64,000 nucleotides of DNA. Origin: Hyphomicrobiales bacterium. GTDB lineage: Bacteria; Pseudomonadota; Alphaproteobacteria; Rhizobiales; RI-29. The translations under genes were made by a program, and so were the position numbers. Below, piece after piece: positions 1 to 64,000 of this stretch. The DNA is taken from contig WGLQ01000014.1 of the NCBI GenBank assembly GCA_016125495.1, positions 124,001-188,000 on the forward strand, read 5' to 3'. Numbering within the stretch: position 1 is the first letter of the stretch; each line of letters begins with the position of its first letter. Under the pieces are notes generated by a model, which did no database searches, had not been told where the DNA came from, and worked only from the letters and a program-made list of their open reading frames with translations.

Positions 1-2
1 TC

Positions 3-584
3 ACGCGCTTCGAACCGGCCGGGCTCGTGCAGGGCAACGAGACGATAAAGAACGCGACGTCCATCCTCGACTATATCTTCCGCGAACTGGCCGTCTCCTA
101 CCTCGGCCGCAGCGACCTTGCGCATGTCGAGCCGAGCGAACTCGGCAGCACCGTGCTCGGTGGCGAGGGCCCCGAGGACGAGCGTGTCGCGCCAGCCGTG
201 CAGGCCGACCGCCTGGTTTCGCGCGGCCTCATGAGGGGCTCGCTCGGCAATCGGCTCGTGGTCATCACGGGTGAGACGGAGCAAGTGACGACGGCCGTCA
301 TTCCGGGCGGCCACGGATCGGCCGCGGCGGTCTCCTCGACGACGCGTTCGGTGTCCGTCACCAAGGAGGTCGCTCGCCACACGGGCTCGCACGACCACGG
401 CGGTGGCACATTCACCCTCGGGGCCACAGCTCTCGCCATCGAGAGCGACGCCGAACGCCGGGCGGCCGCTCGGGTGCGCGGCTACGAGGGCGAAAACTGT
501 CGCGAGTGCGGCAACTTCACGCTGGTGCGCAACGGCACCTGCCTCAAGTGCGACACCTGCGGCACCACCACGGGCTGCAGCTGA
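3..584 (+). CDS. nrdJ: Vitamin B12-dependent ribonucleoside-diphosphate reductase, C-terminal part
   Basis: This is the 3' end (193 residues) of an adenosylcobalamin-dependent class II ribonucleotide reductase, which makes deoxyribonucleotides for DNA synthesis. The 5' part lies outside the window. The visible part starts with the helical segment around [19 protein letters not shown] and ends with a zinc-ribbon-like tail carrying [15 protein letters not shown] and a final CS. Such a cysteine-rich tail is typical of alphaproteobacterial NrdJ and is thought to re-reduce the active-site disulfide. The middle (roughly residues 45–150) is low-complexity linker. The family is well recognised; only the truncation by the window edge limits the call. 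Confidence 0.93.
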
Positions 585-591
585 TCATTGT

Positions 592-617
592 CCGGCGGCG
601 CCGCAGGGCGCCGCCGG
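592..617 (+). terminator. Hairpin directly after nrdJ
   Basis: A perfect 11-bp GC-only inverted repeat (592–602 with 607–617) with a GCAG tetraloop starts 8 bases after the nrdJ stop. No T-tract follows, so it may be a weak or Rho-assisted terminator, or simply a 3'-end stabilising hairpin. It also lies 38 bases before the next start codon. Confidence 0.5.
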
Positions 618-654
618 CCCGCCATCGCGTACCCGGGGACACGGAAGGTTGCAC

Positions 655-1881
655 ATGTTCGGCAGGCACAAGGATCTGGAAGTCGCGGTCAACGTACTCC
701 TCGATCATCTCGATTCCATCCGCGACATCGCCGACGCCATGCGCGAGACCGGAGCGGATTTTGCCGCACTCGCCGACGATGTGACGACGGGCGACATTCT
801 CGGCCGCCTCTCCGCCATCCGCTCCTTCACCAACGACGTGCGCGGTCTCGAGATGTGCCTCATGGCCAAGGTGCGCCAGGCCCGCCACTGGGCGGCGCGC
901 CTCGAACGGCTCGACCGCACCTGCCCCGCCACGGCCGGCCTCTTCGTTGCCGGCACCGCCTCACTCAACGACGCGATGGTCGCACTTGGCCAGCGCGAAG
1001 CCGAGATGTTCGATGACGGCGATCAGGTGCTTCCCTATCTCATCGACCGTGCCCTGGTGCCGGCCGACACGCTGAGCCTCGACGACGAAACCTCGATCTC
1101 GGCAACCGACGACCTGTTGGTTGCCGGCTGGGTGACCCTCGGCGATCTCGACCGGCTCGCCGAGGCGTTCACCGTCGCGCTCGAAGCGCATTATGCGTTC
1201 GTCGCATCGCTCGAGACCGCGACCTCGTCGAACCTTCCGACACCACATCGCCCGCCCGAAGTCACCGTCGCCCAACCGGCCGTGCGGCCATCGCAGTCGG
1301 TTGCCGCGCGACCCAAAGAAGCGGGCTCCGGTGCCGTCGACGCAACCGCCTCGCCACCGCCGCCGGTCCGGCGCCACGACGACGCCCGGAACGATGGTGC
1401 CCGTTGGGCATCCGAGAGCCAATTCATCGAGCATATGCTCGAGCTGACGGGGCCGAAACGGTCGACACAACCGGCCGCCGTCGGGAATGCCCGAGACGAC
1501 GAGGAGACGATTCTCGAACTCGAGCGTCGTGTGGCTGGTGCAGATGGTTCACAAGGCGCACCGGCCGAACGATCCGGGGCGGATGAAGACGCCATCTCCA
1601 CCGGACCGAACGCGGATGCCGAGCCGGCCTCGAAAGCCGCGACGCTCGACACCGCAACGGCCGAGAGCAGCGCCGATGCGACCCCCGAAATCGCAGCCGA
1701 CACGGCGGACGAGGAGGAGCCGATCGATGCCGACTCACTCGCCGAACCGATCGATGCGGCCTCGCTGGCGGCGCCACTCGATGCTGCCTCGCTCGCGCAC
1801 GGGATTTTCGGCCGCCTGAAGCGTGCCGCCGCCGGCTCGCTTTCCGAACGCCTCGCCGACACCACCACGACGAAAACCTAG
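655..1881 (+). CDS. Hypothetical protein with alanine/aspartate-rich C-terminal repeats
   Basis: I do not recognise this 408-residue protein. The chosen ATG begins MFGRHKDLEVAV; the open frame extends further upstream but would overlap nrdJ. The first ~210 residues look like a mostly helical folded domain (for example DHLDSIRDIADAMRET and LEMCLMAKVRQARHWAARL). Residues ~215–340 are Pro/Ala/Arg-rich and probably disordered. Near the C-terminus a 9-residue motif occurs three times (EPIDADSLA, EPIDAASLA, APLDAASLA), followed by a short basic helix, GIFGRLKRAAAG. There is no signal peptide or membrane segment. It follows nrdJ by 70 bases on the same strand, so co-transcription is possible if the hairpin at 592–617 is leaky. 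Function unknown. Confidence 0.75.
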   Translation: MFGRHKDLEVAVNVLLDHLDSIRDIADAMRETGADFAALADDVTTGDILGRLSAIRSFTNDVRGLEMCLMAKVRQARHWAARLERLDRTCPATAGLFVAGTASLNDAMVALGQREAEMFDDGDQVLPYLIDRALVPADTLSLDDETSISATDDLLVAGWVTLGDLDRLAEAFTVALEAHYAFVASLETATSSNLPTPHRPPEVTVAQPAVRPSQSVAARPKEAGSGAVDATASPPPPVRRHDDARNDGARWASESQFIEHMLELTGPKRSTQPAAVGNARDDEETILELERRVAGADGSQGAPAERSGADEDAISTGPNADAEPASKAATLDTATAESSADATPEIAADTADEEEPIDADSLAEPIDAASLAAPLDAASLAHGIFGRLKRAAAGSLSERLADTTTTKT

Positions 1882-1971
1882 TGTCGCATCACGGACGCTT
1901 GGCTCACGATCGCCGAAAGGTGATCTGCCAAGCGTCCGCGAAACTCCAGGATCGGGCGCGGCGCGCGCCGA

Positions 1972-3630
1972 TCAGCCGCGATCGAAGCGCTTGAACTTGA
2001 TGCGGTGCGGCTCGACGGCGGCATCGCCGAGGCGCCGCTTCTTGTCTTCCTCGTAGGCTTCGAAATTCCCTTCGAACCACTCGACATGGCTGTCGCCCTC
2101 GAAGGCGAGGATGTGGGTCGCGAGGCGATCGAGGAAGAAGCGGTCGTGGCTGATCACGACCACGCATCCGGGAAAGGTTTCGAGCGCGGTCTCCAGCGCC
2201 GAAAGCGTCTCGACGTCGAGGTCGTTGGTCGGCTCGTCGAGGAGCAGGAGATTGCCTCCCTCCTTGAGCATCTTGGCGAGGTGGACGCGGTTGCGCTCAC
2301 CGCCCGAGAGCTGGCCGACCTTCTTTTGCTGGTCACCACCCTTGAAGTTGAACCAGCCGACGTAAGCGCGCGACGGCACCTCCTTCTTGCCCAGCATGAT
2401 CTGGTCGAGGCCGCCGGAGATCTCCTCCCAGACGGTCTTCTTGGGATCGAGCGCGTCGCGGCTCTGGTCGACGTACCCGAGCTTGACCGTCTCGCCGAGG
2501 CGGATGGCGCCCGCGTCGGGCTTTTCCTGGCCGGTGATCATGCGAAAAAGCGTCGTCTTGCCCGCGCCGTTCGGCCCGATCACGCCGACGATGCCGCCCG
2601 GCGGCAGGCGGAACGAAAGATTGTCGATCAGCAATTCGTCGCCGAAGCCTTTCGACAACCCCTCGGCCTCGAGGACCACGCCACCGAGCCGGGGGCCTGC
2701 GGGGATTTGAATCTGCGCGAAGCGAACCTCCTCGCGCTCGGCCGTGTCGCGCAACTCCTCGTAGGCGCGAATGCGCGCCTTGGATTTCGCCTGCCGGGCC
2801 TTCGGGGATGCGCGGATCCACTCCAACTCGCGCTCGAGCGCCTTCTTGCGACCTTCCTCGGCGCGCCCCTCGACCTCCATGCGCTTGGACTTCTGCTCGA
2901 GCCAGGAGGAATAGTTCCCCTTGTAGGGCACCCCCTGGCCGCGATCCAGCTCGAGCGTCCAGGCGGTGATGTTGTCGAGGAAATAGCGGTCGTGCGTGAC
3001 GAGGATGACGCAGCCCGGATAGTCGACGAGGAAACGCTCGAGCCAGGCGACCGTCTCGGCGTCGAGGTGGTTGGTCGGCTCGTCGAGGAGCAGCACGTCG
3101 GGGCGCGAGAGCAAGAGCCGGCAGAGCGCCACGCGCCGCCGCTCGCCGCCCGAAAGCTTGCTGACGTCGGCATCGCCGGGCGGGCAGCGCAAAGCATCCA
3201 TCGCCTGCTCGACCTGGGCATCGAGGTCCCAGAGGTTGCCGGCATCGATCGCGTCCTGCAGGCGCGCCATCTCCTCGGCCGTCTCGTCGGAGTAGTCCAT
3301 GGCCAGCTCGTTGTAGCGGTCGAGCATGGCCTTCTTGGCCGCCACCCCCTCCATCACGTTGCCGAGCACGTCCTTGCTGGCATCGAGCGGAGGCTCCTGC
3401 GAGAGATAGCCGAGCGTGACGCCGTCCGCCGCCCAGGCCTCGCCGACGAACTCCTTGTCGAGGCCGGACATGATCTTGAGCAGCGTCGACTTGCCGGAGC
3501 CGTTGACGCCGACGACGCCGATCTTGGCGCCGGGCAGGAACGAGAGGCGGATGTCCTTCAGGACCTGCTTGCCGCCGGGGTAGGTCTTGGAGACCCGATC
3601 CATGTGGTAGACGTACTGGGGTGTGGCCAT
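1972..3630 (-). CDS. ettA: Energy-dependent translational throttle protein EttA (ABC-F ATPase)
   Basis: This 552-residue ABC-F protein has two ATP-binding cassettes and no membrane domain. EttA binds the ribosomal E site and gates the first elongation step according to the ATP/ADP ratio. Cassette 1 has Walker A GVNGSGKS at ~41–48, signature LSGGERRR and Walker [13 protein letters not shown]. Cassette 2 has [16 protein letters not shown] and [12 protein letters not shown]. Between them lies a charged arm with [15 protein letters not shown], typical of EttA. The length and the N-terminus [21 protein letters not shown] match the family. It is transcribed alone on the minus strand, convergent with the gene ending at 1881. 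The large open frame on the opposite strand here is a shadow. Confidence 0.97.
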
Positions 3631-3864
3631 GGAAGGCTCCTTGAGGGCACGATGTGCTGCCCGCTCATTTGGGGATGCGCGGTTCTAGCGGAAGGGGCCG
3701 GGCGGGCGCAATCGCAACCGCGACTTGGCCGACCCCGATGCGCGTGGTATCCGGGTTGCAGCTCCCATGCGAGGCCCACGGGCCGCTCCCACGCCACCGT
3801 CGACGCCGGGGCGAGGGGCGGTGGCCTCCGACCGAACCGGCAAGCGACCCGAGGTGCAATTCGA

Positions 3865-4092
3865 ATGACCGGCAAGGACGAGATACCGATCGGCGACGAC
3901 GACCTCGACCAGCTCGTCGGACAGCTCCAGTCCGAGGAAGAGGCGGCGCGCAAGTCACGGCTCGGCTCGATCGAGAGCCTGCGCCAGTGGCTTCTGGAGA
4001 CGGGCTCACTCAGCCATATCGCTCAGTCGACCAATTTTGCCCAGTATGCACCGGCCCTTCTGCAGATGTTGCAGCGGCTCCTCGGGGTCTGA
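3865..4092 (+). CDS. Small acidic protein, paralog of the next gene; GTPase operon member 1
   Basis: A 75-residue protein of unknown function. The start ATG at 3865 has GAGG about 10 bases upstream; the longer open frame in this phase runs antisense to ettA and is not credible. The N-terminal third is acidic (DDDLDQLVGQLQSEEEAA). The C-terminal half is amphipathic to hydrophobic, ending APALLQMLQRLLGV. Residues 12–74 align without gaps to residues 44–106 of the next gene product with 19 identities, including the shared pattern QL..QL..EEEA, ESL..W and PA. The two genes are therefore an ancient tandem duplication. It is the first of three same-strand genes leading into an Era-like GTPase at 4542, which suggests a shared function. 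No signal peptide. Confidence 0.75.
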   Translation: MTGKDEIPIGDDDLDQLVGQLQSEEEAARKSRLGSIESLRQWLLETGSLSHIAQSTNFAQYAPALLQMLQRLLGV

Positions 4093-4158
4093 GCGGCCGC
4101 CGGAACGTCTGTTCGCACGTCGCCAGCCGTCACCGCGCACCTGGAAAAGGATGTCCCG

Positions 4159-4545
4159 ATGACCATTCCCCCTCGAGACGACCCCGAACCGAGTGTCATG
4201 GTGGTGGGGGACGGCCCGAACGAGGTGCCGCTGACCGACGAGGAGTTGCAGGCCCTCACACAAGGTCTCAGCGCCGGCCTCGGCGAGGACGATGCGGCAC
4301 AACTGCTGGCCCAACTCGGGCTCGAGGAAGAGGCCGGGAGCGCGGCGACCGCCAGCGCCATGGAGAGCCTCGGGGTCTGGGCGGCCGGCCAGCCGGCCTT
4401 GCGCGAACTCTTCATGGTCGAGCGGATCGCCGACATCATCCCGGCGATCGTCAGCTTCTTTCGCGCCATGCTGCACCGGCCCGCGCGCGGTGAGGGCGAC
4501 GACGAAAGCGGCCCGGCCGGCGCCGAGGAGGGCCGCGAGCCGTGA
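4159..4545 (+). CDS. Small acidic protein, paralog of the upstream gene; GTPase operon member 2
   Basis: A 128-residue protein of unknown function. An AAGGA ribosome-binding site sits about 8 bases before the ATG. Residues 44–106 match the 75-residue upstream protein over 63 ungapped columns (about 30% identity). This copy has an extra N-terminal extension containing LTDEELQALTQGLSAGL and a Gly/Glu-rich acidic tail. The hydrophobic stretch ERIADIIPAIVSFFRAML is too polar at its edges for a confident transmembrane call and could be a membrane-peripheral or protein-binding helix. Its stop codon overlaps the GTG start of the GTPase gene (ATGA-type overlap, GTGA), so translation of the two is probably coupled. 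Confidence 0.78.
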   Translation: MTIPPRDDPEPSVMVVGDGPNEVPLTDEELQALTQGLSAGLGEDDAAQLLAQLGLEEEAGSAATASAMESLGVWAAGQPALRELFMVERIADIIPAIVSFFRAMLHRPARGEGDDESGPAGAEEGREP

Positions 4546-5405
4546 GCGCCCGCAAACCTCCCGCGAATGACCCCGCCGCCCTCTCACCCGAGGTGCTCGA
4601 TCCCGTCGTTCGCGCGATCGAGGCCGAGTATCAGCGCAAGCCACCGACGCTCGCCGTCATCGGCCTATCGGGCGTCGGTAAATCGTCCATCATCAACGCC
4701 ATGTTCGGCACCAAGCGCGATACGTCGGCAACGACGCGCGGCACCTCGCGCTTTCACAAGCGCAACTTCGAAATCGTGCAGGCCTTCGACCTCGAGAGCG
4801 CCCGCGTCGAGGCAACGCGCATCGGCTGCGTCATGCGGCTGATCGATGCGCCAGGACTCGGCGAGGATGTCGGGCTCGACGACAACTACCTGGCGCGCTA
4901 CCGGCGTCATCTGCCGGAGGCGGACGTGGCGCTCTGGGTGCTGGCGGCGCGCAACCGGGCCCTCGCGCTCGACCAGCAGTATCTCGAGCGCCTCAAGGAC
5001 GTGCTGCCCAACCTCGTCATCGGCATCAACCAGGTCGATCTCGTCGAGCCGCTCGGCTGGAACGAGGCGATCAACATGCCCTCCAAGGTCCAGGCCGGCC
5101 ACATCGCCGAGATCGTCGCCGACCGGCGGGCAAAGCTCGGGGCGGTCCTCGGCTCGGAGCCGCCGACGGTCGCCTTCAGCGCGCTGCGGTTCTTCAACCT
5201 GCAGCAGCTTTTCGCCACCTGCCTCGAGGCCGCACCCGCGAACCGGCGCTGGATGTTCGAACTGCTCAAATCGTTCTCGACCCGCGACTGGCTGGCCCAG
5301 GCCAAGGGCCTCACCGACACCCAGCGTCAGCAGCTCGCCGCCCGCTACATCACCAGCGACGGCAAGCTCGACCTCGACGACCTCGCCGGCCTCACGCGCA
5401 GCTGA
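4542..5405 (+). CDS. Era-like / YfjP-type GTPase
   Basis: A 287-residue small GTPase. G1 is GLSGVGKSS (41–49), a G2 Thr lies in the TTRGTSRF segment (~64–71), G3 is DAPG (102–105), G4 is NQVD (163–166) and a G5-like SAL follows at about residue 215. The GTG start at 4542 is preceded by GAGGAGG and overlaps the stop of the previous gene. The family (Era-like GTPases such as YfjP/YeeP, part of the TRAFAC class) often lacks a known role. The C-terminal ~65 residues have no KH domain, so this is not Era itself. Context suggests it works with the two small paralogous proteins encoded just upstream, as regulators, partners or effectors; that is inference. Confidence 0.85.
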   Translation: MSARKPPANDPAALSPEVLDPVVRAIEAEYQRKPPTLAVIGLSGVGKSSIINAMFGTKRDTSATTRGTSRFHKRNFEIVQAFDLESARVEATRIGCVMRLIDAPGLGEDVGLDDNYLARYRRHLPEADVALWVLAARNRALALDQQYLERLKDVLPNLVIGINQVDLVEPLGWNEAINMPSKVQAGHIAEIVADRRAKLGAVLGSEPPTVAFSALRFFNLQQLFATCLEAAPANRRWMFELLKSFSTRDWLAQAKGLTDTQRQQLAARYITSDGKLDLDDLAGLTRS

Positions 5406-5507
5406 GACGGGCGCGGGCTCTCGACATCACGCATCCCGGAAAAGACGGCCCCGTCGCCGCGCGGCGCCCGTTCTCCACAGCTTACGCCACGGCCGCCATC
5501 GACACGG

Positions 5508-5541
5508 GCGCGCTTCCCCCGGTTCATCGGGGGAAGCGCGC
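5508..5541. other. Perfect 14-bp inverted repeat
   Basis: Bases 5508–5521 are exactly complementary to 5528–5541 around a 6-base loop (GTTCAT). It lies between the GTPase stop and the next start. There is no T-tract on the plus strand. It could be a transcription terminator for the GTPase operon or a leader hairpin for the gene at 5573. Confidence 0.55.
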
Positions 5542-5572
5542 GGTCTCGATTCGCGCGCGACGAGGGGGCCAC

Positions 5573-6709
5573 ATGCAGAGTGCCATGGAGGGGCAAGAAC
5601 CGCCGTCGCACCGGCGCGCGAATCTCGGCGATCGGCTGTCGCGTGCCGCATTTCTGCTCCTCGCGCTCCTTGCGGCTGCATTCCCTGCGGACCGGCTCGC
5701 GGCCGCCTCCCCGGGACCGGCACCGGATGGTGTGACCCCGAGCGTCGTCGCCCGCTTCGAGGTTGCGGCCGGCACCTCCCGACTTTCGGACCTGCGCCTC
5801 AAGGATGGCCGCGACTATTTCGTCCTCATCCAGCGCATGCCACCGTTGCGCCTCGACCTTTCCAGCCTCGAGGCCGCACGCCGCACGTTCAACGAAACCG
5901 ACGCGCTCAAGGGCAACCTCGGCCATGCCATGGTCGGCTGGCGCTGCGGCGGGCGCGACGGGCTCGTCTCGCAATACGGCGAGACACAGTTGCAGGGCGC
6001 ACGCATGCTGCTTTCGGGCTGGGGGTTGACGACCTTGCTCAGCACCTTCACCGACGGCTACCTGCGCGGCTTCGACTATCTGGAGAGCATCATCGCGCGC
6101 AAGGGTTTCGAGGTGAAGGCGCAGGTCCTCGCCATCGAGATCGGTCCCGGCGAATGCGCCGCGCTCCAGGCCGCGCTCGAGCGCTACATGACGGACCCCC
6201 GCCAGCCCGCGCGGCGCTTTTCGATGATTCTCTCCCCGCTCGGCTTCGAAGGCGGCGGCTGCCTCACCTTCGCGGTCGCGCTCGGCCACTGGTCGGGCGT
6301 CCTCGCCGGCCTCTGGTCCGCACTCGAACGCGAGTTGCCGATCCACGCCGGCCCCTTCGGCAACCCGGGCGCGCCGCCCGATCTCGTCGAGCCGTTCGCG
6401 CCGGCAACCGCGCTCGCCCCGCAATTTGTCCCCCTCGCCGAGGTCTACGACGAGCCCTGGCAGCGTGGGCCCGCGCTCGGACACGTGCGCATCATGGACC
6501 CCGAACTGATCTATGCGGCGATCGCCGCTGTGCGCGAGGCGGCGGGGGGGCCCAATGCGTTCGACGTATCCCGCGCGCTCCCCGCTAGCGACCCCGGCCC
6601 GCGCGCCGCCAGAGCCGCCGCCCGGCGCTGGCTCGAAAACCTCGGGCCCCGCACCCTCTCGACCCGGCAAGCCCCCTGGGCCTCCATCGTACTCGTGGAA
6701 CGGCCATAG
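5573..6709 (+). CDS. Exported protein of unknown function
   Basis: I do not recognise this 378-residue protein. After a basic start it has a hydrophobic signal segment (about residues 24–45, [20 protein letters not shown]), so it is probably exported to the periplasm. The mature part contains a Gly/Cys-containing block (HAMVGWRCGGRDGLVSQYGE) followed by a hydrophobic stretch (SGWGLTTLLSTFTDGYLRGF). Spacing of cysteines (C in WRCGG, C in PGECAAL, C in GGGCLTF) could allow disulfides. The ATG at 5573 has GAGGGGG about 5 bases upstream. It follows the GTPase gene by 167 bases containing a strong hairpin, so it may be a separate transcript. Confidence 0.75.
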   Translation: MQSAMEGQEPPSHRRANLGDRLSRAAFLLLALLAAAFPADRLAAASPGPAPDGVTPSVVARFEVAAGTSRLSDLRLKDGRDYFVLIQRMPPLRLDLSSLEAARRTFNETDALKGNLGHAMVGWRCGGRDGLVSQYGETQLQGARMLLSGWGLTTLLSTFTDGYLRGFDYLESIIARKGFEVKAQVLAIEIGPGECAALQAALERYMTDPRQPARRFSMILSPLGFEGGGCLTFAVALGHWSGVLAGLWSALERELPIHAGPFGNPGAPPDLVEPFAPATALAPQFVPLAEVYDEPWQRGPALGHVRIMDPELIYAAIAAVREAAGGPNAFDVSRALPASDPGPRAARAAARRWLENLGPRTLSTRQAPWASIVLVERP

Positions 6710-6771
6710 CGGCTCGCGCGGGCCAGCAAGGAAGGCATCGTCCCCCGTCCGCCCCGGAGAGCGTAGCGGCA

Positions 6772-7158
6772 TCACGCGGCGTTTGGAGCCTCCCCCTCCG
6801 CCTCGCCCTTCCCCCCGCGCCGGCGCTCGAGTTCGAGGCCGACCTCGGCGATCGCCTCGATCGCCGGCACCAGCCGCTCGCCGAGATCGTTGAGCGCATA
6901 TTCCACCGAGGGCGGCGAGGTCGGCATGACGCGCCGCTCGATGACGCCGTGCGCTTCGAGATCGCGCAGGCGCTGCGTCAGCACCTTCGGCGAGATGCCC
7001 GGAATGTCCGCCTTGAGCTCGCTGAAGCGGCGCGGCCCACCGCGCAGGTTCCAAATGACGTTCGGCGCCCAGGCCCCGCCGATGATCGACATGCAGCCGA
7101 GCAGCGGACAGCCGCCGGGCGGGGCGGGACTGCGATTGCGGCGCATTTTCAATGCCAT
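6772..7158 (-). CDS. HxlR-family winged-helix transcriptional regulator
   Basis: This 128-residue protein fits the HxlR/YodB family of small MarR-like DNA-binding proteins. Family features visible are the N-terminal cysteine pair (C17, C22: GGCPLLGCMSIIGGAW), the core WNLRGGPRRFSELKADIPGISPKVLTQRL recognition region and the wing VMPTSPPSVEYALNDLG. HxlR regulators commonly sense electrophiles, oxidants or aldehydes through the N-terminal cysteine. It is divergent from a glutathione S-transferase gene, and two similar palindromes lie in the shared intergenic region, which fits control of that operon and itself. Confidence 0.92.
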   Translation of the reverse strand: MALKMRRNRSPAPPGGCPLLGCMSIIGGAWAPNVIWNLRGGPRRFSELKADIPGISPKVLTQRLRDLEAHGVIERRVMPTSPPSVEYALNDLGERLVPAIEAIAEVGLELERRRGGKGEAEGEAPNAA

Positions 7159-7213
7159 GGGCCTCTCCTCGAAGGCTGCCCGGCTCGCTGGCGCGGCGCT
7201 CTCACCGGTGAGG

Positions 7214-7268
7214 AACCAGGTTTCCGGCCGGAAACACGATTTCGCGATATCATCATGAAACCAGGTTT
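7214..7268. promoter_or_regulatory. Candidate HxlR operators in the divergent intergenic region
   Basis: The 10-mer AACCAGGTTT occurs at 7214–7223 and at 7259–7268. Each is the core of a small palindrome of the form AACC-A-GGTT. The first copy also abuts a perfect 16-bp palindrome, GTTTCCGGCCGGAAAC (7220–7235). They lie between the hxlR-type gene and the GST gene, where their shared promoters must be. Assignment to the regulator is by position and symmetry only. Confidence 0.55.
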
Positions 7269-7330
7269 ACAAGAGTGACCCCGCCCCCTAGATGGGCCGC
7301 GTCGAGACACCCAGCCATGGAGACGTTCCC

Positions 7331-7936
7331 GTGAAGCTCTATTACTCCCCCGGTGCCTGCTCGCTCGCCAGCCACATCGCGCTCGCCGAGGTCGGCGCAA
7401 AGTACACCATCGAGAAGGTCAACACCAAGACCAAGGAGATCGCCTCGGGCGGCGACTTCTGGAAGGTCAACCCGAACGGCTACGTGCCGGCACTCGAGAT
7501 CGCCGGCGGCGAGGTGCTGACCGAGGGCCCCGCCATCCTCACCTACATCGCCGAGACGCACCCGGCGGCCAAGCTCGTACCGGCAACGCCGCTCGAGCGG
7601 GCCCGTCACAATTCCCTCCTCAACTTCGTCGGCTCGGAACTGCACAAGGCGTTCAGCCCGTTCTTTTCCGACAAGCCCGAGGGCGCGGCGCGCGAAAAGG
7701 CGCTCGCCAAGCTCAAGGCGCGGATGGGCCACATCGAGCGCCAGCTCGCGGACGGACGCACGTATCTGACCGGCAGCCAGTTCACCGTCGCCGACGCCTA
7801 CGCGTTCGTGGTTGCCAAGTGGTCGCGCTTCATCGATCTTTCCCTCGATGAATGGCCGCACGTGAAGGCCTTCGTCGATCGCGTCGCGGCGCGCCCGGCG
7901 GTGCAGCAGGCGATGCGCGAGGAAGGCCTCCTCTGA
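7331..7936 (+). CDS. Glutathione S-transferase
   Basis: A 201-residue cytosolic glutathione S-transferase of the bacterial beta-class GstA type. It conjugates glutathione to electrophiles. The N-terminal thioredoxin-like domain begins MKLYYSPGACSLASHIALAE-like, with the conserved SPGACS catalytic region, then VPAL and the EGPAILTYIAE glutathione-binding motif. The C-terminal helical domain has the N-capping motif FTVADAYAF. I prefer the GTG at 7331, with GGAG eight bases upstream, because it gives the family N-terminus and the same length as E. coli GstA. An ATG at 7292 in frame would add 13 residues. It is first in an operon with an NTF2-like protein and a cupin, and divergent from an HxlR regulator. 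Confidence 0.93.
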   Translation: MKLYYSPGACSLASHIALAEVGAKYTIEKVNTKTKEIASGGDFWKVNPNGYVPALEIAGGEVLTEGPAILTYIAETHPAAKLVPATPLERARHNSLLNFVGSELHKAFSPFFSDKPEGAAREKALAKLKARMGHIERQLADGRTYLTGSQFTVADAYAFVVAKWSRFIDLSLDEWPHVKAFVDRVAARPAVQQAMREEGLL

Positions 7937-8005
7937 GGCCGGCGGACAGGAACGGGGCGGACGGCCGCGCGGCGTGCGCGGCCGCACCCTCGAAGGGGAG
8001 GACGG

Positions 8006-8398
8006 ATGATGACGACCAGCGAAACGGCGGCCGACGCTGCCGCCATCATCGCGCAGATGCAGCGCTATTTCGACGGCCTCTATCACAGCGACACGGGCCG
8101 GCTCGCAGCGGTGTTCCATCCCCGCGCCCGCTACGTGACGGCGAGCGGCGCCGACCTTGTCGACATCGGCATGGACGAATATTTCCCGATCGTCGATGCC
8201 CGCCCGGCGCCCGCGAGCCGCGGCGAGCCGCGCCGTGATGCCATCGAGCAGATCGCCTTCGCTGGACCCGTCACGGCGCACGTCAGGGCGCGCTGCGCCA
8301 TCGCCGAGCGGCGCTTCACCGACCTCCTCACCTTCATCAAGGTGGACGGCGAGTGGCGGATCATTTCCAAGGTCTTCCACTACGACATCGCGGCGTGA
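8006..8398 (+). CDS. Nuclear transport factor 2-like (SnoaL/lumazine-binding-like) protein
   Basis: This 130-residue protein has the size and pattern of a single NTF2-like cone fold: an N-terminal helix (AAIIAQMQRYFDGLYHSD), then RLAAVFHPRARYVTASG, and C-terminal strands ending DLLTFIKVDGEWRIISKVFHYD. The last segment, W-R-I-I-S-K-V-F, is characteristic of the group. Members are small enzymes or binding proteins, often tied to detoxification or stress operons. It lies 69 bases after the GST gene and 34 bases before a ChrR-like cupin gene, probably on one transcript. The substrate cannot be inferred. Confidence 0.85.
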   Translation: MMTTSETAADAAAIIAQMQRYFDGLYHSDTGRLAAVFHPRARYVTASGADLVDIGMDEYFPIVDARPAPASRGEPRRDAIEQIAFAGPVTAHVRARCAIAERRFTDLLTFIKVDGEWRIISKVFHYDIAA

Positions 8399-8432
8399 TC
8401 GCAGCCCGCCAGCCGGCGTCAGGGAGGACCCG

Positions 8433-9122
8433 ATGACCCCGACCAACGTCAACGCCGATTTTTCCGCCCGCGCCGTCGTGCACGGCGGGATCGCGCCCTG
8501 GATCGCCTCGCCGATGCCCGGCGTCGAGCGCAAGCTGCTCGACCGGATCGGCGGGGAGGTGGCACGGGCGACCTCCATCGTGCGCTATGCCCCGGGCAGC
8601 CATTTCTCGCCCCATACGCACGACGGTGGGGAGGAATTCCTCGTCCTCGACGGCGTGTTCACGGACGAGCACGGCGACTACCCGGCCGGCAGCTACGTGC
8701 GCAACCCGCCGACGACGCGGCACACACCCGGCTCGGCGGCCGGCTGCACGATCCTCGTCAAGCTCTGGCAGTTCGATCCGGACGACCGGGTCTCCCTCCG
8801 GCTCGATACCGCCACACTCCCCCTCGCGGCCCATCCCGATGCACCGGGCGTCTCCTCCCGGCTCCTCTACCGCGACGAGCGCGAGGAGGTGCGCATCGAG
8901 GCCTGGGAGCCGGGTGCCAGGGTGCACCGCCAGATCGAGGGCGGGCTCGAGGTGTTCTGCCTTGCGGGCGGCTTTGCGCAAGGGGGTGACGGTTTCGTTC
9001 CCTGGTCGTGGCTGCGCCTGCCGGTCGGGGCCGTGCTCGAAGCCGAGGCGGGACCGGCCGGCTGCCGGCTCTGGACCAAGGAAGGGCATTTGCGCCACGT
9101 CGCGGCCCCGCCGGGCGCCTGA
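8433..9122 (+). CDS. ChrR-like double-cupin protein
   Basis: A 229-residue cupin. The first domain has the metal-site pattern HFSPHTHDGGEEFLVLDGVF and a distal RNPPTTRHTP, as in the anti-sigma factor ChrR C-terminal domain. The second half repeats the fold in degenerate form (EAWEPGARVHRQIEGGLEVF). The ATG at 8433 follows GGGAGGA. There is no N-terminal zinc-binding anti-sigma domain and no ECF sigma gene beside it, so it is likely a stand-alone metal-binding cupin rather than an anti-sigma factor. Operon with GST and NTF2-like genes suggests a role in reactive-compound or oxidative stress. Confidence 0.87.
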   Translation: MTPTNVNADFSARAVVHGGIAPWIASPMPGVERKLLDRIGGEVARATSIVRYAPGSHFSPHTHDGGEEFLVLDGVFTDEHGDYPAGSYVRNPPTTRHTPGSAAGCTILVKLWQFDPDDRVSLRLDTATLPLAAHPDAPGVSSRLLYRDEREEVRIEAWEPGARVHRQIEGGLEVFCLAGGFAQGGDGFVPWSWLRLPVGAVLEAEAGPAGCRLWTKEGHLRHVAAPPGA

Positions 9123-9190
9123 TCGAAACGAGCCACGCTCGGCGCCGGAGGTTCGAGCGCCCAGCCCACGGCCCGGCGGCGCCGTGCGCA

Positions 9191-10270
9191 TCAAATCGTT
9201 CGGCCGGCCCCCGCAGCCCCGCCGACGAGACCGAGGCGCTCACCGGAATAGACGTTGCGCGCGAGCGGCTCCCACCAGTCGCGGCGCTCGAGATACCAGG
9301 CGACGGTCTTGGCGATGCCGCTCTCGAAATCCTCGCGCGCCCGCCAGCCGAGTTCGCCCTCGAGCTTGCTCGCATCGATCGCGTAGCGGTGGTCGTGGCC
9401 GGGCCGGTCGGTGACATACTTGATGAGGCGCACGTGCGGGGCGCCCTCGGGCCGCGCCTCGTCCATCAGCGCACAGATGCGCTCGACGACCTCGAGGTTG
9501 GTGCGCTCGTTGCGCCCGCCGACGTTGTATTTCTCACCCGGCCGCCCCTTGGCGAGGATGAGATGCAGGGCCCGGGCGTGATCCTCGACATAGAGCCAGT
9601 CCCGCACGTTCGAGCCGTCGCCGTAGACCGGAAGAGGCTGACCCGACAGGGCCTTGAGGATCATCAGCGGAATGAGCTTCTCGGGGAAATGGTAGGGACC
9701 GTAATTGTTGGAGCAGTTGGAGACGATGACGGGCAGGCCATGCGTGCGGTGGGCCGCGAGCGCCAGGTGGTCGGCGGCGGCCTTCGAGGCGGAGTACGGC
9801 GATGAGGGAGCGTACGGCGTCTCCTCGGTGAAGAGCCCGCTGGTCCCGAGCGAGCCATAGACCTCGTCGGTCGAGACCTGGAGGAAGCGGAAGCCGGCGC
9901 GCTCTCCTTCGCCGAGTCCCTGCCAGTAGCCGCGAGCGGCCTCGAGGAGGCGGTGCGTGCCGACGATGTTGGTCTCGATGAAGACGTCCGCGCCGGTGAT
10001 CGAGCGGTCGACGTGGCTCTCGGCGGCAAGGTTCATGATGCCGGTCGGGCGGAACTCGGCGATGGCACGCACCATGGCGGGCTTGTCGGCGATGTCGGCC
10101 TCGAGGAAGCGATAGCGCGGGCTCGCGGCGATGGGCGCGAGGGAGGCGAGGTTGGCGGCGTAGGTCAACTTGTCGATGTTGAGGACGCTGGCGTCGGTCT
10201 CGGCGATGAGATGACGGCAGAGGGCCGAGCCGATGAAGCCGGCGCCGCCGGTGACGATGATGCGCTGCAT
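9191..10270 (-). CDS. rfbB: dTDP-glucose 4,6-dehydratase
   Basis: A 359-residue extended short-chain dehydrogenase that converts dTDP-glucose to dTDP-4-keto-6-deoxyglucose, the second step of dTDP-L-rhamnose synthesis for surface polysaccharides. It has the NAD motif [14 protein letters not shown] at the N-terminus, the catalytic [10 protein letters not shown] motif, the YSASKAAAD active-site Tyr/Lys pair and [18 protein letters not shown]. Length and motifs fit RfbB. The partner genes rfbA, rfbC and rfbD are not in the window, so the gene stands alone here. Its upstream side abuts the 89-bp repeat copy at 10315. Confidence 0.96.
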
Positions 10271-10314
10271 GGGTCCCTCTCGCTGCGGGGGTCGATGGTG
10301 GTGCCGCTTCGGGC

Positions 10315-10403
10315 GGCGGGCGCGCCGCTGGTTGGTCGAGACCTACACCAACCCCGTTGGAGCAAGGTTAAGCCGCCGACCGATCCCTGTTCAACGGCCT
10401 TTC
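10315..10403. repeat. 89-bp direct repeat, copy 1
   Basis: These 89 bases recur at 11911–11999 with three mismatches, same orientation, 1596 bp apart. An internal inverted repeat, GGTTGGT (10330–10336) with ACCAACC (10347–10353), could form a hairpin. This copy lies just upstream of rfbB. The pair brackets a segment with two genes of unknown function. Confidence 0.9.
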
Positions 10404-10461
10404 TGGCCGGACCGGCGGGCGTCGTCCCGGAACGACTGCCTCGAGGCGGTTTTGGGTGCCC

Positions 10462-10932
10462 TCAACGTATGTTGAGGACGTGCCAAGGATAGCCGAGTTC
10501 GCCGCAGCGGTGGCTCGAGAAACCGCTCTGGAAGCTCGCGACGTTTCGCCTCTTGTCGCTGATCTGTCGTTCGATGGAGGCGAGTTGTCGGTCGATGCGC
10601 TCGATGTTCCGGCGATGTCCTTGCGCCTGCGACATCGCCCGCGCGATATCCTGCTGGGTGCGCACACTGTCACGGATACCCTCAGAGATCGTCACGGCCA
10701 AGTCGCCCCGCTCGCCGGCCCGGCGTGCCCGTCCCCGCCCCCCGACGATGCTGACGAACCCATCGAGCATATCGCGAAGGCGCGCCGCGATACCCTCGGC
10801 CTTGTCTAGTCTTGCGACTTCGTCCGCCCGTCGGTCCGACAGTTCTCGCTCGGTTGCTCGCAATGCTCCGAGTTCCTCTCCGAGTGCCTCCAATTCGCTC
10901 GTGATGCGCCGACAAGCGACCTCGCGTTCCAT
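10462..10932 (-). CDS. Hypothetical coiled-coil protein inside the repeat-flanked islet
   Basis: I do not recognise this 156-residue protein. The ATG at 10932 has GGAGAAA a few bases upstream and begins MEREVACRRITSELEALGEEL. Most of the sequence is charged heptad-like helix (LGALRATERELSDRRADEVARLDKAEG; later NIERIDRQLASIERQISDKRRN), indicating coiled coils separated by a Gly/Arg turn (GGRGRARRAGERGD). No signal peptide or membrane segment. A small hairpin, CCTCAAC-GTAT-GTTGAGG (10460–10477), spans its stop codon and may be a terminator. It is divergent from the next gene with 44 bases between start codons. Confidence 0.6.
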   Translation of the reverse strand: MEREVACRRITSELEALGEELGALRATERELSDRRADEVARLDKAEGIAARLRDMLDGFVSIVGGRGRARRAGERGDLAVTISEGIRDSVRTQQDIARAMSQAQGHRRNIERIDRQLASIERQISDKRRNVASFQSGFSSHRCGELGYPWHVLNIR

Positions 10933-10940
10933 TGACTTTC

Positions 10941-10977
10941 TCCGACACCCGACACATTTCGTAGGCTTAGTGTCGGA
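10941..10977. promoter_or_regulatory. Inverted repeat between divergent starts
   Basis: TCCGACAC (10941–10948) is exactly complementary to GTGTCGGA (10970–10977). It fills the gap between the two divergent start codons in the islet, where both promoters must overlap. It could be an operator, or part of a longer leader structure. Support is symmetry and position only. Confidence 0.4.
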
Positions 10978-11810
10978 TGGTTTCGTCGCCGGGGAATAAC
11001 ATCTTGCGGACAACCGGTCTCAGTGCTGGCACGATAAGAACAGGGGCGGTGTCGATCCGTCTGGCCATAGTGGCGCTCGCCCTGTCGTGCCTTGCTGCAC
11101 CGGCATCGGCGTCCGACAATCTGGAACTGGCGCTCGAGTTCTCGCGCTCGCGGGTGCCGCCGATGCCGATCGAAAGCTACCGCCCTCCGGAAGAATTGTT
11201 CACCGCCGCTCAGCTCGCGCGCTATCGCGCTTTCCTGGCGGATGGGAATTGCGCGAAGGCCAGCATCTATCTCGATGCCGCAAGTGGCATACTCGATGCC
11301 GATGGTGTGACACTTCTGGTTTCGGACGAGTTCGCGCGCACCTTCTCGTCGACCGTTGTTCCGCGCGCCTATCCGCAGGTGACCCTCTGCTGGCAACTTC
11401 GCTGGCTCGAGGAAACTCGTATTCCGCTCACCGCCAAGGGGCAGGAGCCGCCAAGGTTCTCGCAACGCGCGGACCTGCCGATGGCTCCCTACAACTGGTT
11501 CGAGGATTTGGAGATCAAACAGAGAAACCACAGCCTCGGAAAAATCTTCTGGTTGGCCCTGATGGGACATGCGCCGGCTCAGATCGTGTTGGCGGAGTTT
11601 TCCGAGAAGGGAGAAATGCTGCAACTGACGCCGCGCTTTGCCTATTTCCTTCTTGCGAGCGCAGCCGGGACGTCGCCGAACGATCCGCGCGTCGCGCCGA
11701 TGCTTGACCGCGCGGCGGCAAGGATCGAGGGTGCCGAACGCAGCACAATCGATGCCCGGGTAGTTGCCGGCCGTCCATGGGACGAACGCGAGCGCATGCT
11801 GGTGGATTAG
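10977..11810 (+). CDS. Exported protein with Sel1/TPR-like helical repeats
   Basis: A 277-residue protein of unknown function. The N-terminal region has a signal peptide (about residues 25–46, SIRLAIVALALSCLAAPASA), predicting export. The mature part has helices ending in LGKIFWLALMGHAPAQIVLAEFSEKG and RFAYFLLASAAGTSPND, which resemble Sel1-like/TPR repeats (alanine–small-residue helix pairs, W-x-x-x-A). Two cysteines (NCAKAS, LCWQL) could pair. The ATG at 10977 has no strong ribosome-binding site; a GTG at 11049 is an alternative that keeps the signal peptide. It is in the islet between the two 89-bp repeats, divergent from a coiled-coil protein gene. Confidence 0.65.
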   Translation: MVSSPGNNILRTTGLSAGTIRTGAVSIRLAIVALALSCLAAPASASDNLELALEFSRSRVPPMPIESYRPPEELFTAAQLARYRAFLADGNCAKASIYLDAASGILDADGVTLLVSDEFARTFSSTVVPRAYPQVTLCWQLRWLEETRIPLTAKGQEPPRFSQRADLPMAPYNWFEDLEIKQRNHSLGKIFWLALMGHAPAQIVLAEFSEKGEMLQLTPRFAYFLLASAAGTSPNDPRVAPMLDRAAARIEGAERSTIDARVVAGRPWDERERMLVD

Positions 11811-11910
11811 GGTCCGACCACCGCACGGCAGGGCGGCGCGGATGGTTCCGATCGACGCGCCGAGGAGGTCGCTGCCAAGGTCTTACACCGACAGGATTTG
11901 GACGGTGACC

Positions 11911-11999
11911 GGCGGGCGCGCCGCTAGTTGGTCGAGACGTACACCAACCCCGTTGGAGCAAGGTTAAGCCGCCGGCCGATCCCTGTTCAACGGCCTTTC
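11911..11999. repeat. 89-bp direct repeat, copy 2
   Basis: Second copy of the repeat at 10315–10403. Its last 13 bases are the 3' end of the enoyl-CoA hydratase gene, including the stop codon and the final Gly-Arg codons, and the same bases are present in copy 1. This layout resembles the target-site duplication left by an element integrating at a gene's 3' end, but no integrase gene lies between the copies. Confidence 0.9.
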
Positions 12000-12778
12000 C
12001 AGACGGGTGGGCGCTTGCCGAGGAACGCCTCGATCCCTCCGCGGAAGTCCTCGCTCATGTAGCAGAGGGTAACGAGGTCGCTGTCGTCGACGCGCGGGCC
12101 CGCCCGGCGCAGACGCGCGAGCGCCTCGCGGGTCGCGCGCATGGTGAGGGGAGCATGGCCGGCGAGCCTTCGGGCAAGGGCGGCGGTCGCCGCCTCGAGG
12201 TCCCCCACATCCGCCAGGACGTCCGAGACGAGACCGATGGAACGCGCCTCTTCGGCCTCGATCAGGCGGGCCGTGAGCACGAGGTCACGCACGCGTGCCT
12301 CGCCAAGGAGCGCAACGAGGCGGGCGAGGGTGGCGGCCGACAGGCAGTTGCCCAGCGTGCGGGCTATGGGAAAGCCGAAACGCATGTCAGCGGTTGCAAG
12401 GCGCAGATCGCAGCAGGCCGCGATCGCCGCCCCGCCCCCGGTGCAGGCCCCCGCGATCGCCGCGATCGTGGGAACGGGACACGCTTCGATCTGGCCGAGC
12501 ACGCGCTCGATCGAGGCCTCGTAGGCGTGTGCATCCGCGGGGCTCTCGAAAACGCGGAACTGGCCCATGTCGGTGCCGGCAGCGAACGCCTTGCCTCCGG
12601 CGCCGGTGATGACGACGGCCTTGACGGAGCCATCCGATGGCTGGCCCGCGAGTAACGCCCCGAGACGCTCGTACATGGCGAAGGTGAGGGCGTTGCGCGC
12701 GTGTGGCCGGTTGAGCACGACGCGCAAGATGCCATCCTCATGTCCAACCAGAAGCTCGTCGCCCGCATCGGTTTCCAT
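11987..12778 (-). CDS. Enoyl-CoA hydratase/isomerase family protein
   Basis: A 263-residue crotonase-superfamily protein. It has the NRPHARNALTFAMYERL start, the first oxyanion-hole region GAGGKAFAAGTDMGQF and the second AGACTGGGAAIAACCDLRLA. The substrate binding Glu of classical hydratases near GNCLSAATLARLV is not obvious, so the exact reaction (hydration, isomerisation or other acyl-CoA chemistry) is open. I use the ATG at 12778 with AAGGAA upstream; an in-frame start at 12874 would add a basic leader unlike the family. It is transcribed alone, and its 3' end overlaps repeat copy 2. Confidence 0.9.
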   Translation of the reverse strand: METDAGDELLVGHEDGILRVVLNRPHARNALTFAMYERLGALLAGQPSDGSVKAVVITGAGGKAFAAGTDMGQFRVFESPADAHAYEASIERVLGQIEACPVPTIAAIAGACTGGGAAIAACCDLRLATADMRFGFPIARTLGNCLSAATLARLVALLGEARVRDLVLTARLIEAEEARSIGLVSDVLADVGDLEAATAALARRLAGHAPLTMRATREALARLRRAGPRVDDSDLVTLCYMSEDFRGGIEAFLGKRPPVWKGR

Positions 12779-13159
12779 GGTTCCTTGCACTCCAGCGCCT
12801 CGTTGCGGAAAATTGTCCGTGCGCCCGCGACCCCTGCCAGCCAAACGACGGGTGAACGATCGCTCCGTTCGCACTTGCCATAGGCGAGGTGCGCCCCAAC
12901 GTCAAAAGAGGCCCTCGCGAGGTCGTGCCGGCCGGCGCGTTCGGCACGAGAGGTCGGACGAAACCGGCGGCCCGCATGCCAGCCATGCGGGAAATTGCGC
13001 GCAAGCCCCGCGCACACCCTTGCCAGGGGGTGGCCGTCCGGCGTTACGTGGCGGACATCTCGGTTCGCGACCTGTCGGCCGGACCGGGAGGCGTTCGGCG
13101 CGGCCCCTTTTCGGCAACACGGACGAAATAGAGCGAGATCCAATGTTGGAGTGCGGATC
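12779..13159. other. Intergenic region between divergent genes
   Basis: 381 bases between the enoyl-CoA hydratase start and the MmgE/PrpD start. It must hold two divergent promoters. I see no convincing gene, no strong hairpin and no clear operator. Open frames here lack ribosome-binding sites and family likeness. Confidence 0.5.
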
Positions 13160-14539
13160 ATGACCGAGATGCAGTCGTTGCCCGAGCCCTCACCCACCTT
13201 TGGCGAGGTCGCGGCCTTCGTCCTCCAACGCCAGAGCAACGCCTTTCCTCCAGAAGTCATCGCCTTCGCCAGGTTGCTGATGCTCGACCTTCTCGGCGTC
13301 GCCGCGGCAGCGAGCGGCATGGATGCCGGGCGCATCGCGCGCGAGCATGCCGCGCGCCACTGGTCGGCGGGAGCGGGCGCGCCGGGCGCGCGCATGATCT
13401 TCGACGGGCGCCGCGTCTCGCTGCCGGGCGCGGCATTCGCGATCGCCACGCAGATCGACAACCTCGACGCGCACGACGGATGGCAACCCTCCAAGGGACA
13501 TGGCGGTGCCGCGCTGCTGCCGGCGCTCGTTGCCTTCGCCGAGGCGGAAAAGGCGGTCTCCGGACCCGACGCACTCGCCGCCTTCATCATCGGCTACGAG
13601 GTCGCCTATCGCTCCGCCTGGGCGCTCCATGCCACCACCACCTGCTATCACACGTCCGGGGCCTGGAATGCGCTCGGCTGCACGGCGATCGGGGCGCGCC
13701 TGCGCTCCATGCCCGCCGATGTTTTCCGTCACGCCCTCGGCATCGCGGAGTATCACGCGCCGCGAAGCCAGATGATGCGCGAGGTCGCCAACCCGAGCAT
13801 GCTGCACGACGGCACGGGCTGGGGAGCGCCGACGGGCGTCTATGCCACGCTCATCGCCGAGGACGGCTTCACGGGCGCGCCGGCGGCGACGGTCGAATTC
13901 GACGACGCGCGCTTTGCCTGGGGGAGCCTTGGCGAGGACTGGCTGACGAACAAGCAGTACATCAAGCCCTATCCGACCTGCCGCTGGACACATGCCCCGA
14001 TCGATGCGGTGCTCGCGATGCGCGCCGCGCACAAATTGACCAGCCGGGACGTGGCGGCCATCGAAATCACCTCGTTCCAGTACGCCATCGACCTCGCCAT
14101 GGGCGTACCCGCATCTTCGCCGGTAGCGCAGTATTCGCTCGCCTGGCCCGTGGCCGCCGCGCTCGTGCGCGGGCATGTCACGGTCGACGAGATCATCGAG
14201 GGCTCGTTCGGCGATCCAGAGATCGGTCGGCTGACACGCGCGACACGGGGCATCGTCGATCCGGTGATCGAGCGCACCTATCCCGAACGCCGGTTGGCAC
14301 GGGTGACGCTGGTGCTGACGGACGGCACCCGGCTCGAAAGCGGCGAGCGGGAGGCCTCCGGTGGACCGCTGCCGCTGCCGAGCGAGGCCGAGGTGCGCGA
14401 CAAGTTCAAGCGCTTCGCCGGTCCGGTGTTGGGCGAGGCGCGGACGGCGCGGATCGAGGAGATGGTGCTCGGGCTCGCGACCGCACGTAGTGACTTCAAG
14501 GCGTTGATCGACGAACTCGCGGCGCCCGGCAAGCACTGA
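13160..14539 (+). CDS. MmgE/PrpD family protein
   Basis: A 459-residue member of the MmgE/PrpD family, whose best-known members are 2-methylcitrate dehydratase and itaconate/aconitate-related enzymes. It is soluble. Family-like segments are the N-terminal helical domain (FARLLMLDLLGVAAAASGMDAG), ATQIDNLDAHDGWQPSKGHGG with the conserved Asp-His pair region, the HTSGAWNALGCTAIGARL segment and QYIKPYPTCRWTHAPIDAV. No citrate-cycle or prp genes are nearby. It sits 74 bases before the MttB-like gene on the same strand, so it may act in the same catabolic route. The exact substrate is unknown. Confidence 0.9.
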   Translation: MTEMQSLPEPSPTFGEVAAFVLQRQSNAFPPEVIAFARLLMLDLLGVAAAASGMDAGRIAREHAARHWSAGAGAPGARMIFDGRRVSLPGAAFAIATQIDNLDAHDGWQPSKGHGGAALLPALVAFAEAEKAVSGPDALAAFIIGYEVAYRSAWALHATTTCYHTSGAWNALGCTAIGARLRSMPADVFRHALGIAEYHAPRSQMMREVANPSMLHDGTGWGAPTGVYATLIAEDGFTGAPAATVEFDDARFAWGSLGEDWLTNKQYIKPYPTCRWTHAPIDAVLAMRAAHKLTSRDVAAIEITSFQYAIDLAMGVPASSPVAQYSLAWPVAAALVRGHVTVDEIIEGSFGDPEIGRLTRATRGIVDPVIERTYPERRLARVTLVLTDGTRLESGEREASGGPLPLPSEAEVRDKFKRFAGPVLGEARTARIEEMVLGLATARSDFKALIDELAAPGKH

Positions 14540-14613
14540 CCGGGCGCTTTGCGCAAAGGCGGTGCCCGCAATCGGCGGCCCGCGCGGCCAACCCCGTGGA
14601 AAGGATCATCACG

Positions 14614-16173
14614 ATGACCGTGCAGGACGAGCAGAGGCGGGGCCGCCGGCCGCGCGTGGGCTCACCGAGGGCCCGGAACGAGACGGTGCAGCGCCTTCCT
14701 CAGCTCGCGTGGCGACAGCCCGAGAACCCCTATCCGGCGCTCGAGATTCTTTCGGCCGACCAGCTCGAAGCCATCCACCTCGCCTCCCTGCGCATCCTCG
14801 AGGAACTCGGCATCGAATTGCTGAGCCCTGCCGCCCGCGCTCTCTTCAAGCAGGCCGGTGCCGAAGTCGACGAGGCGAACGCCATCGTGCGCGTCGACCG
14901 GGGACTGATCGAGAAGGCCATCTCGAGCGCGCCGCGATCGTTCACCCTGACCGGGCGCGACCCGGCCAAGAGCCTCGTCATCGGCGGCAACAGGATGGCC
15001 TTCGGGCTCGTCGCCGGTCCACCGGCAGTGCACGACCTGGTGCGCGGCCGGCGCAGCGGAAACCTGGAGGATTATTCCAATTTCATCCGTCTCGCGCACT
15101 ATTTCAATGCCATCCACATCATCGGCAACCAGGTCTGCGCGCCGATCGAGCTTCCGGCCAACAACCGCCACCTCGACACCTACAACGCCAACCTGACCTG
15201 GAGCGACCTTTCGTTCCATTGCACCTCGATCGGGCGCGGGCGGGCGCGCGACGGGATCGAAATGATGGCGATCGCGCGCGGCATGACGCTCGAGGAGATG
15301 GCCGCGAGCCCCGGCGTCACCACGATCATCTCGGTCAATTCGCCGCGCCGTTTCGACGACAGCATGGCGGATGGCCTCATGGAGATGAGCGCGGCCGGCC
15401 AGTCGGTGTGCGTCACGCCCTTCACCGTCATGGGCGCGATGACGCCAGTGACGCTGGCCGGTGCGCTCGCGCAGCAGAACGCGGAAACCCTCTTCGGCAT
15501 CGCCCTCATTCAGTTGACACGCCCCGGCGCCCCCTCGATCTACGGCGGCTACACCTCGAACGTCGACATGCGCACGGGCGCGCCTGCCTTCGGAACGCCG
15601 GAAAATGCCAAGGCGATCGTCGCCAGCGGCCAACTCGCGCGGCGCTACGGCCTGCCCTACCGCGCATCGCCGACGAACGCCTCGAATGCCGCCGACACCC
15701 AGTCCGTCTACGAAACCGAAATGGCGCTCTGGGCGAGCGTCATGGGACACGTCAACCTGCACTATCACGCCGCCGGCTGGCTCGAGGGCGGGCTGACGGC
15801 CTCCTATGAAAAGCTCGTGCTCGACGTCGAGATGATCCAGCACATGATGGCCTTCCTCGAGCCCATCGTGGTCGACGAGGACACGCTCGCCTTCGAGGCG
15901 ATCAAGGAAGTGCCGACGGGCGGCCATTTCTTCGGCACCCGCCAGACGATGGCGCGGTATGAGACCGCCTTCTACCGGCCGCTCGTCTCGAAATGGCAGA
16001 ACTACGAGTCCTGGCAGGCGGAAGGCGGAGCCGAGGCCACCCAGCGCGCGACGGCGATCTGGCAGCAAGCGCTGAGGGAATACGAGGCCCCCGCCATGGA
16101 CCCCGCCCGACGCGAGGCCCTCGATGCCTATATCGCACGTCGCAAGGAGGAAATCGGCAGCGGCGAGCCGTGA
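14614..16173 (+). CDS. Trimethylamine methyltransferase (MttB) family protein, non-pyrrolysine
   Basis: A 519-residue MttB-superfamily protein. Members of this branch lack the pyrrolysine of archaeal MttB, and here the frame is uninterrupted with no internal amber codon. Characterised non-Pyl relatives transfer a methyl group from glycine betaine, proline betaine or carnitine to a corrinoid protein. The family core is visible in LEILSADQLEAIHLASLRILEELG, GNRMAFGLVAGPPAVHDL, and the barrel segments YGGYTSNVDMRTGAPAFGTPE and NLHYHAAGWLEGGLTASYEKL. The ATG at 14614 has GGAAAGG upstream; an in-frame GTG at 14596 is less likely. No corrinoid protein gene (MttC-like) is in the window. The next gene is a demethylating flavoprotein. 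Confidence 0.92.
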   Translation: MTVQDEQRRGRRPRVGSPRARNETVQRLPQLAWRQPENPYPALEILSADQLEAIHLASLRILEELGIELLSPAARALFKQAGAEVDEANAIVRVDRGLIEKAISSAPRSFTLTGRDPAKSLVIGGNRMAFGLVAGPPAVHDLVRGRRSGNLEDYSNFIRLAHYFNAIHIIGNQVCAPIELPANNRHLDTYNANLTWSDLSFHCTSIGRGRARDGIEMMAIARGMTLEEMAASPGVTTIISVNSPRRFDDSMADGLMEMSAAGQSVCVTPFTVMGAMTPVTLAGALAQQNAETLFGIALIQLTRPGAPSIYGGYTSNVDMRTGAPAFGTPENAKAIVASGQLARRYGLPYRASPTNASNAADTQSVYETEMALWASVMGHVNLHYHAAGWLEGGLTASYEKLVLDVEMIQHMMAFLEPIVVDEDTLAFEAIKEVPTGGHFFGTRQTMARYETAFYRPLVSKWQNYESWQAEGGAEATQRATAIWQQALREYEAPAMDPARREALDAYIARRKEEIGSGEP

Positions 16174-16296
16174 GCCGGCGCCCGCCCCGACCGCTGCCAC
16201 AGGGCCATCCGAGAATGCTACCTCGAGGATCACCCGACCTCGGCCTAACCGCAACGCAGCCGTTCGAAACGCGGACGGAAAACTGGAGAGTACGGA

Positions 16297-18717
16297 ATGA
16301 AAACCCATGCCCAGGCAGTGGTCATCGGAGGCGGCCTCATCGGCTGCAGCATCGCCTACCACCTCACCAAACTCGGCTGGCGTGACGTGGTGCTGCTCGA
16401 GCGCTCGGAACTGACCTCTGGCTCGACCTGGCACGCGGCCGCGAACCTGCACGGACTTCACGACAACAGCAACGTCACGCGGCTGCAGTACTACACCATG
16501 AAGCTCTACAAGCAGCTCGAAGCCGAGACCGGCCAGGGCTGCGGCGTCTTCCAGCCCGGCGCCATCTATGTCGCGCGCACCAAGGAGCGCGTGCACCAGC
16601 TCCGCATCCAGGCCGCCAAGGCGCGCTATTTCGGCTTCGGTTTCCACGAGATCACCGTCGCCGAGGCCAAGGAGATGCATCCGCTCGTCAATTTCGACGG
16701 CATCGGCTGCGTCATGCTGGAAGTCGACGGCGGCAACGTCGACCCGTCCGGCGTCACCCATGCCTATGCGCAGGGCGCGCGCATGAATGGGGCGGAAATT
16801 CACCGCTTCACGCCGGTGACGGCGACCACTCAGCGCGCCGACGGCGGCTGGGACGTCACCACGACCAAGGGCGTCATCCATGCCGACGTGGTGGTCAACG
16901 CGGCCGGCCTCTGGGCGCGCGAGGTCGCCAAGCTCGCGGGCTTCGAATTGCCGCTGATGACGATGGAGCACCAGTATTTCGTCACCGAGACGATCCCCGA
17001 GATCGCCGCGATGGGGCGCCGGCTGCCGAACGTCTCGGACCGTGACGGAGAGTATTATCTCCGCCAGGAAGGGCTCGGCCTCCTTTGCGGGGCCTATGAG
17101 AAGGATGGCCGCTTCTGGGCCGAGGAGGGCACACCGCTCGACTTCGGCCACGAACTCTTTCCAGACGATCTCGACCGCATCAGCGACAACGTGATGCGGG
17201 CCTGCGAGAGGGTGCCGGCGCTCGCGACGGCCGGCATCAAGCGCGTCATCAACGGACCGATGATCTGGTCGCCGGATTCGGCCGCGCTGTTCGGGCCGGT
17301 CCCGGAACTCAGGAACTACTACTGCTGCAACGGCATCATCCCGGGCTTCAGCCAGTCCGGTGGACTCGGCATGCTGCTCGCCCAGTGGATCATCCAGGGC
17401 GAACCGGAGATGGATCTCTTTCCCTGGGACCTCGCACGCTACGGGACGTGGGCGAGCAAGCCCTTCGCCAAGGCCCGCGCCTTCGACTGCTACACGCACC
17501 GCTTCAAGATCCACTTTCCCTACGAGGAACGCGAGGCGGGCCGACCGGTGCGCACGCGCCCGGCCTACGAACTGCAGAAGTCGATGGGTGCCGTCTTCGG
17601 CCTCAACTATGGCTGGGAGCATCCGCTCTGGTTCGCGCCCGAGGGCATGGAACCGGTCGAGACCTATGGCTTCGAGCGCCAGAACTGGTTCGAGCCCGTG
17701 CGTCAGGAGTGCCTCGCGCTGCGCGGCGGCGTCGGCATCATCGATACCTCCAACTTCGCGAAGTACGAGGTCGAGGGACCGGGAGCCGCAGCCTGGCTCG
17801 ACCGCGTCGTCGCCAACAAGGTGCCGACCGGCGTCGGGCGCACGTGCCTCACGCCCCTCCTCGGCCTGCGAGGTGGCATCGCCGGCGACTTCACGGTGAC
17901 CAAGCTCGGCGAGGACCATTTCATGATGATCGGCTCGGGCATGGCCGAGCGATATCATAAGCGCTTCTTCGACATGATCGAGCGGCCCGCCGGGGTCGAG
18001 TTCACGTCGCGCACCGTCGATTGGGTCGGCGTGAACGTCGCCGGCCCGCGCTCGCGCGAGTTGCTGCAGCGCCTGACCAATGCCGATCTCTCCAACGACG
18101 GCTTTCCCTTCATGCAGTCGCGCCGGATCACGGTGGCGGGCGTCGAGGCTATTGCGCTGCGTGTTTCGTTCACTGGCGATCTCGGCTGGGAACTCTACGT
18201 GCCGCAGGAACAGCAGACGACGCTTTACGGCGCGCTGCTCGAGGCCGGGCGCGATCTCGGCGCCAAACCGGTCGGCGGACGGGCCCTGCTCTCGCTCCGT
18301 GTCGAAAAGGGCTACGGAAGCTGGGGGCGGGAGTATTCGCCGGAGTACTGGCCGCAGGAGGTCGGTCTCGACCGGCTCGTCAAGCTCGAGAAGCCCGAAT
18401 TCCTCGGTCGCGAGGCCTACCTGGATCTCAAGGACAAACCGGCGCGCGAGAAGCTCGTCGTGCTCGAGGTCGCGGCCACGACGGCGGATGCGGTCGGCGG
18501 TGAACCCGTGTTCGCCAAGGACGGGACCGCGATCGGGCGCATCACCTCCGGCGCCTACGGCTATCACGTCGGCAAGTCGCTGGCGCTGGCCTTCATCAAG
18601 AGCGAGCACGTGCGGCCGGGCGCGCACTTCGATGCCGCCATCATCGGTGTCCCGCACGATGCGCGCCTGCTCGATGGGCCCGCGTTCGACCCGACCGGAG
18701 CGCGTCTGCGCGCCTGA
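16297..18717 (+). CDS. FAD-dependent oxidoreductase with GcvT domain (dimethylglycine/sarcosine dehydrogenase-like)
   Basis: An 806-residue two-part enzyme. The N-terminal half is a DAO-type FAD oxidoreductase with VVIGGGLIGCSIAYHLTKLGW and the flavin-linkage region SGSTWHAAANLHGL. The C-terminal half (about residue 430 on) is a GcvT-like folate-binding domain with GVGIIDTSNFAKYEVEGPGA and FTGDLGWELYVPQEQ. This layout is that of dimethylglycine and sarcosine dehydrogenases, which oxidise an N-methyl group and pass it to tetrahydrofolate. It follows the MttB-like gene by 123 bases, suggesting sequential demethylation of a methylated amine. Substrate not determinable from sequence. Confidence 0.92.
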   Translation: MKTHAQAVVIGGGLIGCSIAYHLTKLGWRDVVLLERSELTSGSTWHAAANLHGLHDNSNVTRLQYYTMKLYKQLEAETGQGCGVFQPGAIYVARTKERVHQLRIQAAKARYFGFGFHEITVAEAKEMHPLVNFDGIGCVMLEVDGGNVDPSGVTHAYAQGARMNGAEIHRFTPVTATTQRADGGWDVTTTKGVIHADVVVNAAGLWAREVAKLAGFELPLMTMEHQYFVTETIPEIAAMGRRLPNVSDRDGEYYLRQEGLGLLCGAYEKDGRFWAEEGTPLDFGHELFPDDLDRISDNVMRACERVPALATAGIKRVINGPMIWSPDSAALFGPVPELRNYYCCNGIIPGFSQSGGLGMLLAQWIIQGEPEMDLFPWDLARYGTWASKPFAKARAFDCYTHRFKIHFPYEEREAGRPVRTRPAYELQKSMGAVFGLNYGWEHPLWFAPEGMEPVETYGFERQNWFEPVRQECLALRGGVGIIDTSNFAKYEVEGPGAAAWLDRVVANKVPTGVGRTCLTPLLGLRGGIAGDFTVTKLGEDHFMMIGSGMAERYHKRFFDMIERPAGVEFTSRTVDWVGVNVAGPRSRELLQRLTNADLSNDGFPFMQSRRITVAGVEAIALRVSFTGDLGWELYVPQEQQTTLYGALLEAGRDLGAKPVGGRALLSLRVEKGYGSWGREYSPEYWPQEVGLDRLVKLEKPEFLGREAYLDLKDKPAREKLVVLEVAATTADAVGGEPVFAKDGTAIGRITSGAYGYHVGKSLALAFIKSEHVRPGAHFDAAIIGVPHDARLLDGPAFDPTGARLRA

Positions 18718-18959
18718 ATGGCGGACCCTGGCACGGCTCCAACGAGCACACTGCCGTCACCCTCTTGGGGCGAGGACGCCAGCCGTCAGGTTGGCGTCCG
18801 TCAATGGCCGCACAATCTTGCTGCAAAACTGCCTCAGGTTCACCAAGAAACTCTTCGTGAACGCTCAACAACTTGATTCGGCGTCTAAAACCTCCATTAA
18901 TCACGGTGAGCTAGATAAGGCGCTCCTCGTCTTGCCGCCGGAACCTGCGGAGTGTGATC

Positions 18960-20357
18960 GTGAAGCCATTGAAATACAGTCATTCTGTTTGGAGCAGCAG
19001 CGCCCCGCGCGAACGACTCGCCGTCGTCGTCGCGGCCGTTCTGGCCTTGGGCACTGTGACAATTGCGTCGGCACCGGCCGAAGCCGCCAAGAAACGCACC
19101 GGGACGACGAGTGCGTCGGCGCCGGTGAAGCTGGCACTCGCGCCTTTGCCCAACCGGGTCAGCCGTCCGGAAGCGAACGAGCGCGATCCGGTCCTCGTCG
19201 TGATCTCGATTTCCGAGCAGCGGCTGGCGGTCTATCGCGGCGGCGTGCAGATCGCGACGTCGCGGGTCTCGACCGGACGAAAGGGCTTTGCGACCCCGAC
19301 CGGCATTTTCAGCATCCTGCAGAAGCGCCCGCAGCACTACTCGAACATCTACCGTGGCGCCTCGATGCCGTTCATGCAGCGGGTCACCTGGTCGGGCGTC
19401 GCGATGCACGCCGGCAACCTGCCCGGATATCCCGCCTCGCACGGCTGCATCCGGCTGCCCTATGCCTTCTCCAAGCAGCTCTTCGGCATGACCAGCATGA
19501 ACGGTCACGTCGTGATCACGCGCCAAGGGCTCGCGAGCGTCAAGCCGCACAACCTCACGGGCGTCGAGGTCTTCAATCCGTCCTCGCTGGAGGCAATCGC
19601 GAGCAACGATCAACCCGGCGAGTCGACCTCGGGTGAAGTCGTGCTGACCAGCGCCCAAGGCGTGGCCTCGACCGACATCGCCAAGGCAACGGGTGAAACG
19701 CCCGAGGCGGGCATGGCCTCGTTCGGCGACATCGAGATGATGTTCGACCGCGCGGACCGGCTGGAGAGCTATTCGGACAAGCCGTTGCGCATTCTCGTGA
19801 CGCGGCGCGGCATCACCAATCGCAACAGTGAAGTCCAGGAGATGCTCACCGAGGCCGGCTTCGACACCGGTGGCATCGACGGCGCACTCGGCAAGAAGTC
19901 TGTGGCGGCCATCAAGGACTTCGAAACGGCGCACGCCATGCCGGTCACCGGCACGGTCAGCGATCAGCTGGTTGCCAAGTTGCGCGAGGTGACGCGGCGC
20001 CCGGCTCCCGCCAACGCCCACATTATCGTCCGTCAGGGCTACAAGAACATCCTCGACGTACCGGTGACGATCAAGGATTGGGACAAGCCCCTCGGCACGC
20101 ACCTCTATCTGTCCATGCATTTCTCGAGCGGCCAGCAGTCTGCACGCTGGACGGCCCTGAGCACCGACCCGACGACCGATTTCGGCTCGAGGACAGCGAG
20201 TTCCCCGGCCGAAGCCCTCGATCGGATCGATATGCCCGAGTTCGTGCGCAACTTCATCGCCGACCGGATGCATCCCGGCTCGTCGCTGATCATCGCCGAC
20301 AACGGGCACAGCTACGACACCAGCAAGTTCACGGACTTCATCGTCCGCACGCGCTGA
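18960..20357 (+). CDS. L,D-transpeptidase (YkuD) family protein with peptidoglycan-binding domain
   Basis: A 465-residue exported cell-wall enzyme. The N-terminus has a signal segment (RLAVVVAAVLALGTVTIASAPAEA). The YkuD catalytic domain has VLVVISISEQRLAVYRGG, the MHAGNLPGYPASHGCIRLP motif with catalytic His/Cys near residue 160, and forms 3-3 cross-links or anchors proteins. A peptidoglycan-binding-like region follows (about 270–335: VQEMLTEAGFDTGGIDGALGKKSVAAIKDFE). The C-terminal ~120 residues are unlike either domain. I prefer the GTG at 18960, seven bases after GGAG, over the GTG at 18954. A good terminator follows at 20383. Confidence 0.92.
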   Translation: MKPLKYSHSVWSSSAPRERLAVVVAAVLALGTVTIASAPAEAAKKRTGTTSASAPVKLALAPLPNRVSRPEANERDPVLVVISISEQRLAVYRGGVQIATSRVSTGRKGFATPTGIFSILQKRPQHYSNIYRGASMPFMQRVTWSGVAMHAGNLPGYPASHGCIRLPYAFSKQLFGMTSMNGHVVITRQGLASVKPHNLTGVEVFNPSSLEAIASNDQPGESTSGEVVLTSAQGVASTDIAKATGETPEAGMASFGDIEMMFDRADRLESYSDKPLRILVTRRGITNRNSEVQEMLTEAGFDTGGIDGALGKKSVAAIKDFETAHAMPVTGTVSDQLVAKLREVTRRPAPANAHIIVRQGYKNILDVPVTIKDWDKPLGTHLYLSMHFSSGQQSARWTALSTDPTTDFGSRTASSPAEALDRIDMPEFVRNFIADRMHPGSSLIIADNGHSYDTSKFTDFIVRTR

Positions 20358-20382
20358 ACGGAGCCCTAACTTCCGAGCATCG

Positions 20383-20422
20383 AGGCCCCCGGACGGCAAC
20401 GTCCCGGGGGCCTTCGTTTTTT
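20383..20422 (+). terminator. Rho-independent terminator after the L,D-transpeptidase gene
   Basis: A GC-rich stem, AGGCCCCCGG-AC paired with GTCCCGGGGGCCT with one bulge, is followed within two bases by CGTTTTTT. It lies 25 bases after the stop. This is the clearest intrinsic terminator in the window. Confidence 0.85.
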
Positions 20423-20599
20423 CCGAACTCCGTCCCGCACACGTCACCATTTGGCACGGGACTGATTTTCCGCCAGCGCGCGACCATGCGTCAGGCACTT
20501 GGCGATGACGGTGGAGACCCCTTACAGTCTTGCGTCCGGCCCGAACCGTCGGCCAGCCGGCCCACCCTCTCTCGGGGCTCCCGCAACATCGAGGCTTCC

Positions 20600-21535
20600 A
20601 TGTCCGTCAACCCGTCTTCGCCACACGCCCTGCCGCGCCGCGATCTCATCGGCTACGGCCCCAACCCGCCCCAGGCCCGCTGGCCGAACGGAGCCCGGAT
20701 CGCCATCAACTTCTGCATCAACTACGAGGAGGGCGGCGAACTCTGCGTGCTCGCCGGCGACGACCGCTCGGAGGTGCGCCTTTCCGACGTCGCGGTCGAG
20801 ACGCGCATCGGGCGGCGCGATCTCAACATCGAGTCGAGCTACGAATACGGCTCGCGCGTCGGTTACTGGCGCATCATCAAGGCTTTCACCTCGCGCGGGC
20901 TGCCGGCGACGGTCAACCTCGTCGGGCTTGCCGGGGAGGCCAATCCCCATGCCCTCGAAGCGATGGTGGAAGCCGGCTTCGACCTCCAGCCGCACGGCTG
21001 GCGCTGGATCGACTACGACACGGTGCCGGAAGACCAGGAGCGCGAGATGATCGCCCGCTCGATCGAGCAGGTGGTCCGCCTCACGGGCGAAAAACCGCTC
21101 GGCTATTATGCGGGCCTGCCCTCCATGAATACCCGCCGGATCGTCGCCGAGCACGACTGCTTCCTCTACGACAGCGACGTCTACAACGACGATCTGCCGC
21201 ATTGGAACAACGACTTCGGCCGGCCGATCCTGCTCATCCCCTATTCCCTCGACACCAATGACAGCCGCTTCGGGCGTGGCGAGCGCTGCTATCAGGTGGC
21301 CGAGGAGTTCTTCACCTACCTGCAGGACAGCTTCGACGTGCTCTACGACGAGGGCGAGGAGGCCCCCCGCATGATGACCATCGGGTTGCATGCGCGCCTG
21401 CTCGGGCGCCCGGGGCGCATCGTCGCGCTGCACCGCATCCTCGACTACATGATGGCACACGACGACGTCTGGATCACGCGGCGGTGCGACATCGCGCGCC
21501 ATTGGGCGGCGGAGCATCCCTTCACGGGTGCTTGA
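20600..21535 (+). CDS. puuE: PuuE-type polysaccharide deacetylase / allantoinase family protein
   Basis: A 311-residue member of the NodB-like deacetylase superfamily. The whole length follows the PuuE pattern: RRDLIGYGPNPPQARWPNGARIAINF, NYEEGGE, ESSYEYGSRVGYWRI, HGWRWIDYDTVPEDQEREMI, GYYAGLPSMNTRRIV, YDSDVYNDDLPHW, IPYSLDTNDSRF and GLHARLLGRPGRI. PuuE is a cofactor-independent allantoinase that opens the allantoin ring in purine breakdown. No other purine-catabolism gene is in the window, so a related amidohydrolase role is possible. The ATG at 20600 is weakly supported by upstream sequence but gives the family N-terminus. Confidence 0.88.
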   Translation: MSVNPSSPHALPRRDLIGYGPNPPQARWPNGARIAINFCINYEEGGELCVLAGDDRSEVRLSDVAVETRIGRRDLNIESSYEYGSRVGYWRIIKAFTSRGLPATVNLVGLAGEANPHALEAMVEAGFDLQPHGWRWIDYDTVPEDQEREMIARSIEQVVRLTGEKPLGYYAGLPSMNTRRIVAEHDCFLYDSDVYNDDLPHWNNDFGRPILLIPYSLDTNDSRFGRGERCYQVAEEFFTYLQDSFDVLYDEGEEAPRMMTIGLHARLLGRPGRIVALHRILDYMMAHDDVWITRRCDIARHWAAEHPFTGA

Positions 21536-21565
21536 CGCCTTTCCCGCAAGGCAGGCAGGAGTGCG

Positions 21566-22000
21566 ATGACGAGAACGGTGTCGATGTTGGGAAATCTGAC
21601 GATGCGAGCGGTGCTGGGCGCTGGCCTCCCGCTCACGGCAATGATCCTTTACGCTGGAGCGGCGCAGGCAAGTGGCAGCGTCACCTTCCAGGAGGTCGCG
21701 CGACTCATCGCCAAGAACCCGGCGCTCGAGCGCGAGGTGCGCCAGCACATCGAAGCAACGCAGCTTGGTTACGAGGCGATCGTGTGCGACGGGACCCGGC
21801 TCGGGCGGCACTGGGTACATCTAGGAGGTCGGCGCATCGCACCCTACACCTGCACGCTCGGGGATCGGTTGCTGAACCTGGAGGCCGATGCGGTCTATGT
21901 CGACGCCGCCGGCACCGTGCTCGATGACCCGGGCGAGCGGCCGGCCCGCGCCGTGGTTGTCGAGGAATACAATCCGCGCGGCGCTTGGGCGCCCCGCTGA
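21566..22000 (+). CDS. Small exported protein of unknown function
   Basis: A 144-residue protein. A signal segment runs over about residues 13–36 (RAVLGAGLPLTAMILYAGAAQA), so it is probably periplasmic. The mature part is about 108 residues, with two cysteines (IVCDGT, YTCTLGD) that may form a disulfide. The middle contains QLGYEAIVCDGTRLGRHWVHLGG. I do not recognise the family. The ATG has GGAG six bases upstream and follows the PuuE-type gene by 30 bases, so the two may be co-transcribed. Confidence 0.7.
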   Translation: MTRTVSMLGNLTMRAVLGAGLPLTAMILYAGAAQASGSVTFQEVARLIAKNPALEREVRQHIEATQLGYEAIVCDGTRLGRHWVHLGGRRIAPYTCTLGDRLLNLEADAVYVDAAGTVLDDPGERPARAVVVEEYNPRGAWAPR

Positions 22001-22268
22001 CAGGGCCAACCGGATCGTCCGCCCCGGGAAAAGCGGCTGGCGGCACGACCGAGGCCAGCCCAGGAGAACCGGCCAAGGTCAGGATCGCGGCATGCCAAGG
22101 CGCGGCCCTGACCGCCCTGGCTGGTGCCACGCATCGCCTCTGTGTTTCCGGCAGCGAGAGCGGCGGGCGGGCAATTCCAACGCCCAGAGGCGCCGGAGTG
22201 CCCGCCTGGTTCCGCTCCCGAGGCGGCGCGTCCCATTCCCATGGGGCAGCGGTCGGGCGTTCCCGCTC

Positions 22269-25133
22269 CTACTCGGCCGCCTCGGCATAATCCTCCAGCG
22301 GCGGGCACGAGCAGACGAGGTGCCGGTCGCCATAGACGTTGTCGACCCGGTTGACGGGCGACCAGTACTTGTCGACGCGGAAGGCGCCGGGCGGAAAGCA
22401 CGCCGCCTCGCGCGTATAGGGCCGGCCCCACTCGCCGATCAGGTCCTCGACCGTATGGGGAGCATTTTTCAGGGCATTGTTTTCCCTATCCATCTCACCC
22501 CGCTCGATCGCCGTGATCTCGGCCCGGATCGCCAGCATGGCGTCACAGAAGCGGTCGAGTTCGGCCTTCGTCTCGCTCTCCGTCGGCTCGATCATCAGCG
22601 TACCCGGCACCGGCCAGCTCATGGTCGGGGCATGGAAGCCGCAGTCGATCAGCCGCTTTGCGATATCCTCCACCTCGATCCCGGCGCTCTCCTTGAACGG
22701 ACGGACATCGACGATGCACTCGTGGGCAACGCGCCCTTTGGCGGAGGAATAGAGCACGTCGTAGGCCCCCGACAGCCGTCGGGCGATGTAGTTGGCGTTG
22801 AGGATGGCGACACGCGTTGCCTGCGTCAGCCCGTCGCCGCCCATCATCAGGCAGTAGCTCCAGGAGATCGGCAGGATCGAAGCTGAGCCATAATGCGCCG
22901 CCGAGACCGGCCCAACGACATTGTCTTCCAGCGGATGGCCGGGAAGATAGGGCGCAAGGTGCGCCTTAACCCCGATCGGCCCCATGCCGGGCCCGCCCCC
23001 GCCATGCGGAATGCAGAACGTCTTGTGCAGGTTGAGGTGGCTGACGTCGGCACCGAAGTCGCCCGGCCGCGCGAGGCCGACGAGCGCATTGAGGTTCGCG
23101 CCATCGAGATAGACCTGGCCACCGTTGGCATGGGTGATCTCGGCGAGTTCGCGCACGCCCTCCTCGAAGACGCCGTGCGTCGACGGGTACGTGATCATGC
23201 AGGCCGACAGCCGGCTCGCATGTTTTTCCGCCTTGGCGCGGAAGTCCTCGATGTCGATGTCGCCATTCTCACGCACCTTGACGACGACGACCTGCATGCC
23301 GGCCATCTGGGCGGAGGCAGGGTTCGTGCCGTGCGCCGAGGTCGGTATGAGGCAGACGTCGCGGTGGCCCTCACCGCGCGCGCGGTGGTAAGCGCGGATG
23401 GTGAGCAGCCCGGCATACTCTCCCTGCGCGCCCGAGTTCGGCTGCATGGAGATCGCATCGTAGCCGGTGATCTGACAGAGCTTGGCCGAGAGATCGGCAA
23501 CGAGTTCGTGGTAGCCCTCGGCCTGGTCGTGCGGAGCGTAAGGGTGAAGCTCGGCGAATTCCGGCCAGGTGATCGGCAGCATCTCGGCGGTCGCATTGAG
23601 CTTCATGGTGCACGAGCCGAGCGGGATCATCGAGCGGTCGAGCGCCAGATCGCGGTCGGCGAGGCGACGCATGTAGCGCGTCATTTCCGATTCCGCGCGG
23701 TTCATGTGGAAGATGGGGTGTGTCAGATAGGCGCTCGTGCGCAGCAGATTCCCCGGCAGCCGATAGGGCGGATATTCGTCCGAATAGACGAGATCGAAAC
23801 CGCCGAAGGCGCACCAGACGGCCTCGACCGTCTCGGGGCGCGTGCGCTCGTCGACAGTGATACCGATGTGATGCTCGCCGACGCGGCGGAAATTCACGCC
23901 GTTGTCGACGCCGTTCTTCAGGATGAGGCCCTGATAGGGACCCACCTCGACGGTGATGGTGTCGAAGAAGGCTTCGGGCGCGATCTTGAAGCCGAGGCTT
24001 TCGAGACCGGCGGCGATGCGGGCGGCCTTGCGGTGAACGCGCTCGGCGATCGCCTTGAGACCGCGGGGGCCGTGATAGACCGCGTACATGCCGGCGATGA
24101 CGGCGAGCAGCACCTGCGCGGTGCAGATGTTGGAGGTCGCCTTCTCGCGGCGGATGTGTTGCTCGCGGGTCTGCAGCGCGAGGCGGTAAGCCTTGTTGCC
24201 GCGCGCATCGATGGAGACACCGACGAGGCGGCCGGGCATGGCGCGCTTGTGGGCATCGCGCGTCGACATGTAAGCGGCGTGCGGGCCGCCATAGCCCATC
24301 GGAACGCCGAAGCGCTGCATCGAGCCGACGCAAATGTCCGCGCCCATCTCCCCCGGCGGCTTGAGGAGGCAGAGCGCGAGCGGATCGGCGGCAACGACTG
24401 CGAGCGCGCCGGCTGCGTGCAGGCCGGCAATGAGGGACGAGAAATCGTGGAACCGTCCCTCGACGCCCGGATACTGGAAGATGGCACCGAAGACGGACGT
24501 CGGCTCGAGATCGGTGAAGGGGTCGCCGACGCGGACCTCGATGCCGAGCGGCTCGGCGCGCGTGCGCAGCACCGCGATCGTCTGCGGCAGGCACTGGTGA
24601 TCGACGAAGAACACCTGCGACTTGGACTTGGCCTGGCGCTCGGCCATGGTCATGGCCTCGGCGGCGGCGGTCGCCTCATCGAGCAGCGAGGCGTTGGCGA
24701 TGTCCATGCCGGTCAGGTCGCAAACGAGGGTCTGATAGTTCAGCAGCGCCTCGAGGCGGCCCTGGCTGATCTCGGGCTGGTACGGGGTGTAGGCGGTGTA
24801 CCAGGCCGGATTCTCGAGGATGTTGCGCTGGATGGCCGGCGGCGTGATGGTGCCGTGATAGCCTTGCCCGATGAGCGAAGTGAGCTTGCGGTTGCGGTTG
24901 GCGGTCTCGCGCAGCCGATCGAGCGCGCCACGCTCGGAGAGCGGTTTTTCGAAGGCCAGCGGCTGCTTCTGGCGAATGGCGGATGGCACCGTCTCGTCGA
25001 TCAGCGCCTCGAGACTTGGGGCGCCGACAATTCGGAGCATATCCTCCATCTCTGCGGTGGAGGGGCCGATGTGGCGACGGTTGGCGAAGTCGTAGGGCTC
25101 GTAGCGCGGCTCGCTGCTCATACTCGTCTTCAT
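22269..25133 (-). CDS. gcvP: Glycine dehydrogenase (decarboxylating), P protein
   Basis: A 954-residue PLP enzyme, the decarboxylating subunit of the glycine cleavage system. It is the fused N+C form. The PLP-binding lysine region [18 protein letters not shown] is intact, as are [18 protein letters not shown] and the N-terminal [18 protein letters not shown]. Full length matches the family (about 950–970). Its ATG overlaps the gcvH stop codon by ATGA, so translation is coupled. Third gene of the gcvT-gcvH-gcvP operon under the glycine riboswitch at ~26740–26902. Confidence 0.98.
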
Positions 25134-25492
25134 CCGATCATGTCGTTGTATTCGGTCTCGTCCATCAGTTCGTCGAGCTGCCCCTCATCGGTCAGCTTCA
25201 TCTTGAAGAACCAGCCGGCTCCGGTCGGGTCGCTGTTGACGATGGAGGGGTCCTCGACGATCGCCTTGTTCACAGAAACGATCTCGCCATCGAGAGGCGC
25301 GTAAATCTCGGAGGCCGCCTTGACGCTCTCCACGGTCGCTGCCTCGTCGCCCTGGCTGACGATGGTACCGACCTCGGGCAGCTCGACGAAAACGAGGTCT
25401 CCCAGCTCGCTGGCGGCATGAGCCGTAATGCCGACGACGGCAACCTTGCCGTCGAGGCGGACCCACTCGTGCTCCTCGGTGAACTTGATCAT
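25130..25492 (-). CDS. gcvH: Glycine cleavage system H protein
   Basis: A 120-residue lipoyl carrier that shuttles the aminomethyl group between P, T and L proteins. The lipoylation lysine lies in [15 protein letters not shown], followed by the GEIVSVN turn, as in all H proteins. Length and N-terminus ([19 protein letters not shown]) are typical. It lies 11 bases after gcvT and overlaps gcvP by four bases. The L protein is not in the window and is usually shared with other dehydrogenase complexes. Confidence 0.98.
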
Positions 25493-25503
25493 TTCCTCTC
25501 TCC

Positions 25504-26646
25504 TCAGGCGCGCTTGTAATTTGGGACGACGAAGGGCAGGTCGGCGACGGTCAGCGCCAAGCGCTTGCCGCGGACTTCAGCATGAATGCGGGTGCCGGTC
25601 GCGGCTTTCTCGCTCGCCACGTACCCCATGGCGATCGGCGCCTTGAGGCTCGGACCGAAGCCGCCCGAGGTGACGTGACCGACCGGATTGCCGCCCGTCT
25701 CCGCATCGAAGAGAGGCGCGCCGCCGCGCACCGGCGCACGCCCCTCCGGCCTGAGGCCGACCCGGCGCGCCGCCGTACCCTGTTCGAGTTCCGCGAGGAT
25801 GCGGGGCGCGCCCGGAAATCCCCCGGCCCGCGCCCCGCCGGTCCGGCGCACTTTCTGGATCGCCCATCCGAGGCTCGCTGCGACCGGGGTGGTCGTCATA
25901 TCGATGTCGTTGCCATAGAGACAGAGGCCCGCTTCGAGCCGCAGTGAATCGCGCGCGCCGAGGCCGATCGGGGCGACCCCTTCGCATTCGAGGAGACGCT
26001 CGGCGAGCGCCACGACATCCCCGGCGGCAACCGAGATTTCAAATCCGTCCTCTCCCGTGTAGCCCGAGCGCGAGGCGATCGCGTCGATGCCGGCGATCTC
26101 GAGGGCGGCGACGTCCATGAAGCGCATCGCCTCCGAGCCCGGCGCCAATCCCGCCATGACGGCGCTCGCGCGCGGCCCCTGGAGCGCGATCAGCGCGCGC
26201 TCGGCGAGATGCTCGACGTCGCAGTCAGCGGCGAGTTCATTGCGCAAATGCGCCAAGTCGCCCGAAAGGCAGGCCGCATTCACCACCACGAAGTAATGGT
26301 CGCCGCGGTTGGCGAACATAAGGTCGTCGATGATGCCACCATCGGCGTTGGTCAAGAGCCCGTAGCGCTGGCGCCCAACGGCAAGGCCGAGGACGTCGAC
26401 CGGCATCAGCCGCTCGAGCGCAAGCGCGGCATCCGCCAGCCGTCCTGAACGCGGCCGGATGCGGAGCTGGCCCATGTGGCTGACGTCGAAGAGGCCGGCC
26501 GCCGCCCGCACGTGCAGATGCTCCTTGAGCACGCCCAGTGGGTACTGCACCGGCATGTCGTAGCCGGCGAACGGCACCATGCGCGCGCCGAGAGAAACGT
26601 GCAGGTCGTGGAGTGGTGTCACCCTCAGATCGTCGCCGGTCGCCAT
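25504..26646 (-). CDS. gcvT: Aminomethyltransferase (glycine cleavage system T protein)
   Basis: A 380-residue folate-dependent enzyme that releases ammonia from the aminomethyl-lipoyl intermediate and forms methylene-tetrahydrofolate. Typical segments are [33 protein letters not shown] and [13 protein letters not shown], and the C-terminal region [15 protein letters not shown]. First gene of the operon; the leader contains a tandem glycine riboswitch. It is a stand-alone T protein, separate from the GcvT-like domain of the flavoprotein at 16297. Confidence 0.97.
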
Positions 26647-26737
26647 GCATCCTCCTGGATGGTTGCAGCGACACGCAAAACGGCCTTTGGCCGTCGATGG
26701 CGCCGCCGACCACGCCGACCCGATGGGTCCGACGTGC

Positions 26738-26902
26738 GCTAGGCGCCCCCTCTGTCCCTTCGCCTGAGATAGTTATCCCGTCGGCGGGCGCTGTCGCGCC
26801 ACTCTCCAGAGTGCAGTCGATGCCCGCAGGTCCGTTTGCCTGAGAGTTTCCGGGGCGGTTGCTCCTTCGGCGCCGGCATGGCCGGTCTCTCCCAGCGGGC
26901 AG
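26738..26902 (-). promoter_or_regulatory. Tandem glycine riboswitch upstream of gcvTHP
   Basis: Read on the minus strand, the leader shows two aptamers in series. The first contains GGGAGAGACCGGC, then GCCGAAGGAGCAA and ACTCTCAGGCAAACGGACC. The second contains CTGGAGAGTGGCGC, then GCCGACGGGATAA and ATCTCAGGCGAAGGGACAG. These repeated core motifs are the hallmark of the cooperative glycine riboswitch that turns on gcv operons when glycine is high. It ends roughly 90 bases before the gcvT start. Confidence 0.95.
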
Positions 26903-26990
26903 GCGCACGTTAGTTCGGGGGGCCGCAAGCTGGCAAGGGGGGCGCGGGCGGTTTTTCAGCCCACCCACATGCATCACTGCGACCCGCCCT

Positions 26991-27452
26991 TTAGCCGCGA
27001 CCCCGATAGGGAGAGACTGCCTGTTCGGGTAGCCAAACGCCTTCCGGCAGCGTGCCGTGCTGCCAGAACACATCGATCGGCATGCCACCGCGTGGATACC
27101 AGTAGGCGCCGATCCTCAGCCAGATCGGTGCGAGTTCGCCGACCAGCCGGCGGCCGATGTCGAGGGTACAGGCTTCGTGGAAGGCACCATGGTTGCGGAA
27201 CGCGCCGAGGTAGAGCTTCAGCGATTTGGATTCGACGATCCAGTCGACCGGTACGTAGTCGATCACGAGATGGGCGAAATCCGGCTGGCCCGTGACCGGG
27301 CAGAGAGAGGTGAACTCGGGCGCGGTGAAGCGCACCACGTAGCGCTCGCCGGGGTGAGGATTGGCGATCCGCTCGATGACCGCCTCTCGAGGTGTTCTGG
27401 GCAGCGCCACCGCGCCGCCCAGTTGCGTCAGTCCCTCTTGCGTCTCGCTCAT
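26991..27452 (-). CDS. queF: NADPH-dependent 7-cyano-7-deazaguanine reductase (preQ1 synthase)
   Basis: A 153-residue short-form QueF, which reduces the nitrile of preQ0 to preQ1 in queuosine biosynthesis. Family motifs are [20 protein letters not shown] with the catalytic cysteine and the [20 protein letters not shown] substrate-binding region. I use the ATG at 27452 with GGGAGG seven bases upstream; the open frame continues farther but would cut into the adjacent gene. It overlaps the stop of the transporter gene by four bases, so the two are coupled. Other queuosine genes are not in the window. Confidence 0.96.
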
Positions 27453-28027
27453 TGCACGCCTCCCACCGCCGATTGCCGCAACTCGCGCCGACGCAGCCAG
27501 CCGATGACCGGCAGCGCGAGGGCGATCATCCACGCCTTGCCGACGATCTGGCCGGCCATGTGCTCGAGGCTACCGAAGGCGATCTGGAGGAAAACGATGG
27601 TGTCGACCACGAGCCCGACCGCGCCCGAGGCCGCGACCGCGAGCACGAGGCCACGCCGCTGCAATGGCGTGTAGACGGCAAGGTCGGCCAGTTCCGAGAG
27701 TAGGAACGCGGTGACCGAGGCGACGACGAGCGCCGGTGGGGCCAGGAACCACGAGAGCAGGCCTCCAACACCGATCGCCGCAAAGGCGACGGCCACGCCC
27801 AGCGATCGTTGTACGAGGTCACGCAGGACAAGCGCGAGACCGACCATCAGCACGCCACTCGGCGCCATGAGGCCGGGCAGAACCGGAACGAGGCAGGGCC
27901 CGTCCGGCGGGCAGACCGTGCCGACATTGCCGATCATCCAGTTGGCGATGGGGATGCAGAGGACGAAGCCCACCAGATAGGCATAGCCCAGCATGCGCGC
28001 CCGAACGGGCACGGAATTGTTGGTCAT
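27449..28027 (-). CDS. VUT (vitamin uptake/queuosine precursor) family transporter, YhhQ-like
   Basis: A 192-residue integral membrane protein with about six hydrophobic segments, beginning [23 protein letters not shown]. The VUT/YhhQ family includes importers of the queuosine precursors preQ0 and preQ1. Family-like features are the [35 protein letters not shown] block and [16 protein letters not shown]. The start at 28027 is the first ATG that gives the family length. It precedes queF with an ATGA overlap, so the cell may import preQ0, which QueF then reduces. The assignment rests on family and context. Confidence 0.87.
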
Positions 28028-28196
28028 GCGGTGCTCCTTGGCTGCCAGGCGACACAGACCTGGGCCGACGTTGCAATTTACGACCATCGCCGCACCGGTC
28101 GCCCTGATGGACGGCTCGATTGGCGCGGCTGACATGGCGATGCGATGTGTGGCACGCTCACGAAGCGTCGTCACCCGAGATCGGAGGCCATCCGCC

Positions 28197-28799
28197 ATGC
28201 GAACGATCCGAGCCAATATTCTCTATGGGATGGTCGCCCTCATCCCGATCGTCGCCTTCCTCTGGGTGGCTTACTATGCCTACGATCTCTGGACGGCAGT
28301 GCTCGAGCCGGTCTCCAACCGGTTCGGGCTGACGGACCTGCAATCGCAGCTCGCGGCGGTCGGTCTCGCCGTACTTGCGTTGCTCGCGGTCTGCTTCGTG
28401 ATCGGCACCCTGGTGCGCACGGCGCTCGGGGGGTGGCTGTTCCAGAGCATCGAGAGCTGGCTGCTGCGCCACATCCCAGGCTACGAGATCGTCGCCAACC
28501 TCTTGCGGGGTTTCGCCGACGACCGGTCTGCCTATCACCCGGCTCTGATCGACCTGGCAGGCAACGGCACGCGAACGCTCGGCTTCGTGATGGAGCAAGG
28601 CACGAACGAGACGGTCACCGTTTTCATCCCTTCCGCGCCCCTGGTCACGGTGGGTCAGATCCATGTCGTTGCGCGGACCCGCGTCCAGTTGCTCGAAGCG
28701 AGCAGCCTCGATGCGGCCAACTGCCTCGGACAATGGGGCGTCGGTCTTCAGCGCTTGGCGCACCGGGGCCCGGGCGGTTCCACGTCGGCAAGGCATTGA
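28197..28799 (+). CDS. DUF502 family membrane protein
   Basis: A 200-residue protein with two predicted membrane segments (LYGMVALIPIVAFLWVAYYAYDLW and LAAVGLAVLALLAVCFVIGTLV), then a soluble C-terminal domain. The motif block SIESWLLRHIPGYEIVANLLRGF fits the DUF502 pattern (usually a 200–220-residue protein with I-P-x-Y near this place). Function is unknown. It is divergent from the VUT gene with ~170 bases between the starts. Confidence 0.87.
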   Translation: MRTIRANILYGMVALIPIVAFLWVAYYAYDLWTAVLEPVSNRFGLTDLQSQLAAVGLAVLALLAVCFVIGTLVRTALGGWLFQSIESWLLRHIPGYEIVANLLRGFADDRSAYHPALIDLAGNGTRTLGFVMEQGTNETVTVFIPSAPLVTVGQIHVVARTRVQLLEASSLDAANCLGQWGVGLQRLAHRGPGGSTSARH

Positions 28800-28835
28800 T
28801 AGAGGGGATGCGGCCGGCGGTCGTGCGCGACGCCC

Positions 28836-29765
28836 TCAGGCGCCGGTTGCCGGGGCTGCCACACGTCGCCGCCGGGGGCCGGCGAGGGCGGCGAGGGCGA
28901 GGATGAGGCCCGAGACGGTCGCGATCATGCCGGCAGCACTGACGGAACTCTCGTAGCCGAGCCAGAGTGGGCCGTAGCCGGCGAGAACGTAGCCGGCAAG
29001 GGCGGAGACCACCGCGAATACGACACTCCACGCCACCTGCCGGGCGAGCCGGTCCGTCATGAGGCGGGCGGCGCCGGGCGGGCAGATGAACATCGCGATG
29101 ACGATGATGGAGCCGACCGCATCGAATGCGGCGACGGCGGCGACGGCGGCAGCCGCCACGAGGCCGATGGAAATGGCCCCGACCGGCAGGCCGAGGCTGG
29201 CGGCGAAGGGCTCGTCGAACGTGGCGATCTTCAGGGGGCGCCAGAAAACCGCGGTCGCCACCGCGAGCACGCCGCAGACCAGCGCCATCCGCGCCAGTTC
29301 CGGCGGCAAATCAGCGAGCGCCGCGGGGTCCACGATCGAGCCCCAACCGTCCGCCGCGATCCAGATCAGGCTCTCGACGTTGCCATAGAGCGCGTGCTCG
29401 ACATCGAGGTGGACGCTCGAGGTATCGGTCTGCTCCAGCACGAGCACACCGGCCGCGAACATCGACGTGAAGGTCACCGCCATCGCCGCACCCGGCTCGA
29501 CGCGGCCGAGACGCCGTATGGTCTCGATGAGGGCGACCGCCAGGAGCGCCGCGAGACCAGCCCCGATCAGCATCGGCCAGCTCGAAACCGTCCCGGTGAC
29601 CAGGAAGGCGCCGACGATCCCGGGCAGCACGACGTGGCTGATGGCATCTCCGACCAGCGCCTGACGGCGCAGCACGAGGAAGTTGCCGGCCAGCGCGCAG
29701 GCAACGGCGGCAAGGCTTGCGATCACCATCGGAACAAGGCTGAGCTGGACGAACTCGGTCCCCAT
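28836..29765 (-). CDS. Mn/Fe-type ABC transporter permease (second permease)
   Basis: A 309-residue ABC-3 family permease with about eight to nine hydrophobic segments, needed with the neighbouring ATPase and binding protein for divalent metal import. Family motif: LVGDAISHVVLPGIVGAFL. The ATG at 29765 has GGAG eight bases upstream and follows the stop of the first permease by four bases; a TTG at 29780 is a less likely start. It is the last gene of the four-gene operon SBP–ATPase–permease–permease on the minus strand. Such two-permease systems are typical of Sit/Mnt-type importers. Confidence 0.93.
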   Translation of the reverse strand: MGTEFVQLSLVPMVIASLAAVACALAGNFLVLRRQALVGDAISHVVLPGIVGAFLVTGTVSSWPMLIGAGLAALLAVALIETIRRLGRVEPGAAMAVTFTSMFAAGVLVLEQTDTSSVHLDVEHALYGNVESLIWIAADGWGSIVDPAALADLPPELARMALVCGVLAVATAVFWRPLKIATFDEPFAASLGLPVGAISIGLVAAAAVAAVAAFDAVGSIIVIAMFICPPGAARLMTDRLARQVAWSVVFAVVSALAGYVLAGYGPLWLGYESSVSAAGMIATVSGLILALAALAGPRRRRVAAPATGA

Positions 29766-29769
29766 GACG

Positions 29770-30984
29770 TCAAGCTCCAACCAGGGCGGGCCGCTCGAGG
29801 CGGGCGTCGACGGCGGCGAGTTCGTCGGGCGTCAGCAGCGTTTCGAGCGGGGTCAGCCCATCGTATCGACCGGCGAGCGCCTCGTCGGCCCAGAGCGCCC
29901 GCACGATCTCCCAGCGCCGCTCGTCGAGGAGCGCCTTGCCGGCATGCGCCTGGCCCTCGGGCGTTGCGACACGATCCCTTCGGATCAGCCCTTCGCGACG
30001 CAGAACCGCGAGCGTCAGCTGGTCGTGGATCGGCTCGCCGCGCGCGAGCGCGAGCAGGCCCTGACGGCGATGGACGCGAAGCTGAAAGCGGCGATGGCGC
30101 AGCACCGCCGCGAGCACACCGCGCGCCGGGGCAAAGAGCAGGGAAAACGCAAAGAGCGCGGTGGCGACCAGCACGACGATCGGCCCTGTCGGCAGACCCG
30201 GGGCGGCAGCCGAGATGGCGGCGCCGATGTAACCCGAAATCCCTCCGGCGACACCGGCCCCCCAGAGCACGCCATCGGTCCGCTCCGTCCAGAACCGCGC
30301 GGTGACGGCGGGGATGACGAGGAGCGCGACGATCAGAACGAGCCCGACGATCTTGAGACCGATGACGGTGACACCGAGGACGAGGCCCATGATCGCGAGA
30401 TCGACGGCGCGCACCGAAATGCCGCTCGCCGCCGCGAATTCGGCATCGAAGGCGACCATCGTCATCGGCCGGCGAAGGAGCGCGAGGAGAGCCACGGCGA
30501 ACGCCGCCGAGATCGCGATCAATGTGGCATCGGACAAGAGCATGCCGGCCGTGGCACCGAGCAGAAAACCCTCGAGCCCCGCCTGCCGGCCGCTGGACAT
30601 CGACTGGATGACGGTGAGGAGGACGATCCCGAAACCGAAAAAGACCGAGAGCACGGCCCCGATCGCGGCATCCTCGGGCAGGCGGGTGCGACGCGCCAGC
30701 CAATCGACGGCAACGAGGCCCAGCGCGGCCGAAAGTGCCGAGCCCAAGAGGAGGCCGGTGAGGCTTCGCCCATCGCCGCCGAGCAGCACCATGGCAATGA
30801 AGGCAAGGCCGACTCCAGGCAGCGTGGCATGGGCGAGCGCGTCGCTCACCAAGGTGCGCTTGCGCAGGAAGAGGAACGTGCCGGCGCTCCCGGCGGCAAC
30901 GCCGAGCAAGCTCGCCCCGAGCGTTGCGAGCGACGCATTGTAGCCGGATTGCAGCAGCAGGGCTGCCGTCAGCTCGTTCCACAT
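29770..30984 (-). CDS. Mn/Fe-type ABC transporter permease fused to a degenerate DtxR-like domain
   Basis: A 404-residue protein. Residues 1–~290 are an ABC-3 permease (TLVSDALAHATLPGVGLAF; GLKIVGLVLIVALLVIPAVTAR). Residues ~297–404 resemble DtxR/MntR winged-helix regulators: LRREGLIRRDRVATPEGQAHA corresponds to the wing, ERRWEIVRAL to the HRLWE helix, and PLETLLTPDELAAVDARLERP to the AE-LEH-L-x9–10-L-x-x-P region. The His ligands of those motifs are absent here, so metal sensing by the canonical sites is unlikely. A permease–DtxR fusion is known in Chlamydia (YtgCR), where the repressor part is released by cleavage. Start ATG 30984 has GAGG upstream. Confidence 0.9.
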   Translation of the reverse strand: MWNELTAALLLQSGYNASLATLGASLLGVAAGSAGTFLFLRKRTLVSDALAHATLPGVGLAFIAMVLLGGDGRSLTGLLLGSALSAALGLVAVDWLARRTRLPEDAAIGAVLSVFFGFGIVLLTVIQSMSSGRQAGLEGFLLGATAGMLLSDATLIAISAAFAVALLALLRRPMTMVAFDAEFAAASGISVRAVDLAIMGLVLGVTVIGLKIVGLVLIVALLVIPAVTARFWTERTDGVLWGAGVAGGISGYIGAAISAAAPGLPTGPIVVLVATALFAFSLLFAPARGVLAAVLRHRRFQLRVHRRQGLLALARGEPIHDQLTLAVLRREGLIRRDRVATPEGQAHAGKALLDERRWEIVRALWADEALAGRYDGLTPLETLLTPDELAAVDARLERPALVGA

Positions 30985-31060
30985 GTCGCCTCGCGCCTCT
31001 ACTCCCAACGGGCGGCTCGCCCCCGCTCCGTTAGCGGGATGGCGGCAAAGTCCCGCCCCG

Positions 31061-31909
31061 TCAGTCCACCGCCAGGCGAAGCTGGTCGATGTGCGCGGCC
31101 GCGAGCCGTCCACCGTAGGTCGCCTGCAGATTGGCGGCGGTGAAGGTCGCGGCGACCGGCCCCTCGGCGATGCGATGGACGTTGAGCAGCACGACGTCGT
31201 CGAAATAGGCCGCAACCGTCGCCAGGTCGTGGTGCACCGCGATGACGGTGCGCCCCTCGCCCGCAAGCCCCTTGAGAACCTCGATGATCGCCTTTTCGGT
31301 CGCGGCATCGACGCCGGCGAAGGGCTCGTCGAGCAGATAGAGGTCGGCAGCTTGGGTGAGGGCACGAGCGAGGAACACGCGCTGCTGCTGGCCACCCGAC
31401 AGCGCCCCGATCTGGCGGTCGGCAAAACCGGCCATGCCGACGCGCTCGAGGTGGTCGCGCGCACGCACGCGGTGCTGCGAGGTGATGCGCCCGACGAGCC
31501 CGAGTTCGCGGTAGAAGCCCATCAGCACGACATCGAGGACGGTGGTCGGGAAATCCCAGTCCACACTCGCGCGCTGCGGCACATAGGCGAGGCGGTGTCG
31601 CACCTCGGCGATGGGCGCGCCGAAGACGGTCGTGCGGCCGGAAACCGTCGGCACGATGCCGAGCGCAGCCTTCAGCAACGTCGACTTGCCCGCGCCATTC
31701 GGCCCGACAATGGCGGTGAGGCAGCCGGCACGGAAGGTTGCATCGACGTCGAAGAGGGCCGCGCGTTCACCGTAGCTGACCGTCATGGCGCGCACGGCGA
31801 GGGCCGCGTCATCGGCGTCGGTCGTTCCGAGTTGACGCCCTCCGTCGACCGCGAGCTTCAAATGGCCCCGCTCGCCGGTCGTTGCGCCGGTGGCGCCCGG
31901 AACCCTCAT
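31061..31909 (-). CDS. Mn/Fe-type ABC transporter ATP-binding protein
   Basis: A 282-residue ABC ATPase with Walker [10 protein letters not shown], the Q-loop region [15 protein letters not shown], signature LSGGQQQR and Walker B LYLLDEPF, then the switch His in AVHHDLATV. The PQR..VDWDFP sequence is typical of manganese/iron/zinc ABC-3 systems. The N-terminus has a ~45-residue extension before the core; I use the ATG at 31909, which overlaps the upstream binding-protein stop closely. A GAGGG ribosome-binding site precedes it. Second gene of the metal import operon. Confidence 0.93.
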
Positions 31910-31919
31910 GGCAGCACCC

Positions 31920-32948
31920 TCACCCGCCCACCGAAAGGCGTCCATTCATGCCTCGCGTCGGCGCCTTGCCACCGAGCGCGCGGGCGATCGTCGTCACGTT
32001 GTGATCGATCATCCCGGTATAAGTTCCCTCGTAAGTTCCGTCAGTGCCCATGGCGTCCGAAAAGAGTTCGCCGCCGACGACGACGCGGTGACCGCGCGCA
32101 CCGGCCCCTTCGACGAGGGCACGGATGTTGCGATCGGAAACGGAGGATTCCACGAAAACGGCACCGATGCCGCGGTTGACGAGCATGTCGACGAGCGCGG
32201 TGATCCGGTTGAGGCCGGCCTCGCTTTCGGTCGAGATGCCCTGGATGCCGACGACCTCGAAACCATAGGCGAGGCCGAAGTAACCGAAGGCGTCGTGCGC
32301 GGTGACGAGAACGCGTTGGCTCTGCGGAATACTCGTGATGGTGGCTTCGGCATATGCGGCCAGGCGGTCGATCTCGGCGAGAAGCGCTTGGCCGTTGCTG
32401 GTGAAGACATCGCGCGCCTCGGGCCGTTCCGCGATCAGCACGTCACGCACCACGACGACGACCTCGCGCCAAAGCTTCGGGTCCATCCAGATGTGCGGGT
32501 CGAACTTGTCCGGGTAGTCGGCATGCGCGCGCAGCCGGTCGCGCGCGATGAACTCCCCCACCGCGACGACCCGGCGACGCTTGGCGAGATCGCGCATGAA
32601 GTCCTCGAGCTGGGCTTCGAGGTAGAGCCCGTGCCAGAGAACGAGATCGGCACGCGTCATGGCGACGATGTCGCTGCGCGTCTGGCGGTAGGCATGCGGA
32701 TCGACGCCCGGCCCCATCAGCGCCTTGACCTCGACCTCCGCGCCACCGATGGCGCGGGCGGCATCGGCGATCATACCGGTGGTCGCGACGATGGCGAGCC
32801 GCGTTTCGCTGGCATGGGCCCGCTCCGGCGACGGCAGGGCCTGCATACTCATCACCGCGAGGCCGGCAACCACCAGGAACGCCAATGTCGACCGGCGCGT
32901 GCGGGCCATCGCTATGGGGGCCGCCGGACCAGGGCGCGTGGTGGGCAT
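31920..32948 (-). CDS. Metal ABC transporter substrate-binding protein, Mn/Fe type
   Basis: A 342-residue periplasmic cluster-A1 binding protein with a signal segment ([20 protein letters not shown]). The metal ligands follow the His-His-Glu-Asp set: His in [11 protein letters not shown], His in [11 protein letters not shown], Glu in [10 protein letters not shown] and Asp in ESSVSDRNI. This set marks TroA/PsaA/SitA-type manganese or iron proteins; zinc proteins have three His and a His-rich loop, absent here. The ATG at 32948 has GGAG eight bases upstream. First gene of the operon; a Fur-type palindrome lies about 65 bases upstream. Confidence 0.93.
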
Positions 32949-33013
32949 CTGCCAGTCTCCAATGACAACGATTGGCAAGAAGATGGCCCCCGGCCGAACC
33001 GGTGTCAAGTCTG

Positions 33014-33030
33014 TTGCAAATCATTCGCAA
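33014..33030. promoter_or_regulatory. Candidate Fur-family (Mur/Fur) operator upstream of the metal importer
   Basis: TTGCAAAT-C-ATTCGCAA is a 17-base palindrome with one mismatched pair between 8-base arms. Its 7-1-7 core spacing is that of Fur/Mur sites. It lies 66 bases upstream of the binding-protein start, a normal operator position. In alphaproteobacteria Mur commonly represses sit/mnt operons with manganese; which regulator acts here is not shown. Confidence 0.6.
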
Positions 33031-33083
33031 GAAGCCGACCTTGACCGGGGTGCGAAATCCGGGCGCGGCGCGGCCGCGCGGCC

Positions 33084-34190
33084 TCAGGCGCCGAGCGCGC
33101 TCACCTGATGCGCGGCCTTCTCCAACCAGGCCGGGTTGATCTCGACACCCCAGCCGGGCGCGTCCGTCACCTCGGCCATGCCGCCCTCGATGCGGTAGGG
33201 GTCGCCGAGGAAGAGCCCCTCCTGCCATGGATAATAATCTGCGCCCTCGATCGAGAACTCGAGGTATTTGCCGGCATTCGGGATCGCGCGAAGGAGGTGC
33301 ATGGTGCACATGGTCACGAGCGAGAGGTTGGCGGCGTGCGGCGTGCACGGCAGGCCCGCGGCCGCCGCCATCTCGGCCACCTTCATGGTTCGCGTCAGTC
33401 CGCCCATGTACATGACGTCCGGCTGCACGATGTCGACGGCACGCATGTCGATCATGCGCTTCCAGACATTGAACTCGCAGTCCTGCTCGCCGCCCGTCAC
33501 GTCGATCGACAGGGCGTCGGTGACCTCCTTGGTCTGCTCCAGTTCCCAATAGGGGCAGGGCTCCTCGTAGTGCGTGATGCCCTCGGCCTCCAGCATGTGG
33601 CCCACCTCGATCGCGCGCTTGGGCGAATAGCAGGAGTTGGCATCGACCAGCTTGGCGATGCCATCACCGAGCGCGCGCGCCACCACCGGCACGACCGCCT
33701 CGGTGCGCCCCGGCCATTCGTCCTGATCACGCCCGACCTCGGCGCCGACCCGCCACTTGAAGGCATCGAAGCCCTTTTCGTCGCGCAGACGCACGAAGCG
33801 GGCCGCCTCGTCCTCGGGCGTGATGTCGCGCTTCATGGAGGAGGCATAGGCCCGGATCTTGCCCGGCGAACCACCGATGAGTGAGGCGACGGGTTTGCCC
33901 GCGAGCTTGCCTTTGAGGTCCCAGAGCGCGGTGTCGAGGCCGGTCATGGCGCGGCGCAGGTACGACCCCGGGAACTTGTGCTCACGCTCGTAGATACGAT
34001 CCAGCAGGTCCGCGAACTCGAGGGCATCGGCACCGAGCGCGTGGGGTGCGATCTGGCGGTGGAAGACCATCGCCGAGATGTCGGCGTGATAGGTCGAGAG
34101 CTGGCCCCAGCCGATGTCGCCCGTATCGGCGGTCGCGCGCACGAAACTGACGTAACGTGTCGTAAAGGTCTCGAGCTTGGCGATCTTCAT
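33084..34190 (-). CDS. Mandelate racemase/muconate lactonizing enzyme family protein
   Basis: A 368-residue enolase-superfamily enzyme. The N-terminal capping domain starts MKIAKLETFTTRYVSFVRATADTG. The barrel has GFDAFKWRVG with the second-strand Lys region, the acidic metal ligands in KLVDANSCY, HYEEPCPYWE and VTGGEQDCEF, and DIVQPDVMYMGGLTRTMKV. These acid sugar dehydratase-like enzymes abstract a proton alpha to a carboxylate. The catalytic His at strand 7 is suggested by CTPHAANLS. Substrate unknown. It lies beside the metal importer but on a separate transcript, with the stop 54 bases from the palindrome. Confidence 0.9.
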   Translation of the reverse strand: MKIAKLETFTTRYVSFVRATADTGDIGWGQLSTYHADISAMVFHRQIAPHALGADALEFADLLDRIYEREHKFPGSYLRRAMTGLDTALWDLKGKLAGKPVASLIGGSPGKIRAYASSMKRDITPEDEAARFVRLRDEKGFDAFKWRVGAEVGRDQDEWPGRTEAVVPVVARALGDGIAKLVDANSCYSPKRAIEVGHMLEAEGITHYEEPCPYWELEQTKEVTDALSIDVTGGEQDCEFNVWKRMIDMRAVDIVQPDVMYMGGLTRTMKVAEMAAAAGLPCTPHAANLSLVTMCTMHLLRAIPNAGKYLEFSIEGADYYPWQEGLFLGDPYRIEGGMAEVTDAPGWGVEINPAWLEKAAHQVSALGA

Positions 34191-34339
34191 GCTGGGTGGC
34201 TCCCGTTGGCGCGGCGCAGGATCGGTTGGCGGAAAGGTGCCCGATGTTTGGGCCGCGCACGGCGAGAAGCAAGCACCAGTTGCGACAGTCCGGCCCGGCA
34301 ATGCGGCACGCACTGGTCAGGGCGACGGCAAGCCCGGTC

Positions 34340-34906
34340 TCAGGGAGTGAGGTCGATACCGATCAGCCATCCGTGCAGGGCGATCACGAAGGCAATGTAG
34401 AGCGCGAGCCCGACACCGACAGCGATGACGTCGTTTCGCCATGGTCCGACGGCGACGGTGATGAGGCCGGCCCGCTCGCGCCGTTTCATGGAGATGAGCG
34501 CGAAGACGCCCCAGGCAAGGAAGCTGCCGAAGAGGATCAGCGAGGCGAGGTCGCCGCGCACGAAGAGGTGGGCGAGGGCCCAGACCTTCACGGCGAGGAT
34601 CATCGGATGCGCGATGATGCGCTTCAGCTGGCCGGGATTGCCGGAGGCGACCAGCAACGGAAAGGCGAGAAGCATGAGCAGGAGCGTCGCGTGACGCCCC
34701 CAGGCGGGCGGCTCCCAGACAGACACGAACGGGGCGACGCTCCAGCCCCAGGCGATGAGCGCGACCCCGGCGATCGAGACGAACGAATAGGCGCCCCTGT
34801 AGCCGTTCGCACCCAGCGCGCCGATGAGGCGCTGACGCAGTGCCGGTGCCGCACTGACGAGATGGCTCGAAAAGAACACCACCAGTCCCAGAATGAGCAG
34901 TGTCAC
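34340..34906 (-). CDS. NnrU family membrane protein
   Basis: A 188-residue membrane protein with about five to six hydrophobic helices, beginning VTLLILGLVVFFSSHLVSAAPALRQ. The NnrU pattern is visible in RLIGALGANGYRGAYSFVSIAGVALIAWG and in RIIAHPMILAVKVWALAHLFVRGD. NnrU was first linked to nitric oxide reductase expression and resembles isoprenoid-cyclising membrane proteins. The GTG at 34906 has GGGGAG eight bases upstream and gives the family N-terminus; an upstream in-frame start would add a basic leader. No denitrification gene is nearby. Confidence 0.87.
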   Translation of the reverse strand: MTLLILGLVVFFSSHLVSAAPALRQRLIGALGANGYRGAYSFVSIAGVALIAWGWSVAPFVSVWEPPAWGRHATLLLMLLAFPLLVASGNPGQLKRIIAHPMILAVKVWALAHLFVRGDLASLILFGSFLAWGVFALISMKRRERAGLITVAVGPWRNDVIAVGVGLALYIAFVIALHGWLIGIDLTP

Positions 34907-35309
34907 GGCTCGCGCTCCCCACTTGCATCGACGTGCCACCGCGCGCGGCAGGCGGCCAGCCGCTTCTCTCGCGCTGGCGTCCCTCACCTGCTCTGGTCGA
35001 ACGCGGCTCCGACTTGCGTTCTAGTCGTGGCGAGCCGGGGAGGCAACGACAAGGCGATGGTCCCGGAAGCAATGCGCGCACGGCTCCTTCCCGAGCATCG
35101 GACCATGGTGGCGAACGAAGCCCGATCGCTTCATGCCGATCACGGCATCCACCGCGATCGCGGTTGAATCCGTCCTGACCAATAGATTGAATCGGACAGC
35201 GAAAATGCACACCCTGTTAGGGTTGCGAAAACCCGTTCGGGCTTAAAAGCGCGTGCAGTACACTGAGCGGCCGGTACTCACTTGCCGCAGTTCTGGAAAG
35301 GAACAGTCG
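34907..35309. other. Intergenic region with no convincing gene
   Basis: About 400 bases between the NnrU gene (minus) and the QmcA-type gene (plus). It must hold both promoters. A 63-codon minus-strand frame (35021–35212) has no recognisable family and no clear ribosome-binding site, so I do not call it. Base composition is less GC-rich near 35100–35240, consistent with promoter sequence. Nothing else stands out. Confidence 0.5.
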
Positions 35310-36290
35310 ATGGAATTCGCCTCGTTTCTGCTTCTCGCCCTCCTCGCGGTCGTCGCGTTCGCGCTCTGGTCGACCGTCAAGGTGGTGCCGCAGGGGTTCA
35401 ACTTCACGGTCGAGCGGTTCGGTCGCTACACCACCACACTGAAGCCGGGCCTGCACATCCTCGTGCCATTCATGGACCGCGTCGGTGCGCGCATGAACAT
35501 GAAGGAGCAGGTGCTCGACATTCCGGGCCAGGAGGTCATCACCCGTGACAACGCGATGGTGCGGGTCGACGGCGTCAACTTCTATCAGGTGCTCGATGCC
35601 TCGCAGGCCGCCTACGAGGTCAATGACCTCGAGCTCGCGGTCATCAACCTCACCATGACGAACATCCGCACGGTCATGGGGTCCATGGACCTCGATGAAC
35701 TGCTCTCGAACCGCGATGCGATCAATGCACGGCTGCTGGCGATCGTCGATGAAGCCACCAATCCCTGGGGCATCAAGGTGACGCGCATCGAGATCAAGGA
35801 CATCGAGCCGCCGCGTGACCTCGTCGAGTCGATGGCCCGTCAGATGAAGGCCGAGCGCGAGAAGCGCGCCCAGATCCTCGAGGCCGAAGGCTTGCGGGCC
35901 GCCGCCATTCTCAAGGCCGAGGGTGAAAAGCAGGCCAAAGTGCTCGAGGCCGAAGGCCGCAAGGAGGCCGCCTTCCGCGACGCCGAGGCGCGCGAGCGCG
36001 CCGCCGAGGCCGAGGCGCGCGCGACCCAGATGGTGTCCCAGGCGATTTCCGAAGGTGACGTCCAGGCCATCAACTACTTCGTTGCCAACAACTACGTCGA
36101 GGCGCTGAAGACACTCGCCGTCGCACCGAACCAGAAAGTCTTGATGCTGCCGATGGAAGCCACCTCGATCCTCGGCTCGCTCGCCGGCATCGGCGAGATC
36201 GCCCGCGAAACGTTCGGCGGCGCTGGCGATGGTCAGGCACCGGCCCGCGGCGGACGTGGACGCGGCTCGGTTCCAACCTCGAACGGTTGA
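35310..36290 (+). CDS. SPFH/band 7 (QmcA/stomatin-like) membrane protease-associated protein
   Basis: A 326-residue protein with an N-terminal membrane anchor ([19 protein letters not shown]) and an SPFH domain: [31 protein letters not shown] and [18 protein letters not shown] long charged coiled coil follows ([41 protein letters not shown]), then the [16 protein letters not shown] tail and a short Gly/Arg end. The family organises membrane microdomains and often pairs with an NfeD protein. No NfeD gene is adjacent here. The ATG at 35310 has GGAAAGGAA upstream. Confidence 0.93.
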
Positions 36291-36496
36291 TCCGGAGCGA
36301 TCGACGGTTGTGGTCCGGGGGGGCGCGGCGACGCACGCCGCGCTGCGTATTGGCGGGCCCCGCGAGGGGCTCGCCAAACGGGCATCACGATTGCGTCATA
36401 GGGTGATACTCAAACCCTCGCTTTCCTGCCATAATGTCGGCAGGAGAGGCTTCCGGCCTCCCCTCGGGATCACGCAGCCGAGAGGAGTGACAAGGA

Positions 36497-36985
36497 ATGA
36501 AATTGCCTGATTGGGCAAAGGCACTGACCAGACTTGCGGCAATCGTCGCCGTGGCTCTCGTTGGCGGCCTCGTTGCCACACCTTCGAATGCGGGTGCGCT
36601 CGCACCCGTTTCCAGCGGCCTGAAGCCGGCGCTCGCCGCCGACACGGCGGGTCTGACTACGGTCGGCTACTACAAGCGCTGGGGCTATCGCTCCCATCGC
36701 CGCGTCTATAGCCGCTACTACAAGCCGCGGGTGCGCTACTATGGTTACTACAAGCCCCGTCGCCACTACTACAGCTACTACAAGCCGCGCCGGCACTACG
36801 GCTACTACAAGACGCGCCGGTATTACGGGTACCACAAGCCCTACCGCCGGCACTACGTGAAGCGGCGCCACTACCCGCACGTGGTCTACCACAAGTATCG
36901 CAAGCACCATGGCCTCGCCGGCTGGCACGTGGGCTATTATCGCCACGGTCATCCGCGGTTGCGGCTTTACGGCGTGCACTGGTGA
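36497..36985 (+). CDS. Exported tyrosine/arginine-rich repeat protein
   Basis: A 162-residue protein. A signal peptide (about residues 10–32, RLAAIVAVALVGGLVATPSNA) predicts export. From residue ~55 the sequence is very rich in Tyr, Arg, Lys and His, with 28 tyrosines in about 110 residues and repeats of YYKPR and related units (GYYKRW, RYYKPR, GYYKPR, SYYKPR, GYYKTR, GYHKPY). It is strongly basic. A ribosome-binding GGAGTGACAAGGA site precedes the ATG. No known catalytic motif. It may be a surface, cell-wall or polyanion-binding protein; function unknown. It is not a shadow, because codon phase and signal peptide agree. Confidence 0.78.
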   Translation: MKLPDWAKALTRLAAIVAVALVGGLVATPSNAGALAPVSSGLKPALAADTAGLTTVGYYKRWGYRSHRRVYSRYYKPRVRYYGYYKPRRHYYSYYKPRRHYGYYKTRRYYGYHKPYRRHYVKRRHYPHVVYHKYRKHHGLAGWHVGYYRHGHPRLRLYGVHW

Positions 36986-37160
36986 TCGCTTGATGGCGCC
37001 CCGACGAGCGACGGGGCCAAGGCAATGGGCGTGGCGGACCGAGGCGAACCGCCACGTGGCAGGACTTCGGAGCTGAAACGATCGGGCGGCGAGCTGGGGA
37101 CGGATCGCCGCCCTCGCCATGTCCAGGGCCCGGCCCGCGCGCTGCTCCTTGACGCGCTGG

Positions 37161-37637
37161 CTACGCGCCGAGCCTCCGGCTCATCATGCGGCCCCGCTTC
37201 TCGAAACGGCAGCGATCATAGAGCTTTGCCACCCTCGCGTTGTTGTCGAGCACTTCGAGGTGCAGGGCATGAACCCCCTCGACGGCCAGACGCCCGCAGA
37301 CCTGCTCGATGAACCATGCCCCGAGCCCTTGTCCGCGCACCTCTGGCGCGACGTAGATTTCGTCGAGGAAAGCATCCCGTCCGCCGAACTCGATGGAATA
37401 ACCCCAGCAAAGTGCGGCATAGCCGGCCGCCCTGCCAGCCCCATCCGCCGGCTCGAGGATCAGAATGACGCCATACTCACGGCTCGTCAGCAGCGTGGCG
37501 ACGGCCCGGTGCTGGGCCGTCGTGTCGCCGAACCCGTCCTCGGCCCAAAAGGCGCGCGCGAGGGCGAGAACGCTGTCGTGATCGGCAAGGCCGGCGTCCC
37601 GCACCCGCCACCCGGTCCCGGACACCGGCCCCGTCAT
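37161..37637 (-). CDS. GNAT family N-acetyltransferase
   Basis: A 158-residue GNAT acetyltransferase. The acetyl-CoA binding motif VRGQGLGAWFIEQV (motif A, Q/RxxGxG/A) is intact, preceded by FLDEIYVAPE and followed by HLEVLDNNARVAKLYDRCRF (motif B), as in RimI-like enzymes. Substrate unknown. Its ATG overlaps the stop of the VapC-type toxin gene by ATGA, so it is translated from the same mRNA as the toxin–antitoxin pair. Confidence 0.9.
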   Translation of the reverse strand: MTGPVSGTGWRVRDAGLADHDSVLALARAFWAEDGFGDTTAQHRAVATLLTSREYGVILILEPADGAGRAAGYAALCWGYSIEFGGRDAFLDEIYVAPEVRGQGLGAWFIEQVCGRLAVEGVHALHLEVLDNNARVAKLYDRCRFEKRGRMMSRRLGA

Positions 37638-38059
37638 GCATCGGCCTCCAGCCAGGGATTGAACACGGCGACCCCCATGGACTCGAAGTTGCCGGTGTTG
37701 CGGGTGACCACCGTCAGCCCGTGCACCAGCGCCGTCGCCCCGATCAAGGCATCACGCTCGGGGCGCGGGTCGGGCACGTGCAGGGCAGCGGCCCGCCGCG
37801 CCACGGCCGTGTCGATCGGGAGGATGCGGGGCTCGTACTCGACGAGAACCTGATCGTCCAGCCACCTGCGGATCCTCGTGGCTTGGCGCCAATCACGCCG
37901 CTCCAGTCGGAGCACGCCGATCTCCAACTCCATGACGGTCATGGCCGACAACCAGAACGTCTCGCAGTCTCGATCGCGTGCCCATCGCCGGACCGAAGGG
38001 TTCCCTGACGTCAATTTGCGCAGCTCGGAGACGACATTCGTATCGAGCAGAAACATCAA
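37634..38059 (-). CDS. vapC: PIN domain toxin, VapC/FitB type
   Basis: A 141-residue PIN-domain ribonuclease toxin. It begins FLLDTNVVSELRK with the first active-site Asp, has conserved Glu in MELEIGVLRLERR, and ends GATALVHGLTVVTRNTGNF, where the third acidic residue Asp is at PERDALIG. The likely target is RNA. It overlaps the antitoxin stop (ATGA) upstream and the GNAT gene downstream. Pair with a Phd-type antitoxin makes it a type II toxin–antitoxin module. Confidence 0.92.
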   Translation of the reverse strand: MMFLLDTNVVSELRKLTSGNPSVRRWARDRDCETFWLSAMTVMELEIGVLRLERRDWRQATRIRRWLDDQVLVEYEPRILPIDTAVARRAAALHVPDPRPERDALIGATALVHGLTVVTRNTGNFESMGVAVFNPWLEADA

Positions 38060-38313
38060 TCAAAATCGACTGGTTGAGCGATTGGACCACGCATCTTCGG
38101 CGGATCGAATTCGATGTCGTCACCGTCCTTCTGGCTGAGTGCCTCGAGGAGGCTCTTGGGGCCACCGGTCAGCCGCCGATACTCCTCGTAGCTCAACAGC
38201 ACATGCGCCGGCCGGCCGCGATCGGTGATGATCACCGGCCCCTTGTCGGCGGCCCTCTTGGCGCCGCCGGCGTCACGGTTGAACTCGCGGCTCGTGATGG
38301 TTGTCGTGGTCAT
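38056..38313 (-). CDS. Phd/YefM-type antitoxin
   Basis: An 85-residue antitoxin beginning MTTTTITSREFNRDAGGAKRAAD and continuing GPVIITDRGRPAHVLLSYEEYRRL, the typical Phd/YefM fold with TITS-x-E/D-x-x-x-x-x-x-x-x-K/A-A. The start at 38313 gives the family length; an in-frame upstream start would add a leader. The C-terminus is likely the toxin-binding segment. It usually autoregulates its operon. First gene of the antitoxin–toxin–GNAT operon. Confidence 0.9.
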   Translation of the reverse strand: MTTTTITSREFNRDAGGAKRAADKGPVIITDRGRPAHVLLSYEEYRRLTGGPKSLLEALSQKDGDDIEFDPPKMRGPIAQPVDFD

Positions 38314-38398
38314 GGTATGGACACCCTGAATTCGGCTCCCATCGCCGAATATAGCGTCCAGCCGGCAGCCCCACAATCCTTGGTAGCAACGTTGCTAC

Positions 38399-39964
38399 CT
38401 ACTCCCACTCGATGGTTCCGGGGGGCTTGGAGGTGACGTCGTAGACGACCCGGTTGACGCCCCGCACGCTATTGATGATCCGCGTCGCGGTGCGCGCCAG
38501 AAAAGCGTGCTCGAAGGCGTAGCTCTCGGCCGTCATGCCGTCCGTCGAGGTCACGGCCCGGAGCGCAAGGACATGCTCGTAGGTGCGCGCATCGCCCATG
38601 ACGCCGACCGTCTGCACCGGCAGCAGCACCGCGAAGGCCTGCCAGATGGCATCGTAGAGGCCGGCCTTGCGGATCTCGTCCAGATAGATGGCGTCCGCCT
38701 TGCGCAGCACGTCGAGTTTTTCGCGCGTGATCGCGCCCGGTACGCGGATGGCAAGGCCCGGCCCCGGAAAGGGGTGGCGGCCAACGAAGGCTTCGGGCAG
38801 TCCCAGTTCGCGGCCGAGCGCGCGCACCTCGTCCTTGAAGAGTTCGCGCAATGGCTCGACCAGTTCGAGGTTCATGCGCTCCGGCAGGCCGCCGACGTTG
38901 TGGTGCGACTTGATGGTGACCGAAGGCCCACCGGTGAACGAGACGCTTTCGATGACGTCCGGATAGAGTGTGCCTTGCGCGAGGAACCGGACGCCACCAA
39001 CCTTGCGGGCCTCCGCCTCGAACACCTCGATGAAGAGCCGGCCGATGGTCTTGCGCTTGACCTCGGGGTCGGCGACGCCATCGAGCGCGGAAAGGAAGGT
39101 GTCGGCGGCTTCCACGTGGACGAGCGGAATGTTGTAGTGGCCACGGAACAGCGAGACGACTTCGTCGGCCTCGCCCGCCCGCATGAGACCGTGGTCGACG
39201 AAGATGCAGGTCAGCCGGTCGCCGATCGCCTCGTGGATGAGGACGGCGGCAACGGCCGAATCGACGCCCCCCGAAAGGCCGCAGATGACGCGCCCCTGCG
39301 GCCCGACCTTCTCGCGGATGCGGGCGATCTCGGTCTCGCGAAAGGCCGCCATGGTCCATGCACCATCACATCCCGCGATGCGGCGAACGAAATTCGCGAT
39401 GAGCCGCCCGCCCGCCGGCGTGTGGACCACCTCAGGATGGAACATCAGTCCGTAGTAGCGCCGCGCCTCGTCGGCGATCGCGGCAAAGGGCGCGTTCTGC
39501 GAGCGGGCAATGACGGAAAATCCCTCGGGCAAGCCGATGACGCGGTCACCATGGCTCATCCAGACCGGCTCGTGCCCACCCGCCTGCCAGACCCCATCGA
39601 GGAAGGGTGAGGCAGCGAGGACCTCGACATCGGCGCGGCCGAACTCGCGGTGGTCGGAGGATTCGACCTTGCCGCCCAAATGCTCGACCATCGCCATCTG
39701 ACCGTAGCAGATGCCGAGCACCGGCAAGCCCGATGCGAAGATCTCCGGTGCCGCGCGGGGGGTGTCCGCCTCGGTGAGGCTCGCCGGCCCGCCCGAGAGG
39801 ATCACACCCCGCGGTGCGAGGCGGGCGAGGCCCTCGGCCGCCTTGGAAAACGGCACGATCTCGCAATAGACTCCGGCCTCGCGCACGCGGCGCGCGATGA
39901 GCTGCGTGACCTGCGAGCCGAAATCGACGATGAGGATGGATTGGGATTCGGGTTGCTCTGCCAT
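38399..39964 (-). CDS. guaA: GMP synthase (glutamine-hydrolysing)
   Basis: A 521-residue enzyme that converts XMP to GMP with glutamine and ATP. The N-terminal class I glutamine amidotransferase domain begins [20 protein letters not shown] and has the catalytic ILGICYGQM-like Cys motif ([13 protein letters not shown]). The ATP-pyrophosphatase domain has the PP-loop [14 protein letters not shown], and the C-terminal dimerisation domain ends [18 protein letters not shown]. The ATG at 39964 gives the standard N-terminus MAEQPESQS. Single gene, minus strand. Confidence 0.98.
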
Positions 39965-40022
39965 GCCGAGCCGATAGCGCGGGCATGAAGCGCCGGCAAG
40001 CGCACCGATTGCCCGACCGCTC

Positions 40023-41129
40023 TCAATCCCCGGTTCCGAGCAGTCGGCGCAGCGCCCAGTTCCTGAGAGCGCCCGAAGCGGCGGCCACGCGGATGATCGT
40101 GTTGCGGGCCGCGCGCTTCGACGGGCTGCGCGCCGTGATGAGACCGAAGCCGAAATCGACGAACCCCATGACGCGCCGCGCCTTGGCGATGCGGCGACGC
40201 TCGTAGCCCGCGAAATCACCCGCCACGAGGCTTTCGGCGAAGTCGAAGGCATCGTCGATTCCGAGGTTCATGCCCTGTCCGCCGACCGGCGAGTGGACAT
40301 GGGCGGCATCGCCAGCGAGCCAGAGGCGGCCACGCCCATAGCTGCGGACGCGTCGCTCGGCGAGCGTGAAGTCGTTGCGCCAGGAGATTTCACCGATACC
40401 GACGAAAGCCGCCGCGCGCGCTTCGAGCTCCGGCCCCACGCCGATGATCCGGTGCCGGCCGTCACCGAGCGTGATCATGAACATCGGCGCGCCATCGGCG
40501 CCGAAGAACGCCGCCGCCTCACAGTCCGGCCACGGCCAGTCGAGGACCGCATCGAAGAGCTGCCAGTCGCCGGGATAGGCCTTGCCCTCGAAGGAGAGGC
40601 CGAGCGTGCATCGCGTCAGGCTGTGCGATCCGTCGGCGCCAAGGACGTAGTCGGAGCAGAACGACACCAATCCGGTCGGCGTTTCGGCAACCACGGTCAC
40701 ACCGTCGTCACGCTCCACGATCTCGCACGCCATCGTGCGCCAATGGACAGCGATGCCGAGTTCGCGGAGCCGCTCGACGAGAATGGCTTCCGTGCTGCTC
40801 TGCGGCAACGCCACGATGATCGGCTGGCCCTTGCGGGTCCTGGGCAAGGTGACGACGGCGAGGAGGCGGCCGTCGTCGTACATGCGCACGCGCTCGGGCC
40901 GGGCGGCACGCGCGAGGATGGCAGCGCTCGCCCCGACCGTGGCCAGATGCTCGAGGCTGGCCCGGTTGAGCGCGACGGCCCGCGATTGCTTCACGCTCTC
41001 GCCGTTGCGCTCGAGAACCGTCACGGTCACACCGCGCGTCGCGAGAGCCAGCGCGGCCGAAAGGCCGGTCGGTCCGGCACCGATGATCGTGACGGCTTTC
41101 GCCGGATGGGTCGAGGCCGCGAGCACCAT
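40023..41129 (-). CDS. FAD-dependent monooxygenase (UbiH/PHBH-like)
   Basis: A 368-residue flavoprotein monooxygenase. It has the N-terminal Rossmann motif [21 protein letters not shown], the DG motif in [12 protein letters not shown] and the GD motif [26 protein letters not shown]. These are hallmarks of group A aromatic hydroxylases. Substrate unknown. The start is uncertain: an ATG at 41129 or an in-frame GTG at 41141 or 41126. It lies just upstream of tRNA-Arg on the opposite strand. Confidence 0.92.
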
Positions 41130-41268
41130 GATCCCTCGCACCTAGCGCGTTGCCACGCGCGTCACAAGGCTCCGAGCGACGGGGCTTGCGCATCGGCGCG
41201 CATGCGTGTAGCAACCTCGTCTCGCCGCGCCACGCGGCGGCGACAGCGGGCGCATGACCGCACGGCCA

Positions 41269-41345
41269 GCACCGGTAGCTCAGCTGGATAGAGCACCAGA
41301 CTACGAATCTGGGGGTCGGGAGTTCGAATCTTCCCCGGTGCGCCA
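41269..41345 (+). tRNA. tRNA-Arg (anticodon ACG)
   Basis: A 77-base cloverleaf: acceptor GCACCGG paired with CCGGTGC, D-arm GCTC-AGCTGGATA-GAGC, anticodon stem CCAGA/TCTGG around loop CTACGAA (anticodon ACG), the TTCGAATC T-loop and an encoded CCA end. ACG reads CGT and, as inosine, CGC and CGA. A gene of foreign appearance begins 162 bases downstream. Confidence 0.97.
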
Positions 41346-41507
41346 ATGAAATCAGCAAGATGATGGCTTGCACTGTCGTAGCGATGCCGCGAACGCGAGA
41401 CCACGCCCCTGTTTTCGTAGTCCCTTGCTATCGCTCGCCATTCGACTTTCGTTAGACTGCATCCATGGACAGCCATCCGCAAGCGACTCGTCGAAGGTGA
41501 GTTTGCC

Positions 41508-42119
41508 ATGGTTTTCGTCAGTACGGCTCCGAGCGACTCTACTCTGATCAAGCACCTTGAAGCCGACATCGTCGAGCGCGAGCCTGAGAAGGCGATTGCT
41601 GCCGTTCGCCGTAGTCAGGTAGGCGAGCCGTTGGATGACGACATGTTCCCGATGAAGATCTGGGGCGACAAGCACGCAAAGCAACTAAAGCGGCTTCCCC
41701 ATCTGTTCAATGCCAACGGCTACTGGTGCATCTCCGAGTTGGCAAAGACGATCATCGAGACGGCAAAGCTGGGTCGAACCGGTATCCGCCCCGTTTCGAT
41801 CTTGCAACGAGACCGAACCACGTCCGTTCCGGGTCGCTACTTCTGTCTCAACATCGCAGAGACCAAAGCTGCTCTCGCCCCGGATGCCTCGCAAGGACTA
41901 CGACGCAACCCCCACGCCAAGGTGGCAATTTTCAATCCACCCTGGGTCATGGGCGAGGGCAGCTTCGCAGTCAGCCGGCTCGCCCTTCAGGGGCCCGAAC
42001 TCTGGCTGGACCCTGCCGCTCAAAGGGTGTTCTTCGTCGCGGGCCGTCTCGGGACGGCGCTCGTCGATTCCGGCATGGCCCAAGCGTTCAGACTGTACTC
42101 ATGCAGGATCGTCGACTGA
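41508..42119 (+). CDS. Putative Imm11/DUF1629-like protein
   Basis: A 203-residue protein resembling the Imm11 (DUF1629) immunity family in pattern: FNANGYWCISELAKTIIETA near residue 70, a Y-FCLN strand (PGRYFCLNIAE), and the C-terminal DPAAQRVFFVAGRLGTALVDSGMAQAFRLY. The family protects against polymorphic toxins. No toxin gene is beside it, so it would be an orphan immunity gene. The ATG has GAAGGTGAG upstream. Lower GC than its surroundings and position next to tRNA-Arg suggest horizontal gain. The family call is by eye and tentative. Confidence 0.6.
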   Translation: MVFVSTAPSDSTLIKHLEADIVEREPEKAIAAVRRSQVGEPLDDDMFPMKIWGDKHAKQLKRLPHLFNANGYWCISELAKTIIETAKLGRTGIRPVSILQRDRTTSVPGRYFCLNIAETKAALAPDASQGLRRNPHAKVAIFNPPWVMGEGSFAVSRLALQGPELWLDPAAQRVFFVAGRLGTALVDSGMAQAFRLYSCRIVD

Positions 42120-42389
42120 CGACGCAATGGATCGCTGGCCGTGGTTCCGTTCGTCCAAATCTACGCTGCGCATTCAATGATATAGGAGTTCGCGCTTTTG
42201 TCGCGCACGGCGCGCCATTGGAATCGATGAAGTAGCGACCCATCGGCATCCGGCCGTGCGCCGGGCTCTTCGGCAAGCTGGGCAAAATCTCTGTCTGCCG
42301 CCACCAGTTCGGTTTCCACCGCCCACGTGACATGCCTTGGCGCGTGGACGGCATCCCGCACCGCACCGCACCGCCCCACACACCACCCC
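42120..42389. other. Gene-poor stretch after the putative immunity gene
   Basis: About 270 bases with no convincing gene. Minus-strand frames run through it but lack ribosome-binding sites and family likeness. It may hold remnants of transferred DNA linked to the immunity-like gene and tRNA-Arg. Confidence 0.4.
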
Positions 42390-42998
42390 TCACGCCCGCA
42401 CCCGGTTGAAGCTTTCCGGGTCGATCGCTTCCTGCGTCGCCGAGACGAAGGTTCGGCGCAAGGCGTTGAGCCGAGCGATGGCATCGCCGCCGGCGGGCGC
42501 GCTCGATCGCGTCAGCCCCGTATCCGCATTCCCCTCCCCGCCCGGCTCCGCGATCTCACGCATCAGGTCGTAGACGGCAACGAGGCAATCGAGGATCGGC
42601 CGGCGCGAACCGCGAAACGCGGCCTCCTTCTCGCGTCCCTTTTCGGGGTCGCGGATGTTCGGGAAATAGAGCCGCCCCTCGTCGATGAGGGCGCTGAGGC
42701 GGCTTCGGAGCGCGATCAGCCGGTCGCCGTCGATGCAGCCGGATAGCCCCCCATTGGCGGCCCCGAGTTTGAGGCGCTCCTCGAACTCGGCGAGCACCTC
42801 GAGGCAGAGCCGCGACCAGGCGATGATGTGATCCTCGCGTTGCAGGCGCAGTTGCCAACGCGAGATGCGCTGCTGGCGCGAGAACACCCAGAGGGAAAGG
42901 AGGAGCGCAGCGAGCGAGAGAAGGGCGGCCAGCGCCTGGCTGATCGCGGCGACGGCATCGATGCGATCGACCAGACCGAGTGCCAGGAACTCACGCAC
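42390..42998 (-). CDS. Small membrane-anchored protein of unknown function
   Basis: A 202-residue protein. A GTG at 42998 follows a GGGAGGG ribosome-binding site and begins VREFLALGLVDRIDAVAA. One N-terminal membrane segment is predicted (AISQALAALLSLAALLLSLWVF), followed by a basic, helical cytoplasmic part (SRQQRISRWQLRLQREDHI) and a region with LRSRLSALIDEGRLYFPNIRDPEKGREKEAAFRG. The last feature, reading FPN-x-R-x5-KG, is reminiscent of small phage- and integron-associated membrane proteins, but I do not recognise a family. It follows the methyltransferase gene by 62 bases. Confidence 0.65.
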   Translation of the reverse strand: MREFLALGLVDRIDAVAAISQALAALLSLAALLLSLWVFSRQQRISRWQLRLQREDHIIAWSRLCLEVLAEFEERLKLGAANGGLSGCIDGDRLIALRSRLSALIDEGRLYFPNIRDPEKGREKEAAFRGSRRPILDCLVAVYDLMREIAEPGGEGNADTGLTRSSAPAGGDAIARLNALRRTFVSATQEAIDPESFNRVRA

Positions 42999-43060
42999 GT
43001 TTCGCCCTCCCTCTGCCTGACCGCGGGTCGGGCCCGACCCGCCGTGGCTCGCCCACCTGC

Positions 43061-43792
43061 TCAGCCCGCGCGCGCCGCCGCGAGGTAGCCGTCGAGCTCG
43101 GCGAACTCGATGAGCCCGAGGCGGCGGTGGTTCTCGACCAGCCAGGAGAACGGCAGGTTGGCGAAATCGAGGCCGGCCGCATCGAGCGGCTCGCTGTTGG
43201 CCGACCGGCGCATGATCGCCGTGCCGTGATCGACCAGCACGATGCGCGTGTCGATGTCCGCTCGCGCCTTCATCTCCGCGATCGCCCGCCAGACGTCGCC
43301 GTTCCAGTAGAACTGCTGGCGCGGCACCTGATGGGCGCCCCAGTCGCGCGGCAGGCAGTCGTGCACACCGATCCAGCCCCCGGGTTCCAGACAATCGAGC
43401 GCATTGAGGATGTCGCGCCGGACCTGGGCGTACTCGTGCAAGCCGTCGATGAAGACGAGATCGAAGGAGAGCGTGTTTCCGGCGAAGAATTCGTCGCTCG
43501 TCATGCGGTGGGTGCCGCCGCGTGCAGGGTCGACGCCGATCTTCGTCGGGCACCAGACCGTGTGAAAGAGCTTGTCGTCCTGGCAACCGATCTCGAGATA
43601 GCGCTTGGCATCGATCCGGTGTGCGATGAGGCCGACGACGGCCCGCCGGTCATAAGGCACGCGCGACCAGTCGAAGTCCAGGCGGCCCGCCTCGGCACGG
43701 GGACCGGCACCGACGAGCCCGGCGAGCTTGCGGCGGGCCCATGTGGCCTCCATCGCTGCGCGCTCGGCCAGAAGCTCACGCAAGCGCCCCAT
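43061..43792 (-). CDS. Class I SAM-dependent methyltransferase
   Basis: A 243-residue methyltransferase of the Methyltransf_24 type. Motif I is RYLEIGCQDDKLF, then KIGVDPARGGTHR (acidic post-I), and LSFDLVFIDGLHEYAQVRRDI, followed by LEPGGWIGVHDCLP. This pattern (D-G-H-Y/E-x-x-V and G-G-x-x-x-x-H-D) is typical of glycosylation-locus methyltransferases. The ATG at 43792 leaves 10 bases after the flippase stop, so the two genes are likely co-transcribed. Substrate unknown; a sugar or polysaccharide is suggested by context. Confidence 0.88.
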   Translation of the reverse strand: MGRLRELLAERAAMEATWARRKLAGLVGAGPRAEAGRLDFDWSRVPYDRRAVVGLIAHRIDAKRYLEIGCQDDKLFHTVWCPTKIGVDPARGGTHRMTSDEFFAGNTLSFDLVFIDGLHEYAQVRRDILNALDCLEPGGWIGVHDCLPRDWGAHQVPRQQFYWNGDVWRAIAEMKARADIDTRIVLVDHGTAIMRRSANSEPLDAAGLDFANLPFSWLVENHRRLGLIEFAELDGYLAAARAG

Positions 43793-43802
43793 GTGCCCCT
43801 CC

Positions 43803-45155
43803 TCAGCTTGTCCCGGCACCACCGCTCCGACCGGCGCCCGGTCTCGCCTCTGGCGCGGCGGCAGACTTGCTCAGCCGCGCCCTGAAAGCAACCAGCGCCG
43901 CGCCGTTCAGCACAAGCAGCGCGAGCCCGCTCGCCCAGACCGCGCCGTCGATGCCAAAGGCGAGGTACCCGGCGGCGACTCCGAGACCCTTGGCCAGCAC
44001 CGCCCCGGAAAGCAACAGCATGGCGACGCGCTCGCCCCCCGTCACGAGGTTGGCATAAAAGAAGAGCCCGACCACGAGGTTCACGGTCTGGAAGGCGGCA
44101 TAAACAACGAGCAGCGGCGCCCCCGCCCGGAACGGCTCGCCCCAGAGCCCCATCAAGCGTTCGGCGAGGAGCCAGACCAACACCATCACCGGACCGGCGA
44201 GCAGCGCCAGCAGCCCCGCATTGCGATGGACGATGGCGCGCACGTCGGCGAGGGCCCCCGCCGCATAGGCCCGCGCGATGCGCGGTGCGACGGGAATGTT
44301 GGCGGCGATCACCAGGTTGCCGATGAGCCCTCCCGTGCGCAGCACGGCGCCGAAGAGCCCGACGTCGGCGGCGCTTGCGAGCAGGCCGAGAACGATCACG
44401 TCGACCCAGCCGAACAGCGCAAAGGCGAGGGCAGCGCCAAAGAACGGTGCGGCCCGCAGCAACATCGCGCGCAAAGGTCGCCCGCCGGGATCATCGCGCC
44501 GGACCGCCATGGCCCCTCCCGCCGCCGCTCCCGTCGCCCGTCGCCAGAGGCCGAAGGCGGCAACGAACGCGAGCCCGTTCGCCGCCAGCAGCAGCCAGCC
44601 GATCGCCCCCGGCGTGAGCCGGCCGGCGAGCGCGAGCGTTCCAGCGAGAGCGAGGAGCAAGAACCACGGCAGCACGTATTGCAGCAGCGCCGACGCCGCC
44701 GGCTGCTGCCAGCCGCGCAAGGCCTCGGCAACGAGAAGTGTGAGCCCCGCCGGAACCACTGCGAGCATCATCACCGGGAGCATCGCCGAAAGCGCGCCCC
44801 CCGCCGATCCGGCAGGGCCGACGAGGCTGGCCACCAAGCCGCAAGCGGCCGCCACCGCGAGCGCCGGCACGGCGAGATTGAAGGCACTCCCGAGGTAGCG
44901 TCGCGCCGCGCCGGGATTCCCGTTCGCGTGGGCGGCCGCGACCTCGCGCACCGCGAGTTGCTCGAGGCCGAGGCGGCCCACTGTCGCCAGCACGATGATC
45001 CAGCCGAGCCCCACCTGGAAAGCGCCCTGCGCCTCGATACCGAGCGTGCGTGCGACGAGGAGATGGGCGGCGAACGCCGTTGCGATACCGGCAGCCTGGA
45101 TGAGGCCCGCCCGAGCGATGGCGAGGGCATCGGCCATCCGCGCGGCCGGGCTCAT
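43803..45155 (-). CDS. Polysaccharide/O-antigen flippase (Wzx/MATE-like)
   Basis: A 450-residue membrane protein with about 12–14 hydrophobic segments, typical of the oligosaccharide flippase (MOP) superfamily, which moves lipid-linked glycans across the inner membrane. Family-like features are the N-terminal helix ARAGLIQAAGIATAFAAHLLVARTLG and GAFQVGLGWIIVLATVGRLGLEQLAVREVAAA. I use the ATG at 45155, preceded by AAGGG nine bases upstream. It is upstream of a methyltransferase gene on the same strand, suggesting a small surface-polysaccharide cluster. Confidence 0.88.
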   Translation of the reverse strand: MSPAARMADALAIARAGLIQAAGIATAFAAHLLVARTLGIEAQGAFQVGLGWIIVLATVGRLGLEQLAVREVAAAHANGNPGAARRYLGSAFNLAVPALAVAAACGLVASLVGPAGSAGGALSAMLPVMMLAVVPAGLTLLVAEALRGWQQPAASALLQYVLPWFLLLALAGTLALAGRLTPGAIGWLLLAANGLAFVAAFGLWRRATGAAAGGAMAVRRDDPGGRPLRAMLLRAAPFFGAALAFALFGWVDVIVLGLLASAADVGLFGAVLRTGGLIGNLVIAANIPVAPRIARAYAAGALADVRAIVHRNAGLLALLAGPVMVLVWLLAERLMGLWGEPFRAGAPLLVVYAAFQTVNLVVGLFFYANLVTGGERVAMLLLSGAVLAKGLGVAAGYLAFGIDGAVWASGLALLVLNGAALVAFRARLSKSAAAPEARPGAGRSGGAGTS

Positions 45156-45198
45156 CCGGTGCAACCCTTGCCGATCGCGGGCCGTATGGCGAACCGGC

Positions 45199-45609
45199 TC
45201 ACGAGTTCGCGCACGCCGTGCATCGTCCTTTGAGCTCGATCGTGGCCCCCTCGAGCCGCATTCCGGCGCGCTCTGCGAGCTTTCCCGCGAGCGCCAGCAG
45301 ATCGGCGTCGGTGAATTCCGTCACCCGCCCGCAGGCCGTGCAGATGACGAAGGCCGCCAGATTGCGCACCTCGCATTCCGGATGGCTGCACGCGATGAAG
45401 GCATTGAGGCTTTCGATGCGATGCACGAGCCCGGCGCGCTGGAGCTTGTCGAGGGCGCGGTAGACCTGTGGCGGCGCGCGCAGCCCATCGCCGCGCAGCG
45501 CTTCGAGAATGGCATAGGCGCCGAGCGGGGTACCGGCATCCGCGAGCGTCGTCAGCACCAGGCGCTCGTTGCGCGTCAGCGTCGCCTCGCCAGGATGCGC
45601 CTCGCTCAT
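45199..45609 (-). CDS. zur: Zinc uptake regulator (Fur family)
   Basis: A 136-residue Fur-family repressor of the zinc type. The helix-turn-helix region has LRAPPQVYRALDKLQRAGLVHRIESLNAFIAC, and metal sites use ACSHPECEVRNLAAFVICTACGRVTEF with paired cysteines CSHPEC and CTAC, and a tail CTACANS. Its gene is the last of znuC-znuB-zur, overlapping znuB by four bases. With zinc bound, Zur represses znu genes; a Zur-type box lies in the divergent intergenic region. Confidence 0.93.
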   Translation of the reverse strand: MSEAHPGEATLTRNERLVLTTLADAGTPLGAYAILEALRGDGLRAPPQVYRALDKLQRAGLVHRIESLNAFIACSHPECEVRNLAAFVICTACGRVTEFTDADLLALAGKLAERAGMRLEGATIELKGRCTACANS

Positions 45610-46433
45610 CCCGTCCCCCTGCGCTTGCTATGGTCGCCGCCCGCAAAGATCGCCCCGACCGGCAACATGCACCCGAGAAAGAGCGCCAAAGCCGCCACGA
45701 CGATCGAAGGGCCGGCCGGCGTATCCCATGTGAGCGAACCAAAGAGCCCGAGTACGACCGCGAACGCCCCGCAAAGAGCCGCCACGAGCGCCATCGCCTC
45801 CGGCCCCGAAACGAGCCGGCGGGCAGCGGCTGGCGGAATGATGAGCATGGCGGTGATGAGCAGCACTCCGACGATCTTCATGGAAATGGCGATGACGAGC
45901 GCCATCAAGAGCATGAACACGAGATTCGTTCGAGCCGGCGTCATCCCCTCCGCCTCGGCGATCTCCCGGCTGACCGTCGCGGCGAAGAGGCGGCTCCAGA
46001 TGGCCGCCAGCAGCGCCAGAACCAATGCCCCACCACCCCAGATGACCAGGAGATCCTGGCTCGACACGGCAAGGATGTCGCCGAAGAGAAATCCCATCAG
46101 ATCGACCCGCACCCAAGGCATCAGACCGAGACAGACGAGCCCCAGCGCGAGCGAGGAATGAGCCAGCAGACCGAGGATCGCGTCCGAAGAAAGCGAGGCG
46201 CGACGCTGGAGTGCGAGGAGGGCCAATGCGATCAGGGCACAGACGACGAAAACCGTGCCCGTCACACTGATCTCGAAGAGCAGCGCGAGCGCCACCCCCA
46301 GCAGCGCGGAATGCGAGAGCGTGTCCCCGAAATAAGCGAGCCGGCGCCAGACGATGAAACACCCGAGCGGCCCGGCGACGAAGGCGACCCCGATTCCAGC
46401 GAGCATGGCCCGAGTGAAGAAATCATCGAGCAT
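45606..46433 (-). CDS. znuB: Zinc ABC transporter permease
   Basis: A 275-residue ABC-3 permease with about eight membrane segments. It begins MLDDFFTRAMLAGIGVAFVAGPLGCFIVWRRLAYFGDTLSHSALLGVAL, and the conserved DTLSHSALLGVAL is the family's cytoplasmic loop motif. It overlaps the znuC reading frame by 11 bases and the zur gene by four, so the operon is tightly packed. Membrane channel of the high-affinity zinc importer. Confidence 0.95.
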   Translation of the reverse strand: MLDDFFTRAMLAGIGVAFVAGPLGCFIVWRRLAYFGDTLSHSALLGVALALLFEISVTGTVFVVCALIALALLALQRRASLSSDAILGLLAHSSLALGLVCLGLMPWVRVDLMGFLFGDILAVSSQDLLVIWGGGALVLALLAAIWSRLFAATVSREIAEAEGMTPARTNLVFMLLMALVIAISMKIVGVLLITAMLIIPPAAARRLVSGPEAMALVAALCGAFAVVLGLFGSLTWDTPAGPSIVVAALALFLGCMLPVGAIFAGGDHSKRRGTG

Positions 46434-47367
46434 GGCCGCCCCCCGTCCGCCCCTCGGCACCGCCCTCGCCTGGCGAGCCGGGCGAAGGATCGGCCTTCGC
46501 GTGTCCATGGGTATGATCGTGCCCGTGCCCATGATCGTGCCCGTGCCCATGATCGTGCCCGTGATCGCAGCAGGCAGCTCCCGCCACTCCGTGTTCGGCG
46601 GCGTGGCCCGGCCCCCCGCCCCCCGGCACGATCCGACCGTCCGGCAAGTGGGCGTGGTCGTGGCGATGCTCGTAGACGGCGAGCGTTGCCGCCGCCCGCT
46701 CCCCGAAGAGTTGCCGATACTCCGCGCTCTCGGCGACCGAGGCCGGCGTGCCGCGGCAGCAGACGTGACCGTTGAGGCAGACCACATAGTCCGTCGCGGC
46801 CATCACCACGTGCAGATCGTGGGAGATCAGCAGAATACCGCAGCCGAGTTCGTCCCGGATCCGCCCGATGAGATTGTAGAGGGCGATCTCGCCGGTGTAG
46901 TCCACCCCTTGGACGGGCTCGTCCAGAACCATGAGATCCGGCTTGCGGGCGATGGCGCGAGCCAGCTGCACACGCTGGAATTCGCCGCCCGAGAGCGTGC
47001 GAACCTCGGACCCCGCCAGGTGCCCGACCGCCGTGCGCTCGAGTGCCGCCGCGATGGCGGCATCCGCGACGCCACCGGTCAACGCCATGAAACGGCGCAC
47101 CGTCAGCGGCAATGTCCAATCGACGTGCAGGCGCTGGGGCACATAGGCCACGCGCAGCCCCTCCCGGCGCCACGCCTTTCCCTCGTCCGCCGCCATCAAC
47201 CCGATGGCCAACTTGGCCGTGGTCGATTTGCCGGAGCCGTTCGGGCCGATGAGCGTGACGATCTCGCGTGGCCGCACCGTGAGTTCGACCCCGCGCACGA
47301 GCCAACGCCCGGCCCGGTGCACCCCGGCGCCATCCAAGGAAACCAATGGCGTTGTCGTCTCGCGCAT
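46423..47367 (-). CDS. znuC: Zinc ABC transporter ATP-binding protein with His-rich tail
   Basis: A 314-residue ATPase with Walker A GPNGSGKST, VPQRLHVDWTLPLTV, signature LSGGEFQR and Walker B LMVLDEPVQGVD. After the standard domain (~residue 230), a tail of about 80 residues is rich in His, Asp, Gly and Cys (CCDHGHDHGHGHDHG), encoded by an 18-bp DNA tandem repeat. Such tails probably bind Zn and may buffer or sense it. The ATG at 47367 is preferred; an in-frame GTG at 47388 is also possible. Divergent from znuA with 240 bases between. Confidence 0.95.
   Translation of the reverse strand: MRETTTPLVSLDGAGVHRAGRWLVRGVELTVRPREIVTLIGPNGSGKSTTAKLAIGLMAADEGKAWRREGLRVAYVPQRLHVDWTLPLTVRRFMALTGGVADAAIAAALERTAVGHLAGSEVRTLSGGEFQRVQLARAIARKPDLMVLDEPVQGVDYTGEIALYNLIGRIRDELGCGILLISHDLHVVMAATDYVVCLNGHVCCRGTPASVAESAEYRQLFGERAAATLAVYEHRHDHAHLPDGRIVPGGGGPGHAAEHGVAGAACCDHGHDHGHGHDHGHGHDHTHGHAKADPSPGSPGEGGAEGRTGGGHAR
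46513..46566. repeat. 18-bp tandem repeat encoding the ZnuC His-rich tail
   Basis: Three near-perfect copies of an 18-base unit (46513–46530, 46531–46548, 46549–46566, the last diverging in its final three bases). On the minus strand they encode GHDHGH-type units. Slippage here would change the number of His residues in the tail. Confidence 0.85.
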
Positions 47368-47517
47368 CCCCGTTCCCGTCCCGTCCACCAGGCCCCCGAC
47401 ATTGCCTCCGCACCGGGACTCGTCCGGTCCGGCGCTCTCCGTTGCGCCACTTCGGGGATCCGGCCGTCACCGACCGCGAGCCGTCATGCTCCGGCGATGT
47501 CTTGCAATCGCAAATAT

Positions 47518-47536
47518 CGTTATGTTATAGCATTCG
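47518..47536. promoter_or_regulatory. Candidate Zur box between znuC and znuA
   Basis: An AT-rich island contains ATGTTATAGCAT (47522–47533), nearly palindromic (10 of 12 bases match its own reverse complement), resembling the TGTTATA-type arms of Zur sites. It stands out from GC-rich flanks and lies 72 bases before the znuA start and about 155 bases before the znuC start, so it could control both. Confidence 0.65.
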
Positions 47537-47607
47537 CCACCAGACTGCCATAGCAGCGATCGCTCAGCACTACACCGGTCGCTCACCAAACGCCACGGAG
47601 GCTATTC

Positions 47608-48678
47608 GTGAGAGTGATACGAACGTTCGGGTTCTGGGTCCTCGGCGCCGGCTTGGCGCTTGCCGCAACCGGCCGATCCGCCGCAGCGGAGGCGCCGTCC
47701 GTGGTGGTCTCCATCAAGCCGATCCACTCGCTCGTCGCCGGGGTCATGGACGGCATCGGCACACCGGGGATTATCGTCGAGGGGGCGGGTTCACCGCACA
47801 CCGCCAGCCTCAAGCCGTCAAAAGCCGCTGCCATCGAAGCGGCGGGCGTGGTGTTCTGGGTCGGCCACGAACTCGAAACCTTTCTCGAGGGGCCGCTCGA
47901 ATCACTAGCCGGCAAGGCCCACGTGATCAGCCTCATCGACGCACCGGACCTCGTGCGTCACGAAATCCGCGAAGGCGGCGCATTCGAAGGTCACGCCGAC
48001 CACGACGGACACGGACACGGACACGGACACGAAGAGGCCAAGCACGACGAACACGATCACGACAAATCCAAGAACCACGATGGCCACGGCCACGGCCACG
48101 GACACGGTGAGGCAAAGCACACCGAAGCCGACCATGGGGACGGCGAACATCACGACGAAACCGACGCTCACATCTGGCTCGATCCCGCCAACGCAAAGGC
48201 GATCGTCGCGGCGGCCGCCAAGGCTCTCGCCGAGGCCGATCCGGCCAATGGCGGGCGGTACATGGCCAACGCCGCTGCGCTGCAGGCCCGCCTCGACGGG
48301 CTGACCACCGATATCGAGACCATCGTGGCGCCGGTGCGCGAGAGGCCCTTCATCGTCTTTCACGATGCCTACCAGTACTTCGAGCATCGATTCGGCCTCG
48401 CCGCGGCCGGCTCCATCACGACGAACCCCGAAGTGGCGCCCGGCGCAGAGCGGGTGACGGAGCTGCGGGCAAAGGTGCGTGAACTCGGCGCGGTCTGCGT
48501 CTTCTCCGAACCCCAATTCTCGCCCAAGATCGTCAGTGTCATCACCGAGGGAACCGGCGCGCGCACCGGCGTGCTCGATCCGCTCGGAGCCGACATCGCC
48601 GCCGGTCCGGAGCACTATTTCACGCTCATGAAGCGCAACGCCGAGGCCATCCGCGATTGCCTGACGCCGGCGAGCTGA
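47608..48678 (+). CDS. znuA: Zinc ABC transporter substrate-binding protein
   Basis: A 356-residue periplasmic protein with a signal segment (FWVLGAGLALAATGRSAAAEA). Metal His are in GSPHTASLKPS, DAHIWLDPANAK and VFHDAYQYFEHRFG, the three-His ZnuA pattern. A long His/Asp-rich loop occupies about residues 125–185 (DHDGHGHGHGH and HGHGHGEAKH), typical of zinc-specific proteins and missing in the Mn/Fe protein at 31920. Single gene, divergent from znuC-znuB-zur, likely repressed by Zur. Confidence 0.97.
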   Translation: MRVIRTFGFWVLGAGLALAATGRSAAAEAPSVVVSIKPIHSLVAGVMDGIGTPGIIVEGAGSPHTASLKPSKAAAIEAAGVVFWVGHELETFLEGPLESLAGKAHVISLIDAPDLVRHEIREGGAFEGHADHDGHGHGHGHEEAKHDEHDHDKSKNHDGHGHGHGHGEAKHTEADHGDGEHHDETDAHIWLDPANAKAIVAAAAKALAEADPANGGRYMANAAALQARLDGLTTDIETIVAPVRERPFIVFHDAYQYFEHRFGLAAAGSITTNPEVAPGAERVTELRAKVRELGAVCVFSEPQFSPKIVSVITEGTGARTGVLDPLGADIAAGPEHYFTLMKRNAEAIRDCLTPAS

Positions 48679-48728
48679 GCCGCTGGTATGGGTTACCGTT
48701 GAGGTCCGGGTGACGCCGTGCTACCGGC

Positions 48729-48772
48729 CCCGTCGAGGGTGCGCCGCCATCCGGCCCCGCACCCTCGACGGG
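48729..48772 (+). promoter_or_regulatory. Perfect 15-bp hairpin overlapping the carbonic-anhydrase ribosome-binding site
   Basis: Bases 48729–48743 are exactly complementary to 48758–48772 around a 14-base loop. The right arm ends in ACGGG, part of the GGGAG ribosome-binding site of the gene starting at 48783. It could be a znuA terminator without a T-tract, or a leader structure that hides the ribosome-binding site. Confidence 0.6.
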
Positions 48773-48782
48773 AGATCGTGAC

Positions 48783-49316
48783 ATGCCGCTCTATGCGTTC
48801 GAGAAGCGTCGTCCCAGCCTCGCAGCACCGGAGCGCACCTGGATCGCCCCCGGTGCGCACGTGATCGGCGACGTCGAACTCGCCGCGGACGTGAGCGTCT
48901 GGTTCGGTGCGACCCTCAGGGGCGACAACGAAGCGATCACTGTCGGCGCGGGCTCGAACCTCCAGGAAAACGTCATCTGCCACACCGATCCGGGCTTTCC
49001 GCTGAGGATCGGAGCCGGCTGCACGATCGGCCACGGAGCGATCCTGCATGGCTGCACGATCGCCGACGACTGCCTCGTCGGCATGGGAGCGACCATTCTC
49101 AACGGGGCCGAAATCGGGGCCGGTTCGATCGTCGGAGCGGGCGCCCTCGTCACCGAGCGCAAATCGTTTCCGCCCGGCTCCCTGATCGTCGGCTCGCCGG
49201 CCCGCCTCGCACGCGAGGTGGACGAGAAGGGCCGTGAGATCATCCGCCGTTCGGCCGCCGTCTACGTCGCGAAGATCGCGCGCTATCGCACGGGCCTCGA
49301 GCCGATCGGGGATTGA
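48783..49316 (+). CDS. Gamma-carbonic anhydrase family protein
   Basis: A 177-residue left-handed beta-helix protein of the gamma-carbonic anhydrase (YrdA/PaaY) type. The hexapeptide repeats run through the middle, with metal ligand His residues in NVICHTDPGFPLRIGAGCTIGHGAILHGC (three His positions). The family binds zinc or iron; some hydrate CO2, others lack activity. The gene follows znuA by 104 bases, most of it a perfect hairpin. Co-localisation with zinc import is consistent with a metalloprotein, but is only suggestive. Confidence 0.93.
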   Translation: MPLYAFEKRRPSLAAPERTWIAPGAHVIGDVELAADVSVWFGATLRGDNEAITVGAGSNLQENVICHTDPGFPLRIGAGCTIGHGAILHGCTIADDCLVGMGATILNGAEIGAGSIVGAGALVTERKSFPPGSLIVGSPARLAREVDEKGREIIRRSAAVYVAKIARYRTGLEPIGD

Positions 49317-49557
49317 GCGCCGCCAACCGCTCGCGGACGCTCCCGCGCCCATCGGGCAACCGGGCTCCGGCCACCGTTTCGCCTTGCCCCTGTGGAAAGC
49401 GGCGTTGGAGCAACCAGCGCACTTTGCTAGTTTTGCGCGATCGCCGATTATGACGCTGGTGTGCTTCGTCGAACGAGCCCTGGCACCCGATGGTCGCGGG
49501 TAGATGGCGGCGGCACGCGAGGCGAACCTGCCAGCGAAAGCGGTCGAGGAGAAAAGC

Positions 49558-50796
49558 ATGTTGTCGCCAAGCGCGTTTCGCGCGCCCGCACCGCGTGGCG
49601 CCTCCGCCCCCCGCTCGACGCAGGCCAGCGCGCCATGCGTGTCTCGCCGGTCGTCATTCAGTCCATACGGCCCATTGGCGCTGGCACTCGCCGTGCTGAT
49701 CGGCTTCGGCTCCCTCGCCGCCGGCCCGCAACCCGCCCGGGCGGACATGTCGATCTATGTCCTCGTCAACGATGAACCGATCTCCGAGTTCGACATCCAG
49801 CAACGCGTCAACCTGCTGCTGTCCAGTTCCTCGCAGATGCGCTCCCGGCTCGAGGCCAAGCTCCGCGCCAAGGACATCAACGAGCGCTTTCGCCAGTTCG
49901 CCATGTCGCGCAATCCGCGTAGCCAGGAAGACGTGAAGCGTCTGCAGGGCGAGTTCGTCGAGCGGCTGCGCGAGCAGGCCTTGCGCGAGGTCCGTCCGGG
50001 GCTGCGCAATGCGGCCCTCAGTGAACTCGTGAACGAGATCCTGATGGTCCAAGAGGCCAAACGGCTCAACATCGTCGTCGACGAGGAGGAGGTCACGAGG
50101 CTGCTCACCGCCATGGCCAAGCGCAGCAATGCGACGCTCGAAGCCTTCGCGGCGAACCTGCGCAGGGGCGGCATCAACATCGCGACCCTACGCAGCAAGG
50201 TGCGCGGCCAGGTCGCCTGGAGCCGGGTCGTGCGACGCCGGTATGGCAGCAGTGTCTTCATCGGCGAGGACGAACTCGACGAGACCGTGTCGACCATCGC
50301 CACCGGGGAGGAAGGCGCGGGGCCCGTCGAGAAGGTCGAGATGCGTCTCAACCGCATCACCATCCCGCTTTCGGGCCAGATCGACCAGAGCCTGATGGGC
50401 CAGCGTTTCGCGGCCGCCGAGGACCTGCGCCAGCGATTCCAGTCCTGCGAGAGCACCGCCAAGCTGGCCGCCCTCGTTCCCGGCGCAACCCACCAGAGCC
50501 TCGGGCGCGTCGCACTCGACACGCTGCCCGTGGAGGCCCGCCCGATCCTGGCGGCCGCCCAGGCCGGCCAGATGGCCCCCCCGGTCTTCACCGCGAGCGG
50601 CATCCACCTCTATGCGGTCTGCGACCGGCGCAGCGTGGCCGGCGATGAACAGACCCGGCAGGAGGCTCGCAACAAGCTCGAACAGGAGCAACTGGCCTCG
50701 CACGCCAAGCGCCTGCTCCGCGACCTCTGCACCGATGCGTTCCTGGAATACAAGGCGGGCGAGCAACCGGGCCAGAAGCCCTGCGGCGAGACCTGA
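49558..50796 (+). CDS. SurA-like periplasmic chaperone/peptidylprolyl isomerase
   Basis: A 412-residue exported protein. After a basic leader it has a signal segment (PLALALAVLIGFGSLAAGPQPARA). The SurA N-terminal domain starts MSIYVLVNDEPISEFDIQQRVNLLL, with VNEILMVQEAKRLNIVVDEEEV. A weak parvulin-like PPIase region is suggested by VEMRLNRITIPLSGQ and DTLPVEARPILAAAQAGQMAPPVFTASGIHLYAV. SurA assists outer-membrane protein folding. It precedes pdxA and rsmA, the common surA–pdxA–rsmA order. The ATG at 49558 has GAGGAG upstream; an earlier frame start at 49504 is possible. Confidence 0.9.
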   Translation: MLSPSAFRAPAPRGASAPRSTQASAPCVSRRSSFSPYGPLALALAVLIGFGSLAAGPQPARADMSIYVLVNDEPISEFDIQQRVNLLLSSSSQMRSRLEAKLRAKDINERFRQFAMSRNPRSQEDVKRLQGEFVERLREQALREVRPGLRNAALSELVNEILMVQEAKRLNIVVDEEEVTRLLTAMAKRSNATLEAFAANLRRGGINIATLRSKVRGQVAWSRVVRRRYGSSVFIGEDELDETVSTIATGEEGAGPVEKVEMRLNRITIPLSGQIDQSLMGQRFAAAEDLRQRFQSCESTAKLAALVPGATHQSLGRVALDTLPVEARPILAAAQAGQMAPPVFTASGIHLYAVCDRRSVAGDEQTRQEARNKLEQEQLASHAKRLLRDLCTDAFLEYKAGEQPGQKPCGET

Positions 50797-50800
50797 GCCC

Positions 50801-51868
50801 GTGCGCGCCGACAAGCCACTGGCCGTCACCATGGGTGACCCGGCCGGCATTGGCCCGGAGATCATTCTCGAGGCCTGGTCGGTGAGAGAAGCAGAGCGAC
50901 TTGCGCCATTCGTTGCGGTCGGCCGTCCCGAATGGCTCCTCGACGCCGCACGGCGGCGCCCGAGGGCCGTACCGATCGACACCATCACCGCGACCGAAGC
51001 CCTCGCCGACCCCAGGGCTCTCGGACTTGCGGCTCGCGACCCGAACCGCCTCGTCGTCGTCGCGGTCGGCGATCCCGGCCCCGCCGTCGTTCCAGGCCGA
51101 CCGACCGAGGCGGCAGCACCCGCCATCATCGCCGCGATCGAGACCTCCGTCGCCCTGATCGCCGCCGGGCAGGCCGCCGGGATCGTCACGGCCCCGATCG
51201 CCAAGGCGGTCCTCAAGTCCGCCGGCTTTGCCCATCCGGGGCACACCGAACTCCTCGGTGAACTCAGCCGGCGCCATTGGCCGGTCGAGCCCTGCCAACC
51301 GGTCATGATGCTGGTCGGGGCCGATCTCCGGGTCGTTCCGGTCACCGTCCACGTCCCCCTCACCGCGGTCGCCCCGAGCCTCACCGGCGAACTCATCATG
51401 AGCGTCGCGCGCATCACGGCACGGGCGCTCACCCGTGACTTCGCCGTCGCCCGACCGCGGATCGCCGTGTGCGGGCTCAACCCCCATGCCGGCGAGAACG
51501 CCACTATGGGCACCGAGGAACGCGACATCATCGCCCCGGCCGTCGCCGGCCTCGTTCGCGAGGGGCTGGAGGTGCGCGGACCGCTCCCGGCCGACACACT
51601 TTTTCATCCACGCGCCCGGCGGAACTACGATGCCGTTCTCGGCATGTATCACGATCAGGTCCTGATCCCCCTCAAGACGATCGCCTTCGAGAGCGGCGTC
51701 AACACCACACTCGGCCTCGCCTTCGTGCGCACCTCGCCGGACCATGGCACGGCTTTCGACATCGCTGGCACGGGAACGGCCGACCCGACCAGCATGATCG
51801 CCGCGATCCGGCTTGCCGGCGATATGGTCCGCCGGCGCGACGCCGCACCCGTTGCGCGCGTGAACTGA
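50801..51868 (+). CDS. pdxA: 4-hydroxythreonine-4-phosphate dehydrogenase
   Basis: A 355-residue NAD enzyme of pyridoxal 5'-phosphate synthesis that oxidises and decarboxylates 4-phosphohydroxy-threonine. Metal and substrate motifs are present: [48 protein letters not shown] and [13 protein letters not shown], with the conserved His residues. The GTG at 50801 lies four bases after the surA-like stop; the internal ATG would remove the start of the first strand. It overlaps rsmA by one base. Confidence 0.97.
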
Positions 51869-52743
51869 TGGGCTCGAGCGCGGCACCGGGCGACGGACTG
51901 CCGGCCCTGCGCGAGGTGATCCGCTTGCTGGAACTGCGGGCGCGGCGCAGCCTCGGGCAGAATTTCATCCTCGACCTCAATCTCACGCGGCGCATCGCCC
52001 GTCTCGTGCCGGACCTTGCCGCGCGCTCCATCGTCGAGATCGGGCCCGGCCCCGGGGGCCTGACACGCGGACTTCTCATGGAGGGAGCCGGCCGGGTCCT
52101 CGCCGTCGAGCGCGATGAGCGTTTCCTTCCCGCACTGGCGGCGATCGCCGAGGCCTATCCGGGCCGGCTCGAGGTTCGCCACGCCGATGCCCTCGAACTC
52201 GATTATTCGTCTCTCGTTACCGCTCCCGGCGCGATCGTCGCCAACCTGCCCTACAACATCGCAACGCCCCTCCTCACCGGCTGGCTGACCCTGACGCCCT
52301 GGCCGGACTGGCTCGGTCTGATGGCCCTGATGTTCCAAAAGGAGGTTGCCGAGCGCATCGCCGCGCCGGTCGGCACGCCGGCCTATGGCCGTCTCTCGGT
52401 GCTGGCCCAGTGGCGCGCCGAGGTTCGACTGGCCCTGACGTTGCCACCCGCCGCCTTCACGCCGCCACCCAAGGTCTCCTCGGCGGTCGTCGTATTCCGC
52501 CCCCGCCCGGTGCCCGAGCCGGTCTGTGCCCCGGCAACGCTGGAGAGAGTCACGGCGGCCGCCTTCGGCCAGCGGCGCAAGATGCTGCGGGCGAGCCTCA
52601 AGACCCTGGTTGCCGAGCCCGAAGCCCTGCTCGAAGCGGCCGCGATCGAGCCGACCGAACGCGCCGAGCATGTTCCGGTCGCAGGGTTCGTGCGGCTCGC
52701 CGCCGCCCTCGAGGCTCAAAACGCGGCGGGCGATCGGCGTTAG
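51868..52743 (+). CDS. rsmA: 16S rRNA (adenine(1518)-N6/adenine(1519)-N6)-dimethyltransferase
   Basis: A 291-residue KsgA/RsmA methyltransferase that dimethylates two adenines near the 3' end of 16S rRNA during small-subunit assembly. Motifs: [31 protein letters not shown] (SAM motif I), AVERD and [11 protein letters not shown] (catalytic NLPY). Start ATG overlaps the pdxA stop (TGATG). Its stop codon overlaps the stop of gmk on the opposite strand, so the two genes converge without spacer. Confidence 0.97.
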
Positions 52744-53375
52744 CCGCCTTCGAGCCCGTCGACGAAAGCGCCGAGCCCCGTGCGCCGCCGGGTCCTGAGC
52801 CGCTCGCTGGCGAGGATCGAGCGGATCGATTCGACACTCTCGTCGACATCCGCGTTGACCACCACGTACTCGTACTCGCCCCAGTGACTGATTTCCTCCT
52901 CGGCGCGCGCCATTCGCTCGGCGACGACGGCGGCGCTGTCCTGGGCCCGCTGACGCAAACGTTGTTCGAGCGCGACGAGCGACGGCGGAAGGATGAAAAC
53001 GGTGACGACGTCTGCCCCGGCGCGCTCGCGCAATTGCCGCGCTCCCTGCCAGTCGACGTCGAACAGCACGTCGCGGCCCTCGGCGAGCGCCGCCTCGACC
53101 GGGGCCTTCGGCGTGCCGTACCCGTTGGAAAAGACGTTGGCCCACTCGAGCAATTCGCCGGCCTCGCGGCGCGCATCGAAGGTGGCGCGGTCGACGAAGT
53201 GGTAATCGATGCCGTCGCGTTCTCCCGGACGAGGCGCCCGGGTCGTCAAGGAGACCGAAAGCCGCAGCTCCGCCTCGGCGTCCATGAGGCGTCGCGCGAT
53301 TGTCGTCTTTCCTGCACCAGAGGGCGAGGAGAGCACGAGCATGAGACCGCGCCGGGGGATCAGGGGATTGCTCAT
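52740..53375 (-). CDS. gmk: Guanylate kinase
   Basis: A 211-residue kinase that phosphorylates GMP to GDP. P-loop [11 protein letters not shown] at ~16–26, then the GMP-binding segment [22 protein letters not shown] and [17 protein letters not shown]. Length is typical. It follows the YicC-family gene by one base, the common bacterial yicC–gmk pair. Convergent with rsmA. Confidence 0.97.
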
Positions 53376-53376
53376 T

Positions 53377-54267
53377 TCATTCCACGTTCTGGATCTGCTC
53401 GCGGAACTGGTCGATGAACGACTTGAGGGAGAGCCCGAGGCGCGTGATCTCGATGTCGCTCGCCTTCGAGCAGATCGTATTGGCCTCCCGGTTGAATTCC
53501 TGGGAGAGGAAATCCAATTGACGCCCGGCCGGCTCCCCGGCGACCAGCAGCGCGCGGGCGGCCACGACATGGGCGCGCAGCCGGTCGAGTTCCTCCTGGA
53601 TATCGGCCCGCGTCGCGATGAGCAGCACCTCCTGGGCGAGGCGCTGGGGATCGAGTTGCTCGGGCCGTTCGCCGAGTGCGGCGATCTGGCGCTCGAGGCG
53701 CGCCTTGATCCGCGCGCTGGAGCGGCCCGGGTGGTCGGTGATCTCGGCCACCAGCCCATCGACCCGGTCGATCAATCCACCGAGCACATTGGCCAGTTGG
53801 CGCCCCTCGGCGGCACGTGCGCCAACCAGGATGTCGAGAGCCTCCTCGAGCCCCGCGAGCACGCCGGTATTGAGCCGCGCCTCCAGTTCGGCATCGGCTT
53901 CCGCCTCGGCGAGTTCGAGCACGCCGCGCACGGCGAGGAGGTCACCGACGCTGATCGCGGTCACCTCGCCCGCCGTCCGGCGCACCTGCCGCGCGATCTC
54001 GATCGCCTGCTGCAAAACCGTCTGGTTCACCTTGAGGGCCTGACTGCCGCCCTCCTTGCGCAGGGTGAGCGTCAGGTTGCAATTGCCCCGCGCCAGCCTG
54101 CTGGAGCACATCGCGCGCACCTTCGACTCGAGCGATTCCAGGTTCTGGGGAAGGCGCAGGCGCACCTCGAGGTTGCGCCCATTGACGGAGCGAATCTCCC
54201 AACTCCAGCTGTAGCCCTCGATCGCGCCGGCCGTGCGCGCGAACCCCGTCATGCTCCTGAGCGCCAT
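53377..54267 (-). CDS. yicC: YicC/YloC family endoribonuclease
   Basis: A 296-residue YicC-family protein with the N-terminal MALRSMTGFARTAGA motif, LRLPQNLESLESKVRAMCSSRLARGN and the C-terminal DUF1732 part (GRQLDFLSQEFNREANTICSKA). Family members are endoribonucleases involved in small RNA turnover. The ATG at 54267 matches the family start. It lies between mltG and gmk; its stop is adjacent to the gmk start. Confidence 0.95.
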   Translation of the reverse strand: MALRSMTGFARTAGAIEGYSWSWEIRSVNGRNLEVRLRLPQNLESLESKVRAMCSSRLARGNCNLTLTLRKEGGSQALKVNQTVLQQAIEIARQVRRTAGEVTAISVGDLLAVRGVLELAEAEADAELEARLNTGVLAGLEEALDILVGARAAEGRQLANVLGGLIDRVDGLVAEITDHPGRSSARIKARLERQIAALGERPEQLDPQRLAQEVLLIATRADIQEELDRLRAHVVAARALLVAGEPAGRQLDFLSQEFNREANTICSKASDIEITRLGLSLKSFIDQFREQIQNVE

Positions 54268-54414
54268 GGCCACCTCGGCTCGAATCCCGCGCCCATGGTG
54301 GGTCACGTTGCGCGGACCCTACCGGCACCGGACGCTGTCGCCAAGTATTCACGACGTGGACCCGGTGATCGGGAGAATGGCCGACGAGCGGCCCCTCGAG
54401 AAGGGGATCGACGG

Positions 54415-55710
54415 CTATTGCCGGGCGGGCTTTCGCACGGGTACCGGGAACGCATCACCGTCACTCGCGGAAACGACGGCCGGCTGCTGCCCCTCGCTGC
54501 TCGCCGGAGTGGTCACGGAAGCGTTGCCCGTGACGACGGCCGGCGTCGCACGCTGCTGACGCTCGATCTGGCGCCATCGTTCGACGTTACGGTTGTGCTC
54601 GGCGAGCGTGCGCGCGAACGCATGCCCACCGGTGCCGTCGGCGACGAAGAAGAGATCGTCGGTCGCCTCGGGATTGAGCACCGCCTCGATCGCCTCGCGA
54701 CCCGGATTGCAGATCGGCGTCGGCGGCAGCCCGTCGATCTGGTAGGTGTTGTATGGCGTCGGCTTGTCGATCTCGCTTCGCCGGATGCCACGCCCGAGAC
54801 CGCCGCGTCCGAGCGTGATGCCATAGATGATCGTCGGGTCCGATTGCAGACGCATTCCCTGACGCAGCCGGTTGACGAAGACGCCGGCAACGCGCCGCCG
54901 TTCATCGGCGCGTCCGGTCTCCTTCTCGACGATCGAGGCCAGAACGAGCGCCTCTTCCGGGCTCCGCAGCGGCAACCCCTCCTGGCGCTTGGCCCAGGCG
55001 CGTTGCAGGAAATCGGTCTGCTCGCTCACCATGCGTCCGAGCAGCTCCTGGCGCGGCGTGCCGCGCGAGAAGCGGTAGGTGTCCGGCAGCAGCGTGCCCT
55101 CGGCCGGGATCTCCGTGATCTCGCCCTTGAGCAGAGGCTCCTGGTTGAGGATCTCGACCACTTCGTAGCTCGTGCGCCCCTCCGGCACCGCCACCTTGTG
55201 GAGGATCGCCTTTCCCTCGACGAGCGTGTCGAGCACCTGGCGCACACTGGCGGCCTGCGGGAACTCGTACTCACCCGCCCTCAGTTTGCGCTGCGCCCGA
55301 AAGCGGATCACACCGAGCGTGAAGAGCCACTTGTCGCGCAGCACTCCCTCGCGCTGCAGGCGATCGGCGATGGCATTGACGCCGTCGCCCTTCGGAATGA
55401 CGACGACCGTCGAATGGGGCAGCGGACCGGGTTTGTTGAACTGGTATTTCACGACCTGCTGAGCGACACCGATCGAGATCAGCGCCATGAGAAGGAAGGT
55501 GAGACTGCCACCGAGAAAGCCGATGAACCCGCCGGCGCGCCGGCCCCGCTGGCGACGCGACCTGCGGCGCGGTGGCTCGGGCGGCCGCGTCGGCTCGAGC
55601 ACCTCGGCGGGACTGCGCGGCAGGATCCCATGCTCGAGGGCACCGACTCCTCTCGGTGAGTCGGGCCGTGGCGGCGCAACGCCCGAACTGCGTGACGCAA
55701 ACCGAGTCAT
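54415..55710 (-). CDS. mltG: Endolytic murein transglycosylase MltG
   Basis: A 431-residue inner-membrane enzyme that cleaves nascent glycan strands to end peptidoglycan chains. It has an N-terminal Arg/Pro-rich cytoplasmic tail, one membrane segment (GFIGFLGGSLTFLLMALISIGVAQQVV) and the YceG domain with catalytic Glu in LASIVEKETGRADERRRVAGVFVNRL and RLQSDPTIIYG. A disordered C-terminal tail follows. It is between the fabF and yicC genes, as in many alphaproteobacteria. Confidence 0.96.
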   Translation of the reverse strand: MTRFASRSSGVAPPRPDSPRGVGALEHGILPRSPAEVLEPTRPPEPPRRRSRRQRGRRAGGFIGFLGGSLTFLLMALISIGVAQQVVKYQFNKPGPLPHSTVVVIPKGDGVNAIADRLQREGVLRDKWLFTLGVIRFRAQRKLRAGEYEFPQAASVRQVLDTLVEGKAILHKVAVPEGRTSYEVVEILNQEPLLKGEITEIPAEGTLLPDTYRFSRGTPRQELLGRMVSEQTDFLQRAWAKRQEGLPLRSPEEALVLASIVEKETGRADERRRVAGVFVNRLRQGMRLQSDPTIIYGITLGRGGLGRGIRRSEIDKPTPYNTYQIDGLPPTPICNPGREAIEAVLNPEATDDLFFVADGTGGHAFARTLAEHNRNVERWRQIERQQRATPAVVTGNASVTTPASSEGQQPAVVSASDGDAFPVPVRKPARQ

Positions 55711-55915
55711 CTAGGCTCCCGACACCTGAGCGAGTCGATGGCCGAACACTAGCAAGAATTGTGGCCAGAGAAAGTGCAAAGCAGCCCCCGCCGCGAGCCG
55801 CCGGTGGTGGGGCGCACGAAGAAATCACGAAGTTGCGGCAACACCACGCAACGGGCTGCGAGCGACCTGCCGCCGCGGCTTTCCCGCTCCGCGAGGCGGT
55901 TCGACGCGGTTGGCT

Positions 55916-57181
55916 TCACGCCGCCCAGCGCCTGAGGACGAGTGACGCGTTCGTGCCACCGAACCCGAACGAATTCGACAATGCGATATCGATCCGGCGC
56001 TTGCGGGCCACGTGCGGGACGAGGTCGATACCAGTCTCGACCGACGGGTTCTCGAGGTTGAGCGTCGGCGGTGCCACCTGATCGCGTAGCGCCAGGGTTG
56101 TAAAAATCGCCTCGACCGCCCCAGCCGCTCCGAGCAGATGCCCGATCGCCGACTTGGTCGACGACATCGAGAGGTTCGAGGTGTCGTTGCCGAAGAGGCG
56201 TTCGACCGCCCGCAGTTCGATCTCGTCGCCCATCGGCGTCGAAGTGCCGTGCGCGTTGACGTAATCGATTTCGCTTGGAGAGACACCGGCACGCTTGACG
56301 GCCGCCTGCATACAGCGATACGCGCCATCGCCATCCTCGGCGGGAGCGGTGATGTGGTAGGCGTCCCCCGAGAGGCCATAGCCGATCACCTCGGCGTAGA
56401 TCCGTGCGCCGCGCGCCTCGGCGTGTTCGAGCGCCTCGAGAACGACGGCCCCCGCCCCCTCGCCCATGACGAAACCATCACGGTCGCGGTCATAGGGGCG
56501 CGAGGCCTTCTCCGGGCGATCGTTGAAGCCGGTCGAGAGCGCCCTGCACGCGGCGAACCCGGCGATGGCGAGACGGCAAACCGGCGATTCGGTGCCGCCC
56601 GCGACCATGACGTCGGCATCTCCGAAGGCGATCAGCCGGGAGGCATCGCCGATCGCGTGCGCTCCGGACGAGCAGGCCGTGACGACGGCATGGTTGGGAC
56701 CCTTGAAGCCGTGCCGGATAGAGACCTGTCCCGAGGCGAGATTGATGAGGCGGCCCGGAATGAAGAACGGACTGATCCGCCGGGGCCCCTTCTCGGCGAG
56801 CAGCAGCGCCGCCTGCTCGATCCCCTCGAGGCCACCGATACCGGAGCCAAAGAGCACACCCGCGCGTGCCTGTTCGTCCGGTGTCTCGGCACGGTAGGCG
56901 GCATCCTTGATCGCCTGCTCGGCGGCCGCCATTGCAAAGATGATGAAGTCGTCGACCTTGCGCTGCTCCTTGGGCTCCATCCAATCATCCGGATTGAATG
57001 TGCCCAGTTTGCCATCACCGCGCGGCACCTGACAGGCAATCTGACAGGCGAGGTCATCGACCTGGAAATTCGTCACACGTTTGGCCGCGCTGGCCCCGTC
57101 GAGAAGACGCGCCCACGTCTCTTCGACGCCGCAAGCCAGCGGCGAGACCATACCCAATCCTGTTACGACTACCCGGCGCAT
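55916..57181 (-). CDS. fabF: Beta-ketoacyl-ACP synthase II
   Basis: A 421-residue condensing enzyme of fatty acid elongation. Catalytic Cys in ACSSGAHAIGDA, His in NAHGTSTPMGD and KSAIGHLLGAAGAVE complete the Cys-His-His triad. The start is the ATG at 57181 (MRRVVVTGLGMVSPLA); a GTG four codons upstream is also possible. It follows acpP by 134 bases in the fabD–fabG–acpP–fabF order, all on the minus strand. Confidence 0.97.
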   Translation of the reverse strand: MRRVVVTGLGMVSPLACGVEETWARLLDGASAAKRVTNFQVDDLACQIACQVPRGDGKLGTFNPDDWMEPKEQRKVDDFIIFAMAAAEQAIKDAAYRAETPDEQARAGVLFGSGIGGLEGIEQAALLLAEKGPRRISPFFIPGRLINLASGQVSIRHGFKGPNHAVVTACSSGAHAIGDASRLIAFGDADVMVAGGTESPVCRLAIAGFAACRALSTGFNDRPEKASRPYDRDRDGFVMGEGAGAVVLEALEHAEARGARIYAEVIGYGLSGDAYHITAPAEDGDGAYRCMQAAVKRAGVSPSEIDYVNAHGTSTPMGDEIELRAVERLFGNDTSNLSMSSTKSAIGHLLGAAGAVEAIFTTLALRDQVAPPTLNLENPSVETGIDLVPHVARKRRIDIALSNSFGFGGTNASLVLRRWAA

Positions 57182-57315
57182 GATCTCGACCACACCCTCT
57201 CACGCCCCGGCGCCCTCGACGCCGCGAACCTCATCCGAACCCTACGCAAGCTCGATGAATGCACGCCCCGCGACCGGCCACAAGGCTGCGGGCGCGAAGG
57301 GCCCGCAACCGAGTG

Positions 57316-57552
57316 TCAGGACTTGGCGTTCTCGAGAAATCGCACCGCATCGCCCACGGTCTGGATGGTGTTGGCCGCCTCGTCCGGGATTTCGCACCCG
57401 AACTCCTCCTCGAACGCCATCACGAGTTCGACTGTATCGAGGCTGTCGGCGCCGAGATCGTCCAGGAAGCTGGCCTGCAGCGTCACCTTGTCGGCATCCA
57501 CGCCCAAATGATCCACGACGATCTTTTTAACGCGGTCAGCAATATCGCTCAT
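57316..57552 (-). CDS. acpP: Acyl carrier protein
   Basis: A 78-residue acyl carrier protein that holds growing fatty acyl chains on a 4'-phosphopantetheine arm. The attachment Ser is in [20 protein letters not shown], the family signature. The ATG at 57552 ([17 protein letters not shown]) is the normal start; the longer open frame is an extension upstream of it. Located between fabG and fabF. Confidence 0.98.
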
Positions 57553-57801
57553 CTTTTCGCCTCGTGTTGAAGTGCTCGAATTCACAAGCCGGCATCGGAT
57601 GAGCGGGATGCGGTTCCGACCGGCAGTCTCAGTTTGCCTCGGGCCTCTGTCCGGGTTGGCCGGCGCCACCGGCGTACGGGACGCCCCGGCCATGGCCGCG
57701 TTCATCCCGTCCGATCCGATCCGTCTGACTACACGCGCCCGAAGCCGAGCCGCAAGCGCGGTAGCACAGGGGCGACCGGGTTGGGAGTCTCTTTTCCACC
57801 C

Positions 57802-58539
57802 CTAGATCATGGCCATTCCGCCATTCACGTGAAGCGTCTGGCCGGTCACATAGCCCGCCTCCTCGCTCGCCAGGTAGAGGGCGGCGGCGGCCACGTCCTC
57901 GGGCTTGCCGAAGGTGCCGGAGGGGATGACCTGCGCGATCTGGGCGATCTGGGCCTCGTTCAGCGCATCGGTCATCGCCGTCTGGATGAAGCCGGGCGCG
58001 ATGCAATTGGCCGTGATGCCGCGCGTTGCCACCTCGCGCGCGACGGACTTCGTCATGCCGATCATCCCGGCCTTGGAGGCTGCATAGTTCGCCTGCCCGG
58101 GATTGCCGATGACACCGCTGATCGAGGCGATGTTGACGATCCGCCCCCAGCGCCGCTTCATCATGTTGCGAAGCGCTCCCCGCACCAGTGTGAATGTCGA
58201 CGTCAGATTGACCGCGATGACCCGGTCCCAATCCTCGTCTTTGAGCAGCATGGCCAGATTGTCACGCGTCAGGCCCGCGTTGTTGACCAGGATGTCGAGG
58301 TGGCCGAGCGCGGCCTCGGCCTCCTTGGGCAGCGCCGCGACGGCGGCCCGATCGGCGAGATCGCAGACCAGCACATGGGCCCGCTCGCCGAGTTCACCCG
58401 CCAACGCTTCCAGCTTGTCACGCTTCGTCCCCGAAAGCGCGACGGTCGCCCCGGCCGCGTGCAGCGTGCGCGCCACGGCGCCACCGATGCCGCCACTCGC
58501 CCCCGTCACCAGGGCGCCCTTGCCTTGAAGGCTGAACAT
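57802..58539 (-). CDS. fabG: 3-oxoacyl-ACP reductase
   Basis: A 245-residue NADPH-dependent short-chain dehydrogenase. Cofactor motif GASGGIGGAVARTL, catalytic Ser in NIASISGVIG, and YxxxK in ANYAASKAGM. It reduces beta-ketoacyl-ACP in fatty acid elongation. It lies between fabD and acpP on the minus strand; the 249 bases to acpP probably hold an acpP promoter. Confidence 0.97.
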   Translation of the reverse strand: MFSLQGKGALVTGASGGIGGAVARTLHAAGATVALSGTKRDKLEALAGELGERAHVLVCDLADRAAVAALPKEAEAALGHLDILVNNAGLTRDNLAMLLKDEDWDRVIAVNLTSTFTLVRGALRNMMKRRWGRIVNIASISGVIGNPGQANYAASKAGMIGMTKSVAREVATRGITANCIAPGFIQTAMTDALNEAQIAQIAQVIPSGTFGKPEDVAAAALYLASEEAGYVTGQTLHVNGGMAMI

Positions 58540-58591
58540 GCCGCCATTTCCTCTTGCTGCCGGCAACGCCGGACCTCGTCTCGTGCTCGTC

Positions 58592-59545
58592 CTAGGTGGC
58601 CGCGATCGCCTCGCGCGCCGCAGCGAGATCGTCGGGCGTGCCGACCGACTGGGTCGACATTGCCCGCTCCGTCTGGCGCACGAGCCCGGCCAGCACCTTG
58701 CCGGCGCCAACCTCCAGCACGCTCGTCACACCCGCCGCCGCCATCGCGGCAACGCTCTCACGCCAACGCACGGTGCCGGTGACCTGCGCCACGAGATGCT
58801 GGCGGATCTCTTGCGCGGACCCGACCGGTCCAGCGAGCACGTTGGCAATGAGCGGCACGACCGGGTCCCGCATGCGCACCTTGTGCAGCGCATCGGACAT
58901 GATGTCTGCGGCCGGGGCCATGAGCGAGCAGTGGAAGGGGGCACTGACCTTGAGGAGGATGGCCCGCCGGACGCCGAAATCCTTGGCCGCGGCGACAGCG
59001 CGCTCGACCGCAGCAAGGCTGCCCGAGACGACGACTTGCCCCGGCGCGTTGTCGTTTGCCACTTCGCAAACGCCACCCCCACTCGCGGCGTGCGCGGCGA
59101 GCGCGCGCGCCTGTGCGAGTTCGACCCCGAGTAGCGCGGCCATCGCCCCCTCACCGACCGGCACCGCGGCCTGCATGGCCCGCCCGCGCGTGCGCAAGAG
59201 CAGCGCTGCATCGCCGACCGTGAAGGTGCCCGCGGCCGCGAGAGCCGAATATTCACCGAGCGAGTGACCGGCAACGAACTTCACCTGGCGCGCCACATCG
59301 AGCCCGCATTCGCTCTCCAACACCCGCAAGGCCGCGAGCGAGACCGCCATCAGCGCCGGCTGTGCGTTCTGCGTCAACGTCAGCGTCTCTTCCGGACCGT
59401 CCCGCATCAGCTTGCTCAGCGGCTCGCCGAGCGCCGTATCGACCTCCTCGAATACCGTACGCGCGACCGCGAACGTGTCCGCGAGGGCCATGCCCATGCC
59501 GACCGCCTGACTCCCCTGGCCGGGAAACACCAACGCCAGCGTCAT
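58592..59545 (-). CDS. fabD: Malonyl CoA-acyl carrier protein transacylase
   Basis: A 317-residue transacylase that charges ACP with malonate. Motifs: N-terminal FPGQGSQAVGMG, active-site GHSLGEYSAL with nucleophilic Ser, and the GAMAALLG/HCSLM region with catalytic His. First gene of the fab cluster; divergent from rpsF with a 325-base spacer. Confidence 0.97.
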   Translation of the reverse strand: MTLALVFPGQGSQAVGMGMALADTFAVARTVFEEVDTALGEPLSKLMRDGPEETLTLTQNAQPALMAVSLAALRVLESECGLDVARQVKFVAGHSLGEYSALAAAGTFTVGDAALLLRTRGRAMQAAVPVGEGAMAALLGVELAQARALAAHAASGGGVCEVANDNAPGQVVVSGSLAAVERAVAAAKDFGVRRAILLKVSAPFHCSLMAPAADIMSDALHKVRMRDPVVPLIANVLAGPVGSAQEIRQHLVAQVTGTVRWRESVAAMAAAGVTSVLEVGAGKVLAGLVRQTERAMSTQSVGTPDDLAAAREAIAAT

Positions 59546-59870
59546 GACCGGTCCTCCGCGCCCTACCCATCACCCGATGCCTCATCCGCAGTGGCATCCG
59601 GAGCGCGACAGTGTCAAGCGCGCGCCCGCCCCTCCCGCCAAGCCTCTGTCGGTCCGAATCGGTGGCGACCGCACCAGATTTCTCTTGCGCGTCGGCACGC
59701 CCCGCGACTAAAAGCGCTCCTCCGCTTCGGTTGAGGGCTGAACGGATCCCGGACGCATGTTCGCGGATCCCGTGTCCTCGCTCTTTCGGGTCAACTTCTG
59801 GGCCAAGCATCGCGCACCGGCTCAAGGGAGGCTAGGCGCCGAAGCGACCACATCGAGAAGGGCCCAGACC
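59546..59870. other. Intergenic region between fabD and rpsF
   Basis: 325 bases with divergent promoters for the fab cluster and for the ribosomal-protein operon. I see no convincing gene; the open frame that enters rpsF from upstream has no supported earlier start. No strong hairpin noticed. Confidence 0.5.
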
Positions 59871-60395
59871 ATGCCGTTGTACGAGCATGTTTTCCTCGCT
59901 CGTCAGGACGTCTCGAACCAGCAGGTCGAGACCATGACGAAGGAGTTCCAGGCGATCATCGAAGGCGGCGGCGGCAAAGTCGCCAAGACCGAGCACTGGG
60001 GCGTCAAGTCCCTCGCCTATAAGATCAAGAAGAACCGCAAGGCGCACTACACGCTCCTCAACATCGAAGCCCCGCACGCCGCGGTCGCCGAGATGGAGCG
60101 TCAGATGAGCCTCAACAGCGACGTGCTGCGCTTCATCACCCTCAAGGTCGACAAGCTCGAGAGCGAGCCGAGCGCCATGATGCGCAAGAGCGACCGCGAC
60201 GACCGCCGTGGTCCGCGTGGCGACCGCGGCGACCGTGGTGATCGCGGCGAGCGCCGGGGCGGTCGCGACGACCGTGGACCGCGTGGACCGCGCGGCGATC
60301 GCGGCCCCGAGCGCAGTGGTGAACGTGGCGCAGAGCGCAGTGGCGAACGCCGGTTCGAGCCGCGCCGCCGTGACGAGAGCGAGGTGACCGAGTGA
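59871..60395 (+). CDS. rpsF: 30S ribosomal protein S6 with long RG-rich tail
   Basis: A 174-residue S6. The core (residues ~1–100) has [22 protein letters not shown] and the [18 protein letters not shown] strand, with [12 protein letters not shown], as in the family. Most S6 proteins are 95–135 residues; here residues ~106–174 are an extension dominated by RGDRG/RGPRG-like repeats, highly charged and presumably disordered. The extension may bind RNA or help assembly. It overlaps rpsR by TGATG, so translation is coupled. Confidence 0.97.
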
Positions 60396-60643
60396 TGGAT
60401 ATCGCACAGCTTCCGGTCCGCCGGCCGTTCTTTCGCCGTCGCAAGACCTGCCCATTCTCTGGCGACAAGGCACCCGTGATCGACTACAAGGACGTGCGTC
60501 TTCTGCAGCGCTACATATCCGAGCGCGGCAAGATCGTGCCGAGCCGCATCACCGCCGTCTCCGCCAAGAAGCAGCGCGAACTGGCGCGCGCCATCAAACG
60601 GGCCCGCTTCCTCGGCCTCCTGCCCTACATCATCCATAGTTGA
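60395..60643 (+). CDS. rpsR: 30S ribosomal protein S18
   Basis: An 82-residue S18. [36 protein letters not shown] is the family core, with the [13 protein letters not shown] tail. Start ATG at 60395 overlaps the rpsF stop; a GTG three bases upstream is also possible. S18 pairs with S6 on the small subunit, and the operon keeps that pairing. Confidence 0.98.
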
Positions 60644-60781
60644 CGTAGGCGGAGCAAAAATCTGCAACCGGGGCGGGGCGCCGGCTCGCCCGTCCCCGGA
60701 AACGCATGCACGAGCCGGCAGAGACCATTGGGTTGGCGGACCTCGCGTCCGCCTAACCGCCTGGGGCGGGACAGCATAACC

Positions 60782-61735
60782 ATGGCGCAGGGCATCCTCA
60801 TCGGGATCACGGCCGGCCTCGTGTCGGCCTTCATCTCCGTATTTCCGCTCCCGCTCTACATTGTCGGTTTCGGCTGGGGCCCGGGCGCCGCTCTCGCCGG
60901 TGCGCTGTCGGGCGCCCTCCTACTCCTGTCGGCTTCCGGCCCCCTTGCCGCCAGCGCCTATCTCGCGCTTTTTGCGCTTCCGGCGACGATCATCGTCTGG
61001 CTCCTGCGACCGCAAGGCGCGCCTCGCACCTCTCCCGACGACCTGTCACCGGCCGCGCCCCCCATCGACGACCGTCGCGCTGCCGGGCTTCGGGCCGGCC
61101 ATGTGCTCGGCCTCGTCACGCTCCTTGGCGGGGCCGTCGCCGCTCTCGCCGTGTTCGCTCTCGGCAGCGACCTCGAGAGTTATCGCGGCGCCATCCGCGG
61201 CTGGCTCGACGAGGGCATGGCGAGCGACCTCGAGCAATTGACGGGCAAGGCGCTGAGTGGACCGGATCGCGACGAACTCGCCAACATCACGACCTTGACG
61301 TTCCCGACTGTCGCGGCGCTGACCTGGATGCTGGCCACCCTCTCGTGCGCATTTCTGGCGGCACTGATCGCGCGCGCCATGCGCCTCCTCCAAGGGGCCT
61401 GGCCCGACTTCGCGGAAATGGATCTCCACCCCCTGATGCCGCTCGCTTTCGGAGCTGCCCTGGCGGCGTTGTTCCTGCCGGATCTCGGGGGCATCATAGG
61501 CGGTGGTTTTGCGAGCGCGATGCTGGCCGGGCACGTGCTTCTCGGCCTCGCGATGGCGCACGGGGCAACGCGCGGCCTCTCCCAGCGCGCCTTCATTCTC
61601 GTTGCCGTCTACCTCGGCATCCTCCTGCTCGGGCGCATCGGCTTTTTCATCGTCGCGATCTTCGCGGTCGCCGAACCATTGCTGGGGCTGCGCGAGAGCG
61701 CGCGCCGGCGCCGACTGGGGAGGGGCCCGATATGA
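60782..61735 (+). CDS. DUF2232 family membrane protein
   Basis: A 317-residue integral membrane protein with about eight hydrophobic segments, starting MAQGILIGITAGLVSAFISVFPLPLYIVGFGWGPGAALA. Position between rpsR and rplI is standard in alphaproteobacteria, and the family (YybS-like DUF2232) is common there. Function unknown. Probable membership of the ribosomal-protein operon. Confidence 0.9.
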   Translation: MAQGILIGITAGLVSAFISVFPLPLYIVGFGWGPGAALAGALSGALLLLSASGPLAASAYLALFALPATIIVWLLRPQGAPRTSPDDLSPAAPPIDDRRAAGLRAGHVLGLVTLLGGAVAALAVFALGSDLESYRGAIRGWLDEGMASDLEQLTGKALSGPDRDELANITTLTFPTVAALTWMLATLSCAFLAALIARAMRLLQGAWPDFAEMDLHPLMPLAFGAALAALFLPDLGGIIGGGFASAMLAGHVLLGLAMAHGATRGLSQRAFILVAVYLGILLLGRIGFFIVAIFAVAEPLLGLRESARRRRLGRGPI

Positions 61736-61860
61736 GCACGCGCACCGGTGCCCCGCAGTCCCTGCGACCGAGACCACCAACCCTGTAACAGTCGGTCGGA
61801 TCGTCCTGAACGGCAGACCGACACACCCCAACGCTGGAACACCGACAAGAGGAGATCATC

Positions 61861-62451
61861 ATGAAAGTCATCCTGCTCGAGCGCATCGCACGGCTCGGCC
61901 AGATGGGCGATACCGTCACCGTTCGCGACGGCTTTGCCCGCAACTACCTGTTGCCCCAGCAGAAGGCCATGCGGGCGACCGCCGACAACATGAAGCGCTT
62001 CGAGGGCCAGCGCGCCCAGCTCGAAGCCCGCAACCTCGAGCTGAAGCAGGAGGCGAGCGCCGTCGCCGCCAAACTCGAGGGCCAGAGCTTCATCGTGATC
62101 CGCCAGGCCGGCGACACCGGCCAGCTCTACGGCTCGGTCGCAACGCGCGACATCGCCGAGGTCGTCTGCGAGGGCGGCTATTCGATCAACCGCAACCAGG
62201 TCCAGCTCGACCGGCCGATCAAGGCCCTCGGCGTGCATGACCTCAAGATTCGCCTGCATCCCGAGGTCGAGGCCGCCATTCGCATCAACGTCGCACGGTC
62301 GCCCGAGGAAGCCGAGCGTCAGGCCCGGGGCGAGGACGTCTCCGTCATCCAGGACGATCTCGCCGACATCTTCGCGGAAGGCGGTGAGGACCTCTTCGAG
62401 GAAGGCGCCGAGCCGGGCGAGGAGCCGGGCGGCGACGAAGCGGCGTCCTGA
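61861..62451 (+). CDS. rplI: 50S ribosomal protein L9 with acidic tail
   Basis: A 196-residue L9. N-terminal [36 protein letters not shown] is the rRNA-binding domain, followed by the long central helix and the C-terminal domain (~residues 80–150). Most L9 proteins have ~150 residues; the final ~45 here are acidic ([22 protein letters not shown]), a common alphaproteobacterial feature. GAGGAGA precedes the ATG. Confidence 0.98.
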
Positions 62452-62632
62452 CGCCGGGCGGCACGCCGTCGGCCCGCGGACCCGTGCGATTCGCCGGGCT
62501 GGCAAGCGCCGAGCGGTCGCGACCGGGCGGGTTGCATGCACGCGTGTGCATTGCGGGGAGGAGCGGGCAGGAGAGGGGCGGGGCGATCCGACGAGCCGAT
62601 CCCCTCCTCCCGAATCGCCCTAGCTTTCGAGC

Positions 62633-64000
62633 ATGAGCACACCCCATCCCCAGACCGCCGGTGGCGCGCTGTCCGCCGGTGCCCTTCCCGCCAGCGCGGA
62701 GACACCCGCCTTCCGCCGGGCGCCACACAACATCGAAGCCGAGCAGGCCCTGCTCGGTGCGCTCTTGCGCAACAACGAGGCGCACGACCGCGTCTCGAGC
62801 TTCCTCAAGGCCGACCACTTCTACGAGCCCCTGCACGGGCGCATTTTCGATCTCATCAGCCAACTCGTCGGGGCCGGGAAATCAGCGAGCCCGATCACGC
62901 TCAAGACCTTCCTCGAGAGCGCCGAACCCGTCGGCGAACTCACGGTGCCGCAATATCTCGTGCGCCTCGTCGCAAGTGCCCCCGCGATCATCAACGTCGC
63001 CGAATACGGCCGCGCCATCTACGACCTCGCGGTCAGGCGCAGCCTCATCACCATCGGCGAGGACCTCGTCAACGTCGCCTACGATTCCCCCATCGAATTG
63101 CCGCCCGAGCGCCAGATCGAGGAGGCCGAATCGCGCCTCTACAGCCTCGCCGAGACGGGCAAGTACGGGCAGGGCTTCGAGAGCTTCAATCATGCCGTCA
63201 GTCAGGCCGTGGACATGGCGGCGGCGGCCTACCAGCGCGACGGCGGGCTTTCCGGCATCGCCACGGGACTGCGTGATCTCGATGCCAAGATGGGCGGCCT
63301 CCAGTCCTCGGACCTCATCATCCTCGCCGGCCGCCCGTCGATGGGCAAAACCTCGCTTGCAACCAACATCGCCTTCAACATCGCGCAGGCTTACCGTCCC
63401 GGCACCGACGGGTCCGGCCGTGCCGCGAACGGCGCCGTTGTCGGGTTCTTCTCCCTGGAAATGTCGTCCGAGCAGCTCGCCACCCGCATTCTGGCGGAGG
63501 CGGCCGAGGTGCCGTCCGAGAAGATCCGCCGTGGCATGATCGATTCCGACGAGTTCCAGCGCCTTTCCGGCGCGGCCAAGGCCATCTCCACGCTGCCACT
63601 CTACATCGACCAGACCGGCGGCCTCACCATCGCCCAGCTCGCCGCGCGCGCACGGCGCCTCAAGCGCCAGAAGGGCGTCGGCCTCCTCGTCGTCGACTAC
63701 ATCCAGCTCCTCTCGGGCTCCTCGCGCAGCCAGGCGGGTGGGCGCGTTCAGGAAATCACCGAGATCACCACCGGCCTCAAGGCGCTCGCCAAGGAGTTGC
63801 AGGTGCCGATCATCGCCCTCTCGCAGCTCTCGCGTCAGGTCGAGAGCCGCGAGGACAAGCGCCCGCAGCTCTCGGACCTGCGCGAATCCGGCTCCATCGA
63901 GCAGGACGCCGACGTGGTCATGTTCGTGTTCCGGGAGGAATACTATCTCGAGCGCACCGAGCCGCGCCCCGACGATCCCAAGTATGCGGAATGGCGCCAG
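62633..64000 (+). CDS. dnaB: Replicative DNA helicase, 5' part (runs off the window)
   Basis: The first 456 codons of DnaB, the hexameric helicase at replication forks; the 3' end is beyond the window. The N-terminal domain starts with RAPHNIEAEQALLGALLRNNEAHDRVSSFLKADHFYEPLHG. Walker A GRPSMGKTSLA, then the helicase motifs VVGFFSLEMSSEQLATR and LLVVDYIQLLSG, and ALSQLSRQVESREDKRPQLSDLRESGSIEQDAD. Typical alphaproteobacterial dnaB location after rplI. Confidence 0.98.
   Translation, partial: MSTPHPQTAGGALSAGALPASAETPAFRRAPHNIEAEQALLGALLRNNEAHDRVSSFLKADHFYEPLHGRIFDLISQLVGAGKSASPITLKTFLESAEPVGELTVPQYLVRLVASAPAIINVAEYGRAIYDLAVRRSLITIGEDLVNVAYDSPIELPPERQIEEAESRLYSLAETGKYGQGFESFNHAVSQAVDMAAAAYQRDGGLSGIATGLRDLDAKMGGLQSSDLIILAGRPSMGKTSLATNIAFNIAQAYRPGTDGSGRAANGAVVGFFSLEMSSEQLATRILAEAAEVPSEKIRRGMIDSDEFQRLSGAAKAISTLPLYIDQTGGLTIAQLAARARRLKRQKGVGLLVVDYIQLLSGSSRSQAGGRVQEITEITTGLKALAKELQVPIIALSQLSRQVESREDKRPQLSDLRESGSIEQDADVVMFVFREEYYLERTEPRPDDPKYAEWRQ

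Follow-up and report, generated by a model that had tools for sequence, protein, structure and literature searches.

The window considered here, a stretch of 64,000 nucleotides from a Hyphomicrobiales bacterium, contains a metal importer in which one permease carries an additional C-terminal domain, and the question that this locus raises is whether the domain is a metal-sensing repressor held at the membrane, as its likeness to DtxR might suggest, or something else. Permease-DtxR fusions have been discussed as membrane-held repressors that are freed by cleavage, and the architecture itself is already known from Chlamydia YtgCR; what is new here is a version that lacks the repressor-defining features. 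The reading that we favour, and regard as fairly probable, is that a DtxR/MntR-type repressor domain was captured by fusion to the permease of a manganese importer, lost its functions as a regulator, and now serves as a cytosolic module for protein contacts.

The first metal permease is SitC/PsaC-like and is encoded on the minus strand at 29770..30984 (404 aa plus stop, the translation being that of 29773-30984), with the ABC-3 permease (PF00950, residues 20-284, E 1.4e-51) and the DtxR-type domain that follows it contained in a single reading frame. In the full-length AlphaFold model the permease core resembles the PsaBC chains of 7KYP (best Foldseek E 1.9e-12, TM with respect to the target 0.86). 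The D48-x3-H52 motif of its transmembrane metal site (30829..30843, minus strand) is invariant in 65/65 rows, and its spacing is that of Asp46 and His50, by which Mn is coordinated in Streptococcus pneumoniae PsaBC according to the relevant part of PMC11779740. Core fold and D-x3-H motif are thus shared with PsaBC, but the matched chains, at 258-290 residues, leave no room for a tail of this kind.

The importer unit occupies 33030-28836 on the minus strand and comprises a Mur-box-like palindrome, a binding-protein gene, an ATPase gene and two ABC-3 permease genes, an arrangement that, together with the D-x3-H motif in the permease, is of the SitABCD/PsaABC type. The periplasmic metal-binding protein is SitA-like and of the ZnuA family (31920..32948, minus strand; PF01297, E 7.5e-74). 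The ATP-binding subunit is SitB-like (31061..31909, minus strand; PF00005, E 7.3e-28), its best NCBIfam match being a Mn transporter ATPase, under the cut-off. The second metal permease, SitD-like and 309 aa long, is without the tail domain (28836..29765, minus strand; PF00950, E 6.7e-38). The same gene order is found in the loci of relatives, as far as each stretch reaches.

The C-terminal domain extends over residues 290-404 (29773..30117, minus strand), as delimited by profile comparison with controls, by AlphaFold and by conservation in 103 aligned rows. A preliminary description, which had proposed a degenerate DtxR-like domain, set its start at residue 297, seven residues later; the span given there, residues 297-404 (29773-30096), does hold the quoted LRREGLIRRDRVATPEG, ERRWEIVRAL and PLETLLTPDELAAVDARLERP, and a distinct domain is confirmed. 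Its first helix (residues 290-315; 30040..30117, minus strand) forms a helix over that whole range in the model and contains the conserved VHxRQGLLALA, in which H305 is present in 96/103 rows, R307 in 99, Q308 in 98 and G309 in 97. The wing, EGLIRRDRVAT (residues 331-341; 29962..29994, minus strand), has two bridge residues in the model and is marked by D337 (98/103) and T341 (102/103). ERRWE (residues 355-359; 29908..29922, minus strand) takes the position of the HRLxE ligand motif, which carries H79 and E83 in DtxR; W358 is present in 100/103 rows. PLETLLTPDELAAVDARLERP itself (residues 379-399; 29788..29850, minus strand) corresponds in position to the EH ligand motif together with the following helix. 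Taken over the 103 rows, the positions conserved throughout the tail are H305, R307, Q308, G309, D337, T341, G344, D354, W358 and D387. When 65 tails were used with AlphaFold the pLDDT was 89.3, with helices at 2-27, 34-42, 54-76, 81-85, 92-95 and 98-109 of the tail model, the wing, which is short, falling between 42 and 54. In the full-length model the last membrane helix (266-284) is separated from helix 290-315 by a link of five residues, so that the domain would be held near the membrane.

The likeness to DtxR emerges from profile comparison. Using hhalign, an alignment of 103 tails (83 after filtering) matched 16 DtxR/MntR-type proteins with a score of 36.4 and a probability of 81% over 97 columns, the motifs keeping an identical order; the reversed profile scored 12.2 and the best of 200 column shuffles 20.4. 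The 8 FeoA-DtxR-type proteins alone gave 59%, a moderate value, and the 8 MntR-type proteins alone 3%, a poor one, and the support therefore comes mainly from the FeoA-DtxR-type sequences. When the model was compared with 158 chains using VIA, rows 1-28 were all DtxR-family (Z 7.0 to 5.5, with 91-101 of 116 residues aligned). Because a Z of about 7 is middling by the tool's own note, what carries the case for DtxR is that motif order, profile score and fold agree. Together these suggest a DtxR/MntR-type fold, with a likeness that is above chance and of moderate strength and to which the AlphaFold model lends less strong support. As in the DtxR, MntR and IdeR repressors, a helix, a wing, a long helix and a helical second domain follow one another in the same order; unlike them, the tail is without the His and Cys ligands, has one helix fewer before the wing and is joined to a membrane protein.

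Between the wing Thr and the EH motif the profile alignment is ungapped, and it pairs the tail with DtxR as E355/H79, E359/E83, Y374/H98, T378/C102, E381/E105 and T382/H106. We take the ligands of DtxR/MntR to be numbered M10/D8, E11, H79/H77, E83, H98, C102/E99, E105/E102 and H106/H103; among PDB entries there are titles that refer to DtxR mutated at H79, M10 and C102 and to MntR mutated at E11. The ligand places at 308 and 311 (Q308 falling on M10/D8) follow from the VIA ranges on the assumption that these start without a gap. With that placement, neither His nor Cys was found at any of the eight ligand places in any of the 103 aligned homologues. The loss of the His ligands, which the preliminary description had claimed, is therefore real, being neither the product of misalignment nor confined to the genome of the window, and the tail has neither the metal site of DtxR/MntR nor the conserved ligands of YtgCR. 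At four of these places acidic residues are common: 355 is E in 95/103 rows and never His, a carboxylate is found at 359 in 63/103 rows, and residue 381 is E in 88/103 and D in 7/103. Residue 382 is never His, being T in 39 rows, D in 19 and E in 19, with Thr in the window. Since carboxylates are frequent at 355, 359, 381 and 382, metal binding through other ligands is conceivable. The standalone DtxR-type proteins of loci L127-L143, of about 220-230 aa and from Pseudomonadota, have intact HRLAE and EFEH-type motifs, and carry an extra C-terminal part that by eye is FeoA-like.

The part of the domain that precedes the wing is shortened as well. The distance between residue 308 and Gly 344 of the wing is 36 residues in 98/103 rows (range 33-40). 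In standalone proteins the corresponding distance, counted from the ligand in helix 1 to that Gly, is 55 in three of FeoA-DtxR type and 58 in three of MntR type, so the tail is some 20 residues short at this point. Two helices precede the wing in the model, against three in DtxR, and a complete helix-turn-helix before the wing is not found. The two methods place the first helix differently, hhalign laying residue 307 onward, without a large gap, on the template stretch after helix 1, and VIA beginning its alignment at helix 1 of the chain; they accordingly differ on which helix is missing and agree that one is gone. Metal site and DNA-binding half have therefore both changed, the one by ligand loss and the other by shortening. 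The suggestion made at the outset that the domain could still bind DNA thus finds no support, given the roughly 20 residues missing before the wing, the two helices, and control elements for the operon that are separate from the tail.

Those control elements are of two kinds. Upstream of the operon is the Mur-box-like palindrome TTGCGAATGATTTGCAA (33014..33030, read on the minus strand), the only site with one mismatch or fewer to TTGCNAATNATTNGCAA in the 4,054,688-base (4.05 Mb) genome. Among relatives, a box with at most three mismatches is present in 69/70 loci without an adjacent MntR gene and in 0/6 with one (Fisher p 3e-8, although the loci are not independent), the limit of three having been chosen after inspection of the table and being reached in 12/1520 composition shuffles. 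The count covers 76 of the 81 named loci, L048, L062, L087, L095 and L096 being omitted because in these the sequence starts within the binding-protein gene or beyond it; L119, which has a weak and distant DtxR-type match, is counted as being without an adjacent MntR, and L073 has neither box (four mismatches) nor adjacent MntR. The MntR-adjacent, box-less loci are L080, L085, L106, L111, L124 and L158 of Azospirillum ramasamyi, and the regulator has thus apparently been exchanged between lineages. Box-bearing and MntR-adjacent loci alike have the tail. The genome of the window itself has no match to PF02742, one match to PF01325 under the cut-off, and three Fur-family genes.

A second metal ABC locus in the window (45199-48678) looks like ZnuABC with Zur. 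It consists of a Fur-family gene (45199-45609), an ABC-3 permease (45606-46787, a mechanically called reading frame of uncertain start) and an ATPase (46423-47388, start likewise uncertain), all on the minus strand, with a divergent ZnuA-type binding protein at 47608-48678 on the plus strand. A separate Zn-type operon with its own Fur-family gene leaves Mn or Fe for the first importer, and from this, the Mur-box-like site and the MntR neighbours of relatives we predict that the substrate is probably Mn(II). The part of PMC4334477 concerned marks mur and sitABCD as validated by experiment in Ruegeria pomeroyi, and the corresponding part of PMC6956336 describes SitABCD of Rhodobacter sphaeroides as a Mn importer under Mur control. 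These Rhodobacteraceae systems share with the window the four-gene operon and the Mur-box-like site. The tail goes unmentioned for either Sit system in those portions of the two papers, but it is present in the Ruegeria loci L093, L109 and L125, which probably places it in organisms with good genetics.

The domain shows no sign of decay, and to call it degenerate, as had been proposed, is misleading. Its median dN/dS is 0.106, against 0.100 for the membrane core, with 0.371 the highest value in the tail (187 usable of 201 pairs from 60 loci, the pairs overlapping and thus not independent), so that it is conserved under purifying selection similar to that on the core. Tail-bearing orthologues occur in Rhodobacteraceae, Hyphomicrobiales and Azospirillum. 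A match that extends to residue 396 or beyond was found in 9/61 genomes, the window's own included; the tail profile matched at E up to 0.001 in 15/385 genomes of the class, and at E up to 0.01 in 24/398, of which the four weakest, partial ones were set aside as probable chance, leaving 20. The best 80 of at least 565 relatives, which are the named loci, are all permeases of 396-409 aa and all have the tail, although these loci lean to close relatives since the best matches were found by membrane-core patterns. L177 and L178, two genomes outside the class but in the same phylum (family f241), contain the tail with strong scores and are candidates for horizontal transfer.

A tree of the membrane part, built from 29 of the 103 tail-bearing rows, 21 tail-less permeases and two others, clusters the tail-bearing permeases and places the tail-less L011 inside them on a long branch (support 89/87). 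This permease, which was left out of the 103-row alignment for want of a tail, is the closest tail-less one, with 293 aa and 46-47% identity, and has probably lost its tail secondarily; one gain and one loss of the tail is the simplest reading of these sequences. The tail is then not indispensable everywhere. The first permeases of Deinococcus and Halomonas adjoin the tail-bearing group in this tree.

It is the combination of DtxR-like order, ligand loss, the loss of about 20 residues, conservation and separate transcriptional control elements that leads us to propose fusion followed by loss. On this proposal a DtxR/MntR-type repressor domain would have been joined to the permease of a manganese importer, and would then have lost the canonical metal ligands and part of its DNA-binding half, while the promoter would be run by the Mur-box-like site or an adjacent MntR instead of the tail. 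The domain would lie on the cytosolic face directly after the last membrane helix, as the model suggests, and would work through contacts within the importer, whether to its ATPase or to the partner permease. Assembly, coupling or transport feedback, and not transcription, may be set in this way. That the tail regulates through protein contacts is plausible. A more specific form, in which the captured sensor has become a module for Mn feedback at the level of transport, acting either by touching the ATPase or by means of a carboxylate site that has been rebuilt, with the promoter left to Mur or MntR, is put forward tentatively, as one possibility. In this way a broad alphaproteobacterial group would keep a fusion from which the repressor features have been removed and whose promoter is under another kind of element, and this pairing provides a natural test of the role of the fused domain in transport.

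Among the alternatives, the one that fares best is a passive structural tail that stabilises the permease or the docking of the ATPase, with no part in sensing or control. Such a tail would have little call for the canonical ligands, which are absent, or for the DNA-binding half, which is shortened, and the one apparent loss inside the tail-bearing group, in L011, is in keeping with it. The conserved VHxRQGLLALA, RYDGL and TxDEI, together with a dN/dS as low as that of the core, nevertheless ask for more than a spacer while being compatible with one, and we consider this explanation rather doubtful. A special case of our preferred reading, the rebuilding of an oxygen-rich metal sensor in which transport is gated by Mn(II) or Fe(II) bound to E355, E381 and D387 together with H305 or Q308, draws on the high conservation of just these residues (95, 95 as E or D, 102, 96 and 98 of 103 rows respectively), two of which, 355 and 381, are at DtxR ligand positions, and on D or E at residue 382 in 38 rows. 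It is quite unlikely in our judgement, as the ligand places of DtxR hold no His or Cys, residue 382 of the window is Thr, and conservation of residues has other possible causes.

It might also be argued that the tail is unrelated to DtxR, a small helical or winged domain that merely looks alike, and several searches would agree with this. The tail alone matched nothing in Pfam at E values up to 1, PF00950 covering only residues 20-284 of the protein, and the single NCBIfam match (E 0.065) was far under its cut-off, so that the domain goes unrecognised in scans of both collections. Against PDB sequences, single-sequence phmmer returned nothing up to E 10, and each of two tail profiles returned one chance-like match (E 2 and 0.91). 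Foldseek of the domain against the PDB gave no hit at E up to 0.001, the best being E 0.99, and in the VIA ranking the DtxR rows are followed by a MarR-type chain (Z 5.4, rmsd 8.9). Pfam scans of 9 and of 65 tail members yielded scattered weak matches only, but one of these is to PF02742 itself, in the diverged member L044 (positions 1-49 of 70, E 0.014, under the curated cut-off). The relation to DtxR that the preliminary description assumed is thus upheld by an hhalign score above chance and by the VIA ranking, and not by the family and PDB sequence searches, which give no significant match. With the same motif order over 97 columns, a score well above the shuffles and 28 leading rows that are all DtxR-family, we regard an unrelated domain as very improbable.

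The closest described counterpart is the YtgC-YtgR fusion of Chlamydia (YtgCR; CT069), whose DtxR-type C-terminal part, according to the pertinent part of PMC5599777, has conserved metal ligands and is cleaved off, the freed YtgR binding the ytg promoter with Fe(II), or with Zn(II) according to another group; the same portion of that paper reports permease-repressor fusions in 11 phyla. Both systems join a DtxR-type domain to the C-terminus of a metal permease in a four-gene ABC importer operon, but on comparison with the description in that portion the tail in the window is without the His and Cys ligands and without part of the DNA-binding half, and its operon has other control elements. Start-like codons from which an internal start might free the domain occur in at most 64/103 rows between residues 255 and 324, and none is conserved near the domain start. 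That the tail is a latent repressor, cleaved off like YtgR to act on its own operon or on other genes, has this precedent and its spread over phyla in its favour, but with a shortened DNA-binding half, lost ligands, retention of the tail alongside a Mur-box-like site or an adjacent MntR, and no conserved start codon near the domain, it is hardly credible. The caution that follows is that not every permease-DtxR fusion is a transcription factor. We found no description of a ligand-less permease-DtxR fusion in the open-licence literature as judged by titles and the beginnings of abstracts. Among 299 Pseudomonadota genomes, intact fusions were sought as PF02742 matches in open frames of more than 283 aa; none was above the cut-off, and two weak matches under it belong to frames that are 854 and 856 aa long.

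Plasmids also carry such fusions, among them the tails of Deinococcus and Halomonas and a permease from Azospirillum that is of the same type as the one in the window, with 72% identity over 98%. There are further long matches on plasmids, for example in Microvirga; a scan of viral contigs found no relative. The second permease of Deinococcus deserti (L160:3906-4997) and the first permease of Halomonas sp. PA16-9 (L157:3911-5011) have winged-helix-like tails which, like that of the window, are of cytosolic type and attached to a metal permease in an operon of the same kind. In contrast to the tail in the window, their stretch from helix 1 to the wing has roughly the full length seen in DtxR (59 and 60 residues, as counted in manually cut strings), the proteins end before the metal-binding half of DtxR, and the Deinococcus tail sits on the second permease. 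The Deinococcus protein was matched to residue 351 or beyond, and so into the tail, at three further plasmid places, two in Deinococcus and one in Paracoccus aestuarii.
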